This document shows, piece by piece, positions 1 to 64,000 of a DNA stretch of 64,000 bases. Made by a program: the position numbers and the translations under genes. Within the stretch, counting starts at the first letter, position 1. Every line of letters begins with the position of its first letter. Location: positions 248,001 to 312,000 of the forward strand of contig NZ_CP010523.2 of the NCBI RefSeq assembly GCF_000828055.2, given 5' to 3'. The DNA is from Klebsiella variicola (lineage in GTDB: Bacteria > Pseudomonadota > Gammaproteobacteria > Enterobacterales > Enterobacteriaceae). The notes below the pieces were generated by a model. That model saw nothing but the letters and a program-made list of their open reading frames with translations, made no database searches and had not been told where the DNA came from.

Positions 1-1
1 G

Positions 2-745
2 GTGGAAGAAGAGTATGTCGACTGGGTGATCTCCCGGCCCTATATCTACCTTGTACTGCTCAATCTGGTCGGCGTCGCGGTGGGGATCTGGCGATTTATG
101 TATGGCCCGGAAAACGAAATTCTCACCGTCTGGGTGAGTATTGTCTGGGTGTTCTACAACCTGATTATTCTTGGCGGCGCGGTGGCGGTCTCGGTCGAAA
201 GCAAGCAGGTTCGCCGTTCGCATCGTGTCGAAATGAGCATGCCGGCGGCGATTGCCCGCGAAGATGGCCATCTGTTCTCCTGCACGGTTCACGACTATTC
301 CGACGGCGGGCTGGGGATCAAAATTCACGGCGACGCGCAGGTGCTGGAAGGCCAGAACGCCCGGCTGTTGCTCAAACGAGGACAGCAGGAATATGCCTTC
401 CCGGTAAGGGTCGCGCGGGTCAACGGCAGCGAGGTGGGGCTCCAGCTACTGCCGTTGACCAACCAACAGCATATCGATTTTGTGCAGTGTACGTTTGCCC
501 GCGCTGATACGTGGGCGCTTTGGCAGGATAGCTTCCCGGAAGACAAGCCGATGGAAAGCCTGCTGGATATCCTCAAGCTGGGCTTCCGTGGCTATCGTCA
601 CCTGGCGGAGTTTTCGCCGCCGTCGGTGAAGGTGGTTTTCCGCGCGCTCACTTCGCTGGTGGCCTGGATAGTGTCGTTTGTACCCCGACGCCCTGAACGC
701 GCCGCGCCGACGCTCTCCGCAGACCCGGCAATGGCTCAACAATGA
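2..745 (+). CDS. bcsA: Cellulose synthase catalytic subunit BcsA, 3' part only
   Basis: This is the C-terminal 247 residues of BcsA; the glycosyltransferase domain lies upstream of the window. BcsA is the inner-membrane enzyme that polymerises UDP-glucose into cellulose and threads the chain through the membrane. The fragment begins with two hydrophobic segments (about residues 13-30 and 42-63 of the fragment). A PilZ domain follows, with the c-di-GMP-binding RxxxR motif at fragment residues 71-75 and the DxSxxG motif starting at 98. An amphipathic tail ends at the TGA at 743-745. bcsB starts 10 nt later, so the two are probably co-transcribed. The family is assigned from the PilZ motifs and from bcsB-Z-C directly downstream. 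Confidence 0.95.
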   Translation: MEEEYVDWVISRPYIYLVLLNLVGVAVGIWRFMYGPENEILTVWVSIVWVFYNLIILGGAVAVSVESKQVRRSHRVEMSMPAAIAREDGHLFSCTVHDYSDGGLGIKIHGDAQVLEGQNARLLLKRGQQEYAFPVRVARVNGSEVGLQLLPLTNQQHIDFVQCTFARADTWALWQDSFPEDKPMESLLDILKLGFRGYRHLAEFSPPSVKVVFRALTSLVAWIVSFVPRRPERAAPTLSADPAMAQQ

Positions 746-755
746 TGATAATGCG

Positions 756-3101
756 ATGAAAAGAAAACTTTCCTGGATGTGTGCAGTAGCGGTGGGCATG
801 TGCAGCTGGTATCCGCTGGCCTCTTATGCGGCGCCAGCCGTCGTGGCGAACGCCGCCCCTGGCGTTCAGCCGCAGGTAGCGACCCCGGGCGCGCCGATCG
901 TGGTGGGCGAGCCAACGGCGGCCCTTGCCGAACCGACCGCCCCGGCGGCGGTGGCCGAGAACGTCCCGCAGCGGGAGGTGAAGCTGACTTTTGCCACCAT
1001 CGCGCCGCCGCCCGGCAGCATCGTGCTGCGCGGCTCACGGCCTGACGCGTCGGTCGAATTCGGCATGCGCAGCGATGAGCTGGTCGCCAACGCGCTGCTC
1101 AACCTGGAATACACCCCATCGCCTTCGCTGCTGCCCGTGCAGTCGCAGCTGAAAGTCTATCTCAACGATGAGCTGATGGGCGTCCTGCCCGTGACCAAAG
1201 AGCAGCTGGGGAAAAAGATCCGCGCGCAGTTGCCGATTGACCCGCTGTACATCACCGACTTCAACCGCGTACGGCTGGAGTTTGTCGGTCACTACCGCGA
1301 TGTCTGCGAAAACCCCGCCAGCAGCACGCTGTGGCTGGACGTCGGGCGCGAAAGCTATCTGGATCTCACCTACCAGTCGCTGAAGGTGCATAACGATCTG
1401 TCACACTTCCCGGTGCCGTTCTACGATCCGCGCGATAACCGCCCGCTGACGCTACCGATGATTTTCCCGGGCTCGCCAGCGGTGGCCCAGCAGCAGGCGG
1501 CGGCGATTGTCGCCTCCTGGTTCGGCAGCAAGGCCGGCTGGCGCGGCCAGCAGTTCCCGGTCTATTTCAACGAACTGCCGGATCGTAACGCCATTGTCTT
1601 CGCCACCAACGACAAGCGCCCGGACTTCCTGCGCGATCATCCGCCGGTCAAGGCGCCGACCATCGAAATGATCGACAACCCGAACGATCCTTACGTCAAG
1701 CTGTTGGTGATTTTCGGCCGCGATGATAACGATCTGCTGCTGGCAGCGAAGGGGATTGCCCAGGGCAATATTCTGTTCCGCGGCAGCAGCGTCACCGTGG
1801 ACGGCATCAAAACCCTGCAGCCGCGTCAGCCTTACGACGCACCGAACTGGGTGCGCACCGACCGCTCGGTCACCTTCGCTGAGCTGAAAACCTATGAGCA
1901 ACAGCTGCAGTCCAGCGGGCTGGTGCCGGATGCCATCACCGTGGCGCTTAATCTGCCGCCGGATCTCTATCTGCTGCGGGCCAACGGCATCGATATGGAT
2001 CTGAAATATCGCTACACCATGCCGCCGGTGAAGGACAGTTCGCGGATGGATATCAGCCTCAACGACCAGTTCCTGCAGTCGTTCAGCCTGAACAGCGCTC
2101 AGGACGTGAACAAACTGATCCTGCGCCTGCCGGTGCTGCAGGGGCTGCTGGACGGCAAATCAGAGGTCACCATCCCCGCGCTGCGTCTCGGGGCGGTCAA
2201 CCAGCTGCGCTTTGACTTCCAGTACATGAACCCGATGCCGGGCGGCTCCATCGACAACTGTATTACCTTCCAGCCGGTGCAGAACCATGTGGTGATTGGC
2301 GACGATTCGACCATCGACTTCTCGAAGTATTATCACTTTATCGCCCTGCCGGACCTGCGCGTCTTCGCCAATGCGGGCTTCCCTTACAGCCGTATGGCCG
2401 ACCTCTCCGACACGCTGGTGGTGGTGCCGAAAGCGCCGACCCAGGGCCAGGTGGCGACGCTGCTGCAGGCGCTGGGCGGTATCGGTTCGCAGACCGGTCT
2501 GGCGGCGATTAATCTGCAGATGACCGACGATGGCAACCAGATCAAGAACAAAGATGCGGATCTGCTGCTGATCGGCGCGATCCCGTCGTCCCTCAAGGAC
2601 GACACCAAAATCAACCTGCTGGTCGAGGCGACCAAAAGCTGGGTGAAAATGCCGATGCGCCACTATGACCTGGCGAGCATTTATCCCGATGACGATGCCC
2701 GCACGCCCAATACCCGCACCGACATTACCTCTTCCGGGCCGATGGCGGCGGTGATTGGCTTCCAGTCGCCGTATAACGATCAGCGCAGCGTGGTGGCCCT
2801 GCTGGCCGACAGCCCGCGCGGTAATGAACTGCTGACCAACGCCCTCAACGACAGCGGTAAGCGGGCAGCAATGTTTGGCTCGGTAGCGGTGATCCGCGAG
2901 TCCGGCGTCAACAGTCTGCGGGTAGGGGATATCTACTACGTGGGTCATCTGCCCTGGTTCGAGCGCATCTGGTTCGCGCTCTCTAACCACCCGATACTGC
3001 TGGCGATCTTCGCCGCTATCAGTATTGTGCTGCTGGCGTGGGTGCTGTGGCGCATGCTGCGCATCATCAGTCGCCGCCGTCTTAGCCTGGATGATGAATA
3101 A
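756..3101 (+). CDS. bcsB: Cellulose synthase periplasmic subunit BcsB
   Basis: BcsB is 781 aa, close to the usual size of about 780 residues. It is the periplasmic partner of BcsA, anchored in the inner membrane, and it guides the nascent glucan across the periplasm. The ATG at 756 gives a signal peptide beginning MKRKLSWMCAVAVGMCSW; the open frame upstream of it overlaps bcsA and is not used. An Ala/Pro-rich linker follows, then the conserved BcsB body (for example LNLEYTPSPSLLPVQSQLKV and FGRDDNDLL). A single C-terminal transmembrane helix (about residues 745-770) is followed by a basic tail. The gene sits 10 nt after bcsA and 3 nt before bcsZ, as in E. coli operon bcsABZC. Confidence 0.96.
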   Translation: MKRKLSWMCAVAVGMCSWYPLASYAAPAVVANAAPGVQPQVATPGAPIVVGEPTAALAEPTAPAAVAENVPQREVKLTFATIAPPPGSIVLRGSRPDASVEFGMRSDELVANALLNLEYTPSPSLLPVQSQLKVYLNDELMGVLPVTKEQLGKKIRAQLPIDPLYITDFNRVRLEFVGHYRDVCENPASSTLWLDVGRESYLDLTYQSLKVHNDLSHFPVPFYDPRDNRPLTLPMIFPGSPAVAQQQAAAIVASWFGSKAGWRGQQFPVYFNELPDRNAIVFATNDKRPDFLRDHPPVKAPTIEMIDNPNDPYVKLLVIFGRDDNDLLLAAKGIAQGNILFRGSSVTVDGIKTLQPRQPYDAPNWVRTDRSVTFAELKTYEQQLQSSGLVPDAITVALNLPPDLYLLRANGIDMDLKYRYTMPPVKDSSRMDISLNDQFLQSFSLNSAQDVNKLILRLPVLQGLLDGKSEVTIPALRLGAVNQLRFDFQYMNPMPGGSIDNCITFQPVQNHVVIGDDSTIDFSKYYHFIALPDLRVFANAGFPYSRMADLSDTLVVVPKAPTQGQVATLLQALGGIGSQTGLAAINLQMTDDGNQIKNKDADLLLIGAIPSSLKDDTKINLLVEATKSWVKMPMRHYDLASIYPDDDARTPNTRTDITSSGPMAAVIGFQSPYNDQRSVVALLADSPRGNELLTNALNDSGKRAAMFGSVAVIRESGVNSLRVGDIYYVGHLPWFERIWFALSNHPILLAIFAAISIVLLAWVLWRMLRIISRRRLSLDDE

Positions 3102-3104
3102 ACC

Positions 3105-4214
3105 ATGATGAAAGTACTTTGTGGCGCGGTGCTCTCCTCGCTGCTGCTGGCGGCGGGCCCGGTGAGCGCCGCCTGCCAGTGGCCCGCCTGGGAGCAGTTT
3201 AAAAAAGCGTACGTCAGCCCTGAGGGACGGGTGATTGACCCCAGCGATGCGCGCAAAATCTCCACCTCGGAAGGACAGAGCTATGGCCTGTTTTTCGCCC
3301 TGGCCGCCAACGATCGCGCAGGGTTCGACAAACTACTGACCTGGACGCAGAACAACCTGGCGGAAGGCGACCTGCGGCAACATCTGCCGGGCTGGCTGTG
3401 GGGCAAAAAGGACGATGAGCAGTGGACGTTGCTGGACAGCAACTCGGCCTCCGACTCGGATCTGTGGATAGCCTGGGCGCTGCTGGAGGCGGGCCGCCTG
3501 TGGCAGCAGCCGCAGTACACCGAGACCGGCAAAGCACTGCTGGCGCGGATTGTCGAGGAAGAGACGGTGGCGGTGCCCGGTCTTGGCACGATGCTGCTGC
3601 CGGGAAAAGTCGGTTTTGCCGATGACAGCGGCTGGCGGTTTAACCCCAGCTATCTTCCGCCGCAGCTGGCCACCTACTTTGTGCGTTTTGGCGCGCCGTG
3701 GCCTGCCCTGCGCGACAGTAACCTGCGCCTGCTGCTGGAAACCGCGCCGAAAGGCTTTACGCCGGACTGGGTGCGTTATGAGAAAGGGAAAGGCTGGCAG
3801 CTGAAAACCGAGAAACCGCTGATCGGTAGCTATGACGCGATTCGCGTCTACCTGTGGGTGGGCATGCTCCATGATGGCGATAAGCAGAAAGCGCGACTGC
3901 TGCAACGCTTCGCGCCGATGGCGGCGCAGACCACGGAGCAGGGGGTACCGCCGGAGAAAGTGAATATCGCCACCGGCAAAACCAGCGGCCAGGGGCCCGT
4001 GGGCTTCTCCGCGGTGATGCTACCGTTTTTACAGGACGACGAGGCCCGGTCGGTGCAACGCCAGCGCGTCGCCGATAACTATCCCGGCGCGGATGCCTAC
4101 TACAGCGCAGTTCTGACGCTGTTCGGCCAGGGTTGGGATCAACACCGTTTTCGTTTCACTGCGGGTGGCGAATTACAACCTGACTGGAACCAGGAATGCG
4201 CAAGCTCTCACTAA
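3105..4214 (+). CDS. bcsZ: Periplasmic endo-1,4-beta-glucanase BcsZ (GH8)
   Basis: BcsZ is a 369-aa glycoside hydrolase family 8 cellulase. It trims cellulose chains in the periplasm and is needed for normal cellulose output. A signal peptide covers about residues 1-23 and is followed by [14 protein letters not shown]. The proposed general acid is E56 in the [15 protein letters not shown] motif; the matching aspartate lies in [12 protein letters not shown] (about D244, by alignment to the E. coli protein from memory). The family motif [18 protein letters not shown] is also present. Translation starts 3 nt after bcsB, and the 3' end overlaps the start of bcsC by 19 nt, which suggests coupled translation. 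The ATG at 3105 is immediately followed by a second ATG at 3108. Confidence 0.95.
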
Positions 4215-7200
4215 GTTTACTCACGCTGTCCCTCGGCGTGGCGCTGCTGCCGTTAGCGCAGGCGGCGACGACGCCTGCCCAGGAGCATCTGCTGGAGCAG
4301 GTCCGCCTTGGCGAGGCCAGTAATCGTGAAGACCTGGTGCGCCAGTCGCTGTACCGCCTGGAGCTGATTGATCCCAACAACCCGGATCTGATTGCCGCGC
4401 GGATGCGCTACCTGCTGCGTCAGGGGGATGCCGCCGGGGCGCAAAAAGAGCTGGAACGACTGACGAAGCTGGCGCCGGACTCCCCGGAGCTGAAGGCGTC
4501 GCGCAATGAGATGAAAAGCAACACCGGCGAGGGCCGGCAGGCGCTGCAGCAGGCGCGACTGCTGGGCGTGGCCGGGAAGGTCGATGAAGCCATCGCCGCC
4601 TATGAACAACTGTACGGCGGGGTGCCGGATGACGTTGACGTCGCCATTGAATACTGGACGCTGGTGGCGCGCCTGCCCGCTCGCCATAGCGAAGGCGTCA
4701 GCCAGTTGAAAAAACTGAACGCCAGCGCGCCGGGCAACGTCAGCCTGCTGACTTCGCTGGCGAAGCAGATGTTTGCCGATAACAAACTGCAGGAAGGGTT
4801 TGCCTATCTGGCGGAGATGGCCCGCTCGGCCTCAGGACGCGGCATCGCCGCCGACATGTGGTTCAGTGAAGTGAAAAGCATGCCGGTGAGCAAGGCCAGC
4901 GTGCAGGCGTTGCAGCAATTTCTCCTGCAGTTTCCCACCGGCTCGGTGGCGGCGAACGCCCGCGTTCTGCTCGACCAGCAGCAGGCGCAGCTGCAGGATC
5001 CGACCTTCCGCGCCCGCTCGGAAGGGCTGGCGGCGGTCAAGTCCGGGAATGCCTCGCAGGCGGTCGCGGATCTTCAGAAAGCCGTTCAGGCCGACAGCCG
5101 CGACAGCGATGCGGTGGGCGCCCTCGGCCAGGCCTATTCCCAGCGCGGCGATCGCGCGCGGGCAGTGGCGCAGCTCAATAAAGCGATTGCCATGGACCCC
5201 GACAGCCCGAACCGCGGCAAATGGGACAGCCTGCTGCAAACCAACCGTTACTGGCTGCTGATCAAGCAGGGGGATAACGCCCTGAAAGCCGGCCAGCTTT
5301 CGCAGGCGCAGAACTATTATGCCCAGGCGCAGCGGGTCGATCGCACCGACAGTTATGCCGTGCTGGGATTGGGGGACGTCGCGGCGGCGCGCAAAGAGTC
5401 GGCAGCGGCGGAGCGCTATTACCAGCAGGCGTTGCGCCTGGATCGCGGTAATAATCTGGCGGTGCGCGGTCTGGCCAACCTCTATCGCGCCGAATCGCCG
5501 GAGAAAGCCAGCGCCTGGATCGCCGGCCTCCCTCCCGCTCAGCGGCGGAGCATCGATGATATTGAGCGCAGTCTGACCAACGACCGGCTGGAGAAACAGG
5601 CGCAGGCCCTGGAAAGTCAGGGCAACTGGGCGCAGGCGGCGGAAGTCCAGCGTCGGCGCCTGGCGCTGGATCCGGACAGCGTGTGGATAACCTACCGTCT
5701 GGCGCGCGATCTGGTTAGCGCCGGTGAACGCCAGGAGGCCGACGCGCTGATGCGGGCGATGGTCAACCGCCAGCCGCAGGATGCTGAACGGGTCTACGCC
5801 TCGGGGCTCTACCTGTCGGGAAACGACCAGGACGATCTGGCCCTGGCGCAAATCGCCGCTCTGCCGCGCAGCGCGTGGACGGATAATATTCGTGAGCTCG
5901 AAGCGCGTTTGCAAAGCGACCGGGTGCTGCGCCAGGCCAACCAGCTGCGCGACAGCGGTAACGAAGCGCAGGCGATCGCCCTTATCCAACAGCAGCCCGC
6001 CTCGGTGCGCTATGACCTGACGCTGGCCGACTGGGCGCAGCAGCGCGGCGACAGCCAGACGGCGATTGCCGACTATCAGCGGGTGCTGCGCCAGGAGGCC
6101 GACAATGGCGATGCGCGCCTCGGCCTTGCGGAAGTCTACCTGGCCGAGGGCGATAAACAGGCCGCCCGGGCGCAGGTCATGCAGTTGAAAGGCGCAGAGA
6201 CCGAATCCATGAATATGCAGCGTCGGGTCGCGCTGGCGCGAGCCGGCCTTGGCGATACCGCTGATGCCCAACAGATTTTTAACCAGATTGTGCCGCAGGC
6301 GAAGGCGCAGCCGCCCTCGATGGAGAGCGCGTTGGTGCTGCGCGATGCCGCGCGCTTTGCCACCCAGACCGGGGCGCCGCAGCAGGCGCTGACGCACTAC
6401 CGGGAGGCGATGGTGGCCTCCGGCATCGCCCCCGTGCAGCCGCAGAATAACGATACCTTTACGCGGCTGACGCGCAACGACAGCCAGGATGACTGGCTGA
6501 AGCGCGGGATCCGTAGCGATGCCGCCGATCTTTATCGCCAGCAGGATCTGAACGTCACCCTGGAACACGACTTCTGGGGTTCCAGCGGCACCGGCGGCTA
6601 TTCCGACCTGAAGGCGCATACCACCATGCTGCAGGTGGATGCTCCGCTGGCGGATGGCCGGATGTTCTTTCGCACCGATCTGGTCAATATGGATGCCGGC
6701 AGCTTTTCCACCCACAGCGACGGGAGCTACTCGCCCAACTGGGGCACCTGCGGGGAGATCGCCTGTACCAGCGGCAGTAAAAACCAGACCGACAGCGGGG
6801 CCAGCGTGGCGGTCGGCTGGAAGAATGACACCTGGAGCGGCGATATCGGCACCACCCCGATGGGCTTCAATGTCGTCGATGTGGTGGGGGGGCTGAGCTA
6901 CAGCAGCGATGTCGGGCCGGTGGGGTACACGGTCAACGTCCACCGGCGCCCCATCTCCAGCTCGCTGCTCTCCTTTGGCGGGCAGAAAGACAGCAGCAGC
7001 CATACCGGCACCACCTGGGGCGGCGTCCGCGCCGACGGCGGCGGCCTGAGCCTCAGTTATGACCGGGGCGAAGCGCACGGCATCTGGTCCTCGCTGGGGG
7101 CCGATTCGCTGACCGGTAAAAACGTGGCGGATAACTGGCGCGTGCGCTGGATGACCGGGTACTACTACAAGGTCATCAACGAGAATAATCGTCGCGTCAC

Positions 7201-7675
7201 CGTCGGCCTCAACAATATGATCTGGCACTACGACAAAGATCTCAGCGGTTACACCCTCGGCCAGGGCGGCTATTACAGCCCGCAGGAGTATCTCTCATTC
7301 GCCGTGCCGGTGACCTGGCGTCAGCGTACCGAGAACTGGTCCTGGGAGCTCGGCGGGTCGGTGTCATGGTCCCATTCGCGCACCCAGACGCAAGCCCGTT
7401 ATCCGCTGCTGAACCTGATCCCGTCCGACTACCGCCAGCGCGCCAGCGAGCTGACGGAGGAGGGGAGCAGCAGTCAGGGATTCGGTTACACCGCCAGAGC
7501 GCTGGTGGAGCGGCGGGTGACCAGCAACTGGTTCGTCGGCGCCGCGGTCGATATTCAGCAGGCGAAGGATTACACCCCGAGCCATGCGCTGCTTTACGTC
7601 CGCTACTCGGCGGCCGGCTGGCAGGGGGATCTGGATATGCCGCCCCAGCCGCTGGTGCCCTACGCCGACTGGTAG
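4196..7675 (+). CDS. bcsC: Cellulose export outer-membrane protein BcsC
   Basis: BcsC is 1159 aa, matching the family size of about 1157. It forms the outer-membrane exit for cellulose. The signal peptide is at about residues 1-24 (cleavage near AQAATTPAQ). A long periplasmic solenoid of TPR repeats, rich in Ala/Gln/Leu, spans roughly residues 25-780; examples are [12 protein letters not shown] and [17 protein letters not shown]. The C-terminal part, about 800-1159, is the beta-barrel and ends with VPYADW. The start codon lies inside bcsZ. The gene closes the bcsABZC operon. A very long open frame on the opposite strand is a GC-rich shadow of this gene. Confidence 0.96.
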
Positions 7676-7756
7676 CAGAATAGGCTGAATTACGTCACAG
7701 AGCGCCACTCCACGACGCGCTTCGCGTATACTCGTGAGGCATTGCCCACCGTCGGC

Positions 7757-7778
7757 CGCCGGGGCGATTTCCCCGGCG
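7757..7778 (+). terminator. Hairpin after bcsC, possible weak terminator
   Basis: A perfect 8-bp stem (CGCCGGGG paired with CCCCGGCG) encloses the 6-nt loop CGATTT, about 80 nt after the bcsC stop. No T-run follows, so it is not a classical intrinsic terminator. It may attenuate read-through or stabilise the mRNA end. Confidence 0.35.
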
Positions 7779-7845
7779 TCTGCGCCACCGCGCGGAAATA
7801 TCCCGTCACTTCATCCCTCGCGGGCGTGGGCGAAGGATTTGAGTA

Positions 7846-7851
7846 TATAAT
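7846..7851 (+). promoter_or_regulatory. Candidate -10 element for pdeK/yhjK
   Basis: A perfect TATAAT lies 68 nt upstream of the yhjK start codon, in the 243-nt gap after bcsC. No good -35 hexamer is visible at normal spacing, so this is only a candidate. It would allow yhjK to be transcribed separately from the bcs operon. Confidence 0.4.
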
Positions 7852-7918
7852 CAGCCTGAAACGACCGGCATTGAAGGATTGATACCGGGTATGCATTCAG
7901 TATCAGTGGAGAACACCG

Positions 7919-9925
7919 TTGCGCGTCAGCCGTTCACTTACAATCAAACAGATGGCGATGGTCGCGAGCGTGTCCATGGCCTTTGTATTGGTTTTTTGCA
8001 CTATTTTGCTGTTTCACTTTGTGCAACAGAGTCGCTTTACCACGGCCACGCAGTTAGAAAGTATCGCGCGATCCGTTCGCGAACCGCTGTCTGCGGCTAT
8101 TCTGAAAGCCGATATTCCGGAAGCGGAAGCCATTTTAAGCCGTATCCAGCCTGCTGGCATCGTCAGCCGGGCGGATGTGGTGTTGCCGAACCAGTTCCAG
8201 GCGCTGCGGATGCGATTTATCCCCGAGCGGCCGGTGCCGGTGACCGTCACCCGGCTGTTTGAGCTGCCGGTGCAGATTTCGCTGCCTATTTATTCACTGG
8301 AACGGCCGGCTAACCCCCAGCCGCTGGCCTATCTCGTGCTGCAGGCGGATTCATACCGCATGTATAAATTCGTCATGAGCGCCCTTGCTACGTTAGTGAC
8401 GGCTTACTTACTTTTGGTGCTGATGCTGACGGTGGCGCTTACCTGGTGCATCAACCGGCTGATGGTGCGCCCCCTGCGGCGTATCGCCCGCGAGCTGAAC
8501 GATCTCTCCCAGCAGGATCGTCTCGGCCATCAGCTAACGCTCCCGCGCCTGCACCATGACGACGAGATCGGTATGCTGGTGCGCAGCTATAACCGCAACC
8601 AGCAGAGCCTGGTGCGCCAGCATGATGAACTGTCCATCCAGTCGACCCGCTTCCCGGTCTCAGAGTTGCCGAATAAAGCCTTTTTGCTGGCGATGCTGGA
8701 GCAGACGGTGGCCCGCCCCCAGAGCGCCGCGCTAATCGTCGTCGCCTGCGAAACCCTGCAGGATGCCGCCGGGGTCCTCAAGGAGAGCCAGCGCGAAATG
8801 CTGCTCCTGACGCTGGTGGAGAAGCTGCGAGCCGCCATTCCGCCGCAAATGGTGCTGGCTCAGGTGAGCGGGTATGACTTCGCGATTCTCGCCGATGGCC
8901 TTGCCGAACCGTGGCAGGCGGTGACGTTAAGTAAGCAAGTGCTCACTATTATTAATGAGCGTTTGCCGCTGCATGGGCTGCAGCTGCGCCCCTACGCCAG
9001 CGTCGGGATCGCCATGTTCCACGCCGGGCTCAGCGCCGAGCAGTTTTACCGGCGCGCGGTGTCGGCTGCCGTCACCGCACGACGTAAAGGCAAAAACCAG
9101 ATTGAGTTCTTCGATCCCGAGCAGATGGAAAAGGCTCAGCGCCGTCTGATGGAAGAGCACGACATTATGACCGCCCTCGACAACCAGCAGTTCGCTATCT
9201 GGCTGCAGCCGCAGGTGGCCTGCGCCAGCGGCGAGATCTGCGGCGCCGAAGTGCTGCTGCGCCAGCGGCAGGCGGATGGCAGCTGGTCGCTACCACCGTC
9301 GCTGATTGAGCGCATTGAGTCCTGCGGGCTGATTATCCCGGTCGGCTACTGGGTGATGGAAGAGGCCTGCCGCCAGCTGGCGGCCTGGCAAAGCCAGGGG
9401 ATTATGCTGCCGCTGTCGGTCAATGTTTCCCTGCTCCAGCTGCTGGAACACGACCGTGGCGAGGAGATGCTAAAGCTGATCGCCCGCTACCGTATCGCCC
9501 CTGGCACCCTCATCCTCGAGGTGACGGAGAGCTGCCGGATGGACGATCCGCAGGATGTGATGGCGCGGTTGCGACCGCTGCGCGAGGCCGGGGTACAGAT
9601 TGCGCTGGATGATTTTGGCATGGGTTATGCCGGGTTGCACCAGCTGCAGCAGATGAAAGCTCTGCCGGTGGATATTCTGAAAATCGATAAAGTATTCATC
9701 GATATGCTGCCGGAGGATGTCAGCATGGTGCCGGCGATGATCCAGCTCGCGCGCGGCCTGTCGCTGCGTATCGTGGCGGAAGGGGTGGAGAACGACGCCC
9801 AGTACCGCTGGTTGCAAGCCGCGGGCGTCGAGGTGCTCCAGGGCCATCTGTTCGGTTGCGCTTTGCCGCTGGAGGCATTCAGCGCGCGCTATCTCTCCCC
9901 GGTTCGTGAGGATGAAAATTTGTAA
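7919..9925 (+). CDS. pdeK: Membrane-bound degenerate GGDEF / EAL c-di-GMP phosphodiesterase PdeK (YhjK)
   Basis: The 668-aa protein matches E. coli YhjK/PdeK. The start is TTG at 7919 ([14 protein letters not shown]), supported by GGAG 7 nt upstream and by homology. It has two membrane helices (about 13-35 and 155-185) flanking a periplasmic sensor segment, then a HAMP-like stretch. The GGDEF domain is degenerate: SGYDF stands at 317-321 where GGDEF is expected, so cyclase activity is unlikely. The EAL domain reads EVL at 444-446, with [11 protein letters not shown] around 563-573 and AEGVEN near the end, so hydrolysis of c-di-GMP is plausible. Its place next to bcs, whose synthase is PilZ-controlled, fits local control of cellulose output. 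Confidence 0.93.
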
Positions 9926-9991
9926 ATGTTTTGTTGACTTGTGCGAGTCAGCTCAAAGATTTTAACAATTGCGTTGCACTTTCGGCGTTAG

Positions 9992-11368
<1,377 letters not shown>

Positions 11369-11381
11369 ATCCTCCTCTTAG

Positions 11382-11409
11382 GCCCGTACTCCCTTGCTGG
11401 AGTACGGGC
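11382..11409 (+). terminator. Terminator-like hairpin after dctA
   Basis: A perfect 11-bp stem (GCCCGTACTCC paired with GGAGTACGGGC) has a 6-nt loop and starts 14 nt after the dctA stop. The following sequence, TCCTGCGC, is a poor U-tract, so termination could be partial. Confidence 0.6.
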
Positions 11410-11429
11410 TCCTGCGCATAATTAGAGGT

Positions 11430-11450
11430 CATTTCCGCTTGGCGGAAATG
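11430..11450. other. Perfect 9-bp inverted repeat in the dctA-yhjJ gap
   Basis: CATTTCCGC and GCGGAAATG are separated by only TTG. The repeat lies between the dctA terminator-like hairpin and yhjJ. It could be a second terminator element, an mRNA hairpin in the yhjJ leader, or a protein site. No function is recognised. Confidence 0.35.
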
Positions 11451-11588
11451 ACACGAAATGATTATTTTGCGTTGTCATGCGACATTTTCGTCTCCGTGTG
11501 GTCTAACCGACGTATTTCACTCTCACTTTTTTTCGGCAGCCCGTCAGTGGGGTGCTGTTGTAACCAGGAATGTTCATCAGGGGTTCAC

Positions 11589-13091
11589 ATGCAGGGCACA
11601 ACAATTAAACTCTTAACGGGCGGTTTGCTGATGGTAGCGGCGGCCGGTTATGTGCAGGCAGAAGCGCTCCAGCCTGATCCGGCCTGGCAACAAGGGACCT
11701 TAGCGAATGGTTTGACGTGGCAGGTGCTGGCCACGCCGCAGCGTCCCAGCGACCGTATTGAAGTCCGTCTGTCCGTGAATATTGGCTCGCTGAGCGAAAG
11801 CACTCAGCAGAGTGGTTTCAGCCGCTTTGTTCCTCGCCTGGCGTTGACGCAAAGCGGCAGCCTGCCGACGATGCAGGCGCGCTCTTTATGGCAGCAGAGT
11901 ATTGACCCGAAGCGTCCTCTGCCGCCGGCCATCGTCTCCTACGATTACACAATGTTTAATCTCAGTCTGCCCAATAACCGCAACGATCTGCTGAAAGAGG
12001 CGCTGAGCTGGCTGGCGGACGCCAGCGGTAAGCTGACCATTACGCCTGAATCGATCAATCATGCGCTGCAGGGCAGCGACATGGTGGCGACGTGGCCGCT
12101 GGATACCAAAGAGGGCTGGTGGCGCTACCGCCTGAAAGGGTCCACCATGCTGGGCCATGATCCTGCCGCGCCGCTGAAGCAGCCGATAGACGTGGCGCAG
12201 CTGAAAGACTTTTATCATAAATGGTACACCCCCGACGCCATGACGCTGATTGTGGTCGGTAACGTCGACAGCCGCAGCGTCGCTGAGCAAATCAGCAAAA
12301 CCTTCGGCGATCTGAAGGGCAAGCGGGAAACGCCCGCGGCGGTGCCGACCTTATCGCCACTGCCTACCGTGCCGGTCAGCATCATGACCAGCGCGGTGCG
12401 TCAGGACAAACTGTCCATCATGTGGGATGCGCCCTGGCAGCCAATCCGCGACTCCGCGGCGCTGCAGCGCTACTGGCGCGACGACCTCGCCCGCGAAGCG
12501 CTGTTCTGGCACGTGCAGCAGAGCCTGAGCAAAAATAACGTGAAGGATATTGGTCTTGGCTTTGACTGCCGGGTGCTCTATCAGCGCGCGCAGTGCGCGA
12601 TCAACATCGAATCGCCGGGCGAGCGTCTGAACAACAACCTGAGCGTGGTCTCGCGCGAGCTGGCGAAAGTGCGGGACAACGGCCTGCCGCAGGAGGAGTT
12701 TGACGCGCTTATCGCCCAGAAAAGCCTCGAGCTGCAGAGGCTGTTTGCCACCTATGCGCGCACTGACACCGATATTCTGATGAGCCAGCGCATGCGCTCC
12801 CTGCAGAATCAGGTGGTGGATATCGCGCCGGAGCAGTATCAGAAGCTGCGCCAGGAGTTCCTCAACTCCCTGACGGTAGACATGCTGAATCAGTACCTGC
12901 GTCAGCAGCTGTCCCAGGATATGGCGCTGGTGCTACAGCAGCCGAAAGGCGAACCGGAATACAACATGAAGGAGCTGCAGGCCACGTGGGAAAAACTGAT
13001 GGCGCCGAATCCGGCGGCCGCGGCGGTCAGCGGCAGCGCTGATACAGTTGACGCCCACAGCGAGGCCAGCGACATCCCGCCAGGGCAGTAA
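11589..13091 (+). CDS. yhjJ: Periplasmic M16-type peptidase-like protein YhjJ, catalytically degenerate
   Basis: YhjJ is 500 aa, matching the E. coli protein. The start ATG is at 11589 (MQGTTIKLLTGGLLMVAAAG); the open frame upstream is non-coding. A signal peptide ends near QAEALQ at about residue 24. The fold is that of M16 (pitrilysin/insulinase) metallopeptidases: the N-terminal half contains LANGLTWQVL and NIGSLSESTQQSG. Where active M16 enzymes carry HxxEH, this protein reads RFVPR (residues 79-83), so zinc binding and proteolysis are not expected. The C-terminal tail is Ala/Ser rich. The physiological role is unknown. It converges on kdgK. Confidence 0.92.
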   Translation: MQGTTIKLLTGGLLMVAAAGYVQAEALQPDPAWQQGTLANGLTWQVLATPQRPSDRIEVRLSVNIGSLSESTQQSGFSRFVPRLALTQSGSLPTMQARSLWQQSIDPKRPLPPAIVSYDYTMFNLSLPNNRNDLLKEALSWLADASGKLTITPESINHALQGSDMVATWPLDTKEGWWRYRLKGSTMLGHDPAAPLKQPIDVAQLKDFYHKWYTPDAMTLIVVGNVDSRSVAEQISKTFGDLKGKRETPAAVPTLSPLPTVPVSIMTSAVRQDKLSIMWDAPWQPIRDSAALQRYWRDDLAREALFWHVQQSLSKNNVKDIGLGFDCRVLYQRAQCAINIESPGERLNNNLSVVSRELAKVRDNGLPQEEFDALIAQKSLELQRLFATYARTDTDILMSQRMRSLQNQVVDIAPEQYQKLRQEFLNSLTVDMLNQYLRQQLSQDMALVLQQPKGEPEYNMKELQATWEKLMAPNPAAAAVSGSADTVDAHSEASDIPPGQ

Positions 13092-13098
13092 CTAACGC

Positions 13099-13128
13099 CT
13101 CTCCGGCGCGCCAGCGGCGGCCGGAGAG
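13099..13128. terminator. Bidirectional hairpin between convergent yhjJ and kdgK
   Basis: A perfect 9-bp stem (CTCTCCGGC / GCCGGAGAG) with a 12-nt GC-rich loop lies between the yhjJ and kdgK stop codons. Neither side has a strong T-run. Its position between convergent genes suggests a shared transcription end. Confidence 0.5.
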
Positions 13129-13144
13129 CGCTTCCTGCGGAGAA

Positions 13145-14074
13145 TTACTGCGGCATCGCTTCCCGCGGGATGATCGCCCCGCGATACTGGATCACCGTGC
13201 TGGCGGTCAGGTGTCCGCGTTTGGCGGCGGATTCAGCATCGCCGCCGGTCAGGCGAACGGCCAGGTAGCCGGCGCTGAAGGAGTCTCCGGCGGCGGTGGT
13301 ATCCACCACCTTCTCTTTGGCCAGCCTGACAGCCGGCACTTCCTGTAGCGGTTGCCCGCTAACCGAGACCAGGCAGGCATCCGCCCCGCGCTTCACCACC
13401 ACCTCTTCCACGCCGGCGGCATGCGTGCGGGCGATCACCTCAGCAACCGGTTTTTCCCCCCACAGCGCGTCTTCATCATCGAGCGTCAGAAACGCGATAT
13501 CGGTGCAGGCAAGCATCTCCTGATAGACCTGCTGCGTCTCCGCCTGGCTGGCCCACAGGCGTGGACGATAGTTGTTGTCGAAGATCACCTTGCCGCCGTT
13601 GGCGCGGCACTCACGCAGCAGCGTGAACAGCTTGTCGCGGCTGGCCGGGCTGAGAATGGCGAGACTGATGCCGCTCAGATAGAGATAGTCGAAAGTGGCC
13701 AGCTCTTCGCAAATCGCCGCCGCGCGATCGCTCTCCAGCCAGAACTTTGCCGCCGCCTCGTTGCGCCAGTAGTAGAAGGTGCGCTCGCCGGTGTCATCGG
13801 TTTCAATGTAATACAGCCCCGGCAGGCGGTCGGCCATCCGCTGGATAAGATCGGTGTTGACGTTTTCCTGCTGCCAGCTGTCGAGCATCTGCTGGCTGAA
13901 CGCATCGGTTCCCAGCGCGGTGACATAGTGGACGCTCAGTGCGCTGGCATCGGTCTGCCGCGCGATATAGACCGAGGTGTTTAAGGTATCGCCGCCAAAG
14001 CCGCGGTTAACGGCCCCGTTCTTCTCTGACAGCTCAATCATGCATTCGCCAATAACGGCAATTTTTTTAGACAT
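13145..14074 (-). CDS. kdgK: 2-dehydro-3-deoxygluconokinase KdgK
   Basis: KdgK is 309 aa, the normal length. It phosphorylates 2-keto-3-deoxygluconate to KDPG in hexuronate and pectin-derived sugar catabolism. It is a PfkB/ribokinase-family kinase: an N-terminal glycine-rich region (RGFGGDTLNTSVYIARQ) and the C-terminal signature VDTTAAGDSFSAGYLAVRL with the catalytic aspartate. The start is ATG at 14074 (MSKKIAVIGECMIEL); the open frame runs 21 codons further upstream, but homology supports this start. It is cytoplasmic. In E. coli pdeH lies directly upstream of kdgK; here only 194 nt separate kdgK from the divergent yhjG. Confidence 0.96.
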   Translation of the reverse strand: MSKKIAVIGECMIELSEKNGAVNRGFGGDTLNTSVYIARQTDASALSVHYVTALGTDAFSQQMLDSWQQENVNTDLIQRMADRLPGLYYIETDDTGERTFYYWRNEAAAKFWLESDRAAAICEELATFDYLYLSGISLAILSPASRDKLFTLLRECRANGGKVIFDNNYRPRLWASQAETQQVYQEMLACTDIAFLTLDDEDALWGEKPVAEVIARTHAAGVEEVVVKRGADACLVSVSGQPLQEVPAVRLAKEKVVDTTAAGDSFSAGYLAVRLTGGDAESAAKRGHLTASTVIQYRGAIIPREAMPQ

Positions 14075-14268
14075 AGCCAGAACCTGCAATGGAATCGATA
14101 TAAGCGCTAGTGTGCGCTGCGCTGTTTTGCTGGTCAATCATATTAAAACATCGTTCCATTATTTTTTTGACCTGACGCGCGTAATGTGACGAAAAGCGCA
14201 TTTCCAGGATAAACGCCGCGTTTTGACTATATTCAGGACTGACGTGATGCAAAAGGAGCGGAGTAGGG

Positions 14269-16320
14269 ATGAGCAGAACCCGTAAAACGTTGGTTATCAT
14301 CACAGGAACGATACTGTTGCTGATCGTTCTCTTCTTTATCGTGCTGGCCACCTTTGACTGGAACCGGCTGAAGCCGACGATCAATCAGAAAGTGTCCGCC
14401 GAACTTAACCGACCGTTCGCCATCCGCGGCGATCTCGGCGTGGTCTGGGAGCGGCAGCCGGACGAGCGCGGCTGGCGCAGCTGGATCCCGTGGCCCCATG
14501 TGCACGCGGAAGATATCGTGCTGGGCAACCCGCCGGCCATCCCCCAGGTGACTATGATCCACCTGCCGCGGGTGGAGGCGACCCTCGCCCCGCTGGCGCT
14601 GCTGAGCAAAACGGTGTACCTGCCGTGGATCAAGCTGGAACAGCCCGACGTGCGGCTGATCCGCCTGGCGGAAGACAATAATAACTGGACCTTTCAGCTG
14701 GCTGGCGATCAGCGTACGTCGGGCGACAGCGCGCCCTCCAGCTGGTCCTTTCGCCTCGATAATATTCTCTTTGACCGCGGGACTATCGCCATCGATGACA
14801 AGATCACCCGCAGCGATATCACCATCCTTGTCGATCCCCTCGGCAAACCGCTGCCGTTCAGCGAAGTGACCGGCACGAAGGATCAGCATAGCGCGGCGAA
14901 AGTGGGTGACTATGTCTTTGGCCTGTCGCTGAAGGGCCGCTACAAGGACCAGCCGGTCACCGGCAACGGTAAAATCGGCGGCATGCTGGCCCTGCGCAGC
15001 GCAAGCACCCCTTTCCCGCTGCAGGGCGACTTCCACTCCGGCAACACCCGGGTGGCATTCAGCGGCACGGTCAGCGACCCGCTCAACGTCGGCGGTATTG
15101 ACCTGCGGCTGAAATTCGCCGGCGACTCGCTGCGCGATCTCTACGACCTGACCGGTGTGCTGCTGCCGGAGACGCCATCGTTCTCTACCGATGGCCGCCT
15201 GCGCGCCGACTTTAAGCAGAAAAACCGCATGCGTTTTGACTACCAGGATTTTAATGGTCGGATCGGCGATAGCGACATTCATGGCTCCCTCACCTATACC
15301 ACCGGCAAACCGCGGCCGAAACTCAGCGGCGATATGGAGTCGAAGCAGCTGCGGCTGGCGGATCTCGGGCCGTTAATCGGCGTCGATTCCGGCAAAGGGA
15401 CGAAGAAAGGCGCTGCGCGCCAGGCGGGCGACCGACCGCAGCCGGCGGGTAAAGTGCTGCCGGCAGACCGTTTTGAAACCGATAAATGGCAGGTGATGGA
15501 TGCCGATGTACGCTTTAAGGGCCGGAGAATTGAGCACGGCGGCACCCTGCCGATCAGCGATCTGTCGACCCATGTGATCCTGGAAGATGGCGACCTGCGC
15601 CTGCAGCCGGTGCGCTTTGGCCTGGCCAACGGGTCGATTGCCGGCAGCGTACACTTGCAGGGCGATAAAAAGCCGCTGCAGGGTGAGGCCAATCTGCAGG
15701 CGCGACGCCTGAAGCTGAAGGCGCTGATGCCGAACGTCGAGATGATGCAGAAAACCCTTGGCGAGATGAATGGCGATGTTCAGCTGCGCGGCAGCGGCAA
15801 CTCGGTGGCGGCCCTGCTCGGCAACAGTAATGGCAACCTGAAACTGCTGATGAACGACGGCCTGATCAGTCGTAACCTGATGGAAATTCTCGGTCTTAAC
15901 GTCGGCAACTACCTGATCGGCCAGATTTTTGGTGATGAGGAAGTTCGGGTGAACTGTGCGGCGGCCAATATCGACGTGACCAACGGCGTCGCCCGGCCGC
16001 AGATTTTTGCCTTCGATACGGAAAACGCGCTGATCAATGTGACCGGAACCGCCAGCTTCGCCTCCGAGCAGCTGGACCTGACCATCGATCCGGAAAGCAA
16101 AGGCTTCCGGGTGATCACCCTGCGTTCACCGCTGTATGTTCGGGGCACCTTTAAATCGCCGCAGGCGGGGGTGAAGGCCGGGCCGCTGATTGTCCGCGGT
16201 GCGGTAGCGGCGGCGCTGGCGACCCTGGTGACGCCGGCTGCCGCGCTGCTGGCGCTGGTCTCCCCGGCGGAGGGCGATAGCAACCAGTGTCGGACCATTT
16301 TGTCACAGATGAAAAAGTAG
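14269..16320 (+). CDS. yhjG: AsmA-family envelope protein YhjG
   Basis: The 683-aa protein belongs to the AsmA/TamB-like group of inner-membrane-anchored periplasmic proteins thought to help move lipids between the membranes. One N-terminal transmembrane helix (about residues 8-28) is followed by the typical FDWNRLKPTINQKVSAELNRPF motif region. A long beta-rich periplasmic body comes next, and a hydrophobic Ala/Leu-rich segment lies near the C-terminus (about 645-670). The start ATG at 14269 is preceded by AAAAGGAGCGGAGTAGGG, a strong ribosome-binding region. It is divergent from kdgK. Substrate and phenotype are not deducible from the sequence. Confidence 0.92.
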   Translation: MSRTRKTLVIITGTILLLIVLFFIVLATFDWNRLKPTINQKVSAELNRPFAIRGDLGVVWERQPDERGWRSWIPWPHVHAEDIVLGNPPAIPQVTMIHLPRVEATLAPLALLSKTVYLPWIKLEQPDVRLIRLAEDNNNWTFQLAGDQRTSGDSAPSSWSFRLDNILFDRGTIAIDDKITRSDITILVDPLGKPLPFSEVTGTKDQHSAAKVGDYVFGLSLKGRYKDQPVTGNGKIGGMLALRSASTPFPLQGDFHSGNTRVAFSGTVSDPLNVGGIDLRLKFAGDSLRDLYDLTGVLLPETPSFSTDGRLRADFKQKNRMRFDYQDFNGRIGDSDIHGSLTYTTGKPRPKLSGDMESKQLRLADLGPLIGVDSGKGTKKGAARQAGDRPQPAGKVLPADRFETDKWQVMDADVRFKGRRIEHGGTLPISDLSTHVILEDGDLRLQPVRFGLANGSIAGSVHLQGDKKPLQGEANLQARRLKLKALMPNVEMMQKTLGEMNGDVQLRGSGNSVAALLGNSNGNLKLLMNDGLISRNLMEILGLNVGNYLIGQIFGDEEVRVNCAAANIDVTNGVARPQIFAFDTENALINVTGTASFASEQLDLTIDPESKGFRVITLRSPLYVRGTFKSPQAGVKAGPLIVRGAVAAALATLVTPAAALLALVSPAEGDSNQCRTILSQMKK

Positions 16321-16328
16321 GGGAGAGC

Positions 16329-16349
16329 CCTGACGCCAGCGGCGTCAGG
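16329..16349. terminator. Hairpin between convergent yhjG and yhjE
   Basis: A perfect 9-bp stem (CCTGACGCC / GGCGTCAGG) with a 3-nt loop AGC sits in the 37-nt gap between the two stop codons. No T-run is present on either strand, so it is a likely but non-classical bidirectional end signal. Confidence 0.5.
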
Positions 16350-16357
16350 ACGAAGGA

Positions 16358-17680
16358 TCACAACGACTGGTGGCGGGTCTCGTGGGTCAGCAGCAGGGCG
16401 ATCAGCGTCAGCGCCGCCATCGCCGCCAGATAGGTGCCGACCGCCGCCAGGCCATAGTTGCCCTGCAGCCAGGCGGCAATATACGGCGCGACCGAGGCGC
16501 CGAGGATCGACGACACGTTATAGGAGAACGACGCGCCGGTGTAGCGCACCTCCGTCGGGAACAGCTCCGGGAGCAGCGCGCCCATCGGGCCAAAAGTCAG
16601 TCCCATCAGGCTTAAACCCAGCAGCAGGAAGGCGAAGACCAGCAGCGGGTTACCGGAGCCCAGCAGCGGTTTAAAAGCGAACAGGGCGAACAAAATAATC
16701 ATCGTGGTGATGACAATCATGCTCTTGCGACGGCCAAAGGCGTCCGCCAGCAGGCCGGCGACAGGCACCATCACGCCGAAGCCAATCACCGCCATCATCA
16801 GCATCCACAGCACTTCGTTACGCGGCAGGCCCAGGCCATTCGGCGCGGCGCCGGTGCTGAAGGTCATCGAGTAGACGGTCATGATGTAGAACAGGGTATA
16901 GGTTGCCAGCATGATGAAGGTGCCCAGCACCGTCACGCGGACGTGTTTGGTCAACAGGGTACCCAGCGGGATTTTGACCTGTTTTTTCGCCGCTGCCACT
17001 TTGGCGAAGACCGGCGTTTCGTGCAGCGAGACGCGCACGTACAGACCGATGATCACCAGCACCGCGGAGAAGATAAACGGCACGCGCCAGCCCCACTCCA
17101 TAAACTGCTGATCGGTTAACAGCCAGGAGAGCAGCAGGAAGGTGCCGTTGGCGAAGAAGAAGCCGATCGGCGCGCCCAGCTGCGGGAAGGAGCCGTACAG
17201 GGCGCGCTTGCGCGCCGGGGCGTTTTCCGTTGCCAGCAGCGCTGCGCCGCCCCATTCCCCTCCGAGGCCAAGCCCCTGACCGAAGCGCGCCAGCGCCAGC
17301 AGCATCGGCGCGACAATGCCAATGCTTTCATAGCCGGGCAGCAGGCCGATCACCACGGTGGAGATCCCCATGGTTAACAGCGAGGCCACGAGAGTGACCT
17401 TGCGGCCGACGCGATCGCCAAAGTGACCAAACAGCGCGGAGCCGATCGGCCGGGCGACGAAGGCGATGGCGAAGGTGGCCAGCGACTGCAGGGTGGCCGC
17501 GGCGGCATCGCCCTGCGGGAAAAAGATATGCGGGAAGACGATGACCGCGGCAGTGGCATAGATGTAGAAGTCGAAAAACTCAATGGCGGTGCCAATGAGC
17601 GAGGCGACAACGACTTTGTTGCGTGAATTGACCGGGGCGGTTTCCTGCGAGTTTTCGAGTGTGGTGGCTGTGGCTTGCAT
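16358..17680 (-). CDS. yhjE: MFS transporter YhjE (metabolite:H+ symporter type)
   Basis: The 440-aa major facilitator superfamily protein has 12 predicted membrane helices and the size of the metabolite:H+ symporter group (ProP, KgtP and ShiA relatives). Seen motifs are the loop 2-3 signature GHFGDRVGRKVTLV and a second copy LADAFGRRKSMIV in the C-half, plus TAIEFFDFYIYATAAV at helix 1. A proton-driven organic-acid or metabolite uptake role is inferred; the substrate is unknown. It faces yhjG tail-to-tail. The 271-nt stretch upstream (17681-17951) is AT-rich, holds the presumed yhjE promoter and the yhjD terminator, and contains no gene. Confidence 0.92.
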   Translation of the reverse strand: MQATATTLENSQETAPVNSRNKVVVASLIGTAIEFFDFYIYATAAVIVFPHIFFPQGDAAAATLQSLATFAIAFVARPIGSALFGHFGDRVGRKVTLVASLLTMGISTVVIGLLPGYESIGIVAPMLLALARFGQGLGLGGEWGGAALLATENAPARKRALYGSFPQLGAPIGFFFANGTFLLLSWLLTDQQFMEWGWRVPFIFSAVLVIIGLYVRVSLHETPVFAKVAAAKKQVKIPLGTLLTKHVRVTVLGTFIMLATYTLFYIMTVYSMTFSTGAAPNGLGLPRNEVLWMLMMAVIGFGVMVPVAGLLADAFGRRKSMIVITTMIILFALFAFKPLLGSGNPLLVFAFLLLGLSLMGLTFGPMGALLPELFPTEVRYTGASFSYNVSSILGASVAPYIAAWLQGNYGLAAVGTYLAAMAALTLIALLLTHETRHQSL

Positions 17681-17900
17681 AGATCTTTCTTATTTTTGCG
17701 CGAACGAAAAGCCATATAGCCACAGCCACAGGGACATTTCAATCTGTAACAAACGTGGAAAGTGGGCAAAAAACAGGCAAAAAGCGGATAATTTTTACAC
17801 CAGTAAAAATGGTTCTATGAAATGCTTCACACAATTAAAAAGATAGAGGATAAAACCAGTTTTTGGTTAAATAAAAGTTAATGGGTGGATTTATCTACTG

Positions 17901-17945
17901 AAATAAAGCGCGAGGATGAATTTTGCCTCTTCAATTCATCCTCGC
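17901..17945 (-). terminator. Intrinsic terminator of yhjD
   Basis: A perfect 13-bp stem (17910-17922 with 17933-17945; arms GCGAGGATGAATT / AATTCATCCTCGC) has a 10-nt loop. On the minus strand it is followed by CGCTTTATTT. It starts 7 nt after the yhjD stop. Confidence 0.8.
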
Positions 17946-17951
17946 AATGCG

Positions 17952-18983
17952 TTAACGGTGGGTTTTGCCAGGCATCCGCCGGTCGTCTTTATACTCCGCG
18001 GTGGCGATCCATGCGGCGCAGAATAGCGTCAGGCGGGCAAAGAAATAGAAAAAGGCCATCAGCCCCAGCACCGATCCGAACGCCGCCCCGGAGGGGGATT
18101 TCACCAGCGCCGGCAGCGTCCAGGTCATGACGATTTTGATGATTTCAAAGCCAATCGCCGCGATAAGCGTGCCGCGAAACAGGGCTTTGCGCCGCGGACG
18201 ATGGCGCGGCAGCCGCCAGAAGATCCAGAAAAAGAGCAGATAGTTGGCAAAAATCGAGATGGCGAGGCCGATCAGCCGCCAGGCGGGCTTCAGCCATTCA
18301 ATGTTGTCGAGATACAGCGCGGAGATAATCAACTGCTGGGCGGAACCCGCGACAGAAGTGATGGACAGCGTAATAATCAGCGCCACCAGCAGACCGATCA
18401 GCGAGATAAGATCGCGGAAGTATTTTATCCAGATTTTCTCTTCGTCCTGCGGCCGGCGCTCCCAGACGTCGCGCGACTGGGCGCGGATCGCTTCACGCAG
18501 ATTGCCCATCCAGTTAATACCGGAATAGAGGGCGACCAGCAGGCCGACCAGACCGACGGCGGTACGCTGCTGCACCGCGGTGTTGATGGTGTTTTTCAAG
18601 GTCGCCGCCAGCGTTGGGTCGCTGACGTTTTGCAGAATTTTGTCGAAAATGTCCTGCAGCAGGGTCGGGTGCCAGGCCAGCACGAAGCCGGCGGCGGCAA
18701 AGGAGACCATCAGGATCGGGATCATCGACAGGAACGAGAAGTAGGTGATGGCCGCGCCGAACTGATTGCCCAGTCGGTCATTGAAACGTTCTGCGGCGCG
18801 TATCAGATGGGCGATCACCGGGTTGCGCTGCACTTTGGCCGCCGTTCCGGTGACGGTCTTCAGCGCCTGGCTGGCTTTTTGCCCGACGGCCGTGTCATTG
18901 AGAGCGTCGAGGGGGCTTTTGTTTTTCTCCGGCTGCGTGTCCGGTTCCTGTGGTGGGCGTCGATCGTCGTTTTCCGGCGTCAT
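17952..18983 (-). CDS. yhjD: Inner membrane protein YhjD (YihY/BrkB family)
   Basis: The 343-aa protein belongs to the YihY/virulence-factor-BrkB family of six-helix inner-membrane proteins. The first 60 residues are polar, rich in Glu, Pro and Asp, and cytoplasmic. The family core begins at FGAAITYFSFLSMIPILMVS and includes LVALYSGINWMGNLREAIRA. E. coli YhjD has been linked genetically to lipid A/LPS precursor export because suppressor changes bypass lipid A defects; the transported molecule is not settled. The C-terminus is short and basic. The gene is preceded by a 106-nt gap and the LysR gene on the same strand. Confidence 0.92.
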   Translation of the reverse strand: MTPENDDRRPPQEPDTQPEKNKSPLDALNDTAVGQKASQALKTVTGTAAKVQRNPVIAHLIRAAERFNDRLGNQFGAAITYFSFLSMIPILMVSFAAAGFVLAWHPTLLQDIFDKILQNVSDPTLAATLKNTINTAVQQRTAVGLVGLLVALYSGINWMGNLREAIRAQSRDVWERRPQDEEKIWIKYFRDLISLIGLLVALIITLSITSVAGSAQQLIISALYLDNIEWLKPAWRLIGLAISIFANYLLFFWIFWRLPRHRPRRKALFRGTLIAAIGFEIIKIVMTWTLPALVKSPSGAAFGSVLGLMAFFYFFARLTLFCAAWIATAEYKDDRRMPGKTHR

Positions 18984-19089
18984 ACGTGATTTCTTCCTTT
19001 TTTACCGCGAGATTCAGCAAAAAGTATACCTTAAATGGCGTATCCTGCAGGAACGCCTCTGCCTGCCCCCCGTTCTCCACTCGTGTGGA

Positions 19090-19989
19090 TCAATCGACAT
19101 ACGCTTTCATCAGCCCGCCCAGCCATTCCATAAACAGATGTACGCGACGGGAGAGATTGCGCCGATGGGGGTAGATAAGCGAGACCGGCAGCGGCTCGGC
19201 GCGGTACTGGGGCAGGATCTCCGTCAGGTCGCCGGCGCGTAACGCCTCGCGCACGCCGGTGCGTGGCACCTGAATGATCCCCAGCCCGGCGATACAGGCT
19301 GCCTGATAGGTTTCCGTGCTGTTGACTGTCAATATGCCGCCGGTTTTTATCCAGCGCACCGCGCCATCGATCACCACCTCAAAGCCGGGGGGACGGACCC
19401 CGAGGGTGCTGGCGTAGTGGATCAGGGCATGATCCGCCAGATCCTCAAGGGATTGCGGATAGCCAAATCGCGCAAGGTAGTCCGGGCTGGCGCAGTTAAT
19501 TTGCGTCAGCTTGCCCAGTGGGCGGGCGATAAGCCCTGAGTCTTTGAGCGCGCCGACGCGTACCACGCAGTCAAACCCCTCGCGGATCACGTCCACCAGC
19601 CGATCGCTGCTGCTCAGCTCCAGTTCGATGCCCGGATACTGCTGTAAAAAAGTCGGCAGATGAGGGATCACCAGTTTTTTAGCAAAACCGACCGGCATAT
19701 CCACCCGCAGCCGGCCGCTGATGCTCGCCGGATCGTGCTGGAACATGCCGTCCAGTTCATCGAGGTTGCTCAGCAGATCCTTTGCCCGTTCATAGTAGAC
19801 CATCCCATCCTGGGTGAGCTGAACCCGGCGGGTAGTGCGGTGCAGGAGCCGCACGCCAAGATGGCTTTCCAGGGCCTGAATCTGCCGCGAGACGCTGCCT
19901 TTCGGCAGCGCCAGGGTCTCGGCGGCGCGGGAAAAACTCTCCAGATCCGCTACGCGAATGAATAACTGCATTGCATGAATTTTATCCAT
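19090..19989 (-). CDS. LysR-family transcriptional regulator
   Basis: The 299-aa protein has the standard LysR architecture: a winged helix-turn-helix at residues 1-60 (MQLFIRVADLESFSRAAETL and GSVSRQIQALE) and a periplasmic-binding-protein-like effector domain from about 90 onward. It resembles the CrgA/AaeR-like subgroup. It is transcribed divergently from the short-chain dehydrogenase at 20109, with 119 nt between them. By the usual LysR logic it is likely to regulate that gene and itself. The effector is unknown. I do not assign a symbol. Confidence 0.9.
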   Translation of the reverse strand: MDKIHAMQLFIRVADLESFSRAAETLALPKGSVSRQIQALESHLGVRLLHRTTRRVQLTQDGMVYYERAKDLLSNLDELDGMFQHDPASISGRLRVDMPVGFAKKLVIPHLPTFLQQYPGIELELSSSDRLVDVIREGFDCVVRVGALKDSGLIARPLGKLTQINCASPDYLARFGYPQSLEDLADHALIHYASTLGVRPPGFEVVIDGAVRWIKTGGILTVNSTETYQAACIAGLGIIQVPRTGVREALRAGDLTEILPQYRAEPLPVSLIYPHRRNLSRRVHLFMEWLGGLMKAYVD

Positions 19990-20014
19990 GCCGATCGCCT
20001 ATTGTTGTTATGAA

Positions 20015-20053
20015 TGAAACAGTAAAACGTAATGTAGCGTATTTATTGTTTCA
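20015..20053. promoter_or_regulatory. Candidate operator between LysR gene and SDR gene
   Basis: Two 12-bp arms (TGAAACAGTAAA at 20015-20026 and TTTATTGTTTCA at 20042-20053) form an inverted repeat with one mismatch and a 15-nt centre. It lies in the divergent promoter region. LysR regulators bind interrupted dyads at such positions, so this is the best candidate binding site. Confidence 0.5.
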
Positions 20054-20108
20054 CTGGCAGTTAATAAGCTAGAACACAATCACAACGCAACCTGAAAGGG
20101 GTCTTCTG

Positions 20109-20867
20109 ATGACACAACGTATCGCTTTAGTGACCGGCGGCAGCCGCGGTCTGGGTAAAAACGCCGCGTTGAAGCTGGCGGCGAAGGGAACCGATATTCT
20201 TCTGACTTACCACAGCAACCGCCAGGCGGCCCTCGACGTGGTAGCAGAAATCGAGCAAAAAGGGGTCAAAGCGGCAGCATTAGCGCTGAACGTCGGGGAT
20301 ATCTCAAGTTTTGACGCTTTCGCCAGCGAGGTGGCACAGGTGCTGGCGCAGAAGTGGGGGCGAACCACCTTTGATTATTTACTGAACAACGCCGGGATCG
20401 GCCTTAACGTCCCCTTCGCCGAGACCAGCGAAGCGCAGTTTGACGAGCTGATGAACATCCAGTTCAAAGGGCCATTTTTCCTGACCCAGCGGCTGCTGCC
20501 CCTCCTGCAGGACGGGGGACGGATCCTCAACGTTTCCAGCGGCCTGGCGCGCTTTGCCCTGCCGGGCTATGCGGCCTACGCCGCGATGAAGGGGGCGATG
20601 GAGGTCCTGACCCGCTATCAGGCGAAAGAGCTGGGCGGGCGCGGTATTTCGGTGAATATCATTGCGCCGGGAGCCATCGAGACCGACTTTGGCGGCGGCG
20701 TGGTGCGCGATAACGCCGAGGTGAATCGGCATATCGCCGCCCAGACCGCGCTGGGGCGCGTCGGGCTGCCGGATGATATCGGCGACGCCATCGCCGCCCT
20801 GCTCAGCGATGAGCTGGCGTGGATGAACGCGCAGCGCGTGGAAGTCTCGGGCGGGATGTTCCTCTGA
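20109..20867 (+). CDS. Short-chain dehydrogenase/reductase (SDR)
   Basis: The 252-aa classical SDR oxidoreductase has a Rossmann fold with the NAD(P)-binding motif TGGSRGLG near residue 9, NNAG at about 93-96, a catalytic serine in NVSSGLARF, and YAAYAAMK supplying the Tyr and Lys. It is cytoplasmic; the substrate is unknown. The start ATG at 20109 follows GAAAGGGGTCTTCTG, a good ribosome-binding site. It is divergent from the LysR regulator, so it is probably that regulator's target. After the stop, a 10-bp hairpin (20882-20907) overlaps the end of the convergent acetyltransferase gene. Confidence 0.9.
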   Translation: MTQRIALVTGGSRGLGKNAALKLAAKGTDILLTYHSNRQAALDVVAEIEQKGVKAAALALNVGDISSFDAFASEVAQVLAQKWGRTTFDYLLNNAGIGLNVPFAETSEAQFDELMNIQFKGPFFLTQRLLPLLQDGGRILNVSSGLARFALPGYAAYAAMKGAMEVLTRYQAKELGGRGISVNIIAPGAIETDFGGGVVRDNAEVNRHIAAQTALGRVGLPDDIGDAIAALLSDELAWMNAQRVEVSGGMFL

Positions 20868-20891
20868 GCCAGACTGACGCCGGGCGGTGCG

Positions 20892-21425
20892 CTACGGCGC
20901 ATCGCCCTCCCCACGCAGCCGACCGAACAGCCAGTCATTGTGCCAGCGGCCGTTCAGCCAGTAGTTCTCCCGCAACTCCCCCTCCAGCCGGAAGCCGGCT
21001 TTGAGCAACAACTGCTTAGACGCCTCGTTGCCGGCGGTGACGCTGGCGGTCAGGCGGCGGACGCCGCCGGTGGTAAAGGCGTAGTCGCACAGCGCGCGCA
21101 GCGATTCGTAGCCGTAGCCCCGGCCCTGCGCCGCCGGAGCGAAGAGAAAGCCGACCTCGGCAATGTCGCGCTGATGATGCTGGTAACCGGTCAGGCCGAG
21201 CGGGGTATGGGTGAGCCTGTCGCGCACCACCAGGCACAGCCAGTGTTCATCCCCCGGCGCCCACGGCGGCAGCCGCGAATCGAACGCCTCGCGGATGGCC
21301 GCCTGCGGCCGGGGGTCGGCGACGTAGAGCATGACCTGCGGATCCTGCTGCAGGGAAAGAAAAAACGACCAGTCGTCCAGCTGCAGCGGTGAGCAGCGCA
21401 GGCGCGGCGTCAGGAGTTCAGGCAT
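20892..21425 (-). CDS. GNAT-family N-acetyltransferase (RimJ/RimL-like)
   Basis: The protein is 177 aa from the ATG at 21425 (MPELLTPRLRCSPLQLDDW). In-frame ATGs at 21434 and 21461 are possible, but TGGA lies about 9 nt from the chosen start, and RimJ-like proteins begin with such an LxTPRLxLxxL pattern. The acetyl-CoA motif is AQGRGYGYESLRAL, and the C-terminal part reads LLKAGFRLEGELRENYWLNG, which is typical of RimJ/RimL transferases that acetylate protein N-termini or small molecules. The substrate is unknown. The gene converges with the SDR gene. Confidence 0.88.
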   Translation of the reverse strand: MPELLTPRLRCSPLQLDDWSFFLSLQQDPQVMLYVADPRPQAAIREAFDSRLPPWAPGDEHWLCLVVRDRLTHTPLGLTGYQHHQRDIAEVGFLFAPAAQGRGYGYESLRALCDYAFTTGGVRRLTASVTAGNEASKQLLLKAGFRLEGELRENYWLNGRWHNDWLFGRLRGEGDAP

Positions 21426-21491
21426 AAGCGTCATTCCAGGCAGGGCGAATCCTCTGAACATAGCAGGAGAAAGCCGCCGGGAACAGCCCGA

Positions 21492-23144
21492 CTAGGTTGG
21501 CTCACCGTACAGGCCAATCAGTCGGCGCACCACGCCGTTGGTCCAGCCAAAGCCATCCTGCAGGGGATACTCCCCGCCGCCACCCTCATGCGGGACGCCG
21601 GTGGCAATATGGTATTTCTCAATCAGCTTGTGATGCTGCTTGTAAAAGTGATTGACCGTCTGCAGCCAGCTCCAGGCAATCTCATCCCCCAGCGGATCCT
21701 GGCCGTAACGTTTAAATCCCTGGATCGCCATCCACTGCAGCGGCGCCCAGCCGTTAGGTTTATCCCACTGCTCACCGCTTTCATATTCGGTGGCCATGAT
21801 CCCCCCGGGGGTGAGCAGGCGGGCCCGCACCGCATCGGCAAGGCGTTCTGCCTGCTCGTGAGTCGCCAGGCCGACGTAAAGGGTGACGATGCTGGCCGCG
21901 GAAAACAGCGCCAGCTGTTCACGGCGCCAGTCATAATCGCGGAAACAGCCGTTCTCATCATCCCACAGATAGCGGTTGACCGCCGCCCGCCGATCCTGAG
22001 CCTTCTGGCGGAAGGCCGCCTCTGTCTCGCGATCGCCCTTCAGGCCGGAGAGATTGGCGATGGTCGTCTCCAGCTTGAACAGGAAGGCGTTCAGGTCGAT
22101 AGGGATAAACTGCGTCGTGCGGATGCTGGCCAGCCGCGTGATATCCCGCAGCCAGCGGCTGGAGTAGTCCCAGCCGGACGCGGCGCCCGCCCGCAGGTCG
22201 CGGTACACTTCATTGGCGGGCCGCCCGGAGTGTCGGGCGGTCTCCACGTCCTCGCGCCAGGACTCATCCCGCGGCGTGTCCCGGTCGTCCCAGTAGCGAT
22301 TGAGCAGGGAGCCATCCGGCATACGCACCACGTGGCGATACGCCTGGTGCGGGATCAACGACTCGGCGCCGTCCATCCAGAAGGCGTGCTCCATCTTCAG
22401 ATGGTCCAGATAGCGCTTCGCGCCGCGCACGCCATCCTCTTCAAAGAGTTCGACCATCAGGGCAAACACCGGCGGCTGCGATCGGCTGAGGTAGTAGGTG
22501 CGGTTGCCGTTCGGAATGTGACCGTAGGTTTCAATCAGCCAGGCAAAGTTATCGGCCATGCATTTCAGCAGATCTTCCCGGCCGCTCTCCGCCAGCCCCA
22601 GCATGGTGAAATAAGAGTCCCAGTAATAGGTTTCGCTAAAGCGACCGCCAGGCACAATATAGGCCTGCGGCAGCGCCAGTAGCGACGACCAGGGGATATG
22701 ATCCTGAGGCTCGCGGGTCAGCACCGGCCACAGCTTATCGATGTGCTCTTTCAGCGTCAGGCTGGGGTCCGAGGTGTAGACGTCGGTCTGGTTCTCCGGC
22801 AGCCAGAAGTTGTCTTCAACGAACTGTCGCAGGTCGAAGTCGGGCTGACGTTTGACCTTGCGGTAGTTGCGCAGGATGTCCAGCGGATCGTGTTTCGGCG
22901 CGCAGTCGGGGAAGGTTTTGCTGTCGGCAAAGATGCGTGATTTCTGCACGTTGGTAAACAGCTCAAGATAGCGATCCGCCGGGGTAAGGGCATCGGACGC
23001 CGGAAGCCCCTCGATCACCTCAGGCTCCGGTTCAGCGTCTATCATCTCATCCAGCTTTAATTCGTACGGATCGGCTTCGTAGCAGGGATCGATGTCGATC
23101 CTTAACTCGTCGTCTTCAACGTGGCGTAATTTCTGGCTGAACAT
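21492..23144 (-). CDS. treF: Cytoplasmic trehalase TreF
   Basis: TreF is 550 aa, against 549 in E. coli. It is a GH37 enzyme that hydrolyses trehalose to two glucose molecules in the cytoplasm. There is no signal peptide, which separates it from periplasmic TreA; the acidic N-terminal extension (about 60 residues, including [20 protein letters not shown]) is typical of TreF. Both trehalase signatures are present: [14 protein letters not shown] and [14 protein letters not shown] glycine-rich segment, [19 protein letters not shown], lies near the C-terminus. The 239-nt region upstream contains a CRP-like site and no other clear element. Confidence 0.97.
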
Positions 23145-23241
23145 AGCGATACGGACCTCCGGATAGCGTGAGTTCGGGGCCGGGCATACCCGGCCTTGTC
23201 TATTAAGCGTAGACAGTCGCTTCGGTGAGTGTGAAGCAAAC

Positions 23242-23257
23242 TGTGCGTGAGATCACG
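23242..23257. promoter_or_regulatory. CRP-like site upstream of treF
   Basis: TGTGC-GTGAGA-TCACG matches the CRP consensus TGTGA-N6-TCACA at 8 of 10 half-site positions. It lies about 100 nt upstream of the treF start. A TATACT at 23293 on the plus strand could belong to a divergent transcript. Catabolite control is an inference from sequence alone. Confidence 0.4.
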
Positions 23258-23383
23258 CTTTTCCGCCGAGAAGAAAAGCTGTCATTTTAAAGTATACTGT
23301 TGATAAGTAATTAAAAATTGTACATCCTGGCACAGATGAAATTCGGAGCATTCATTATGCAACAAAATTTTATCCCGGCGCGC

Positions 23384-24532
23384 TCACTCCCACGCCGCCT
23401 CCAGCATCTCCAGCAGCTGTTCGCCGCTCAGGCTGACCGGATTGGCCTTCATTGATGAGGAGGTGCTGGCGGCCAGCGCCGCCGGTTCCAGCGCATCGCG
23501 CGCTACGCCGAGGTCGCGCAGGGTGCCAAGGCCAGCGCGATGGCTCCATTCCCGCAGACTGTCCCAGACCCGATCCACAGGGACGTCCAGCCCGTCGGCC
23601 AGCCAGCGGCGAACGTCGTTGAAGCGCTGGCGCAGGGCAGGGTCGCTTATCTGCGACTCATTGAGCGCCAGGCCAAACGGCAGCAGGCTGCCGCATAAAG
23701 CACCGTGCGAGGCGCGGCTCAGGCCGCCCAGCGGGCCGGCGAGGCCGTGGATCACTCCCAGCCCGGCGTTCGCCAGCGCCAGTCCGCCGCACAGGCTGAC
23801 CCAGGCCATCTCGTCGCGGCTGGCCGGACACTCTTTTTCCATCAGGATCTTTAGCGCGCGGATGCCCCGCGAGATCGCCTGCTGGCAGAGGGCATCGGTG
23901 AAAGGAGTGGCCCGGCTGCAGAGCCAGGGCTCGATCACCTGGGTCAGGGCATCGAGGCCGGAGCTCAGGGTGATGCTCCGCGGCGCGTTGTCGGTCAGCG
24001 CCGGGTCGACAATCGCCAGGTCAGGCAGCATTCGGTCGTCGCGCAGGCTCACTTTCCGCTGTTGTTCCGGGACGTTGATCACCGCATTTTTGGTGACTTC
24101 CGCGCCCGTCCCGGCGGTGGTCGGGATCGCCACGAACGGCAGCGGACTGGCTTCCAACTGACGACCCGTTCCCACCACCTCCAGATAGTCGACCAGCGGG
24201 CCGGCGGCGGGGACCAGCGCCGCAATCGCCTTACCAGCGTCAATCACCGCGCCGCCGCCGAGGCTGACCACTGCCCGGACGCCTTTCTCGCGCGCCAGCT
24301 GGACGCCCTGCTCGATGTCGCTGAGCCAGGGTTCGCGGCTTATCGCCAGCGTCGTGACCTCCAGCTGCAGCGCCTCCAGCTGATGGCGCAGAAACGCCGC
24401 CCGCTGCGGGCTGGCGCCATGCACCAGCAGAATGGGGCCGCCCTGCTGCGCCAGCCAGGGGGCAGCGCTCAGGGCCTGACCACGGCCAAAACGAATATTT
24501 GCGGGCATCAAAACGGTAAAAGGGGTCAACAT
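23384..24532 (-). CDS. Iron-containing (group III) alcohol dehydrogenase
   Basis: The protein is 382 aa from the ATG at 24532 (MLTPFTVLMPANIRFGRG), chosen because AAAAGGA lies 7 nt upstream; the open frame continues 15 codons further. It has the group III dehydroquinate-synthase-like fold: the nucleotide-binding motif VVSLGGGAVIDAGKAIAALV and the metal-site region GVIHGLAGPLGGLSRASHGALCG with the conserved histidines. It is likely to be an NAD(P)-dependent alcohol or aldehyde oxidoreductase; the substrate cannot be told. It is divergent from the glutathione transferase gene across 135 nt. Confidence 0.9.
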   Translation of the reverse strand: MLTPFTVLMPANIRFGRGQALSAAPWLAQQGGPILLVHGASPQRAAFLRHQLEALQLEVTTLAISREPWLSDIEQGVQLAREKGVRAVVSLGGGAVIDAGKAIAALVPAAGPLVDYLEVVGTGRQLEASPLPFVAIPTTAGTGAEVTKNAVINVPEQQRKVSLRDDRMLPDLAIVDPALTDNAPRSITLSSGLDALTQVIEPWLCSRATPFTDALCQQAISRGIRALKILMEKECPASRDEMAWVSLCGGLALANAGLGVIHGLAGPLGGLSRASHGALCGSLLPFGLALNESQISDPALRQRFNDVRRWLADGLDVPVDRVWDSLREWSHRAGLGTLRDLGVARDALEPAALAASTSSSMKANPVSLSGEQLLEMLEAAWE

Positions 24533-24667
24533 GTCGGGTTCCTTTTCGGCAAACAGGCTGGAATCAACTATACACATTATCCACTACTCTGCCTTGTTGC
24601 TGGCTGGCAAGGCTGACAATAGAGTAGAGTGAAAGATCTCTCTTTTATGGCTGAGGAATCGCTGACA

Positions 24668-25291
24668 ATGCTAACAATTCTGGGCAAACGCTCTTCAATC
24701 AATGTACGGAAAGTGTTGTGGACCTGCGAGGAAGCCGGGCTGGCGTACCAGCAGGAGGATTACGGCAGCGGATTTAAGCCTCTGGATACGCCTGAGTTTC
24801 AGCGCCTGAATCCTAACAGCCTGGTGCCGGTGCTGCTGGACGGTGACTTCGTGCTCTGGGAGTCGAACAGTATCTGCCGCTATCTGGCGCGGAAAGCGGA
24901 GCGCTGGGATCTGCTGCCCGCCGAGCCACAGCCCGCCGCCGAGGTGGAGCACTGGATGGACTGGCAGGCGACCGAGTTTAACACTGCCTGGCGCCATGCC
25001 TTTATGGGGCTGGTGCGTAAAGATCCGCGCTTTCAGGATCCGGCGGCGATTAAAGAGAGTATTGCCACCTGGACCCACTGCGTGCGCATTGTCGAAGCGC
25101 AACTGCAGCGAACCGGGGCGTGGATAGCCGGCGAGCGCTTCACCCTCGCCGATATCGTGCTGGGGCTGTCGGTGCATCGCTGGAAGATGACCCCTTTTGC
25201 CCATCCGGAGATGCCGGCCGTGGAACGCTGGTATATGGCGCTCAACCAGCGCCCGGCGTTTATGCGCCACGGCAATAACGGCGTGGCCTGA
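24668..25291 (+). CDS. Glutathione S-transferase family protein
   Basis: The protein is 207 aa from the ATG at 24668 (MLTILGKRSSINVRKVLW). Earlier in-frame starts at 24629 (GTG) and 24647 (ATG) are less likely because the thioredoxin-fold strand begins at LTILG. The N-terminal thioredoxin-like domain holds NSLVPVLLDGDFVLWESNSI, with the glutathione-contacting Val-Pro and Glu-Ser. The C-terminal helical domain contains the N-capping pattern GERFTLADIVLGLSVHRW. It is a cytoplasmic detoxification or thiol-transfer enzyme with unknown substrate. A strong bidirectional terminator separates it from gor. Confidence 0.9.
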   Translation: MLTILGKRSSINVRKVLWTCEEAGLAYQQEDYGSGFKPLDTPEFQRLNPNSLVPVLLDGDFVLWESNSICRYLARKAERWDLLPAEPQPAAEVEHWMDWQATEFNTAWRHAFMGLVRKDPRFQDPAAIKESIATWTHCVRIVEAQLQRTGAWIAGERFTLADIVLGLSVHRWKMTPFAHPEMPAVERWYMALNQRPAFMRHGNNGVA

Positions 25292-25300
25292 ACATAAAAA

Positions 25301-25326
25301 AAGAAGCCCCTGGGGGCTTCTTTTTA
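25301..25326. terminator. Bidirectional intrinsic terminator between GST gene and gor
   Basis: The palindrome AAGAAGCCCC/GGGGCTTCTT is flanked by an A-run on the left and a T-run on the right (TTTTTAT). It therefore works as a Rho-independent terminator for both convergent genes. Confidence 0.88.
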
Positions 25327-25344
25327 TCATCCGGCGATCGCGTC

Positions 25345-26697
25345 TTAGCGCATGGTGACGAACTCTTCTGCCGCCGTCGGGTGAATGGCAACCGTGTTGT
25401 CGAAGTCTTTTTTGGTGGCGCCCATCTTCAGCGCCACCGCAAAGCCCTGCAGCATCTCATCCATCCCAAAGCCGATGCCGTGGATCCCGACAATCTTCTC
25501 TTCCGGGCCGACGCACACCAGCTTCATGCGGCACGGCTGGCGGTGCGAGGTGACGGCGGTGTACATCGCGGTGAAAGAGGATTTGTAGACCTTCACGGCG
25601 TCGTCGCCGTACTGCTCGCGCGCCTGCGGCTCGGTTAAGCCGACGGTACCGATAGGCGGGTGGCTGAAGACCACGGTCGGGATGTTGCTGTAGTCCAGAT
25701 GCTCTTCCGGCTTGTTGTTAAACAGGCGTTCGGAGAGGCGACGGCCTGCGGCCACGGCCACCGGGGTCAGCTCGACGGCGCCAGTGTTATCGCCCACCGC
25801 GTAGATGCCCGGCACGTTGGTGTTCTGGAACTTATCAACGACGATGTAGCCTTTTTCGTTGGTTTTGACGCCAGTAGCCGCCAGGTTGAAGTTATCGGTC
25901 GCCGGTTCGCGGCCAATCGCCCAAATCAGGCAATCTACGGTCTGGCTGCGGCCATCTTCCAGCTCCAGCGTCAGGCTGCCGTCGGCATTCTTGACTACCG
26001 CTTTCGGGATCGCGTTGGTGTGGAGCTGCGGGCCTTCGGCGTTCATCACTTCCACCAGGGTCTCCACGATCAGCGGATCGAAGCTGCGCAGCGGCGCGTG
26101 TTTACGCACGAACAGGTGCGTTTCGGCGCCGAGGCCGTTAATCACCCCCGCCAGCTCAACGGCGATATAGCCCGCGCCGACCACCGCCACGCGCTTCGGC
26201 AGCGCCGGCAGTTCAAAGAAACCGTCGGAATCAATACCGTATTCCACACCCGGAATATTCGGGTGGCTCGGCCGGCCGCCGGTGGCGATCAGGATATGGT
26301 CAGCGGTGATCGTCTCGCCGTTCACTTCCACGGTATGGGCATCGACAAAGCGCGCGAAGCCTTTGATCACGTCGACGTTGTTCTTACCCAGTACGTTGTC
26401 GTAGGAGGTATGGATGCGGTCGATGTAGGCGCTACGGCTGGCGACCAGCTTCTCCCAGTCGAAATGGTTGATGGTGGTATCGAAACCGTAGTCCGGGCCG
26501 TAAAGATGAATCGCTTCGCGGATCTGCGCCGCATGCCACATTACTTTTTTCGGCACGCAGCCGACGTTGACGCAGGTGCCGCCCAGTTCTTTGGCTTCAA
26601 TCAGCGCGCACTTCTGGCCGTACATGGCCGCGCGGTTAATCGAGGCGATACCGCCGCTACCGCCGCCGATGGCGAGGTAATCATAATGTTTGCTCAT
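25345..26697 (-). CDS. gor: Glutathione reductase Gor
   Basis: Gor is 450 aa, the E. coli length, starting at ATG 26697 ([16 protein letters not shown]). It reduces glutathione disulfide to glutathione with NADPH in the cytoplasm. The FAD-binding motif [17 protein letters not shown] is at 11-27. The redox-active disulfide is C42-C47 in [13 protein letters not shown], and the NADPH-binding [11 protein letters not shown] lies near 175. The dimer-interface motif with the catalytic His-Glu pair, HPTAAEEF, is near the C-terminus. The gene is a single transcription unit between rlmJ and the GST gene. Confidence 0.97.
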
Positions 26698-26769
26698 GCC
26701 CATATGTCCTTAATCGTTGATTGCCGCGATTGTAGCGCGAGGCTTAAAAGGTTCCACCGATGGTTGCGA

Positions 26770-27612
26770 TTACTCCGGTACGATCCAACTGACGGTGGCG
26801 TGGCCGGTGCCGGCCGGAACCAGCTTGCTGTGCAGCCACGGCAGCACATTGTTCATCTGCTGCTCCAGCTTCCACGGCGGGTTGATGACGATCATCCCGG
26901 AGGCGGTCATGCCGCGCTGGTCGCTGTCCGGACGCACCGCCAGCTCGATTTGCAGAATTTTGCGAATGCCGGTGGCTTCTAACTCTTTGATCATGCGTTT
27001 GATCTGTGCGCGCAGCACGACCGGATACCACAGGGCGTAGGTGCCGGTGGCGAAGCGTTTGTAGCCTTCGTGGATCCCGGTTACCACCGCCTGATAGTCG
27101 GTTTTGATTTCATACGGCGGGTCGATCAGAATCAGACCACGGCGTGATACCGGCGGCAGTTTGGCTTTCAGCTGCTGGTAGCCATCGGCTTTATCGACGC
27201 GCGCGCGGCTGTCTTTCTGGAACTCGGCGCGCAGCAGCGGGAAGTCGCTCGGGTGCAGCTCGGTCATCTGCAGGCTGTCCTGCTCGCGCAGCAGCTGGCG
27301 GGCGATCAGCGGAGAGCCCGGGTAGTAGCGCAGCTGGCCATTACGGTTGAAGTGTTCGACCACGGAAATATACGGCTCCAGCTCTGCCGGCAGGTCGTCC
27401 TGCTGCCAGATGCGGGCGATGCCTTCGAGATACTCGCCGGTACGCTCGGCGTGCTCGCCGCTCAGCTGATAGCGGCCCGCGCCAGCGTGGGTGTCCAGGT
27501 AGAGAAACGGTTTTTCTTTCTCTTTCAGCGCTTCGATGATCAGGCTCTGAACGGTGTGTTTGAGGACGTCGGCGTGGTTGCCTGCGTGAAAGCTGTGGCG
27601 ATAACTGAGCAT
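26770..27612 (-). CDS. rlmJ: 23S rRNA (adenine2030-N6)-methyltransferase RlmJ
   Basis: RlmJ is 280 aa from ATG 27612 (MLSYRHSFHAGNHADVLKH); the longer open frame upstream is not coding by homology. It methylates A2030 of 23S rRNA using S-adenosylmethionine. Seen are the N-terminal HAGNHADVLKH motif, the SAM-binding LYLDTHAGAGRY, and the catalytic motif IDPPYE of N6-adenine methylases. A C-terminal SGMIVINPPWKLEQQM is highly typical of the family. It lies next to gor in the same orientation, 72 nt upstream of it. Confidence 0.96.
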   Translation of the reverse strand: MLSYRHSFHAGNHADVLKHTVQSLIIEALKEKEKPFLYLDTHAGAGRYQLSGEHAERTGEYLEGIARIWQQDDLPAELEPYISVVEHFNRNGQLRYYPGSPLIARQLLREQDSLQMTELHPSDFPLLRAEFQKDSRARVDKADGYQQLKAKLPPVSRRGLILIDPPYEIKTDYQAVVTGIHEGYKRFATGTYALWYPVVLRAQIKRMIKELEATGIRKILQIELAVRPDSDQRGMTASGMIVINPPWKLEQQMNNVLPWLHSKLVPAGTGHATVSWIVPE

Positions 27613-27730
27613 GGATACAGAGATTCCGGGAAGTAAACAAGTTAACCGATAGTTTACCGCAGATCGGCCGAGATTACCGCTGCGCCGCCGCGCTGTTTCA
27701 TTTCTGCCAAAAGCGTTGCAAAACATAACG

Positions 27731-27764
27731 CTGTCATAAAAACGTCAAACGGCCGCGCTAGCGT
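27731..27764 (+). promoter_or_regulatory. Pho box and -10 of the PAP2 acid phosphatase gene, phoA-like
   Basis: CTGTCATAAAAACGTCAAA (27731-27749) matches the PhoB-box pattern of two CTGTCAT-type repeats spaced 11 bp. The E. coli phoA promoter, recalled from memory, has CTGTCATAAAGTTGTCACGG followed by TATAGT 11 nt after GTCA. Here GTCA is likewise followed, 11 nt later, by TAGCGT (27759-27764). The ribosome-binding site AAAAGGAAAA lies just before the ATG at 27806. Induction by phosphate starvation is inferred. Confidence 0.7.
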
Positions 27765-27805
27765 CGGGTGCAGGCAAGGTAATTATCTGAATAAAAGGAA
27801 AAATA

Positions 27806-29077
27806 ATGAAAAGGCAACTCTCACTGCTGGCCGTCGCGCTGCTGCTGGCGCAACCGGTTCTGGCCAAAGACATCCCGCTGGACAGGGCGGCGGCCCTCGC
27901 CAATAGCGTGACGCCGGCTGCCTCCAGCCAGGCGTATGACGATCTTGAGCAACAGGGGCTGACGCAGCTACGTCACGCTCTGCAGGGGGATGCCGCCACG
28001 CTGACCCGCGATCGGCTGGCGCACACGAAACAAAACAAAACTCAGGCCGATACCGCCTGGCTGAAGGCCAGCGGCTATGACTTCCAGACCCGGGCCAACC
28101 AGCAGGCGGGTATTGCGCTGTTGTCGGCGTTCAGCACCCTGCCGGAGACCGTCGTGAAGCAGAATCTGGCGACGGTGACTAGCATCAATCGCGATGCCGT
28201 GCAGACGACACGCCGTCAGGCGCTGGCCGATGCGGAAGGGATTAGCTACCTCTACTTCCTCAGCGATGCGCTGGGGCCGCGGCTGGGCAAAGCGTTTCTG
28301 ACCGCCTATGACCAGGGCGCGCTGGGGAAAGCGGCAGCATTGATCAAAGCCTCGGAAGTCAGCACCGGCGAGGCGAAAAAGCACTTCAACAATCCGCGGC
28401 CGTTTCTGGTTCAGGGCAACACCATTCACCTGGTGCCGGACGACGTGGTGGTGAAGGATAACCAGCCCTATACCGCCGACGGCGGCTCGTTCCCCAGCGG
28501 CCACACCAACACCGGCTATACTGATGCGCTGCTGCTGGCGGCGATGATCCCGGAGCGCTACGACGCGCTGGTAACCCGCGGCGCCCGCTATGGCTACTCG
28601 CGCATCGTGCTGGGCGTCCACTATCCGCTGGACGTGATCGGCTCGCGGATGGTGGCCGAGCGCAACGTGGCCCACTATCTTAACGATCCGCACTACCGGG
28701 TATTATTTAACGAAGCCCGCGATCAGCTGCGCGCCGCGCTGGCGAAAGCCTGCGGCACATCGCTTGCTGAGTGCGCGAAGAGCAGCGTGAAAGACGATCC
28801 CTGGCGCGATCCGGCGATGCGTGATTTCTCTCGTTTCACCATGACCTACGACCTGCCGCAGCAGAAGGGGCCGCAGCCGCGTCTGCAGGTGCCTGAGGGG
28901 GCGGAAGTGCTGCTGGAGGCTGCCCTGCCGCAACTGTCAGCGGCCCAGCGTCGGGCGTTGATGGTCAACACCGCGCTGCCGGCGGGTTACCCCCTTTCCG
29001 GCACCACCCCCGAACAACAGTTCTGGCAGCGGTTGAATCTGTCGGCGGCCTGGGAGATGGCGCAAAAAAGGCATTAA
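27806..29077 (+). CDS. Periplasmic PAP2-family (class A-like) acid phosphatase
   Basis: The 423-aa protein has a signal peptide (residues 1-20, MKRQLSLLAVALLLAQPVLA). All three parts of the PAP2 active-site signature are present: KxxxxxxRP at K191-P199, PSGH at 230-233, and SRxxxxxHxxxD at S265-D276. It therefore should be a histidine-phosphatase-type enzyme releasing phosphate from organic monophosphates in the periplasm. At 423 aa it is longer than the classical 250-aa class A PhoC/PhoN enzymes; it has an N-terminal helical region of about 90 residues and an extended C-terminus. The Pho-box-like promoter supports a role in phosphate scavenging. I do not assign a gene symbol. Confidence 0.9.
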   Translation: MKRQLSLLAVALLLAQPVLAKDIPLDRAAALANSVTPAASSQAYDDLEQQGLTQLRHALQGDAATLTRDRLAHTKQNKTQADTAWLKASGYDFQTRANQQAGIALLSAFSTLPETVVKQNLATVTSINRDAVQTTRRQALADAEGISYLYFLSDALGPRLGKAFLTAYDQGALGKAAALIKASEVSTGEAKKHFNNPRPFLVQGNTIHLVPDDVVVKDNQPYTADGGSFPSGHTNTGYTDALLLAAMIPERYDALVTRGARYGYSRIVLGVHYPLDVIGSRMVAERNVAHYLNDPHYRVLFNEARDQLRAALAKACGTSLAECAKSSVKDDPWRDPAMRDFSRFTMTYDLPQQKGPQPRLQVPEGAEVLLEAALPQLSAAQRRALMVNTALPAGYPLSGTTPEQQFWQRLNLSAAWEMAQKRH

Positions 29078-29169
29078 TGCGGTTTCCGGCACGCTGCACC
29101 GCGTGTTGGCCTTTTCCCGCAACGGGCGGACTTATCGCAGCAATACCCAGGATGACGCACCGCCCGTCA

Positions 29170-29198
29170 TTGAAATTCCCCCAACTATCCCCCATTCT
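29170..29198 (+). promoter_or_regulatory. Sigma-32 (heat-shock) promoter of prlC-rsmJ
   Basis: TTGAAA at 29170-29175 and CCCCATTCT beginning at 29190 are separated by 14 nt. This matches the RpoH consensus (C)TTGAAA-N(11-16)-CCCCATnT almost perfectly. It lies about 60-90 nt upstream of the prlC start. E. coli prlC is known to be heat-inducible. Confidence 0.85.
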
Positions 29199-29259
29199 AG
29201 ATCTCATGCATAAGCGCCGGACGCGCGCTTCATTCACCCTTTTCAACAGGACAGCGCAT

Positions 29260-31302
29260 ATGACCAATCCATTACTGACGCCTTTTTCCCTGCCGCCTTT
29301 TTCTGCGATCAAACCGGAACACGTGGTCCCTGCGGTCACCAAAGCGCTGGATGATTGCCGGGCCGCGGTGGAAAGCGCGGTGGCGCACGGCGCGCCGTAT
29401 AGCTGGGAAAATCTTTGCCAGCCGCTGGCGGAAGTGGACGATGTGCTGGGACGCATCTTCTCGCCAGTCAGCCATCTGAATTCGGTAAAAAACAGCCCGG
29501 AACTGCGCGAAGCTTACGAACAGACCCTGCCGCTGCTCTCCGAGTACAGCACCTGGGTCGGCCAGCATGAAGGCCTGTATAAAGCCTACCGTGACCTGCG
29601 CGATGGCGATAACTACGCCACGCTGAATACCGCGCAGAAAAAAGCGGTCGACAACGCGCTGCGCGATTTTGAATTATCCGGTATTGGCCTGCCGCCGGAG
29701 GCGCAGAAACGCTACGGTGAAATCGCCGCGCGCCTCTCTGAGCTGGGTAACCAGTACAGCAACAACGTCCTCGACGCCACCATGGGCTGGAACAAGCTGG
29801 TGACCGACGTCGCCGATCTGGCCGGTATGCCGGAAAGCGCGCTGGCCGCCGCTCAGGCTCAGGCCCAGGCGAAAGAGCAGGAAGGGTATCTGCTGACCCT
29901 GGATATCCCGAGCTACCTGCCGGTGATGACCTACTGCGACAACCAGGCGCTGCGCGAAGAGATGTACCGCGCCTACTCCACGCGTGCCTCCGATCAGGGG
30001 CCGAACGCCGGTAAATGGGATAACAGCCCGGTGATGGCGGAGATCCTCGCTCTGCGCCATGAGCTGGCGCAGCTGCTGGGCTTTGACAGCTATGCCTTTA
30101 AATCCCTCGCCACCAAAATGGCGGAGGATCCACAGCAGGTGCTCGACTTCCTCACCGACCTGGCAAAACGCGCCCGTCCGCAGGGCGAAAAAGAGCTGGC
30201 CCAGCTGCGCGCCTTCGCCAAAGCCGAGTTTGGCGTTGATGAACTGCAGCCGTGGGACATTGCCTACTACAGCGAAAAACAGAAGCAGCACCTCTACAGC
30301 ATCAGCGATGAGCAGCTCCGCCCCTATTTCCCGGAAAACAAAGCCGTTAACGGCCTGTTCGAAGTGGTTAAGCGCATTTACGGCATTACCGCTAAAGAGC
30401 GTACCGATGTCGATGTGTGGCATCCGGAAGTGCGCTTCTTCGAGCTGTATGACGAACACAACGAGCTGCGCGGCAGCTTCTATCTTGACCTGTATGCCCG
30501 CGAACATAAACGCGGCGGGGCGTGGATGGACGACTGTGTCGGCCAGATGCGTAAACTGGATGGTTCCCTGCAGAAGCCGGTCGCCTACCTGACCTGTAAC
30601 TTCAACCGCCCGGTCAACGGCAAACCGGCGCTGTTCACCCACGACGAAGTGATTACCCTGTTCCACGAGTTCGGCCACGGTCTGCACCACATGCTGACCC
30701 GCATTGATACCGCCGGCGTTTCCGGCATCAGCGGGGTGCCGTGGGATGCAGTCGAACTGCCGAGCCAGTTTATGGAAAACTGGTGCTGGGAGCCGGAAGC
30801 GCTGGCCTTTATCTCCGGGCATTACGAAACCGGTGAACCGCTGCCGCAGGAACTGCTGGAGAAAATGCTGGCGGCGAAAAACTACCAGGCGGCGATGTTT
30901 ATTCTGCGCCAGCTGGAGTTCGGCCTGTTCGATTTCCGCCTGCATGCGGAATACAAGCCGGAGCAGGGGGCGAAAATTCTTGAGACCCTGGCCGAGATTA
31001 AAAAGCAGGTCGCTGTGGTGCCGGGCCCGACCTGGGGCCGTTTCCCGCATGCGTTCAGCCACATCTTCGCCGGCGGCTACGCGGCGGGCTACTACAGCTA
31101 CCTGTGGGCCGACGTGCTGGCGGCGGACGCCTTCTCACGCTTCGAAGAAGAGGGGATTTTCAACCGCGAAACCGGTCAGTCGTTCCTCGACAATATCCTG
31201 AGCCGCGGCGGTTCCGAAGAGCCGATGGTGCTGTTCAAACGCTTCCGCGGCCGTGAGCCGCAGCTGGACGCGATGCTGGAGCACTACGGGATCAAGGGTT
31301 AA
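29260..31302 (+). CDS. prlC: Oligopeptidase A PrlC
   Basis: PrlC is 680 aa, the E. coli length, starting at ATG 29260 ([20 protein letters not shown]); the open frame upstream belongs to the leader. It is an M3-family zinc endopeptidase of the cytoplasm that degrades oligopeptides and cleaved signal peptides. The zinc motif is HEFGH at 469-473 in [14 protein letters not shown]; the third ligand glutamate should be in the following [10 protein letters not shown] region. A heat-shock promoter lies upstream and rsmJ follows after 7 nt, so the two are co-transcribed. Confidence 0.97.
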
Positions 31303-31309
31303 GTCTGCG

Positions 31310-32062
31310 GTGAAGATCTGCTTAATTGATGAAACAGGCGCCGGAGACGGCGCCTTATCTGTTTTAGCCGCCCGCTGGGGGCTGGAGCAGGATGAAGATA
31401 ACCTGATGGCGCTGGTGCTGACGACGGAGCATCTGGAGCTGCGTAAGCGCGATGAGCCCAAACTTGGCGGCATCTTCGTCGACTTTGTCGGCGGGGCGAT
31501 GGCCCACCGGCGCAAGTTTGGCGGCGGCCGCGGTGAAGCGGTCGCCAAAGCGGTGGGTATTAAAGGTGATTACCTGCCGGATGTCGTCGACGCCACCGCC
31601 GGGCTGGGACGCGATGCCTTCGTGCTGGCGTCGGTCGGTTGCCGCGTGCGAATGCTGGAGCGTAATCCGGTGGTCGCCGCGCTGCTCGACGATGGCCTGG
31701 CGCGCGGCTATGCCGATGCGGAAATTGGCGGCTGGCTGCAGGAGCGGCTGCAGCTGATCCACGCCTCCAGCCTGACGGCGCTGACCGATATCACCCCGCG
31801 TCCGCAGGTGGTGTACCTCGATCCAATGTTCCCGCATAAGCAGAAAAGCGCGCTGGTGAAGAAAGAGATGCGCGTCTTTCAGTCGCTGGTGGGGCCCGAT
31901 TTAGACGCCGATGGCCTGCTGGCCCCGGCGCGCCAGCTGGCGACCAAACGGGTGGTGGTGAAGCGCCCGGATTATGCGCCGCCGCTGGCGGAGGTCGCCA
32001 CGCCGAACGCGGTGGTGACCAAAGGGCATCGGTTTGATATTTACGCCGGTACGCCGGAGTAA
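31310..32062 (+). CDS. rsmJ: 16S rRNA (guanine1516-N2)-methyltransferase RsmJ
   Basis: RsmJ is 250 aa from a GTG start at 31310 ([19 protein letters not shown]), the same start as the E. coli protein. The frame continues upstream into prlC, but homology begins here. It methylates G1516 of 16S rRNA. The SAM motif is [17 protein letters not shown] and the catalytic-loop motif is [15 protein letters not shown]. The gene starts 7 nt after the prlC stop and shares the heat-shock operon. A REP-type element follows. Confidence 0.96.
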
Positions 32063-32082
32063 TATTACGCCGTGGTGGTATC

Positions 32083-32155
32083 TCCCGGATAGCGGCGCAA
32101 CGCGCCTTATCCGGGCTACCGAATTGTCGCCCGGCTGAGTGTAGCGTAAGCCGGG
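32083..32155. repeat. REP/BIME element between rsmJ and dtpB
   Basis: A REP palindrome (CCCGGAT...ATCCGGG, 32084-32115, with inner GGCGC/GCGCC) is followed by a second hairpin, CCCGGCT...AGCCGGG (32130-32155). The two lie between the convergent genes rsmJ and dtpB. The first palindrome closely resembles the units of the array at 58996-59778. Confidence 0.8.
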
Positions 32156-32207
32156 AACCGCAATATCTGAACAAACGGCGCCAGCGCGGATCGGCCGTCT
32201 TAAACGG

Positions 32208-33680
32208 TTACTCGGCGCTGGCCGGGGTATTAATCATCCGGTTCAGCCACGGCACCATCAGCGCCATCACCACCGTGACGCCCAGCGTCACCAGGCCAAT
32301 TTTACTGAACACATTGGTATAGACCGGCAAGGTCTGCAGCGGATCGGTGATGTTTTCCGGCACTGCGGTGAAGGTCGCTACGTAGCCGCCCAGAAGGAAC
32401 GCGGCGGCCTGGGTCAGAAACCACATCCCCAGAATAAAGCCCATCAGATGCTGCGGCACCAGTGCGGCAACCATCGCCAGCCCCAGGGCGCTGATCAGCA
32501 GTTCGCCCAGGCTCTGGAACAGATAGACCAGCACAATAAACCACGGCGAGGTTAATCCCTGGGCGTCGGCAAACCACATCCCGGCGGCTGCGGCGGTCAG
32601 GAAGCCCAGCGCGCAGAGCAACATCCCGAGGGTAAACTTCACCGGCATGGTCAGGTCTTTCCCTTTGTGACCGAGATGGGTGTAGATCGCCGCCAGCACC
32701 GGGCTGGCGACAACCACCCAGAAGGGATTGAGCGCCTGGAAGCTGACCGGGTTGATGGTAAAGCCCAGGATCTCATGATGGACGTTGTTGATGGCGAAGA
32801 AGTTTAGCGAGGTCGGCATCTGGGCATACAGAATGTAGAACAACACCGCCTCGATCATCAGGATAAAGGCGACGAACATTTTGTTGCGTCCGGTTTTATC
32901 GAGGCGAAACGCTTCGCGGAAAAAGAACGCAATGACCACGATCGACAGGACAATCAGCACCAGGTTGGCGACCATCACGTTATGCATCAGCCAGGCGCAG
33001 AGAAAAATCATTACCACCGTCCCGGCCAGCACCAGCGCCAGATTGCGCAGGCTGAGGGGGCGATGATCCGGCTCGGAGCCAATATCTTTCACCATCCCAC
33101 GGCAGGCGAAGTAGACCAGCAGCGCGATAATCAGCCCCGCGCCGCACAGGTTATAGGTCACGGCATAGCCAAACTTTTCGGCGATCACCGGCGCCAGCGA
33201 GAGCGACAGCAGTGAACCGATGTTTATCGACATATAAAACAGGGTAAACGCCCCGTCGAGACGGGCGTCTTTAGGCGGATAGCATTTTGACAACAGGCTC
33301 GCCGGGTTGGCTTTAAACAAACCGTTGCCGACGGCGATGGTGCCGAGAGCGATAAAGATCAGCTGCGGTTTCAGCAGCGACATCCCGGTCATAAAGTAGC
33401 CGATAGCCAGCACAATGGCGCCGAGCACCAGCGTGCGTTTGGTCCCCAGCAGATGGTCGCCCACGTAGCCGCCGATAGAGATCAGCCCGTAAACCAGCGC
33501 CGCGAAGGCGCCGAAGGTGATAAAGGCCTGTTCCTGAGAGAAGCCCAGCTGTTTGACAAAGAAGACCGCCAGGATCCCCTGAACGCCGTAATAGCCAAAA
33601 CGTTCCCAGAGCTCCACAAAGAAGATCATGAAGAACGGACGAGGTTGCTGCAGCAAGCCCGTAGGTGCAGTTGTATTCAT
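32208..33680 (-). CDS. dtpB: Dipeptide/tripeptide:H+ permease DtpB
   Basis: DtpB is 490 aa from ATG 33680 ([18 protein letters not shown]), with AAGGA 5-6 nt upstream. It is a proton-dependent oligopeptide transporter (POT/PTR2 family) of the inner membrane with 12-14 helices. Family signatures are the ExxERFxYY motif ([10 protein letters not shown]) near the N-terminus, [19 protein letters not shown], and [13 protein letters not shown]. DtpB prefers tripeptides in E. coli. It converges with rsmJ across the REP element. Its promoter region (33681-33890) shows no strong recognisable signal. Confidence 0.96.
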
Positions 33681-33884
33681 ATTCCTTCGCCTTGTTTTAC
33701 TTTCCCAAAAAGTATGAACGCGTATGCCAGAACGCGCCGAAAATGTCTGATAACTCGCCATGCTGCGGTTATTGGCTTAGTGAATAGATTATTATATAGA
33801 TGTTTTGGCGAATAACTGGTCGATCACACTAATTGAATGGCGATTTTATGGCTTTAATCTCTGCCATGCGGTGAGGGGAAAGCG

Positions 33885-33916
33885 AAAATAAAGACGCCCG
33901 CATCGGCGGGCGTCTT
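33885..33916 (-). terminator. Intrinsic terminator of uspA
   Basis: The perfect 11-bp stem AAGACGCCCGC / GCGGGCGTCTT (33891-33901 and 33906-33916) has a 4-nt loop. On the minus strand it is followed by TTATTTTC. It lies 20 nt after the uspA stop. Confidence 0.85.
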
Positions 33917-33936
33917 ACGCGGATAAAACGGGAAGG

Positions 33937-34374
33937 TTATTCGTCTTCTTCGTCGCGCAGCGGGACGATCAGCATGTCGACATGGACGGTGTTGATCAGC
34001 TGGCGGGCAGAAGACATCAGCTTGCTCCAGAAGTCCTGATGGTGGCCGCAGACCACCAGATCCATATCATATTTTTTAATCGCATCGACCAGCACCTGGC
34101 CGAGGTCGCCGCTGCCGCTCAGGGTCTCGGTGATCGGGTAGCCCGCGTTGGTGGAGAGCTCGGTCAGCGCGTGATGGGTCTCTTCGGAGATGCGTTTTTG
34201 CATGTCGCCGAGGTTAACGTCAATCAGCCCGGTGTAGAGGTCGGAGTAATTCACATCCACGTGGATCAGGGACACTTTTGCGTTATACGGGCGGGCCATA
34301 GAAACGGCTTTTTCAACCAGTACTTTACTCTCCGGGGACAGGTCTACTGCAATAAGAATATGTTTGTAAGCCAT
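33937..34374 (-). CDS. uspA: Universal stress protein UspA
   Basis: UspA is 145 aa, the usual size. It is a cytoplasmic dimer of the Usp domain fold, induced by growth arrest and many stresses; its molecular activity is not defined. The sequence begins [20 protein letters not shown], typical of UspA, and the C-terminus reads HVDMLIVPL. The ATP-binding G-2x-G-9x-G(S/T) pattern of ATP-binding Usps is not clear here, as expected for the UspA subgroup. GGAAGGAGT precedes the ATG. It is divergent from uspB. Confidence 0.97.
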
Positions 34375-34756
34375 AGTGTTACTCCTTCCATAAGTTTGTC
34401 GATGACCATTGGACCTGACAGCTGGCGCTGCCGTTTCGCCCGCGTCCTGCGTGCTACATTCGCGGGAGGGTAGCCTTTAAGGACTTCATTGTAGAAGATA
34501 TTTCCTACCTTATAGCGCCCCCCGCACTCCGTCAATGCACTGGGTTCACCTAAAAGTTAAACAAATTTATCCGTCTTACGTATTGATAACGAATAACCTT
34601 GTGGTAAAAAAATTAATGGATCTCCTACACTATTTAATGAGCCGGTCGGAAAAATAAATGTGATCGGAATCGCACTCTTTACGGTATCGTCGTGGGTTAT
34701 TTGGGGAGCGGTAGCCGCGGAGGATTTCTCCGTGGGCGGGTCGCCGGGGAGGAGGT
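34375..34756. promoter_or_regulatory. Divergent uspA-uspB regulatory region
   Basis: This 382-nt gap has no gene. For uspB, TACACT at 34626-34631 within CCTACACTAT resembles the sigma-S -10 (CTACACT type). For uspA on the minus strand, TATAAG (plus-strand 34509-34514) has TTGACG 15 nt upstream (34530-34535), a short-spaced candidate. The strong GGGGAGGAGGT just before uspB is its ribosome-binding site. Both promoter calls are tentative. Confidence 0.4.
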
Positions 34757-35092
34757 ATGATCAGCACTATTGCGCTGTTTTGGGCCCTGTGTGTCGTTTG
34801 TGTGGTGAATATGGCACGCTACTTCTCATCGTTGCGTGCATTATTGGTGGTGCTACGTGGTTGCGATCCCTTGCTCTATCAGTATGTTGATGGCGGCGGC
34901 TTTTTTACCTCGCATGGGCAGCCCAGCAAACAGATGCGGCTGGTCTGGTATATCTACGCCCAGCGTTACCGTGACCATCACGATGATGAATTTATTCGTC
35001 GCTGCGAACGTGTCCGTCGTCAGTTTATCCTGACCAGCGCGCTGTGCGGTCTGGTGGTGGTGAGCCTGATTGCGCTGATGATCTGGCACTAA
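34757..35092 (+). CDS. uspB: Universal stress protein UspB
   Basis: UspB is 111 aa, exactly the E. coli length. It is a small inner-membrane protein with an N-terminal helix (about 2-22, [21 protein letters not shown]) and a C-terminal helix (about 89-109). In E. coli it is sigma-S dependent and needed for ethanol resistance in stationary phase. The ATG at 34757 directly follows a purine-rich GGGGAGGAGGT. A frame-shifted open frame starting at 34660 across the same region is a shadow. Confidence 0.95.
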
Positions 35093-35106
35093 CGACATCT
35101 TCGGGA

Positions 35107-35138
35107 TAAAAAAACGGGCCAGCAAGCTGACCCGTTTT
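35107..35138. terminator. Bidirectional terminator between uspB and pitA
   Basis: AAAACGGG-C-CAG...CTG-A-CCCGTTTT forms a stem with one internal mismatch. On the minus strand (pitA) the T-run is long, CCCGTTTTTTTATCC; on the plus strand it is shorter. It therefore serves both convergent genes. Confidence 0.8.
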
Positions 35139-35151
35139 GATCGAATGACGT

Positions 35152-36648
35152 TTAAATCAGTTTCAGGGAGAGCCAGTAAAGGACGCCTGAAAGGATAATC
35201 GCTGCCGGAAGGGTCAACACCCAGGCCATCAGGATGCTGGTCACGGTCTTTTTCTGCAGACCACCGCCATCCACCAGCATTGTCCCCGCCACCGAGGAGG
35301 AGAGCACGTGGGTGGTGGAAACCGGCATTCCGGTGTAGCTCGCCAGACCGATAGAAACCGCTGCGGTCATCTGTGCCGACATCCCCTGAGCGTAGGTCAT
35401 GCCCTTCTTACCAATCTTCTCGCCGATGGTGGTCGCCACGCGGCGCCAGCCGATCATGGTGCCGATACCTAACGCCAGCGCGACCGCCATAATAATCCAG
35501 ATTGGCGCGTACTCGATGGTGCTCAGCATATCGGTTTTCAGTTTCTTCAGCAGACGCTGGTCGTCAGCGCTGACGTCCGGCAGCTTCGCCACTTTATCAG
35601 TGGTGTCGGAGATGCAGAGCATAATGCGACGCAGCTGACCGCGCTGATCCGGTGACAGTGAATCGTAGGTTTCAACGCCGGTCAGCATAGTCTTCACGCG
35701 GTCAAGCGCGTTGATAGTATTTGCTGGATGGCAATGAAACTCACCGTTGGCCGCGGTATTGGTATCCGGAGACGGAACCAACTGGTCAACACCGGTGGCT
35801 TTCTTCAGCAGGTCAGGGCGCTGCTGAAAGAAGGTTTCCACGTTGTTGACCGCGTCGCGGGTACGAGTGATTTCGTAACCGGAGGCGTTCATATTCACCA
35901 CGAAGCCCGCCGGGGCGACGCCAATCAGCACCAGCATCACCAGACCAATGCCTTTCTGCCCATCGTTGGCGCCGTGGGAGAACGACACGCCGATAGCGGA
36001 CAGGATCAGGGCGATACGGGTCCAGAACGGCGGTTTTTTCTTACCGTCTTTCTTTTCACGCTCTGCGGGGGTCAGGTGGATACGCGCGCGTTTTTTGGTA
36101 CCGCTCCAGTAGCGACGGAGAATGAAAATCAGGCCGCCCGCAATCACCAGACCGACGATCGGCGAGATGATAAGCGAAGCAAAAATGCCGATGACTTTCG
36201 GGATATTCAGCGCATCAACCACTGAAGTACCGGTCATCAGCGCATTGGTTAAACCAATACCGATGATGGCGCCAATCAGGGTGTGAGAACTGGAGGCCGG
36301 GAGGCCGAAATACCAGGTGCCGAGGTTCCAGATGATCGCCGCCAGCAGCATAGAGAACACCATGGCGAGGCCATGTGCGGAACCCATGTTAAGCAGCAGA
36401 TCGGTGGGCAGCATATGCACAATGGCATAGGCTACGCTGAGACCGCCCAGCAGAACGCCGAAGAAGTTGAAGAGCGCCGCCATCGCCACAGCAAGCTGCG
36501 ACCGCATTGCGCGAGTGTAGATAACCGTAGCCACCGCGTTTGCGGTATCATGGAAACCGTTAATCGCTTCGTAAAACAGTACAAAAGCTAAAGCAAGCAA
36601 TAATAATAGTCCGGTATGTAAATCCAGACCGGCAAATAAATGTAGCAT
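35152..36648 (-). CDS. pitA: Low-affinity inorganic phosphate transporter PitA
   Basis: PitA is 498 aa, against 499 in E. coli. It is an inner-membrane proton/metal-phosphate symporter of the PiT family and also a route for Zn2+ entry. The duplicated PiT signature is seen as [21 protein letters not shown] at the N-terminus and, in the middle, [20 protein letters not shown]. The two transmembrane halves are separated by a polar cytoplasmic loop (about residues 255-375). It is divergent from yhiN. The 229-nt gap between them showed no convincing operator. Confidence 0.96.
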
Positions 36649-36877
36649 AGGACGTTACGCCATTTTGAGGACATGAACGCGGCGCATTATCAGTGACTTT
36701 AGCGGCGCGGGCAAAGTGAAATATAGACTTTTTTTGATTTTCTTCCTGTTTAGGTTTTACCCTGTTGGGAGTAATCCTATATCTTTCAATGATGTATCTA
36801 ATGCGGGATTTTTCCCGCTGGTGTGACCAGAGTGAAATATTTACAAAACCCGACAATTGGGGAACGAGGAACGCGGT

Positions 36878-38071
36878 GTGGAAAGGTTTGATGCCATTGT
36901 CGTTGGCGCCGGAGCGGCAGGAATGTTTTGCGCAGCGCAGGCGGGCCAGCTCGGCTGCCGCGTCCTGCTGCTCGATAACGGCAAAAAGCCGGGACGAAAA
37001 ATTCTGATGTCCGGCGGCGGCCGCTGCAACTTTACCAACATGTATGTTGAGCCGGCGGCCTATTTGAGCCAAAACCCGCATTTTTGCAAATCTGCCCTGG
37101 CGCGCTACACCCAGTGGGACTTTATCGAGCTGGTCGGCAAATATGGCATCGCCTGGCATGAGAAGACGCTCGGCCAGCTGTTTTGTGATGATTCGGCGGA
37201 GCAGATCGTCAATCTGCTGCTCGCGGAATGCGAAAAGGGCGACGTGCAGATCCGCCTGCGCAGCGAAATCCTCAGCGTCGAGCGAGATGAACAAGGCTAC
37301 CGGCTACAGGTGAACGGCGAAACGCTGATGACCAAAAAGCTGGTGATTGCCTCCGGCGGTCTGTCGATGCCGGGGCTCGGCGCCTCGCCGTTTGGCTACA
37401 AGGTGGCCGAGCAGTTCGGCCTGAAGGTACTGCCGACCCGCGCCGGGCTGGTGCCGTTTACCCTGCATAAGCCGCTGCTCGAGCAGCTTCAGGTGCTCTC
37501 CGGCGTTTCGGTGCCTTCTACCATTACCGCCGAGAACGGCACCCTGTTCCGCGAAAATCTGCTGTTTACCCATCGTGGCCTTTCCGGGCCGGCGGTGCTG
37601 CAGATATCCAGCTACTGGCAGCCCGGCGAGTTCGTCACTGTTAACTTGTTGCCGGACTGCAATCTTGAGGACTTCCTTAACGAGCAGCGCAGCGCGCATC
37701 CCAACCAGAGCCTGAAAAATACCCTGGCGATGCAGCTGCCGAAGCGGCTGGTGGAGTGTCTGCAGCAGCTGGGACAGATACCTGATGTAACACTGAAGCA
37801 ACTGAACGTTCGCGATCAGCAGACGCTGGTGGAGACACTGACCGCCTGGCGCGTGCAGCCGAACGGCACCGAAGGCTACCGGACGGCGGAGGTGACCCTC
37901 GGCGGCGTGGATACTAACGAACTTTCGTCACGTACCATGGAGGCGCGTAAGGCGTCGGGTCTCTACTTTATCGGCGAAGTGATGGACGTCACCGGCTGGC
38001 TCGGCGGCTATAACTTCCAGTGGGCGTGGTCAAGCGCCTGGGCCTGCGCGCAGGCGCTGGTGGAAGGGTAA
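36878..38071 (+). CDS. yhiN: FAD-dependent oxidoreductase YhiN (HI0933/BaiN family)
   Basis: YhiN is 397 aa from GTG 36878 (MERFDAIVVGAGAAGMFCA), chosen because AGGA lies 7 nt upstream and the FAD motif starts at residue 7; an earlier in-frame start at 36857 is unlikely. It is an HI0933-like flavoprotein with DxGxxxG (VVGAGAAG), the family motif GKKPGRKILMSGGGRCNFTN, and a C-terminal FIGEVMDVTGWLGGYNFQWA. Its substrate in enterobacteria is unknown; some distant relatives act on bile-acid derivatives, but that cannot be extended here. Confidence 0.93.
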   Translation: MERFDAIVVGAGAAGMFCAAQAGQLGCRVLLLDNGKKPGRKILMSGGGRCNFTNMYVEPAAYLSQNPHFCKSALARYTQWDFIELVGKYGIAWHEKTLGQLFCDDSAEQIVNLLLAECEKGDVQIRLRSEILSVERDEQGYRLQVNGETLMTKKLVIASGGLSMPGLGASPFGYKVAEQFGLKVLPTRAGLVPFTLHKPLLEQLQVLSGVSVPSTITAENGTLFRENLLFTHRGLSGPAVLQISSYWQPGEFVTVNLLPDCNLEDFLNEQRSAHPNQSLKNTLAMQLPKRLVECLQQLGQIPDVTLKQLNVRDQQTLVETLTAWRVQPNGTEGYRTAEVTLGGVDTNELSSRTMEARKASGLYFIGEVMDVTGWLGGYNFQWAWSSAWACAQALVEG

Positions 38072-38078
38072 TCCAAGG

Positions 38079-38102
38079 GCCCGGGTACTGTGGCACCCGG
38101 GC
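38079..38102. terminator. Hairpin between convergent yhiN and mgtE
   Basis: The perfect 8-bp stem GCCCGGGT / ACCCGGGC has an 8-nt loop and sits in the 39-nt gap between the two stop codons. There is no clear T-run. It is probably a shared bidirectional end. Confidence 0.55.
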
Positions 38103-38110
38103 TTACTTGA

Positions 38111-39124
38111 TCAGTTCAACCCAAGAAAATACTGGGCTATTTTGAAATAGATAATCAGCCCGGTGCCATCAATCAGCGTAGCGATAAACGGCGCGGAAAC
38201 CACCGCCGGGTCGATGCCGATCCGCTTAAGCACCATCGGAATGATCGACGAGACAATCGCGCTCCACAGGGTAATACATACCAGCGTCAGGCTGACGATC
38301 AGCGTGATTTCCATGCCAATCCCCATCATCCAGGCGCGCAGGCAGCCCGCCAGACCCAGGGTCAGGGCAATCAGAAACGAGGTCGACACCTCTTTGCGGA
38401 TCACCCGCCCCATATCGCGCAGCCGCACTTCCCCCAGCGCCATCGAGCGCACCAGCGTCGAGGTGATCTGCGTTCCGCTATTGCCGCCGGTGCCGATGAG
38501 CAGCGGAATAAAGAAGGCGAGGGCGATGGCCGATTCCAGCGCCTCTTCGAAATGCTGCAGCACGCTGCTGGTATAGGCTTCGGCCACGAACAGCAGCAAT
38601 AGCCAGACCGAACGTTTCTTCCACAGCGTCCACGGACTGATTTCCAGATACGGTTTTTCCAGCGGCAGCGTCGCCCCCTGCAGCTGGGCGTCTTCGGTGA
38701 CGTCATCCTCCAGCAGATGGGCGATCTCCTTTTCCATCAGGCAGCCGACCAGCTCGCCTTTATCGACAACCGGTACCAGGTCGAGGCCGCGCTCGGTGAG
38801 TTCGGCAATCACCTGCGGGCGCTCGTCGTCAGGTTTGACGCGAAACAGGCAGCTGTCCATCAGGTAGCGGATAGACTGCCCGACATCCCCTTCCTGCAGG
38901 AGCTTTTTGACCGACAGGCTGCCGCGCAGTTTCCTGCCGGCGACGACAAACACCTGGCCGGGAATGTCATCACTGTCCAGCTGGGAGATAAAGTGTTCGC
39001 GCGCCTCATGGACGCTGAGATGTTCCTGCAGCGTAATAAAATCGGTACGCATGTACTGGGCGATCGCATCGCCGTCGAAGCCAGAGGTCGCCTGATGGGC
39101 GGCGCAGAGTTGAATGGAAGACAT
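38111..39124 (-). CDS. mgtE: MgtE-family magnesium transporter, short form without the N domain
   Basis: The 337-aa protein has a tandem CBS pair (about residues 22-140, with VFVVAGRKLRGSLS and LVPVVDKGELVGCLM). A five-helix MgtE membrane domain follows (about 170-335), carrying the signature PLLIGTGGNSGTQ at 207-219. Typical MgtE proteins are about 450 aa with an extra N-terminal helical Mg2+-sensing domain; that domain is missing here. It should carry Mg2+ (possibly Co2+) across the inner membrane. The leader contains an M-box riboswitch, which fits repression by Mg2+. AGGG lies 9 nt before the ATG at 39124. It is not part of the E. coli K-12 neighbourhood. Confidence 0.9.
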   Translation of the reverse strand: MSSIQLCAAHQATSGFDGDAIAQYMRTDFITLQEHLSVHEAREHFISQLDSDDIPGQVFVVAGRKLRGSLSVKKLLQEGDVGQSIRYLMDSCLFRVKPDDERPQVIAELTERGLDLVPVVDKGELVGCLMEKEIAHLLEDDVTEDAQLQGATLPLEKPYLEISPWTLWKKRSVWLLLLFVAEAYTSSVLQHFEEALESAIALAFFIPLLIGTGGNSGTQITSTLVRSMALGEVRLRDMGRVIRKEVSTSFLIALTLGLAGCLRAWMMGIGMEITLIVSLTLVCITLWSAIVSSIIPMVLKRIGIDPAVVSAPFIATLIDGTGLIIYFKIAQYFLGLN

Positions 39125-39133
39125 GATTAAAAT

Positions 39134-39158
39134 CCCTATAAAAAATCACTCATAGGGG
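39134..39158 (-). promoter_or_regulatory. Predicted Shine-Dalgarno-sequestering hairpin of the mgtE leader
   Basis: On the minus strand CCCTAT (plus 39152-39157) can pair with ATAGGG (plus 39134-39139), which contains the mgtE ribosome-binding site. The same CCCTAT can instead pair, with one G-U, to GTAGGG at the 3' edge of the M-box (plus 39188-39193). These mutually exclusive pairings would make a translational on/off switch. This is inferred from base complementarity only. Confidence 0.55.
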
Positions 39159-39183
39159 CGAACAAGACAGGGTTAGCGCAGGC

Positions 39184-39360
39184 AGATCCCTACGTCCTGG
39201 TTTTAGCACTGCATAACGTATCTGAACGGTCATGACCGCCAGAAGTTACCTTGGCAACACCTTGATTCGATGGAAGCCTGTATTTCCCTGAGTGGTCTCT
39301 CTCGATACCAACAGGGCGGTAACTTGTATTTATGCAGGAGCCTCGCCATAACGAGATCGT
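39184..39360 (-). ncRNA. M-box (ykoK leader) magnesium riboswitch upstream of mgtE
   Basis: Read on the minus strand, the leader carries the conserved M-box blocks in order. They are GTTATGGCGAGGCTCCTG (near plus 39352-39335), GTTACCGCCC, a GAGAGACCACT segment, CATCGAATCAAGGTG, and CAGTGCTAAAACC near the 3' end (around plus 39200-39212). These match, block by block, the Bacillus mgtE M-box as I recall it. The outer segments GATCTCGT and ACGTAGGGATC could form the closing P1 helix. It lies 60 nt upstream of mgtE, whose product is a Mg2+ transporter, which supports the call. The boundaries are approximate. Confidence 0.85.
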
Positions 39361-39418
39361 TAAATGAGGCGCCATTATTGGCGAAGAGGGATAATTCACA
39401 AAGCGTATAATTTATGTG

Positions 39419-39439
39419 GTTTATCAACTGTTGATAAAC
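39419..39439. promoter_or_regulatory. Perfect 21-bp palindrome between mgtE and hicAB
   Basis: The arms GTTTATCAAC and GTTGATAAAC flank a single central T. The site lies upstream of both the mgtE leader and hicA. It may be an operator for HicB or another regulator; no protein is assigned. Confidence 0.5.
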
Positions 39440-39459
39440 AAACTTCATCAGAATTTGGC

Positions 39460-39508
39460 TTGACTTCATCTTGTGCTATCATTAGCTTGACTTCAATGGA
39501 TGAAGTCA
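39460..39508. promoter_or_regulatory. hicAB promoter/operator
   Basis: TTGACTTCA occurs twice (39460-39468 and 39487-39495). The second copy forms a perfect inverted repeat with TGAAGTCA (39501-39508) across a 5-nt spacer. An extended -10, TGCTATCAT (39474-39482), lies between the copies, so a bound repressor would cover the promoter. HicB antitoxins usually autorepress through a C-terminal DNA-binding domain, which this HicB has. Confidence 0.6.
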
Positions 39509-39520
39509 TGGGGCAGGGCG

Positions 39521-39796
39521 ATGGAGCAGCAGGTTTTATCTTTACGTAATAAACAGCGCCACACGCTGGAGCAACTGTTTAAAATCCCTGTGCCACAGGG
39601 CATTAAATGGGCCGACATTGAATCGCTAATTAAAGCGTTAGGCGGGGAGATTAAAGAAGGACGCGGCTCGCGCTGTAAATTTTTGTTGAACCACAGCATT
39701 GCCAGCTTTCACAGGCCTCATCCTTCGCCGGATACTGACAAAGGCGCCGTGGAGAGCGTGCGCGATTGGTTAATCACTATAGGGGTAAAACCATGA
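39521..39796 (+). CDS. hicA: HicA-family toxin
   Basis: The protein is 91 aa from ATG 39521 (MEQQVLSLRNKQRHTLEQLF). An in-frame ATG at 39500 lies inside the operator palindrome and is disfavoured. HicA toxins are small mRNA-cleaving proteins with a double-stranded-RNA-binding fold. Seen are IKWADIESLIKALGGEIKEGRGSR, FHRPHP at 63-68 and the tail DKGAVESVRDWLITIGV, all typical of one HicA subgroup. In the classical members a histidine follows Gly-Ser (GSxH); here it reads GSRCK at 49-53, so the catalytic residue may differ. It overlaps hicB by 4 nt. Confidence 0.85.
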   Translation: MEQQVLSLRNKQRHTLEQLFKIPVPQGIKWADIESLIKALGGEIKEGRGSRCKFLLNHSIASFHRPHPSPDTDKGAVESVRDWLITIGVKP

Positions 39797-40152
39797 TCAA
39801 ACCTAAAACGCCAAACTCAATGGAGATTGCCGGCCAGCCTGCCGTTATCAATTACGTGCCTGAGCTCAATGCATTCCGCGGTAAGTTCCTTGGATTATCA
39901 GGATATTGCGATTTTGTTTCCGATAGTATTCAAGGGTTACAACAGGAGGGCGAGATATCATTACAGGAGTATCTCGCAGATTGTCATGAAGCGGGGATTG
40001 AGCCTTATGCTCACCCGGAAAAGATGAAAACCTTCACGCTGCGCTATCCTGAGTCATTTGGCGAGCGTCTTAGCTCCGCCGCTGCGGAGGAGCAGGTTTC
40101 CGTAAATACCTGGATCCTTGAGACGCTCAATGAACGTCTCAAACAGGCTTAA
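39793..40152 (+). CDS. hicB: HicB-family antitoxin
   Basis: The protein is 119 aa from ATG 39793, overlapping the hicA stop (ATGA). HicB antitoxins bind and block HicA and repress the operon. The N-terminal half has the partially degraded RNase H-like HicB fold (VINYVPELNAFRGKFLGLSG, then DFVSDSIQGLQQEGEISLQE). The C-terminal 40 residues (FTLRYPESFGERLSSAAAEE, then SVNTWILETLNERL) form a ribbon-helix-helix DNA-binding domain. The toxin-first gene order is usual for hicAB. The pair is an accessory unit between conserved mgtE and nik loci. Confidence 0.88.
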   Translation: MIKPKTPNSMEIAGQPAVINYVPELNAFRGKFLGLSGYCDFVSDSIQGLQQEGEISLQEYLADCHEAGIEPYAHPEKMKTFTLRYPESFGERLSSAAAEEQVSVNTWILETLNERLKQA

Positions 40153-40179
40153 AACAGTATGCAGCAGCTCGCCATCGTT

Positions 40180-40581
40180 TTAATTTTCATCCGCTAAACA
40201 CTGCAAATGCCCATGGCGCACGCCGCGCTGGGCAATCACCTCGTCGGCAAAATGCTGTACCTCGGCCATGTCACCTTTCAGCACCGCAATCTCCAGGCAG
40301 TCGTCATGACTGATATGCACATGCAGCGTGGCGACGGAGAGATCGTGATGATGATGCTGGGTGGCCACCAGCCGGCTCGCCAGTTCGCGTTTCTCATGTT
40401 CATACACGTACGACAGGACGGCATACCCGCGCCGTGATTCCGGCGACGGAGGATCCTGGTTGAGGGCGTCGCGCAGAATATCGCGTACCGCCTCCGAGCG
40501 ATTGTGGTAGCCACGGCGGGCGCTGAGCGCATCGAGGGCGGCCAGCAGGTCATCATCAAGGGTCAGGGTTACGCGCTGCAT
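40180..40581 (-). CDS. nikR: Nickel-responsive repressor NikR
   Basis: NikR is 133 aa, the E. coli length. It represses the nik operon when nickel is sufficient. The ribbon-helix-helix domain is at residues 1-45 ([20 protein letters not shown]). The ACT-like metal-binding domain has all four high-affinity nickel ligands: H76, H87, H89 and C95. The chosen ATG at 40581 overlaps the end of nikE by 13 nt. The open frame upstream lies within nikE and is not coding in this frame. Its operator is at 45488-45515. Confidence 0.97.
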
Positions 40582-41360
40582 GGCATGGCCTCGTTTAGCA
40601 GAGTGGCAGGAAAAGGTGGCAGCACCGCGCGCTGCAGCGCCTGACCTGCAGGGGAGTGCAGGCGCAGCGGTAAGCTGACCGTCGCGGTTTCGACGATGCG
40701 CCCGTGCTCCATCACCAGCACTCGCTGGCAAAAGCGCTCCACCAGCCGCAGGTCGTGGGTGATGAACAGGCAGGCGGTGTCAAACTGCGCCTGCAGGCGC
40801 TTCAGCAGGGCGATAATCTCCGCCTGCAGCAGCAGATCGAGATTTGAAACCGCTTCATCCAGGATCAACAGCTGCGGCCGTACCGCCAGGGCGCGTGCCA
40901 GGCAGACGCGCTGCAGCTGTCCGCCGCTGAGCTGCGCCGGGCGCTTATCGAGCAGCGACGGCGCGAGGTCGACGGCCAGCAGCATCTCTTCCACCCGCCG
41001 CGAACGCGCCTCACGCGACAAGCGTAACAGATGGCGTAGCGGCTCGCTGACGATCTCGCGCACCGTTTTGCGCGGATTCACCGCGCTGAAGGCATCCTGA
41101 AATACCAGCTGAATATCACGGCGGAAGGCGCCGATGGCCTCGCCCTTGAGGGCAGTCAGCGGCGTGCCGCGCCAGGCAATATCACCGTGCTGCGGCGTTT
41201 CCAGACCCACCAGCATCCGCGCCAGGGTGCTTTTCCCACAGCCGCTGCGTCCGAGCATGGCCACCGTTTCGCCGGGGGCGATGGCGAGATGGATCGCATG
41301 TAGGACCCTGCCGTGGTGAGGATAATCGTGACTCACTCCGGTGACGCTGAGTAAATTCAT
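40569..41360 (-). CDS. nikE: Nickel ABC importer ATP-binding protein NikE
   Basis: NikE is a 263-aa ATPase of the oligopeptide/nickel ABC importer family. It has Walker [10 protein letters not shown], the signature [15 protein letters not shown], Walker [13 protein letters not shown] and the switch histidine in [10 protein letters not shown]. With NikD it powers nickel import through NikBC. It overlaps nikD by 4 nt and nikR by 13 nt, which indicates a tightly coupled operon. The family's C-terminal extension is short here. Confidence 0.96.
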
Positions 41361-42121
41361 GGTGTTTTCTCCAGGCCGTACAGCGCCAGATGCGCGGCCA
41401 GCAGGCGCTGGCTGAGCGGGTGCCGCGGGGCGCTAAATAGCGTATTCACATCGCAGTGTTCAACGAGGCGACCGTTCTCCATGACCGTCACGTGATGCGC
41501 CAGCCGCGCCACGACGCCCATATCATGCGTCACCAGCAGCAGCCCCAGACCGCGCCTGGCGACGATATCCGCCAGCAGATCGAGAATGCGCGCCTGGGCG
41601 ATGGCATCGAGATCGGTCGTCGGCTCGTCGGCGATGATAAAGGGCGCGCGGCTGAGCAGGGCGAGAGCGACCATCATCCGCTGCAGCATGCCGCCGCTCA
41701 TCTCAAAGGGGTAGCGCTTCAGCAGCGCCCGCGGATTGTCCAGACCGACCTCCTCCATCGCTGCTAGCAGCACGGCGTCATTTGTTTCACGACCCGCTGC
41801 CCGGCAGGTTTCCCGGGCGTGCGCGGCCATGGTCTGCAGTGGATTAAAGGCGCTGCGTGGGTTTTGCATGATGGTGGCAATAGTCGTGCCGCGCAGTTGT
41901 TCGCCGTGCACCGGAATGCCGTCGAGCAGCACCCGGCCGGCGGTTTGCCTGACGCCAGGCGGCAACATGCCCAGCGCGGCGGCGCAGGTCAGCGATTTTC
42001 CGCAGCCACTGCTGCCGAGCAGCGCCAGCACCTGCCCGCGGCGCAGGGTGAAGGAAACGTCGCTGACCAGCGGTCGGTCAGCGGCAAGCGAGATCTGTTC
42101 CAGTTGGATCTTCTGCGGCAT
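41357..42121 (-). CDS. nikD: Nickel ABC importer ATP-binding protein NikD
   Basis: NikD is a 254-aa ABC ATPase with Walker [10 protein letters not shown], the Q-loop [14 protein letters not shown], the signature motif region [16 protein letters not shown], Walker [13 protein letters not shown] and the switch histidine in [10 protein letters not shown]. It pairs with NikE. It overlaps nikC by 1 nt and nikE by 4 nt. The protein is the normal length for the family. Confidence 0.96.
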
Positions 42122-42954
42122 CAGTGGCTATGCTCCGCGATCAGGTGGGGATCGAGACGATCGCGCAGCGCGTCGCCCAGCAGGTTAAAAGCCATCACGC
42201 TGATGAACAGCGCCAGCCCCGGCCAGACCATTTGCAGCGGCTGGGTCCAGATATACTGTCGGGCGTCGTTGATCATTACCCCCCATTCCGCCGTCGGCGC
42301 GCTGACGCCGAGACCGAGGAACGACATGCCGGCCACGTGAAGCATCATATGGCCGATATCCAGCGAGGCGAGCACCAGCAGCGAGGGGATCACCGCCCCG
42401 GCCAGATGGTCGCTGAACAGCCGCCACTGGCTGGCGCCGCTCAGTCGGGCGGCGAGGATAAATTCGCGCTGGCGCAGGGAAACCACCAGGTTACGCACCA
42501 TTCTGGCATACCAGGCCCAGTGCGACAGCGCAATGGCGAGGATCACGTTGGTCAACCCGGTACCCAGCACCCCCACCATAAAAAAAGACAGGATCGAGGT
42601 CGGAAAGGTCATAAACAGTTCGGCGAGGCGCATCAGGCCGCGGTCGGCGCGGCCGCCCAGCAGCCCGGCGCAGCCGCCGACCGCCAGACCGATCAGCAGC
42701 ACCAGCAGCAGACAAGCCATCACCGCCCCCAGCGAAACGCGGGTGGCGGCCAGCAGGCGTGAGAAAATATCCCGGCCGAGATGATCGGTGCCGAGCCAGT
42801 GCGCTGCGCCCGGCGGTAGCAGCCGCTGCTGAAGGTCAATCGCCGCTGGATCCCAGGGCAGCCACCAGCCGCTGCCGATGGCGATGACTGCCAACAGCGC
42901 GATAACCAGCATGGCCAGTTTTACCGGCCAGCGAAAGCTTTGTAGCCATCTCAT
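42121..42954 (-). CDS. nikC: Nickel ABC importer permease NikC
   Basis: NikC is a 277-aa inner-membrane permease of the DppC/OppC type with about six helices. The N-terminal helix ([21 protein letters not shown]) precedes [22 protein letters not shown], which is diagnostic of this group. The EAA loop that contacts the ATPases is [21 protein letters not shown]. It forms the nickel channel with NikB. It overlaps nikB by 4 nt. Confidence 0.96.
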
Positions 42955-43895
42955 GCGCTCACCTCCTCGTGGCGGCGCAGGCGCGGGTCGAGCGCCGCGT
43001 TAAGCACATCCACCGCCAGATTAGCCAGCACGAACACCGTCACCATCATCAGGGTAAAGCACTGGATCACCGGGTAATCGCGATTGAAAATGGCGGAAAC
43101 CGCGTAGCGGCCGACCCCGGGCCAGGCAAAGATATTTTCGATAATCATGGTGCCGCCGATCAGCTCGCCAATGTGCATGCCTAGGGCGGTCACCACCGGC
43201 AGGGTGGCATTGCGCAGGATATGTCGGCGCTCCACCTGGCGCGCGCTCAATCCGCGTAGCCGCGCCCATATCACGTGACGCTGGCTGGCGGCGTCCAGCA
43301 TGCTGGCGCGCAGCAGACGGGCGTTGATCGCCAGCGACATAAAGGCGATGGAGACGGCGGGCAAAATCAGGTGCTGCCAGTCGCCATACCCCATCGCCGG
43401 GAGCCACTGCAGATGCACGGAAAAGAGCATCACCAGCAGAAAGGCCAGCCAGAAGTTCGGCATTGAGACGCCAAGAAAGGCAATCAGCCGTACCACATAG
43501 TCCGGCAGGCGATCGCGATGGCGCGCCGCCCAGATGCCCAGCGGCAGGGAGGTGACGAGGATCAGCGCCAGCGCCGCGCCGGTGAGCAGCAGGGTGGCTG
43601 GCAGGAAGTGCAGCAGGTCATCCAGCACCGGGCGCTGGGTGGCATAGGAGAGACCGAAATCCAGGTGCAGCGCCCGCCACAGCCAGTGCAGATACTGCAT
43701 CGCCAGCGGCTGGTTGAGCCCCAGCAGCTCGCGGGTCGAGGCAACCATCTCTTCAGTGGGCGGCAGGTTCGACAGGCGTAAATAATCCAGCGCCGGGTCA
43801 CCGGTGCCGAGCCGCAGCAGCAGAAAGATGATGGCGGAGGCGGCGAGCAGCAGCGGGATCAGCAGCAGCAGGCGGCGTAAAATATAGCGTAGCAT
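42951..43895 (-). CDS. nikB: Nickel ABC importer permease NikB
   Basis: NikB is a 314-aa inner-membrane permease of the DppB/OppB type. It starts [20 protein letters not shown]. It has the family segments [19 protein letters not shown] and [17 protein letters not shown]. The cytoplasmic EAA loop is [20 protein letters not shown]. It is the partner of NikC. Its ATG overlaps the nikA stop by 1 nt. Confidence 0.96.
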
Positions 43896-45463
43896 TATGG
43901 CGTTACCGGGTTAATCTGATCGAAAGGGATCTCGGTGGTCACCGGGGCGAACGGGATCTCCCCGACCTCCTGGTGCGCAACCGACATCAGCGAGACATAG
44001 CTGATGGGCAGATACACCGCGTCCTGATGCAGGCGGGTCAGCACATCGTGGTACCGTTTTCTCCGCAGCGCCTCGTCCCCCGTGGTCAGTACTTCGCTAA
44101 TCTCTTTATCAATCAGCGCCTTGTCCGGCAGGCCTCGCTGGGCCTGGTAATCCGCATGCGACGGGACGCGCATCGAGCTTAAAAAGGCATGCGGATCGTA
44201 GGGCGCGCCCCAGGTGCGATTGAAGATCATACCGAAGCGGCCTTCGCGCTGGCGGGCGTAAATGCTGCTCTCCTCCTCACCCACCAGGGTGACCTGGACG
44301 CCGACCTGCCGCAGATTGGCCTGAATAATTTCGGCCATTGATTTAGCCAGCGCGTCGGTGCCGATAAACGCCAGCTCAATCGCCAGCGGTTGCCCGGCTT
44401 TTTGTCGCCAGGGCTGGCCCTCTGGCTGCTGCCAGCCAGCCTGCTCCAGCAGGGCGCGGGCTTTTGCCGGATCGTAACGGCGCGGCGTCAGATCCTGCGG
44501 CGCGTAGGGGACCGAGGGGGCAAACAGGGTGTCGGCAACCTGCTGGGTGCCATACAACACGCTATCGACAAGGGTCTGTTTATCGACGGCGTAGTTGAGC
44601 GCCTCACGAACCGCCTGCTCGCGGGTCGGGCCCTGGCTGGCGTTCAGCGCCAGCATCACCGTTTCCACCGGGGCGGACAGGCGCGCCACGTAGCCGGGGT
44701 GATGGCGAAAACGTTCGAAGGTGTCCAGCGGCAGCAGCCCTTCGTCACCGTAGAGCATATCGATTTCCCCGGTTTCGAACGCCACCGCCCGGCTGGTAGC
44801 GTCGGGGATCACCTTGATGGTGATTTGCTGCAGTGCCGGTTTGCGACCCCAGTAGCGCTCATTGCGTACCAGCACATCGCGCTGATTGAGCTGCGAGCTC
44901 GCCAGTCGCCACGGACCGGTGCCGATCGGGGCTTTAATGCCCCTGGCGGTGCCGCCATCGATAAACTGTGAGGGCGCGATGAAGCGGAACGGGCGGGGCA
45001 GGGCCAGCTCTTGTAGTAAGGGCGCGTAGGCGCTTTTCAGAGTGATCTGCAACTCAGTGGCGCTGAGCGCCCGCACGTCGGTGATCTGGTTGGCGAGCTC
45101 AAGCCAGGCATGGCGTTGGCGGTTGGCCAGCACCGCCTGGAAATTGGCCGCCGCGGCCTGGGCGTTAAACGGTTCGCCATTGGAGAAGGTCACATCGTCG
45201 CGCAGGGTGAACCACCAGGTTTTACCATCGGCGGCGTGACGCCAGCGGGTCGCCAGCCAGGGCTGTACGCTGCCGTCAGCCTGATACTTCACCAGCGGTT
45301 CATAGACCATGCTTTGGGCAAACATCTGGTTGGGTGTATAGAGATGGGGATTCAGCGGGCCGACGTTAACCGGCCAGGCGGTGGTGAGCTGGTGCGGCGC
45401 GGCCTGAGCCAGTAAAGGGACGCAGGCAACCAGCGCCAGCAGGGTGAGGCGGATAGTAGACAA
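43895..45463 (-). CDS. nikA: Periplasmic nickel-binding protein NikA
   Basis: NikA is 522 aa, against 524 in E. coli. It is the solute-binding protein of family SBP5 (dipeptide/nickel) that delivers nickel, probably as a metallophore complex, to NikBC. The signal peptide is [21 protein letters not shown] (cleaved before APHQL). The N-terminal mature motif [20 protein letters not shown] is characteristic of NikA. It is the first gene of nikABCDE-nikR; nickel feeds hydrogenases and, in Klebsiella, urease. The upstream operator at 45488-45515 fits NikR control. Confidence 0.97.
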
Positions 45464-45487
45464 GACGGTGATCTCAGCGACAGGAAA

Positions 45488-45515
45488 GTATGACGATTTT
45501 AGTGATTCATCATAC
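45488..45515. promoter_or_regulatory. NikR operator of the nik operon
   Basis: GTATGA (45488-45493) and TCATAC (45510-45515) are separated by exactly 16 nt. This is the published E. coli NikR dyad GTATGA-N16-TCATAC with no mismatch. It lies 25 nt upstream of the nikA ATG. An ATCAA at 45532-45536 could be one half of an FNR site; FNR activates nik in E. coli, but the second half is poor here. Confidence 0.92.
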
Positions 45516-45602
45516 TTTGGGAGTAACCTGGATCAATATTGCGCCGGAAAGTATAAGAAAATCGTATCATTACACGCGGGCGGTAAACACCGCCTGCGCT
45601 TC

Positions 45603-46463
45603 TCAGGGCGCCCGGAATAAGCCCAGCAGCGTGGCTACCTGCTCGTCGATCGGCGCCAGGTCCCGCTTAACGATCAGGTGCAGCGGCGTCGCGCGGCGCG
45701 CGCCGTGGCTGAGGGGCAGCCGCTTCAGCACGCCCTGGTCGAGATGGGAACGAATGCGCTCTTCCGGCAGCCAGCCGAACCCGACCTGATACATCACCGC
45801 ATCAATGGCGGCGTCAATGGTGGAGAAGGTCCAGGCGTCACGCGTCGCCTGACCATCGCCGGTCTGATCGGCAATGCGCACCAGCGACCACGGCGCCAGC
45901 GTGCTGTCCTCCAGCGGCCCGTCGAGCGTGGCGAGAGGGTGGTCGCGGTGGGCGACGGCGATAAAATCAATATTCATCAGCCACTCTCCACGGCCGGTAA
46001 TATCCTGGCGGCGGGTCAGCACCATCACATCAGCTTCCGTCCGCGCCGCGCTCTCGTCATCAACGTTTTCCAGCACTTCGGTGAGTCTGACCTGGGTCTG
46101 CGGATAGCGCTGCTGGAACTGGCGTAAAATCGCGAACAGCCGCTGGCGCGGGAAAATGCTGTCGACCACCAGATCCAGGCGGGTGCGCGCCCCGTTGCGT
46201 AAGGTGGCGGCGTGGGTCTCGACGTAGGCGAAGGCCTGCAGCAGCGGTTTGACCTGATTCAGCAGCAGTTCGCCGGCCGGGGTCAGCACCGCCCGCCGGC
46301 CGGACGGCGCCAGCAGCGCCACGCCTAAGCGCTCCTGCAGCAGCGCGAGGTTATAGCTCACCGAAGACTGACTGCGGTTGGTCTCCTCCGCCGCTCTGGC
46401 AAAGCTCCCCAATTCCACTACCTTTTCGAGTAACGCCCACTGCTCCAGGGTTGTCTTGTGCAT
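45603..46463 (-). CDS. LysR-family regulator, divergent from padC
   Basis: The protein is 286 aa from ATG 46463 (MHKTTLEQWALLEKVVELGS); a TTG two codons upstream is less likely. It has an N-terminal winged helix-turn-helix (SFARAAEETNRSQSSVSYNL) and a LysR substrate-binding domain. The gene is divergent from padC with 97 nt between them and an inverted repeat in the gap. It is probably the regulator of phenolic acid decarboxylase expression, sensing hydroxycinnamates or related aromatics. That link is positional inference. Confidence 0.9.
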   Translation of the reverse strand: MHKTTLEQWALLEKVVELGSFARAAEETNRSQSSVSYNLALLQERLGVALLAPSGRRAVLTPAGELLLNQVKPLLQAFAYVETHAATLRNGARTRLDLVVDSIFPRQRLFAILRQFQQRYPQTQVRLTEVLENVDDESAARTEADVMVLTRRQDITGRGEWLMNIDFIAVAHRDHPLATLDGPLEDSTLAPWSLVRIADQTGDGQATRDAWTFSTIDAAIDAVMYQVGFGWLPEERIRSHLDQGVLKRLPLSHGARRATPLHLIVKRDLAPIDEQVATLLGLFRAP

Positions 46464-46476
46464 AATCAATCTAAAA

Positions 46477-46497
46477 TTTGGATGTATTTAATCCAAA
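46477..46497. promoter_or_regulatory. Candidate LysR operator in the padC promoter region
   Basis: A perfect inverted repeat, TTTGGAT (46477-46483) and ATCCAAA (46491-46497), has a 7-nt centre. It fits the T-N11-A dyads bound by LysR proteins and lies between the LysR gene and padC. Confidence 0.6.
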
Positions 46498-46560
46498 CAT
46501 AGCGTTATTCATTCATTTTTTAAAGACGTATGCTGTCCTCAACAAAACAGAGGAGAATAA

Positions 46561-47067
46561 ATGATGAGCACTTTCGACAAACATGACCTCAGCGGCTTTA
46601 TCGGTAAACATCTGGTCTATACCTACGACAACGGCTGGAACTACGAGATTTACGTCAAAAATGGCCACACCCTCGACTACCGTATTCACAGCGGCATCGT
46701 CGGCAATCGCTGGGTGAAAGATCAGGAAGCGTACATCGTGCGGGTGGGGGAAAGTATCTACAAAATCTCCTGGACCGAACCGACCGGCACCGACGTCAGC
46801 CTGATCGTCAACCTGGGCGACAAACTGTTCCACGGCACCATTTTCTTCCCGCGCTGGATCATGAATAACCCGGAAAAAACCGTCTGCTTCCAGAACGACC
46901 ATATTCCGCTGATGAATTCGTACCGTGATGCCGGCCCGGCCTATCCAACGGAAGTGATTGACGAGTTCGCCACTATCACCTTCATTCGCGACTGTGGCGC
47001 CGATAATGACGAGGTCATTAATTGCCCGGCGAGCGAATTACCTGCGGATTTTCCTGCAAACTTGTAA
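46561..47067 (+). CDS. padC: Phenolic acid decarboxylase PadC
   Basis: PadC is 168 aa, the normal size. It is a cofactor-independent cytoplasmic enzyme that decarboxylates p-coumaric, ferulic and caffeic acids to 4-vinylphenols, which detoxifies plant phenolics. The conserved core KHLVYTYDNGWNYEIYVKNG contains the family tyrosines, followed by TLDYRIHSGIVGNRWVKDQ with the conserved arginine. AGAGGAGAATAA precedes tandem ATGs at 46561 and 46564; either may start translation. The LysR gene is divergent. It is not part of the arn operon: 396 nt follow before arnB. Confidence 0.95.
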   Translation: MMSTFDKHDLSGFIGKHLVYTYDNGWNYEIYVKNGHTLDYRIHSGIVGNRWVKDQEAYIVRVGESIYKISWTEPTGTDVSLIVNLGDKLFHGTIFFPRWIMNNPEKTVCFQNDHIPLMNSYRDAGPAYPTEVIDEFATITFIRDCGADNDEVINCPASELPADFPANL

Positions 47068-47146
47068 TTCAGCAGAAATAACTTTGTGATCTGCGCTAAC
47101 ATTTTGTCATTAAGCGTGACGATCGCTAATTAAAGTATTGTGTATT

Positions 47147-47163
47147 GGTTTAATTCCCGTTTA
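47147..47163 (+). promoter_or_regulatory. PhoP box upstream of arn operon
   Basis: GGTTTA (47147-47152) and CGTTTA (47158-47163) are direct repeats with 5 nt between, matching the PhoP consensus (G/T)GTTTA-N5-(G/T)GTTTA with one mismatch. Direct PhoP control of this operon has been described for K. pneumoniae. Confidence 0.75.
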
Positions 47164-47292
47164 CTTTTTGCTATTGCGTTCCTGTTTCTTGCCGCTTAAC
47201 AGGAACGCTTTCCTGTCATACCCCTGCCATAAAAAATTCCTATCATACTGTTTAGTAATGAGTTATTACTTATTCTGAGAAAATATTAATTT

Positions 47293-47309
47293 CTTAATAT
47301 TATCCTAAG
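47293..47309 (+). promoter_or_regulatory. PmrA (BasR) box upstream of arn operon
   Basis: CTTAAT-ATTAT-CCTAAG matches the PmrA consensus CTTAAT-N5-CTTAAG at 11 of 12 positions. It lies about 155 nt upstream of arnB, with AT-rich ACATTAAT downstream as a possible -10. PmrA responds to Fe3+, acid pH and, through PmrD, low Mg2+. Confidence 0.85.
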
Positions 47310-47463
47310 CAAGGTCGACTACATTAATAGTGGTCGAAATACCCTGAAATGGAATGCCGCGCTGAACTCACTTCATTTTAATTTCGTTTAAGTCCGCAGG
47401 CGCAGGATATTTTATTCTAACGACCCTGATTTGTGCGTGGGTCAACTACAGAACAGGATGATG

Positions 47464-48603
47464 ATGAGCGATTTTTTGCCGTTTTCGCGCCCGTCGATGG
47501 GCGACGCAGAGCTGGCTGCGCTGCGTGAAGTTTTAGCGTCGGGCTGGATCACCACCGGACCGAAGAATCAGGCACTCGAAGCGGCATTCTGCCAGCTGAC
47601 CGGCAACCGCCACGCGATTGCCGTCAGTTCAGCGACCGGCGGGATGCATGTGACCCTGATGGCGCTGGGTATTGGCCCCGGCGATGAAGTCATTACGCCG
47701 TCCCAGACCTGGGTCTCCACTCTCAATATGATCTGCCTGCTGGGCGCTACGCCGGTGATGATCGATGTCGATAACGACAATCTGATGATTACCCCTGACG
47801 CGGTGGAAGCGGCGATCACTTCGCGTACCAAAGCGATAATTCCCGTGCACTACGCGGGCGCGCCAGCCGACATCGACGCCATTCGCGCGGTGGGCGAGCG
47901 CCACGGCATTCCGGTGATTGAAGATGCCGCCCATGCGGCGGGTACCCATTATAAAGGCCGCCACATTGGCTGGCAGGGGACCGCCATTTTCTCGTTCCAC
48001 GCGATCAAGAACATGACCTGCGCCGAAGGCGGGCTGATTGTCACCGACGACGACGAGCTGGCCTCCCGTATCCGCAGTCTGAAATTCCATGGTCTGGGCG
48101 TGGACGCCTATGATCGTCAGACCCACGGCCGCGCGCCGCAGGCGGAGGTGATCACCCCGGGCTTCAAGTACAACCTTGCCGATATCAACGCCGCTCTGGC
48201 GCTGGTCCAGCTGGAAAAACTGAGCCACGCCAATCAGCGCCGGACGGAGATTGCCCAGCGCTACCTGCGCGAGCTGGCGGACACGCCGTTTAAACCGCTG
48301 ACCGTCCCGGCATGGGATCACCAGCACGCCTGGCACTTGTTTATCATCCGCGTCGATGAGGCCGCATGCGGCATCAGCCGCGACGCGCTGATGGAAAAGC
48401 TGAAGGCGATGGGTATCGGCACGGGTCTGCATTTCCGTGCGGCTCATACGCAAAAATATTACCGCGAGCGCTTCCCTGAGGTTTCCCTGCCAAATACCGA
48501 ATGGAACAGCGCCCGCATCTGTTCTCTCCCGTTGTTCCCGGACATGACCGATGACGATGTCACTCGCGTCATTTCCGCACTGCGCCAGCTGTCAGGACGT
48601 TGA
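47464..48603 (+). CDS. arnB: UDP-4-keto-arabinose aminotransferase ArnB
   Basis: ArnB is 379 aa from ATG 47464 ([20 protein letters not shown]); ATGs at 47458 and 47461 are alternatives. It is a PLP enzyme that transfers an amino group from glutamate to UDP-4-ketopentose, giving UDP-L-Ara4N. It belongs to the DegT/DnrJ/EryC1 family. The PLP lysine is K182 in [26 protein letters not shown] and [10 protein letters not shown] are family motifs. It is the first gene of arnBCADTEF. Confidence 0.97.
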
Positions 48604-48604
48604 T

Positions 48605-49588
48605 ATGCTTACTTACCCTCCCGTGAAGAAGGTCTCGGTGGTTATCCCGGTTTATAACGAACAGGATAGTCTGCCGGAACTGCTTCGTCGTACGGATACC
48701 GCCTGCGCCACGCTGGGGCGGCAATATGAAATTCTGCTGATCGACGATGGCAGCAGCGACGATTCTGCGCGCATGCTGACCGAAGCCGCCGAGGCGGAAG
48801 GCAGTCACGTCGTCGCCGTGCTGTTAAACCGTAACTACGGCCAGCACTCGGCGATCATGGCCGGCTTTAGCCATGTGACGGGCGATCTGATTATTACCCT
48901 TGATGCCGATCTGCAAAACCCACCGGAGGAAATTCCGCGGTTAGTAGAGAAGGCTGATGAAGGCTACGACGTGGTGGGCACCGTCCGCCAGAACCGTCAG
49001 GACAGCATCTTCCGCAAAAGCGCCTCGAAGATGATCAACCGCCTGATCCAGCGCACCACCGGCAAAGCGATGGGCGACTACGGCTGCATGCTGCGCGCTT
49101 ACCGCCGCCATATTATCGACGCGATGCTCAACTGCCACGAGCGCAGCACCTTTATCCCGATCCTGGCGAATACCTTCGCCCGTCGCGCGGTCGAGATCCC
49201 GGTGATGCATGCCGAGCGCGAATTCGGCGACTCCAAATACAGCTTCATGCGCCTGATCAACCTGATGTACGACCTGGTGACCTGTCTGACCACCACGCCG
49301 CTGCGTCTGCTCAGCATTTTCGGCAGCGTGATTGCCCTGCTGGGCTTCGCCTTCGGCCTGCTGCTGGTGGTGCTGCGCCTGGCCTTTGGGCCGCAGTGGG
49401 CGGCAGAAGGGGTGTTCATGCTCTTCGCCGTGCTGTTTATGTTCATCGGCGCCCAGTTTATCGGTATGGGCCTGCTCGGCGAGTATATCGGACGCATCTA
49501 TAACGACGTTCGCGCTCGTCCCCGCTACTTTATTCAACGTGTTGTTCGCCAGCCGGAAACGGCATCTAAAGAGGAAGATCGTTCATGA
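48605..49588 (+). CDS. arnC: Undecaprenyl-phosphate Ara4FN transferase ArnC
   Basis: ArnC is 327 aa from ATG 48605 ([20 protein letters not shown]), one nucleotide after the arnB stop. It is a GT2 glycosyltransferase that moves 4-formamido-arabinose from UDP to undecaprenyl phosphate on the inner face of the membrane. It has the nucleotide-sugar motif [10 protein letters not shown], the metal-binding [11 protein letters not shown], and two C-terminal membrane helices (about 236-256 and 270-295). It overlaps arnA by 4 nt. Confidence 0.97.
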
Positions 49589-51570
49589 AAGCCGTAGTCT
49601 TCGCTTATCACGATATGGGCTGCACCGGTATCCAGTCCCTGCTGGACGCCGGGTATGATATCGCTGCTATTTTCACCCACCCGGATAACCCTGGCGAAAA
49701 CCATTTCTTTGGCTCCGTGGCGCGCCTTGCCGCCGAGCAGGGCATTCCAGTGTGGGCGCCGGAAGACGTGAACCATCCGCTGTGGATTGAGCGTATCCGC
49801 GAGATGAAGCCGGACGTGCTGTTCTCCTTCTACTACCGCAACCTGCTGGGCGATGAGATCCTCAATCTGGCGCCGAAAGGGGCGTTCAACCTGCACGGTT
49901 CGCTGCTGCCGAAATATCGTGGCCGTGCGCCGCTGAACTGGGTGCTGGTCAATGGCGAAAGCGAAACCGGCGTCACCCTGCACCGCATGGTGAACCGCGC
50001 GGATGCCGGCGATATCGTCGCCCAGCAAACCGTGGCGATTGGCCCGGATGACGCGGCCCTGACGCTGCATCGTAAGCTGTGCGCCGCCGCCACTGAGCTG
50101 CTGGGCCAGGCGTTGCCGGCGATCCTTGAAGGAAAAACCGAAGAGCGCCCGCAGGATCACAGCCAGGCGACCTACGTGGGGCGTCGTACCCCGGAGGATG
50201 GCCGCCTCGACTGGGAGCAGCCGGCGCAGACCCTGCACAATCTGGTGCGTGCCGTCTCGGATCCGTGGCCGGGCGCCTTCGGCTACGCTGGCGCGAACAA
50301 GTTTATCGTCTGGAAATCCCGCGTCCGTCACGATCTGCCGGCAGCCAAACCGGGCACCGTTATCTCCGTTGCGCCGCTGATCGTGGCGTGCCAGGACGGG
50401 GCGCTGGAAATTGTCACCGGCCAGACCGAACGCGGTGTGTACATGCAGGGCGCTCAGCTGGCGCAGGCGCTGGGCCTGGTGTCCGGGGCGGTGATCAGCA
50501 GCAAACCGGTGGTGGCGATTAAGCGTCGCACCCGCGTGCTGATCCTCGGCGTCAATGGCTTTATCGGTAACCATTTGACCGAGCGCCTGCTGCAGGACGA
50601 CAACTATGAAATTTACGGCCTGGATATCGGCTCCGACGCCATCAGCCGTTTCCTTGAGAGCCCGCGTTTCCACTTCGTGGAAGGCGATATCAGCATTCAC
50701 TCCGAGTGGATCGAGTATCACATTAAGAAATGCGACGTGGTGTTGCCGCTGGTGGCCATCGCCACCCCTATCGAATACACCCGCAACCCGCTGCGCGTGT
50801 TCGAGCTGGATTTCGAAGAGAACCTGAAGATCATCCGCGATTGCGTGAAATACAATAAGCGCATCATCTTCCCGTCGACCTCTGAAGTGTACGGCATGTG
50901 CACCGATAAAAACTTCGACGAAGATACCTCCAATCTGGTGGTCGGGCCGATCAACAAACAGCGCTGGATCTACTCGGTTTCCAAGCAACTGCTGGATCGC
51001 GTGATTTGGGCCTACGGCGATAAGTACGATCTTAAGTTCACCCTGTTCCGTCCGTTCAACTGGATGGGGCCGCGCCTGGATAACCTCAACGCCGCGCGTA
51101 TCGGTAGTTCCCGCGCCATCACCCAGCTGATCCTCAACCTGGTGGAAGGGTCGCCGATCAAGCTCATCGAGGGCGGCAAGCAGAAGCGCTGCTTCACCGA
51201 TATCAGCGACGGTATCGAAGCGCTGTTCCGCATCATCGAGAACAAAGACGGCCGCTGCGACGGGCAGATCATCAACATCGGCAACCCGGAAAACGAAGCG
51301 AGCATCAAAGAGCTGGCCGAAATGCTGCTCGCCTGCTTCGAACGCCATCCGCTGCGCGATCGCTTCCCGCCGTTTGCCGGCTTCCGTGAAGTGGAAAGCA
51401 GCGATTACTACGGGAAGGGCTACCAGGACGTTGAGCATCGTAAGCCGAGCATTCGCAACGCCAAACGCTGCCTGAACTGGGAACCGAAGGTGGAGATGGA
51501 AGAAACGGTCGAACACACGCTGGACTTCTTCCTGCGTACAGTTGAACTGGTGGACGATAAAAATCCATGA
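49585..51570 (+). CDS. arnA: Bifunctional UDP-GlcA decarboxylase / UDP-Ara4N formyltransferase ArnA
   Basis: ArnA is 661 aa, the normal fusion length. The N-terminal formyltransferase domain (1-304) has catalytic N102, H104 ([13 protein letters not shown]) and D140 (NRADAGDI) and uses 10-formyl-tetrahydrofolate. The C-terminal domain (about 316-661) is an extended SDR decarboxylase that oxidises and decarboxylates UDP-glucuronate: NAD motif [17 protein letters not shown] and YSVSK with the Tyr-Lys pair. The product enters ArnB's reaction, and the formyl product goes to ArnC. A long antisense open frame here is a shadow. Confidence 0.97.
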
Positions 51571-52469
51571 AACAGGTCGGCTTACGCATAGATGTCGATA
51601 CCTTTCGCGGAACGCGGGACGGCGTTCCGCGGCTGCTGGACCTGCTGGGCCAGCACGGGATCCAGGCAAGCTTCTTCTTCAGCGTCGGGCCGGACAATAT
51701 GGGGCGCCATCTGTGGCGCCTGGTAAAACCGAAGTTTCTGTGGAAGATGCTGCGTTCCAGAGCGGCTTCGCTGTACGGCTGGGATATTCTGCTGGCTGGC
51801 ACCGCGTGGCCGGGACGCCGCATCGGCGCGGGGAACGAAGCGGTGATCCGCGCGGCCGCCGAGTCTCATGAAGTCGGGCTGCACGCCTGGGATCACTACA
51901 GCTGGCAGGCGTGGAGCGGCGTCTGGCCGCAGGAACGGCTGGCGCTGGAGGTTGAGCGCGGCCTGCTCGAACTGGAACGCATCATCGGCCGGCCGGTCAC
52001 CTGTTCGGCTGTCGCCGGCTGGCGCGCCGATCAGCGGGTGGTCAAAGCCAAAGAATCCTTCGATTTTCTCTACAACAGCGACTGTCGCGGCACGCGGCCG
52101 TTCCTGCCCCAGCTCGGTAGCGGCACGTTTGGTACGGTGCAGATCCCGGTCACGCTGCCGACCTGGGATGAGGCGGTGGGCACGGCGGTCGATATCGCCG
52201 GCTTTAACCGCTACCTGCTCGACTGCATCCATCGCGACCCGGGCGTGCCGGTCTATACCATTCACGCCGAAGTGGAAGGTATTGCTTACGCCGATCAGTT
52301 CAATGAACTGCTGACCATGGCGGCGGAAGAGGAAATTCAGTTTTGCCCACTGAGCCAGCTGCTGCCCGCTGACTTTAGCGAGCTGCCGTCTGGCAAAGTG
52401 GTTCGGGGTGAACTGGCTGGCCGAGAAGGCTGGCTCGGACGTGAACAATTACTGACTTCGGGTGTTTGA
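51567..52469 (+). CDS. arnD: Ara4FN-undecaprenyl-phosphate deformylase ArnD
   Basis: ArnD is 300 aa, overlapping arnA by 4 nt. It is a metal-dependent NodB-type polysaccharide deacetylase-family enzyme that removes the formyl group from undecaprenyl-phosphate-Ara4FN at the membrane. The first motif is [13 protein letters not shown] with the catalytic aspartates, and the second metal site is HAWDHYSWQ. There is no signal peptide. The stop overlaps the arnT start by one nucleotide. Confidence 0.96.
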
Positions 52470-54124
52470 TGAAAAGCATTCGCTATGGCGTCTCTCTGAT
52501 TGCGCTGTTTGCGCTGTATTACCTGCTGCCGCTTAATTTTCGTTTGCTCTGGCAACCCGATGAAACCCGCTATGCGGAGATCAGCCGTGAAATGCTGGCC
52601 ACCGGTGACTGGGTGGTGCCGCATTTTCTCGGATTGCGCTACTTCGAAAAGCCGATTGCCGGTTACTGGATCAACAGTATCGGTCAGTGGCTGTTTGGCC
52701 ATAATAACTTCGGCGTACGCTTTGGGTCGGTCTTCGCTATCACCATGACTGCCCTGCTGGTGGCCTGGCTGGCGTGGCGCGTCTTTCGCGACAAAAAGGT
52801 GGCTGTCCTGTCGCCGGTGATTTTCCTTACCGCGATGCTGGTGTATGCGATTGGCACCTATGCGGTGCTGGACCCGATGATCACCCTGTGGCTGGCGCTG
52901 GCGATGTGCAGCTTCTGGGGCGCGGCGCAGGCGCAGAGCCGCAGCGGCAAAATACTGGGCTACGCGCTGCTGGGCGTCGCCTGCGGTATGGGGGTGATGA
53001 CCAAGGGCTTCCTGGCGCTGGCGGTGCCGGTGGTGGGCGTGCTGCCGTGGGTGATCGCCCGTAAACGCTGGCGTGAAGTGCTGACCTACGGCTGGCTGGC
53101 GGTGATCGTCTGTACGCTGGTGGTGCTGCCCTGGGGGCTGGCTATCGCCCAGCGCGAGCCGGACTTCTGGCGCTACTTCTTCTGGGTCGAGCATATTCAG
53201 CGTTTTGCCGAAAAAGATGCCCAGCACAAAGCGCCGTTCTGGTACTACATTCCGTTCCTGATCGCCGGCAGCCTGCCGTGGCTGGCCCTGCTGCCGGGGG
53301 CGCTGAAGCGCGGCTGGCTTGAGCGCGATGAGGCTCGCGGCGCGCTGTATCTGCTGGGTTGGGTGGCGATGCCGTTCCTGTTCTTCAGTATCGCCAAAGG
53401 CAAACTGCCGACCTATATCCTGCCGTGCTTTGCGCCGCTGTCGATTCTGATGGCCCGCTACGCGCTGGAGGCCGCAAAGACCGGCGCAAAAGCGCTGCGC
53501 ATCAACGGGATGATCAACCTGGGCGTTGGCCTGCTGGGGCTGATCGCCGTGCTGGTGGTCTCACCCTGGGGCGTGATGCACAAGCCGGTGTGGACCAAGA
53601 TTGAGCTGTATAAATGTCTGCTGGCGGCGATCGCCTTCGCAGTCTGGGCGCTGATGGGCTGGCTGGCGATGAAAAACCCGTGCCGCCGTTGGAGCCTCGC
53701 CGCGCTCTGTCCGCTCGGCCTGGCGCTGCTGGTGGGCTTCGCCATCCCGGACCGGGTTATCGACAGCAAACAGCCGCAGTTCCTCGTGGATATCGTCAGT
53801 GAATCCCTGCAGCCCAGCCGTTACGTCCTGACCAACAACGTTGGGATCGCCGGCGGCCTGGCCTGGGAGCTGAAGCGCAGCGATATTATTATGTTCGACA
53901 AACAGGGTGAGCTGAAGTACGGTCTCGACTGGCCGGATGCTCAGGGAAGCTTTGTCAGCCAGGCCGGTTTTGCCGACTGGCTGGCCACGCACCGTCAGCA
54001 GGGGCCGGTCTCGCTGGTGCTGTTGATGGATAAAGGAGAGAGTATGGTTGACTTACCGTTACCGAAGCCAGATAACGCCTACGAGCTGGGTCGGGTGGTC
54101 TTCCTTCAGTATCTGCCGCAATGA
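52469..54124 (+). CDS. arnT: Lipid A L-Ara4N transferase ArnT
   Basis: ArnT is 551 aa from ATG 52469; a TTG one codon upstream is an artefact. It is a GT83 integral inner-membrane glycosyltransferase that moves L-Ara4N from undecaprenyl phosphate to the lipid A phosphates on the periplasmic face, lowering the negative charge bound by polymyxins and cationic peptides. It has about 12-13 helices. The catalytic loop [16 protein letters not shown] near residue 30 is the PMT-like signature. It overlaps arnE by 4 nt. Confidence 0.97.
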
Positions 54125-54459
54125 GCGTCTGGATCTGTCTGGTGTTCGCCAGCCTGCTGAGCTGCGCCGGGCAACTCTGCCAGAAACAGGCGACCCGCCC
54201 GTCCCGTCGCGGACGGCGGAGTCGCCATATACTCTTCTGGCTGGGGATGGCGCTGTTATGCCTGGGCTGCGGCATGCTGCTGTGGCTGAGCGTGCTGCAG
54301 TCTATTCCGGTCAGCATCGCCTATCCGATGCTGAGCCTGAATTTCGTCTGGGTTACCCTCGCGGGCTGGGGCATCTGGCATGAGCCGGTCGCTCGCCGTC
54401 ACTGGCTTGGCGTCGGGTTGATCGTCGTGGGCATTGTCATTCTGGGGACCAGCGTCTGA
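54121..54459 (+). CDS. arnE: Undecaprenyl-phosphate-Ara4N flippase subunit ArnE
   Basis: ArnE is 112 aa with four predicted helices, of the small EamA/SMR-like fold. With ArnF it is thought to flip undecaprenyl-phosphate-L-Ara4N to the periplasmic face for ArnT. It starts [20 protein letters not shown], and the third helix region [20 protein letters not shown] is typical. It overlaps arnT by 4 nt and arnF by 1 nt. Confidence 0.94.
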
Positions 54460-54839
54460 TGGGCTTTCTCTGGGCATTATTCAGCGTCGGCCTCGTCAGC
54501 GCCGCGCAGTTGCTGCTGCGCAGCGCCATGGTGGCCTTGCCGCCGCTGACCGATATTGTGGCATTTCTCCAGCATCTGCTGCATTTCCAGCCCGGGACCT
54601 TCGGCCTGTTTTTCGGCCTGCTGGGCTACCTGCTGTCGATGGTCTGCTGGTACTTTGCCCTGCATCGCCTGCCGCTGTCGAAAGCGTATGCCCTGCTGAG
54701 CCTGAGCTATATCCTCGTGTGGGCCGCCGCCATCTGGTTGCCCGGCTGGCATGAGCCGTTCTACTGGCAATCGCTGCTGGGCGTGACGATCATTGTCGCC
54801 GGCGTGTTGACCATCTTCTGGCCGGTCAAACGCCGCTAG
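54459..54839 (+). CDS. arnF: Undecaprenyl-phosphate-Ara4N flippase subunit ArnF
   Basis: ArnF is 126 aa with four helices, the partner of ArnE. It includes SVGLVSAAQLLLRSAMVALP and PLSKAYALLSLSYILVWAAA, which parallels the ArnE third-helix motif. It is the last gene of the operon; its stop overlaps the end of the convergent yhhT by 4 nt, so no intergenic terminator exists here. Confidence 0.94.
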   Translation: MGFLWALFSVGLVSAAQLLLRSAMVALPPLTDIVAFLQHLLHFQPGTFGLFFGLLGYLLSMVCWYFALHRLPLSKAYALLSLSYILVWAAAIWLPGWHEPFYWQSLLGVTIIVAGVLTIFWPVKRR

Positions 54840-55885
54840 CCGGGGAGCCGGCTTTTGGGACGGCCCGGGCCGAGCAGGATCGCCAGCTTGCTGCCTCCGA
54901 CGGTGGTCTCCATCCAGATTTTACAGACGCTGGTTAACGGTACCGAGAGCAGCATCCCCACCGGCCCCAGCAGCCAGCCCCAGACCAGCAACGACAGGAA
55001 CACCACCAGGGTCGACATTCCCAGCCGATGGCCCATCATGCGCGGCTCCACCATGTTGCCCAGCACCATATGCACCACCAGAAACAGCGCCCCGACCAAC
55101 AGGCACTCATAAATGCCGCTAAACAGCAGCGCCTGCAGCATCGGGGGGATAGCGGAGATAGCGGAGCCAATGTTCGGCACATAGTTCAGCAGAAACGCCA
55201 GCACCCCCCACATCAGGGCGAACTGTACCCCCATCGCCAGCAGCCCTAGCCAGACAATCAGCCCGGTCCACAGGCTAATCAGCGTCTTCAGCGCCAGATA
55301 ATGGGTGACGCCTTTCAGCGCCCGGTGCAATCCGGCGATATGCAGGCGCGGGTTATTGAGGGCAAAACGCAGTTTGTAGGGCAGGTGGCGAACCTCAAAC
55401 AGCATAAAGATCACCGTCATCACCAGCAGCACGATGCTGGCCATCGCCCCGGAAAGCTGAGTCATTAGCGTCGTGGCCCAGGTCATCAGCCGTTCTGAAT
55501 CCATGCGCCGCAGCATGCGCTCCGGATTGATATGCAGATTAAGGAAGGGGAGATACTCCTGGAGCTGGAGGATCTTGCGCGTCAGGGCGCGGTTGAAATC
55601 GGGGAGCATGGCGACAAAGTCATTGAGCGACGCCGCCAGTACGCCAAGCAGCGCGGTGAGCATCACCAACATCGCCGTCACCACCAGGGTAATGGCGAAC
55701 GGACGCCGCACCCCGCGGCGAATGAACCAGGTGACCAGCGGGTTGAGAACAATAGCGAAAAACAGCGCCAGCAGCAGCTGCACCAGAATATCGGCGGCGG
55801 CGTGGATCCCGGCGAGGATAATCACTAACGCTGCCAGCTTAAGTAAAATATGGAGCCCGGCTTTATCAGCCTGCGGAGAGGACAT
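54836..55885 (-). CDS. yhhT: AI-2E family transporter YhhT
   Basis: The 349-aa inner-membrane protein belongs to the AI-2E/PerM family with 7-8 helices. Family motifs are IVLNPLVTWFIRRGVRRPFA near the N-terminus and LLNYVPNIGSAISAIPPMLQ in the C-terminal half. Its substrate is not established; family members export the AI-2 signal or act in ion/proton exchange. In E. coli yhhT is next to acpT and then nik; here its 3' end meets arnF instead. Confidence 0.92.
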   Translation of the reverse strand: MSSPQADKAGLHILLKLAALVIILAGIHAAADILVQLLLALFFAIVLNPLVTWFIRRGVRRPFAITLVVTAMLVMLTALLGVLAASLNDFVAMLPDFNRALTRKILQLQEYLPFLNLHINPERMLRRMDSERLMTWATTLMTQLSGAMASIVLLVMTVIFMLFEVRHLPYKLRFALNNPRLHIAGLHRALKGVTHYLALKTLISLWTGLIVWLGLLAMGVQFALMWGVLAFLLNYVPNIGSAISAIPPMLQALLFSGIYECLLVGALFLVVHMVLGNMVEPRMMGHRLGMSTLVVFLSLLVWGWLLGPVGMLLSVPLTSVCKIWMETTVGGSKLAILLGPGRPKSRLPG

Positions 55886-56019
55886 AGGTATTCCTTTTTA
55901 TGAGTCGCGCCAGATAAGTGTAGCGGTTCGCCGACTGCCAATATTCTGAAAGGAGGGCTGCTTTTCCGCCGACAGCGTGGTAATAGTGAAAGCTGATTGT
56001 CGAAATCTGGTGGAACCTG

Positions 56020-57240
56020 ATGCCCGAACCCGTCGCCGAGCCGGCGCTCAATGGACTGCGCCTCAATCTGCGGATTGTCTCTGTCGTTATCTTTAACTTT
56101 GCCAGCTATCTCACCATCGGCCTGCCGCTGGCGGTGCTGCCCGGCTATGTGCATGATGTCATGGGCTTTAGCGCTTTCTGGGCCGGGCTGGTGATTAGTC
56201 TGCAATATTTCGCCACGCTGCTCAGCCGCCCGCATGCCGGGCGCTACGCCGACCTGCTGGGGCCTAAAAAGATTGTCGTCTTCGGTCTCTGCGGCTGTTT
56301 TTTGAGCGGTTTGAGCTATCTGTTGGCGGCCTGGAGCAGCGGCTGGCCTCTGGTTAGCCTGCTGCTGTTATGCCTCGGACGGGTGATCCTTGGTATCGGC
56401 CAGAGCTTCGCCGGCACAGGCTCGACGCTGTGGGGCGTCGGCGTGGTCGGTTCACTGCATATCGGGCGGGTGATCTCGTGGAACGGGATTGTGACCTACG
56501 GGGCGATGGCGATGGGCGCGCCGCTCGGCGTGCTGTGCTATTCACACATTGGCCTCAGCGGCCTGGCGGTAGTCATTATGGCGGTGGCGCTGGTGGCGAT
56601 CCTCTGTGCGCTGCCCCGCGCGGCGGTGAAGGCTACCAAAGGTAAAGCGATGTCGTTTCGCGCGGTGCTTGGCCGGGTCTGGCCCTACGGTATGGCGCTG
56701 GCGCTGGCCTCCGCCGGCTTCGGGGTGATCGCCACCTTTATCACGCTGTTTTATGACGCCAAAGGCTGGGACGGCGCGGCTTTCGCTCTGACGTTATTCA
56801 GCTGCGCGTTCGTTGGCACGCGGCTGCTGTTTCCTAACGGCATTAATCGCCTCGGTGGACTGAACGTGGCGATGCTCTGCTTTAGCGTGGAGATTATCGG
56901 ACTACTGCTGGTCGGCTTTGCCGATACGCCGTTGCTGGCGAAAATCGGTACCTTCCTTACCGGGGCGGGGTTCTCGCTGGTCTTCCCGGCGCTGGGGGTG
57001 GTGGCGGTCAAAGCGGTGCCGCAGCACAATCAGGGGTCGGCGCTGGCGACCTATACCGTGTTTATGGATTTGTCGTTGGGGGTCACCGGGCCGCTGGCCG
57101 GATTGTTGATGGCGTGGACCGGGATCTCGATGATTTATCTCGCCGCGGCTGGGCTGGTGATGGCGGCGCTGCTGTTGGGCTGGCGGCTAAAAAAACGGCC
57201 CCCGGTTAGCGAACCGGAGGCCATCGCACCAGGCCAGTAA
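56020..57240 (+). CDS. yhhS: MFS transporter YhhS
   Basis: The 406-aa major facilitator protein has 12 helices. The loop motif between helices 2 and 3, RPHAGRYADLLGPKKIVVFGLC, and PALGVVAVKAVPQHNQGSAL in the C-half are family features. It is likely to be an exporter; in E. coli overexpression of yhhS confers glyphosate tolerance, but the native substrate is unknown. It is divergent from yhhT. Its last codons contain the terminator for the convergent dcrB gene. Confidence 0.92.
   Translation: MPEPVAEPALNGLRLNLRIVSVVIFNFASYLTIGLPLAVLPGYVHDVMGFSAFWAGLVISLQYFATLLSRPHAGRYADLLGPKKIVVFGLCGCFLSGLSYLLAAWSSGWPLVSLLLLCLGRVILGIGQSFAGTGSTLWGVGVVGSLHIGRVISWNGIVTYGAMAMGAPLGVLCYSHIGLSGLAVVIMAVALVAILCALPRAAVKATKGKAMSFRAVLGRVWPYGMALALASAGFGVIATFITLFYDAKGWDGAAFALTLFSCAFVGTRLLFPNGINRLGGLNVAMLCFSVEIIGLLLVGFADTPLLAKIGTFLTGAGFSLVFPALGVVAVKAVPQHNQGSALATYTVFMDLSLGVTGPLAGLLMAWTGISMIYLAAAGLVMAALLLGWRLKKRPPVSEPEAIAPGQ
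57189..57222 (-). terminator. Intrinsic terminator of dcrB, inside the 3' end of yhhS
   Basis: An 11-bp stem (57197-57207 with 57212-57222, one G-T pair) and 4-nt loop are followed, on the minus strand, by GTTTTTTT. It starts 18 nt after the dcrB stop codon and lies entirely within yhhS coding sequence. Confidence 0.85.
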
Positions 57241-57798
57241 TTACTGGATGGTGAGGGTGTTGATGATGCTTTCTGCTTCGGTCTGCGCCTGCTGCTGGTT
57301 GTCCGCCGGCAGGGTCACCTGCAGGGTCAGCAGTTTGTCATCCACTTTGCCGAGGATCACTGAAGACCAGGCGGTCTGCCCCTTGGCAGAGATGATGCTG
57401 TCCAGCTGCTGCAGGGTATGGCCTTTCATCTCCAGCGATTTGTTGCTCACCACCTGCAGCTGCGGGTCGCGGCTACGCTGCTGATCTTCCAGTCGTTTCG
57501 CCAGTACCGCCAGATCTTCATTGGTGCTGTCGCCGACGATGACGATGACCGCTTTCTGGCCGGTAGCGTCAGAGTAGACGTGCATGTTGTTCGCCTGGGT
57601 ACCCAGTTTGCCGCTCTGGTCGGCCATGCCCGCAGGCAGGGTGAAGCTCAGTTTGCCATCCAGCAGGCTGATTGCCTGGCCGCTGGCATTGCTCTCCGCT
57701 GCTGCGCCAACGGTTGGCGCTTTTGAATCGCTGTTATCGCAGGCGGCAAGCCCCATTACCAGCAGGCCAATACCGACATATTTAACCAAATTGCGCAT
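57241..57798 (-). CDS. dcrB: Lipoprotein DcrB
   Basis: DcrB is 185 aa from ATG 57798 ([20 protein letters not shown]). The ATG at 57804 is too close to the GGAAG ribosome-binding site, which is well placed for 57798. The lipobox LAAC predicts lipidation at C20. DcrB is a periplasmic inner-membrane lipoprotein; in E. coli it is required for phage C1 and C6 DNA entry, and with YciB it affects envelope integrity. The mature part is a compact alpha/beta domain. Confidence 0.95.
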
Positions 57799-57871
57799 TG
57801 ACATCTTCCTTTCGATAAACGGCCACTAATGGCTCATCCGGCTATCTTAACACATCGGCCCGCGAGTACCT

Positions 57872-58537
57872 TTAACTCGGCTGTAATGCCGACAAATCAG
57901 ATTTATCCGCCAGTCTTTTCAACAGCATATTTAACAGCACGCCGTACATCGGCAGGAAGAAAATAATGCTGATAAGCACTTTAAAGCTGTAGTCGACGAG
58001 GGCGATTTCCCCCCAGTGGGCGGCCATAAACGGGTCCGGGCTGCGCCAGAAAGCGATAAAGAAGAACGCGACGGTATCGCTGATGTTGCCGAACAGCGTC
58101 GAGGCGGTGGGGGCCAGCCACCAGTGGCGACTCTGCCGCAGGCGGTTGAAGACGTGGACGTCGAGGATCTGCCCCAGTGCATAGGCCATAAAGCTGGCGA
58201 TGGCGATGCGCGCGACGAAGAGATTAAAGGTGCCCAGCGCGGCAAAGCCCTGCCACTCGCCCATGTAGAACAGCGCAGAGATGCCGTAAGAGATAACCAG
58301 CGCCGGGACCATCACCGCGAAAATGATGCGTCGCGCCAGCGGTGCGCCAAAAATGCGTACCGTCAGATCGGTGGCGAGAAAGATAAACGGAAAACTAAAC
58401 GCGCCCCAGGTGGTATGGAAACCAAAAATGGAGATCGGCAGCTGAACCAGATAGTTGCTGGAGGTGATGACCAGCAGATGAAATAGCGAAAGCCAGACGA
58501 GCGCTTTTTTGCGCTGTACGGTAGTAAACGGATTCAT
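57872..58537 (-). CDS. yhhQ: Queuosine precursor (preQ0/preQ1) transporter YhhQ
   Basis: YhhQ is 221 aa with six predicted helices. It is a vitamin-uptake-like (VUT/COG1738) inner-membrane protein shown in E. coli to import 7-deazaguanine precursors for queuosine tRNA modification. Characteristic parts are FPFIFLATDLTVRIFGAPLA and FGNISDTVAFFFIAFW. It is transcribed away from tusA. The 206-nt gap up to tusA showed no recognised riboswitch. Confidence 0.95.
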   Translation of the reverse strand: MNPFTTVQRKKALVWLSLFHLLVITSSNYLVQLPISIFGFHTTWGAFSFPFIFLATDLTVRIFGAPLARRIIFAVMVPALVISYGISALFYMGEWQGFAALGTFNLFVARIAIASFMAYALGQILDVHVFNRLRQSRHWWLAPTASTLFGNISDTVAFFFIAFWRSPDPFMAAHWGEIALVDYSFKVLISIIFFLPMYGVLLNMLLKRLADKSDLSALQPS

Positions 58538-58743
58538 ATTGTGACCTTTTTATGCCCGTCATGCTTCAGGTGAATGAGCAATCGGCAGCGGAACGTTGGG
58601 GTGAGGGAACCCAATAAAAAACGGCTGCATGATACTGCGTTGTCGGCGTAATGCAATGGTTGTTTTTCGCGCAAACGTTAACCTGGCTTGCGTACTGGCG
58701 AACTGGGGGTAAACTAGGGCCGTTTTGTTAACGTGAGACTAAA

Positions 58744-58989
58744 ATGAGCGAACTTTTCTCCACTCCTGACCATACCCTGGATGCCCTGGGGCTCCGCTGC
58801 CCGGAGCCGGTCATGATGGTGCGTAAAACCGTGCGGACGATGCCGGTCGGCGAGACGCTGCTGATTATTGCTGACGATCCGGCCACCACCCGCGATATCC
58901 CGGGATTCTGCCGCTTTATGGAGCATGAGCTGGTGGCCCAGGAAACCGAAGCCCTGCCGTACCGCTATCTGATCCGCAAAAGCCACTGA
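58744..58989 (+). CDS. tusA: Sulfur carrier protein TusA
   Basis: TusA is 81 aa, the E. coli length. It accepts persulfide sulfur from IscS on C19 (in [14 protein letters not shown], the CPxP motif) and passes it to TusD in 2-thiouridine synthesis of tRNA wobble positions; it also affects molybdenum cofactor formation. It is a cytoplasmic two-layer alpha/beta protein. The 3' end runs directly into the 87-bp repeat array. Confidence 0.97.
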
Positions 58990-58995
58990 GCTTTT

Positions 58996-59778
58996 CCCGG
59001 ATAGCGGCGCGTAGCGCCTTATCCGGGCTATCCGACGGTCCGGAACCGTAGCCCTGCTAAGCGCAGCGCGAGCAGGGAATACTCCGGATGGCGGCGCGTA
59101 GCGCCTTATCCGGGCTACCCGACGGTCCGGAATCGTAGCCCTGCTAAGCGTAGCGCGAGCAGGGAATATCCCGGATGGCGGCGCGTAGCGCCTTATCCGG
59201 GCTACCCGACGGTCCGGAATCGTAGCCCTGCTAAGCGCAGCGCGAGCAGGGAATATCCCGGATGGCGGCGCGTAGCGCCTTATCCGGGCTACCCGACGGT
59301 CCGGAATCGTAGCCCTGCTAAGCGCAGCGCGAGCAGGGAATACCCCGGATGGCGGCGCGTAGCGTCTTATCCGGGCTACCCGACGGTCCGGAACCGTAGC
59401 CCTGCTAAGCGCAGCGCGAGCAGGGAATATCCCGGATGGCGGCGCGTAGCGCCTTATCCGGGCTACCCGACGGTCCGGAATCGTAGCCCTGCTAAGCGCA
59501 GCGCGAGCAGGGAATACCCCGGATGGCGGCGCGTAGCGCCTTATCCGGGCTACCCGACGGTCCGGAATCGTAGCCCTGCTAAGCGTAGCGCGAGCAGGGA
59601 ATATCCCGGATGGCGGCGCGTAGCGCCTTATCCGGGCTACCCGACGGTCTGGAACCGTAGCCCTGCTAAGCGCAGCGCGAGCAGGGAATACCCCGGATGG
59701 CGGCGCGTAGCGCCTTATCCGGGCTATCCGACGGTCCGGAACCGTAGCCCTGCTAAGCGTAGCGCGAGCAGGGAAGCC
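58996..59778. repeat. Nine tandem copies of an 87-bp REP/BIME-type unit
   Basis: Units begin at 58996, 59083, 59170, 59257, 59344, 59431, 59518, 59605 and 59692, each exactly 87 bp and differing by a few substitutions. Each unit has a REP palindrome (CCGGAT...GGCGC-GTA-GCGCC...ATCCGG) and a second hairpin (CCCTGCT...AGCAGGG). The array fills the gap between convergent tusA and zntA and contains no coding sequence. Other REP/BIME sequences are known to bind DNA gyrase or IHF and to protect mRNA ends. Confidence 0.95.
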
Positions 59779-59788
59779 GGTATCTATG

Positions 59789-61999
59789 CTACAACTTCTT
59801 ACGCAATAACCGCAGCGCGTTAGCCGTTACCAGCACAGTGGCGCCGGTATCCGCCAGCACCGCCAGCCACAGGCCGGTCAGGCCGAGCAGGGTGGTGACG
59901 AGGAAAATCCCCTTCAGCCCTAAGGCAATCGCGATGTTCTGGCGAATATTGGCATGGGTGGCGCGCGCCAGGGAAATCATCTGCGCCAGGCCGGTCAGAC
60001 GGTTATGGGTCAGCGCGGCGTCGGCCGTCTCCAGCGCCACATCGGTGCCGCTGCCCATGGCGATGCCGATGGTGGCCGCTTTCATCGCCGGGGCGTCGTT
60101 GATGCCGTCCCCGATCATCGCCAGCGGCGCATCGGCATTCAGCGCCATGACGGCTTTCACTTTGTCCGCCGGCAGCAGACCGGCGCGGAATTCCAGCCCC
60201 AGTTCGCTGGCGATGGCTGCCGCGGCGCGCGGGTTATCTCCGGTAAGGATCACCCCTTGAACCCCCAACTGATGCAAGGCATCCACCGCCTGACGCGCGT
60301 CGTCGCGCAGGGTGTCGCGCAGCGCCAGAATACCGAGCAGCGTCTCGCCGCGCATCACCAGCACTACCGTTTGCCCGGCGCTTTCCAGCTGCTGGATCTG
60401 CGCCTCATGTTCTGCCGGGGCGGCTTTGCTGGCGGCGCAGATCAAGATGCGGCTGCCGTTCACCTCGGCTTCGATGCCAGAGCCCGCCAGCGCCCGCTGG
60501 CCGCTGGCAAGCGGAATACTCAGCTGACGCCGCTGTGCTTCACGGACGATGGCCTGCGCCAGCGGGTGGCTGGAGCCTTGCTCCACCGCCGCCGCCAGCG
60601 CCAGCAGCGCGTTGTCGTCAAACTCAGCCGTGGCGATCACCGAAGTCACCTGCGGCTGGCCGACGGTCAGGGTGCCGGTTTTATCGAACGCCACCTGCCG
60701 CACCTGGCCCAGCTGTTCCAGCGCCGCGCCGCCTTTGATTAGCGCCCCGCGGCGGGCGGCGACCGCCAGGCCGGAGGTGATGGCCGCCGGCGTGGAGATG
60801 ACCAGCGCGCACGGACAGCCGATCAGCAGCAGCGTCAGCCCTTTATAAATCCACGGCAGCCAGGCGCTGGCGAAGAACAGCGGTGGGACAATGGCGACCA
60901 ACAAAGCTACGACCATAATGGCCGGGGTGTAGATCCGGCTGAAGCGATCGATAAAACGCTCGATTGGCGCCCGACGTTCCTCTGCCTCTTCAATCAGCTT
61001 CAGGATGCGGTCGATGGCGCTGTCGCCCGGTTCGGATATCACGGTAAGCTGCACCAGGCGATCGACGCTGGTGGCGCCCGCCGCGACTCGTTCCCCGGCC
61101 TGACGCTCCACCGGCACCGACTCACCGGTCAGGGCGCTTTCATCAAAGCTGGCAAACGGCGACAGCAGCTGGCCATCCGCCGGCAGACGCCCGCCGGCGG
61201 CCACTTCAATCACATCTCCGGGACGCAGGTCGCGCTGGGCGACGATTTCCCGCACGCCGTTGCGCAGACGGATGGCGGTGTCGGGCTTCAGCGCCATCAG
61301 CGCGCTCACCCCCTGCCGTGCGCGGCTGGCGGCCCAGCCTTCGAGACGCTCGCCGATCAGGAACAGCAGCAGGACCATCGCCGCTTCCGCAGTGGCGCCG
61401 ATAAACAGCGCCCCGATGGCGGCGACGCTCATCAGCGTTTCAATGGCAAACCAGCTCCCGCTTTTGATCAGGCGCAGCGCCTGGCGAGCAACCGGCCACA
61501 GGCCAACCAGGGTGGTGGCAATAAAGGCCAACTGACCGGCGGGGTGGTTGGCCTGCTCCAGCCCCCAGCTCAGGGCCATCATGATAACCAGCGTCAGTAA
61601 CGGCAGATTGTCGCGCAGCAGCGACCCTCGGGTTTTCTCTGCTGCGGGAGCATCGGCATCGCGCAGCGTATAGCCCGCCTGGCGGACCGCGTTCTCAACC
61701 TGAGCGCGGATATCACCCTCGGCGTTAACCAGCAACTTTTCTGTGGCGAACAGCACCTGGACCTGACTGACGCCGGGTACCTGGCGAACCGCGGTTTCCA
61801 CCTTGCGGGCGCAGGCGGCGCAGTCCATGCCATCAACCTGCCAGCTATAGCGGGCGTCGTCGAGCGCTTCGGCGGCAGGGGCGGATTCTGTGGCGCAGGC
61901 GTGATCTGTACAGCAGCTCTCCGCCGGCGCGGTCGCTGGCCGCATGGTGAATGACGAGAATTGTGGGACTTTTTTATCCTGCGCGTCTGGAGTCGACAT
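59789..61999 (-). CDS. zntA: Zn/Cd/Pb-exporting P-type ATPase ZntA
   Basis: ZntA is 736 aa. It is a P1B-type ATPase that expels Zn2+, Cd2+ and Pb2+ from the cytoplasm. An N-terminal cysteine cluster (CCTDHAC, residues 29-35) precedes the heavy-metal-associated domain with the CAAC metal site at 60-63 (GMDCAACARKVE). The membrane CPC motif is in LLIGCPCALVISTPAAI, the phosphorylation site is DKTGTLT, and the hinge is GDGINDAPAMK. A conserved Asp is in the last helix region (LADTGATVLVTANALRL). GGAGG precedes the ATG. The ZntR operator lies upstream. Confidence 0.97.
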   Translation of the reverse strand: MSTPDAQDKKVPQFSSFTMRPATAPAESCCTDHACATESAPAAEALDDARYSWQVDGMDCAACARKVETAVRQVPGVSQVQVLFATEKLLVNAEGDIRAQVENAVRQAGYTLRDADAPAAEKTRGSLLRDNLPLLTLVIMMALSWGLEQANHPAGQLAFIATTLVGLWPVARQALRLIKSGSWFAIETLMSVAAIGALFIGATAEAAMVLLLFLIGERLEGWAASRARQGVSALMALKPDTAIRLRNGVREIVAQRDLRPGDVIEVAAGGRLPADGQLLSPFASFDESALTGESVPVERQAGERVAAGATSVDRLVQLTVISEPGDSAIDRILKLIEEAEERRAPIERFIDRFSRIYTPAIMVVALLVAIVPPLFFASAWLPWIYKGLTLLLIGCPCALVISTPAAITSGLAVAARRGALIKGGAALEQLGQVRQVAFDKTGTLTVGQPQVTSVIATAEFDDNALLALAAAVEQGSSHPLAQAIVREAQRRQLSIPLASGQRALAGSGIEAEVNGSRILICAASKAAPAEHEAQIQQLESAGQTVVLVMRGETLLGILALRDTLRDDARQAVDALHQLGVQGVILTGDNPRAAAAIASELGLEFRAGLLPADKVKAVMALNADAPLAMIGDGINDAPAMKAATIGIAMGSGTDVALETADAALTHNRLTGLAQMISLARATHANIRQNIAIALGLKGIFLVTTLLGLTGLWLAVLADTGATVLVTANALRLLRKKL

Positions 62000-62037
62000 G
62001 GCACCCTCCGGGAAATGATAATTTTCTCATTAGCCGT

Positions 62038-62069
62038 AGGATACACTCTGGAGTCGACTCCAGAGTCAA
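62038..62069 (-). promoter_or_regulatory. ZntR-controlled zntA promoter
   Basis: A perfect 22-bp palindrome (62045-62066, arms ACTCTGGAGTC / GACTCCAGAGT) is identical, as far as I recall, to the E. coli ZntR operator. On the minus strand it lies between -35 TTGACT (62064-62069) and -10 TATCCT (62038-62043), with the 20-nt spacer typical of MerR-family activation. Confidence 0.93.
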
Positions 62070-62077
62070 GGACTAAA

Positions 62078-62704
62078 TTACAGGTATAACGCGCGCACGA
62101 TCAGGAAGTGGCCGGCAAAGTAGAACGCGGCGGCAATGGCGTTATCGGCGCGGAAGCGGCGACGATAGTGGCTCACCAGCCATACGGCATTGCTCAGCAG
62201 CAGCAGGGCCGCGCCAGCGAAACCGGACAGCGCGGTGTTGGTGGGGCGGGCAAACCACAGCTCACCGGCCAGCCAGACCATCACCAGCGTCATTCCAATA
62301 AAGGTCAGCACCGGCATTTTCATCTCTTCCAGCCGACTCCAGATCACCGCCATCAGCAGGGCGCCGAATACCAGCAGCACCAGCGGCAGCGGCCAGAAGA
62401 ACGACAGCGTCAGCTGGCTGGCGAACCAGATGGTATACAGCAGATGTGACAGGAAGAAAGCGCCCACCGCGTACATCACCCGCTGGCGCGGCAGCAGGGT
62501 CAGGGCGTCGCCGAGCAGCGAGGCGCACAGGCCGGCCAGCACCAGATAGCTGATGGCATTGAACATCGGCGCCTGCCAGGCCAGTAACAGCAACAGAATC
62601 AGGGTGACAGGTTTAAATACCCAACGTCGCCAGGCCGGCCCACGATAGGATGCATCGACATAAAGCCATGCGGAGAAACAGACAGCAATAAATGACCAAA
62701 GCAT
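62078..62704 (-). CDS. yhhN: YhhN/TMEM86-family membrane protein
   Basis: YhhN is 208 aa with about eight helices. It belongs to the YhhN/TMEM86 family; eukaryotic TMEM86B is a lysoplasmalogenase, but the function in enterobacteria is unproven. The sequence begins [20 protein letters not shown] and contains [20 protein letters not shown]. It lies just upstream of zntA on the same strand; zntA has its own ZntR promoter in between, so the genes need not be co-transcribed. Confidence 0.92.
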
Positions 62705-62845
62705 AGTAAGTCCCTGTATCTGTTATCATAAAGAAAGTTACGGATGCGTGATGCTACAACTCAGTGTAGTGGTTTGGCGTAGCAGATGACAATGTTATTC
62801 CCGACGCAGTATGCTGATTCCTGATATTTTTTATGGGTAACCTTG

Positions 62846-63205
62846 ATGAGTAAAATGCCCCTCTTTTTTGTTCTGGTCGTCGCGGTGATTGTGGTGGCGG
62901 CTTCGTTTCGCTATGTCCAGCAGCGGCGTGAGAAACAGGCGAATGACGCCGCGCCGTTGCTACAAAAGCGGGTTATCGTCAGCAATAAACGGGAAAAAGT
63001 GATTAACGATCGGCGCTCGCGGCAGCAGACGGTGACGCCCGCAGGCAGTGAGATGCGCTATGAAGCGAGCTTTCGCCCCGAAAACGGTGGGCTGGAGGTG
63101 GTGTTTCGCCTCGACGCGCCGCAATATCATGCGCTAAGCGTGGGCGATCGCGGGATGTTGAGTTATAAGGGCACAGCGTTCGTGGCGTTTACGCCCGATC
63201 CCTGA
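62846..63205 (+). CDS. yhhM: DUF2500 membrane-anchored protein YhhM
   Basis: YhhM is 119 aa from ATG 62846 (MSKMPLFFVLVVAVIVVAAS); a TTG one codon upstream is unlikely. It has a single N-terminal transmembrane helix, a basic segment (YVQQRREKQ), and a small beta-rich C-terminal domain (GMLSYKGTAFVAF). The function is unknown. It is divergent from yhhN and convergent with yhhL. Confidence 0.9.
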   Translation: MSKMPLFFVLVVAVIVVAASFRYVQQRREKQANDAAPLLQKRVIVSNKREKVINDRRSRQQTVTPAGSEMRYEASFRPENGGLEVVFRLDAPQYHALSVGDRGMLSYKGTAFVAFTPDP

Positions 63206-63218
63206 GCCCTTTTCAGGA

Positions 63219-63494
63219 CTACTTTTTCAGCGTCGCCTTCAGTTTTTTCTGCCAGGCGACGAGCTCAAACACGCCGAAGATAAAAATGCGGATTTGCTCA
63301 AAGCGGCTCAGCGGCGGCGCCTCTTTCGGCTGCGTCGCCTTGAGCAGCGTCAACTGCAGCCCGTGCATCAGGATCATGAAAATCAGCGCGACGTTGACGA
63401 AGATATTCAGCGGCTTCGGGAAGGGCTGAAACAGGTTCAATAACAGAAAGGCCCAGACGCACAGCATCAGCAGGCGGCCTAAATTAATCAGCAT
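63219..63494 (-). CDS. yhhL: DUF1145 small membrane protein YhhL
   Basis: YhhL is 91 aa from ATG 63494 (MLINLGRLLMLCVWAFLLLN), with GGAGA 5 nt upstream. Two helices (about 5-22 and 30-52) and a basic tail ending KKLKATLKK are seen. The function is unknown. Its start overlaps the end of rsmD by 11 nt, so it is translated from the rsmD transcript, as in E. coli. Confidence 0.9.
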   Translation of the reverse strand: MLINLGRLLMLCVWAFLLLNLFQPFPKPLNIFVNVALIFMILMHGLQLTLLKATQPKEAPPLSRFEQIRIFIFGVFELVAWQKKLKATLKK

Positions 63495-64000
63495 GGTGCT
63501 CTCCTTGGGCCTCACGTTGGTAAAGACGGTAGGCGACCTGTCCGGCCACTTTTTCACGATACAGCTGCCAGTTAGCTGGCACCGGCGGTAAACCGTTTTC
63601 GACTTCGCTTTCGACATACACCAGGGCCTCATCGGCCAGCCAGCCTTGTGTCTCCAGCAGACGTAGCGTCTCCTCCAGCAGCCCCTGACGGAACGGCGGG
63701 TCGACGAACACGATCTGGTGCGGTGTCCCCGGCTGGCTCAGGAAGCTGAGGGTGTTGGTGGTGATCACCTTGCCGCGATCCGCTTTTAGGGTGGCGAGAT
63801 TTTTTTGCAACTGCTGGGCTACGCCGCGCTCCATCTCCAGTAGCGTGGTGCTGGCCGCATAGCGGGACAGCGCCTCCAGCCCCAGCGCGCCGCTGCCGGC
63901 AAAGCAGTCGAGGCAGTGCGCGTCAACGATGGACGGCGCCAGCCAGTTAAAAAGGGTTTCGCGAACCCGGTCGGTGGTCGGCCGCAGGCCCGGGCTCTCC
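63484..64000 (-). CDS. rsmD: 16S rRNA (guanine966-N2)-methyltransferase RsmD, N-terminus outside the window
   Basis: About 172 codons of the C-terminal part are visible; the start lies beyond 64000. RsmD methylates G966 of 16S rRNA. Reading inward from the window edge, the frame gives RPTTDRVRETLFNWLAP, the SAM motif DCFAGSGALGLEALSRYA, and the catalytic motif IVFVDPPFRQGLLEETL. The C-terminus is YRLYQREAQGEHHAD. The frame is open to the window end. yhhL follows with overlap. Confidence 0.95.
   Translation of the reverse strand, partial: ESPGLRPTTDRVRETLFNWLAPSIVDAHCLDCFAGSGALGLEALSRYAASTTLLEMERGVAQQLQKNLATLKADRGKVITTNTLSFLSQPGTPHQIVFVDPPFRQGLLEETLRLLETQGWLADEALVYVESEVENGLPPVPANWQLYREKVAGQVAYRLYQREAQGEHHAD

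Follow-up and report, generated by a model that had tools for sequence, protein, structure and literature searches.

A predicted translational M-box riboswitch upstream of mgtE in Klebsiella variicola, with a candidate platform that draws on both strands of P1

The M-box has long been known upstream of mgtE, and chiefly as a terminator switch. The Mg2+-II riboswitch of the mgtA leader (RF01056) likewise puts an enterobacterial magnesium transporter under Mg2+ control, but it is an RNA family distinct from the M-box; the genome analysed here carries it as well (117.8 bits, G000:C1:4945858-4945973), and we take it to precede a P-type ATPase gene. In Bacillus subtilis the M-box of mgtE (ykoK) works through an intrinsic terminator (PMC12810186), and the pe20 M-box of Mycobacterium tuberculosis was presented as the first translational one to its authors' knowledge (D'Halluin et al. 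2026, PMC12810186). The pe20 switch is coupled to Rho, controls a small upstream ORF and takes its anti-anti-SD from the aptamer-associated SD1 region (PMC12810186).

The leader described here shares with the ykoK leader, or Mg2+-I riboswitch, the RF00380 aptamer family and the kind of gene, but it has no conserved U-tract and possesses a helix masking the Shine-Dalgarno sequence (SD) that varies on both sides. With pe20 it shares a translational platform made of SD, anti-SD and anti-anti-SD; however, the Klebsiella M-box would act directly on mgtE, and its proposed anti-sequester is the P1 5' strand, with a separate helix, AH, in addition. The pe20 paper is the only earlier one with a translational M-box that we found among the literature matches listed. 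None of the open-literature matches listed concerned an enterobacterial translational M-box, which is weak evidence because subscription papers lie mostly outside that scope.

We propose, with a probability of roughly 0.6, that the Klebsiella M-box is a translational Mg2+ OFF switch on mgtE that works by 'double capture', the details being predicted and supported by comparison. With Mg2+ high, the aptamer would fold and P1 (GAUCUC/GGGAUC) would lock, and with P1 locked the downstream CCCUAUGAG would pair with the SD through the helix SH (CCCUAUGAG/UUUAUAGGG), thus blocking initiation. At low Mg2+ P1 would fail to hold and both of its strands would find new partners: the 3' strand would pair with CCCUGUCUUG to give AH, whereas the 5' strand, together with GGCGA of the core, would pair with AUGAG and UCGCC to give AS, spanning around 190-200 nt. 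AS would then keep hold of the SD-masking strand during transcription of the SD, and ribosomes could load. The match to the aptamer, the gene and the conservation of the elements are observed; AH, AS, SH and their mutual exclusivity are predicted by folding. AS and SH would compete because the SD-masking strand shares positions with the 3' side of AS; AH and AS would compete with the folded aptamer because each takes one P1 strand, AS2 sharing nucleotides with the 5' strand and AH with the 3' strand, so that in the computation the anti-anti-SD and P1 exclude each other. We infer the direction of the switch and the kinetic nature of its ON state, and the ligand is presumably Mg2+. A sequence-only reading of this DNA had already let Mg2+ close P1 and CCCUAU hide the SD; this switch logic fits, but not the partner that it gave to CCCUAU, namely the GUAGGG at the 3' edge of the M-box.

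Regarding the aptamer, the same reading had placed an M-box on mgtE, and this was borne out by the Infernal search with RF00380 (108.4 bits against a gathering threshold of 44, E 3.1e-23, model positions 1-169 of 169) and by PF01769 in the gene. It was the sole Rfam match at gathering level within the window, that is, the whole 64-kb stretch of DNA analysed, and the RF00380 search found one copy in the 5.52-Mb genome. The conserved blocks GAGGCTCCTG, GTTACCGCCC, CATCGAATCAAGGTG and CAGTGCTAAAACC were all found in the order given for them, and the three hexamers on which the reading built its switch lie exactly where it had put them on the minus strand (CCCTAT 39157-39152, GTAGGG 39193-39188, ATAGGG 39139-39134). 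Its statement that GUAGGG is locked in P1 holds for the GGG part, but GUA falls outside, since the P1 strand is GGGAUC (39190-39185). The aptamer is thus almost certainly a genuine member of the M-box riboswitch family. Three further matches to the leader came from a plasmid collection, with 98.0-98.7% identity over 301 bases, all of them named Klebsiella.

The M-box lies in the leader of the magnesium transporter gene, on the same strand, with 56 nt from the end of the model match to the mgtE start codon and the SD 9 nt upstream of that codon. The product is a short MgtE, because TIGR00400 stays under its cut-off (203 against 232.75 bits) and its alignment begins no earlier than profile position 127. 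The consensus scan gave 3 sigma-70-like sites in the 661 bases scanned, where 0.8 were expected, and the predicted promoter (Table 1) ends at 39374 on the minus strand, directly upstream of the aptamer. Divergent from the leader, and between it and nikR, sits a hicA/hicB-like toxin-antitoxin pair (39500-40152, plus strand; PF07927 35.5 bits, PF05534 55.8 bits). The genome also holds a second, distant MgtE, 26% identical and without an M-box (G000:C1:1575915-1576856).

Table 1. Positions in the window of the mgtE leader elements and of the gene behind them.
Feature	Position	Strand	Basis
Putative sigma-70-like promoter, TTGTGA-16-AATAAT	39374..39401	-	consensus scan; weak evidence
M-box (RF00380) aptamer	39181..39362	-	cmscan, 108.4 bits, full length
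P1 5' strand, GAUCUC	39353..39358	-	Rfam alignment
P1 3' strand, GGGAUC	39185..39190	-	Rfam alignment; paired in 100% of cells, 34 group-1 leaders
AS2 5' side, CUCGU, overlaps P1 5' strand (predicted)	39351..39355	-	nascent fold; C-G to U-A change with partner
AS1 5' side, GGCGA, aptamer core (predicted)	39343..39347	-	nascent fold
AH 5' side, CAGGACguAGGG, overlaps P1 3' strand (predicted)	39188..39199	-	nascent folds, 65/66; 97.8% of cells paired
AH 3' side, CCCUGUCUUG (predicted)	39163..39172	-	nascent folds, pairing counts
AS1 3' side, UCGCC (predicted)	39157..39161	-	paired and invariant in 34/34 group-1 leaders
AS2 3' side, AUGAG, overlaps SD-masking strand (predicted)	39149..39153	-	nascent folds, pairing counts
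SD-masking strand, SH 5' side, CCCUAUGAG (predicted)	39149..39157	-	predicted fold; co-varies with SD side in relatives
SH 3' side, UUUAUAGGG, contains SD (39134-39139) (predicted)	39134..39142	-	predicted fold; terminator-pattern scan
mgtE start codon	39122..39124	-	reading frame, leader comparison
Short mgtE, 337 aa	38111..39124	-	PF01769 E 4.2e-33, CBS; TIGR00400 203 bits, under cut-off

M-boxes were carried by 17 of the 20 genomes searched within the genus, by 56 of 295 in the family draw and 79 of 392 in a larger draw overlapping with it, and by 32 of 394 in the order draw, 19 of these in one genus of another family; genomes overlap between draws, and the searches spanning more than 40 genomes used stricter filters. 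The class draw matched 2 of 369 genomes at E 0.001, namely the window's own genome and one below the cut-off. The 3 genomes of the genus that lack the M-box also lack this mgtE, the best match being a 479-codon frame 25-26% identical. Two genomes have tandem M-boxes (L034, L039), in units around 1.4 kb apart and each with its own mgtE frame, and one genome (G1071) has three M-boxes. The members of the other-family genus (those among L076-L094 that are of the other family) have a different linker behind the M-box, in many of them with a strong hairpin (ATGACaCGCCG/CGGCGtCAT) and with an SD-containing hairpin (ATCACA/TGTGAT), which looks like another expression platform.

The enterobacterial leaders fall into two types with different linkers: group 1, which is Klebsiella-like and has GGGAUC or GGGAUU as P1 3' strand, and group 2, which has mostly GAGAUA. 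The main set comprised 66 distinct leaders (32 of group 1 and 34 of group 2) out of 73 gathered. We omitted L074 for an insertion within the aptamer, L021, L029 and L052 because the longest frame starting at most 400 nt behind the M-box had 67, 55 and 46 codons, and 3 duplicates; L059, L060 and L064 had been left out earlier as repeats of L042, L044 and L048, and L007 was retained despite a frame ending after 37 codons. Counts over 34 group-1 rows are the 32 leaders plus L096 and L099. A further set of 32 loci yielded 22 leaders, after removal of three that could not be parsed (L114, L116, L124) and 7 duplicates; 10 of the 22 resembled a member of the 66 to 97% or more, and the other 12 stayed below 97%. 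Altogether 88 distinct leaders were folded (66 + 22), all rows being related.

In L074 (G308, match 1501-1683), from one genome of the genus, the M-box is interrupted in its 3' part, on the mgtE side, by an insertion of around 185 nt that has inverted ends; further core letters have drifted (55.1 bits), and mgtE is open and 92% identical. By its sequence this is an apparent natural example of a lost or damaged switch. L029, L052, L021 and L124, behind whose M-boxes no long frame was found, lack the [CU]GCC block that AS1 would need, as is expected if that block serves the switch.

The helix over the ribosome-binding site formed by CCCUAU and AUAGGG, as the sequence-only reading had drawn it, is supported, since its two sides vary together in relatives: CCCUAU/AUAGGG, CCCCAGG/CCGGGG and CCUCG/CGAGG. 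The SD was masked from upstream in 35 of 42 real group-2 sequences against 45% of the shuffles, and in 44 of 46 of group 1 against 84%. The latter is not clearly above chance, because the C-rich linker readily masks GGG; therefore, SD masking is statistically weak in group 1 and the case rests on the paired changes. In the MAFFT alignment A1 the SD was off by 1-2 columns in several rows, so this side of SH was counted by anchors instead of the pair counter. These observations suggest that the output is the hiding and exposing of the ribosome-binding site and not a transcription stop, and a translational output of the M-box on mgtE is likely.

Concerning AH and AS, the pairs of AH were kept in 97.8% of the cells in the 32 group-1 leaders, with no two-sided change. 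In AS2 a C-G pair is replaced by U-A, with pairing kept, in 6 of the 32 group-1 rows; this is a single event, because in the MgtE tree all carriers group in a single clade (support 100/96), and no second independent compensatory event in AS was found after broadening the leader sample. On the 32 group-1 leaders the pair counter exceeded 500 of 500 shuffles in paired cells, in two-sided-change cells and in covariation score; there was 1 pair changed on both sides, with 366 of 500 shuffles as high, and for further pair types 500 of 500 shuffles were as high. UCGCC is kept in all 34 group-1 leaders, though its UCG is used by neither P1 nor SH; two 'ATGCC' entries of this group were taken as regular-expression matches in an upstream CATGCCC, as present in L037 and L038. 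In group 2 the 5' flank GCAG, which lies outside P1, is conserved in 40 of 42, and in 41 of 42, all but L006, the C-run that masks the SD has a complementary CUG at most 22 nt behind it. Counted anywhere in the linker, CUG occurs in 42 of 42, so the 22-nt limit is the stricter one.

The 3' strand of AH also bears on an alternative whose main output is termination by Rho: Mg2+ would lock P1, free the C/U-rich AH strand and block translation, and Rho would load and stop RNA synthesis within the leader or the first part of mgtE. The strand so freed, UGCCUGCGCUAACCCUGUCUUGUUCGC, is indeed pyrimidine-rich, and the published translational M-box of pe20 works with Rho (PMC12810186). However, any strand that pairs with a purine-rich one is bound to be rich in pyrimidines, and we regard Rho as unlikely to be the main output, even though it may act jointly with double capture.

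Nascent transcripts ending before the SD were folded without constraints, an element being counted from 3 expected pairs on (5 for AH), with energy models that ignore Mg2+ and tertiary contacts. AS2 formed in 32/32 leaders of group 1 and 32/34 of group 2, AS1 in 32/32 and 25/34, and AH in 32/32 and 33/34, whereas P1 formed in 0 of 66. Exceptions in group 2 include L011 and L013, from each of which AH or AS2 is missing, and L058, which has no AS2. With dinucleotide-shuffled linkers (groups 1 and 2 respectively) AS2 appeared in 20% and 11%, AS1 in 2% and 0.4% and AH in 53% and 31%, and the shuffled linkers were as stable as the real ones in 17 of 256 and 50 of 272 cases; these fractions are not probabilities, because all rows are related. 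Among the 22 further leaders AS2 formed in 21, AS1 in 17 and AH in 22. In L130 AS2 was nearly absent (0.4 pairs), and in five leaders belonging to one genus it barely passed the threshold with 3.1 pairs.

We also folded full-length RNAs in which P1 was disfavoured by energy penalties and the SD was kept open. Here AS2 formed in 15/32 and 26/34 leaders of groups 1 and 2, AS1 in 19/32 and 19/34, and AH in 32/32 and 31/34. Opening the SD was cheaper without P1 in 25 of the 32 group-1 leaders and 26 of the 34 of group 2; the mean saving was 1.5 and 1.0 kcal/mol respectively, the maximum 5.4 kcal/mol, and the saving exceeded 1 kcal/mol in 16 and 15 leaders. In the window's leader the cost of opening the SD is 7.4 kcal/mol whether P1 is present or not, and the saving is only 0.1 kcal/mol; in forced ensembles AH+SH reaches -90.4 kcal/mol against -86.1 for AH+AS, a gap of 4.3. 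Its initial folds, among the output listed, also had a mostly masked SD in either state. Since the SD of this leader is predicted to be masked at equilibrium in both states, the ON state would have to be kinetic, with AS in place before the SD.

The equal cost in both states speaks for another reading, according to which the aptamer is real, SH is always formed, and in this species the switch has hardly any effect or does no more than fix a low basal level. Against it, AH and the AS elements are conserved across both leader types and in the further leaders, and other leaders depend clearly on P1, by up to the maximum saving given above; we consider such a constant helix improbable.

Equally improbable, in our judgement, is the translational switch of the sequence-only reading, in which low Mg2+ opens P1 and lets CCCUAU pair with the GUAGGG at its 3' edge. 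The two hexamers match perfectly over 6 bp in the window, and 99.0% of the cells are paired in the 32 group-1 leaders, without, however, any two-sided change. Energetically this pairing reaches -80.5 kcal/mol in the window against -86.1 for AH+AS, that is, it is 5.6 kcal/mol worse, and it attained 3 expected pairs in 0/66 nascent folds, 0/66 SD-open folds and 0/22 further leaders, in a model that does not admit a pseudoknot with AH. Nor is it general, because the group-2 leaders have GAGAUA-like letters there and do not conserve it. Consequently, GUAGGG/CCCUAU was rejected as main partner at low Mg2+ on energies, fold counts and the lack of two-sided change, and the anti-sequester proposed in that reading is probably wrong.

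The same reading had seen no terminator. This stands in so far as no U-tract is conserved, but one terminator-like site does exist, formed by the SD hairpin (39157-39134) followed by ATTTTAATCA, where 0.6 are expected in shuffles. Of 65 leaders, 11 have at least 4 U within the 8 nt after the GGG of the SD, and the window's is one of them; the 66th, L006, is without GGG. The intrinsic-terminator platform typical of M-boxes, a G+C-rich hairpin with a U-tract, was not recovered: the pattern scan gave this one weak site, and the U-tract is not conserved in the 65 leaders. That SH is an intrinsic terminator in a transcriptional switch as in Bacillus is therefore very improbable: the only pattern is this weak one, close to the chance expectation, SH has only 3 G-C pairs and spans the SD next to the start codon, and few leaders have the U-tract, so intrinsic termination was rejected as output.

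What is new in the Klebsiella case would be that the switch acts directly on mgtE and, as proposed, employs both strands of P1. It is about an even question whether the Enterobacteriaceae M-boxes as a group are translational switches that share the 'double capture' platform, acting directly on a magnesium transporter, with the 5' P1 strand from around 200 nt upstream as anti-sequester and the decision made during transcription. If true, the architecture of this platform would match neither the terminator of Bacillus nor the uORF/Rho switch of mycobacteria. A translational M-box on mgtE, occurring in numerous genera within a single Gram-negative family and built from helices with shared nucleotides, would be tractable in E. 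coli reporters. Such a system could address how different outputs arise from one aptamer and how the RNA reads Mg2+ while it is transcribed.
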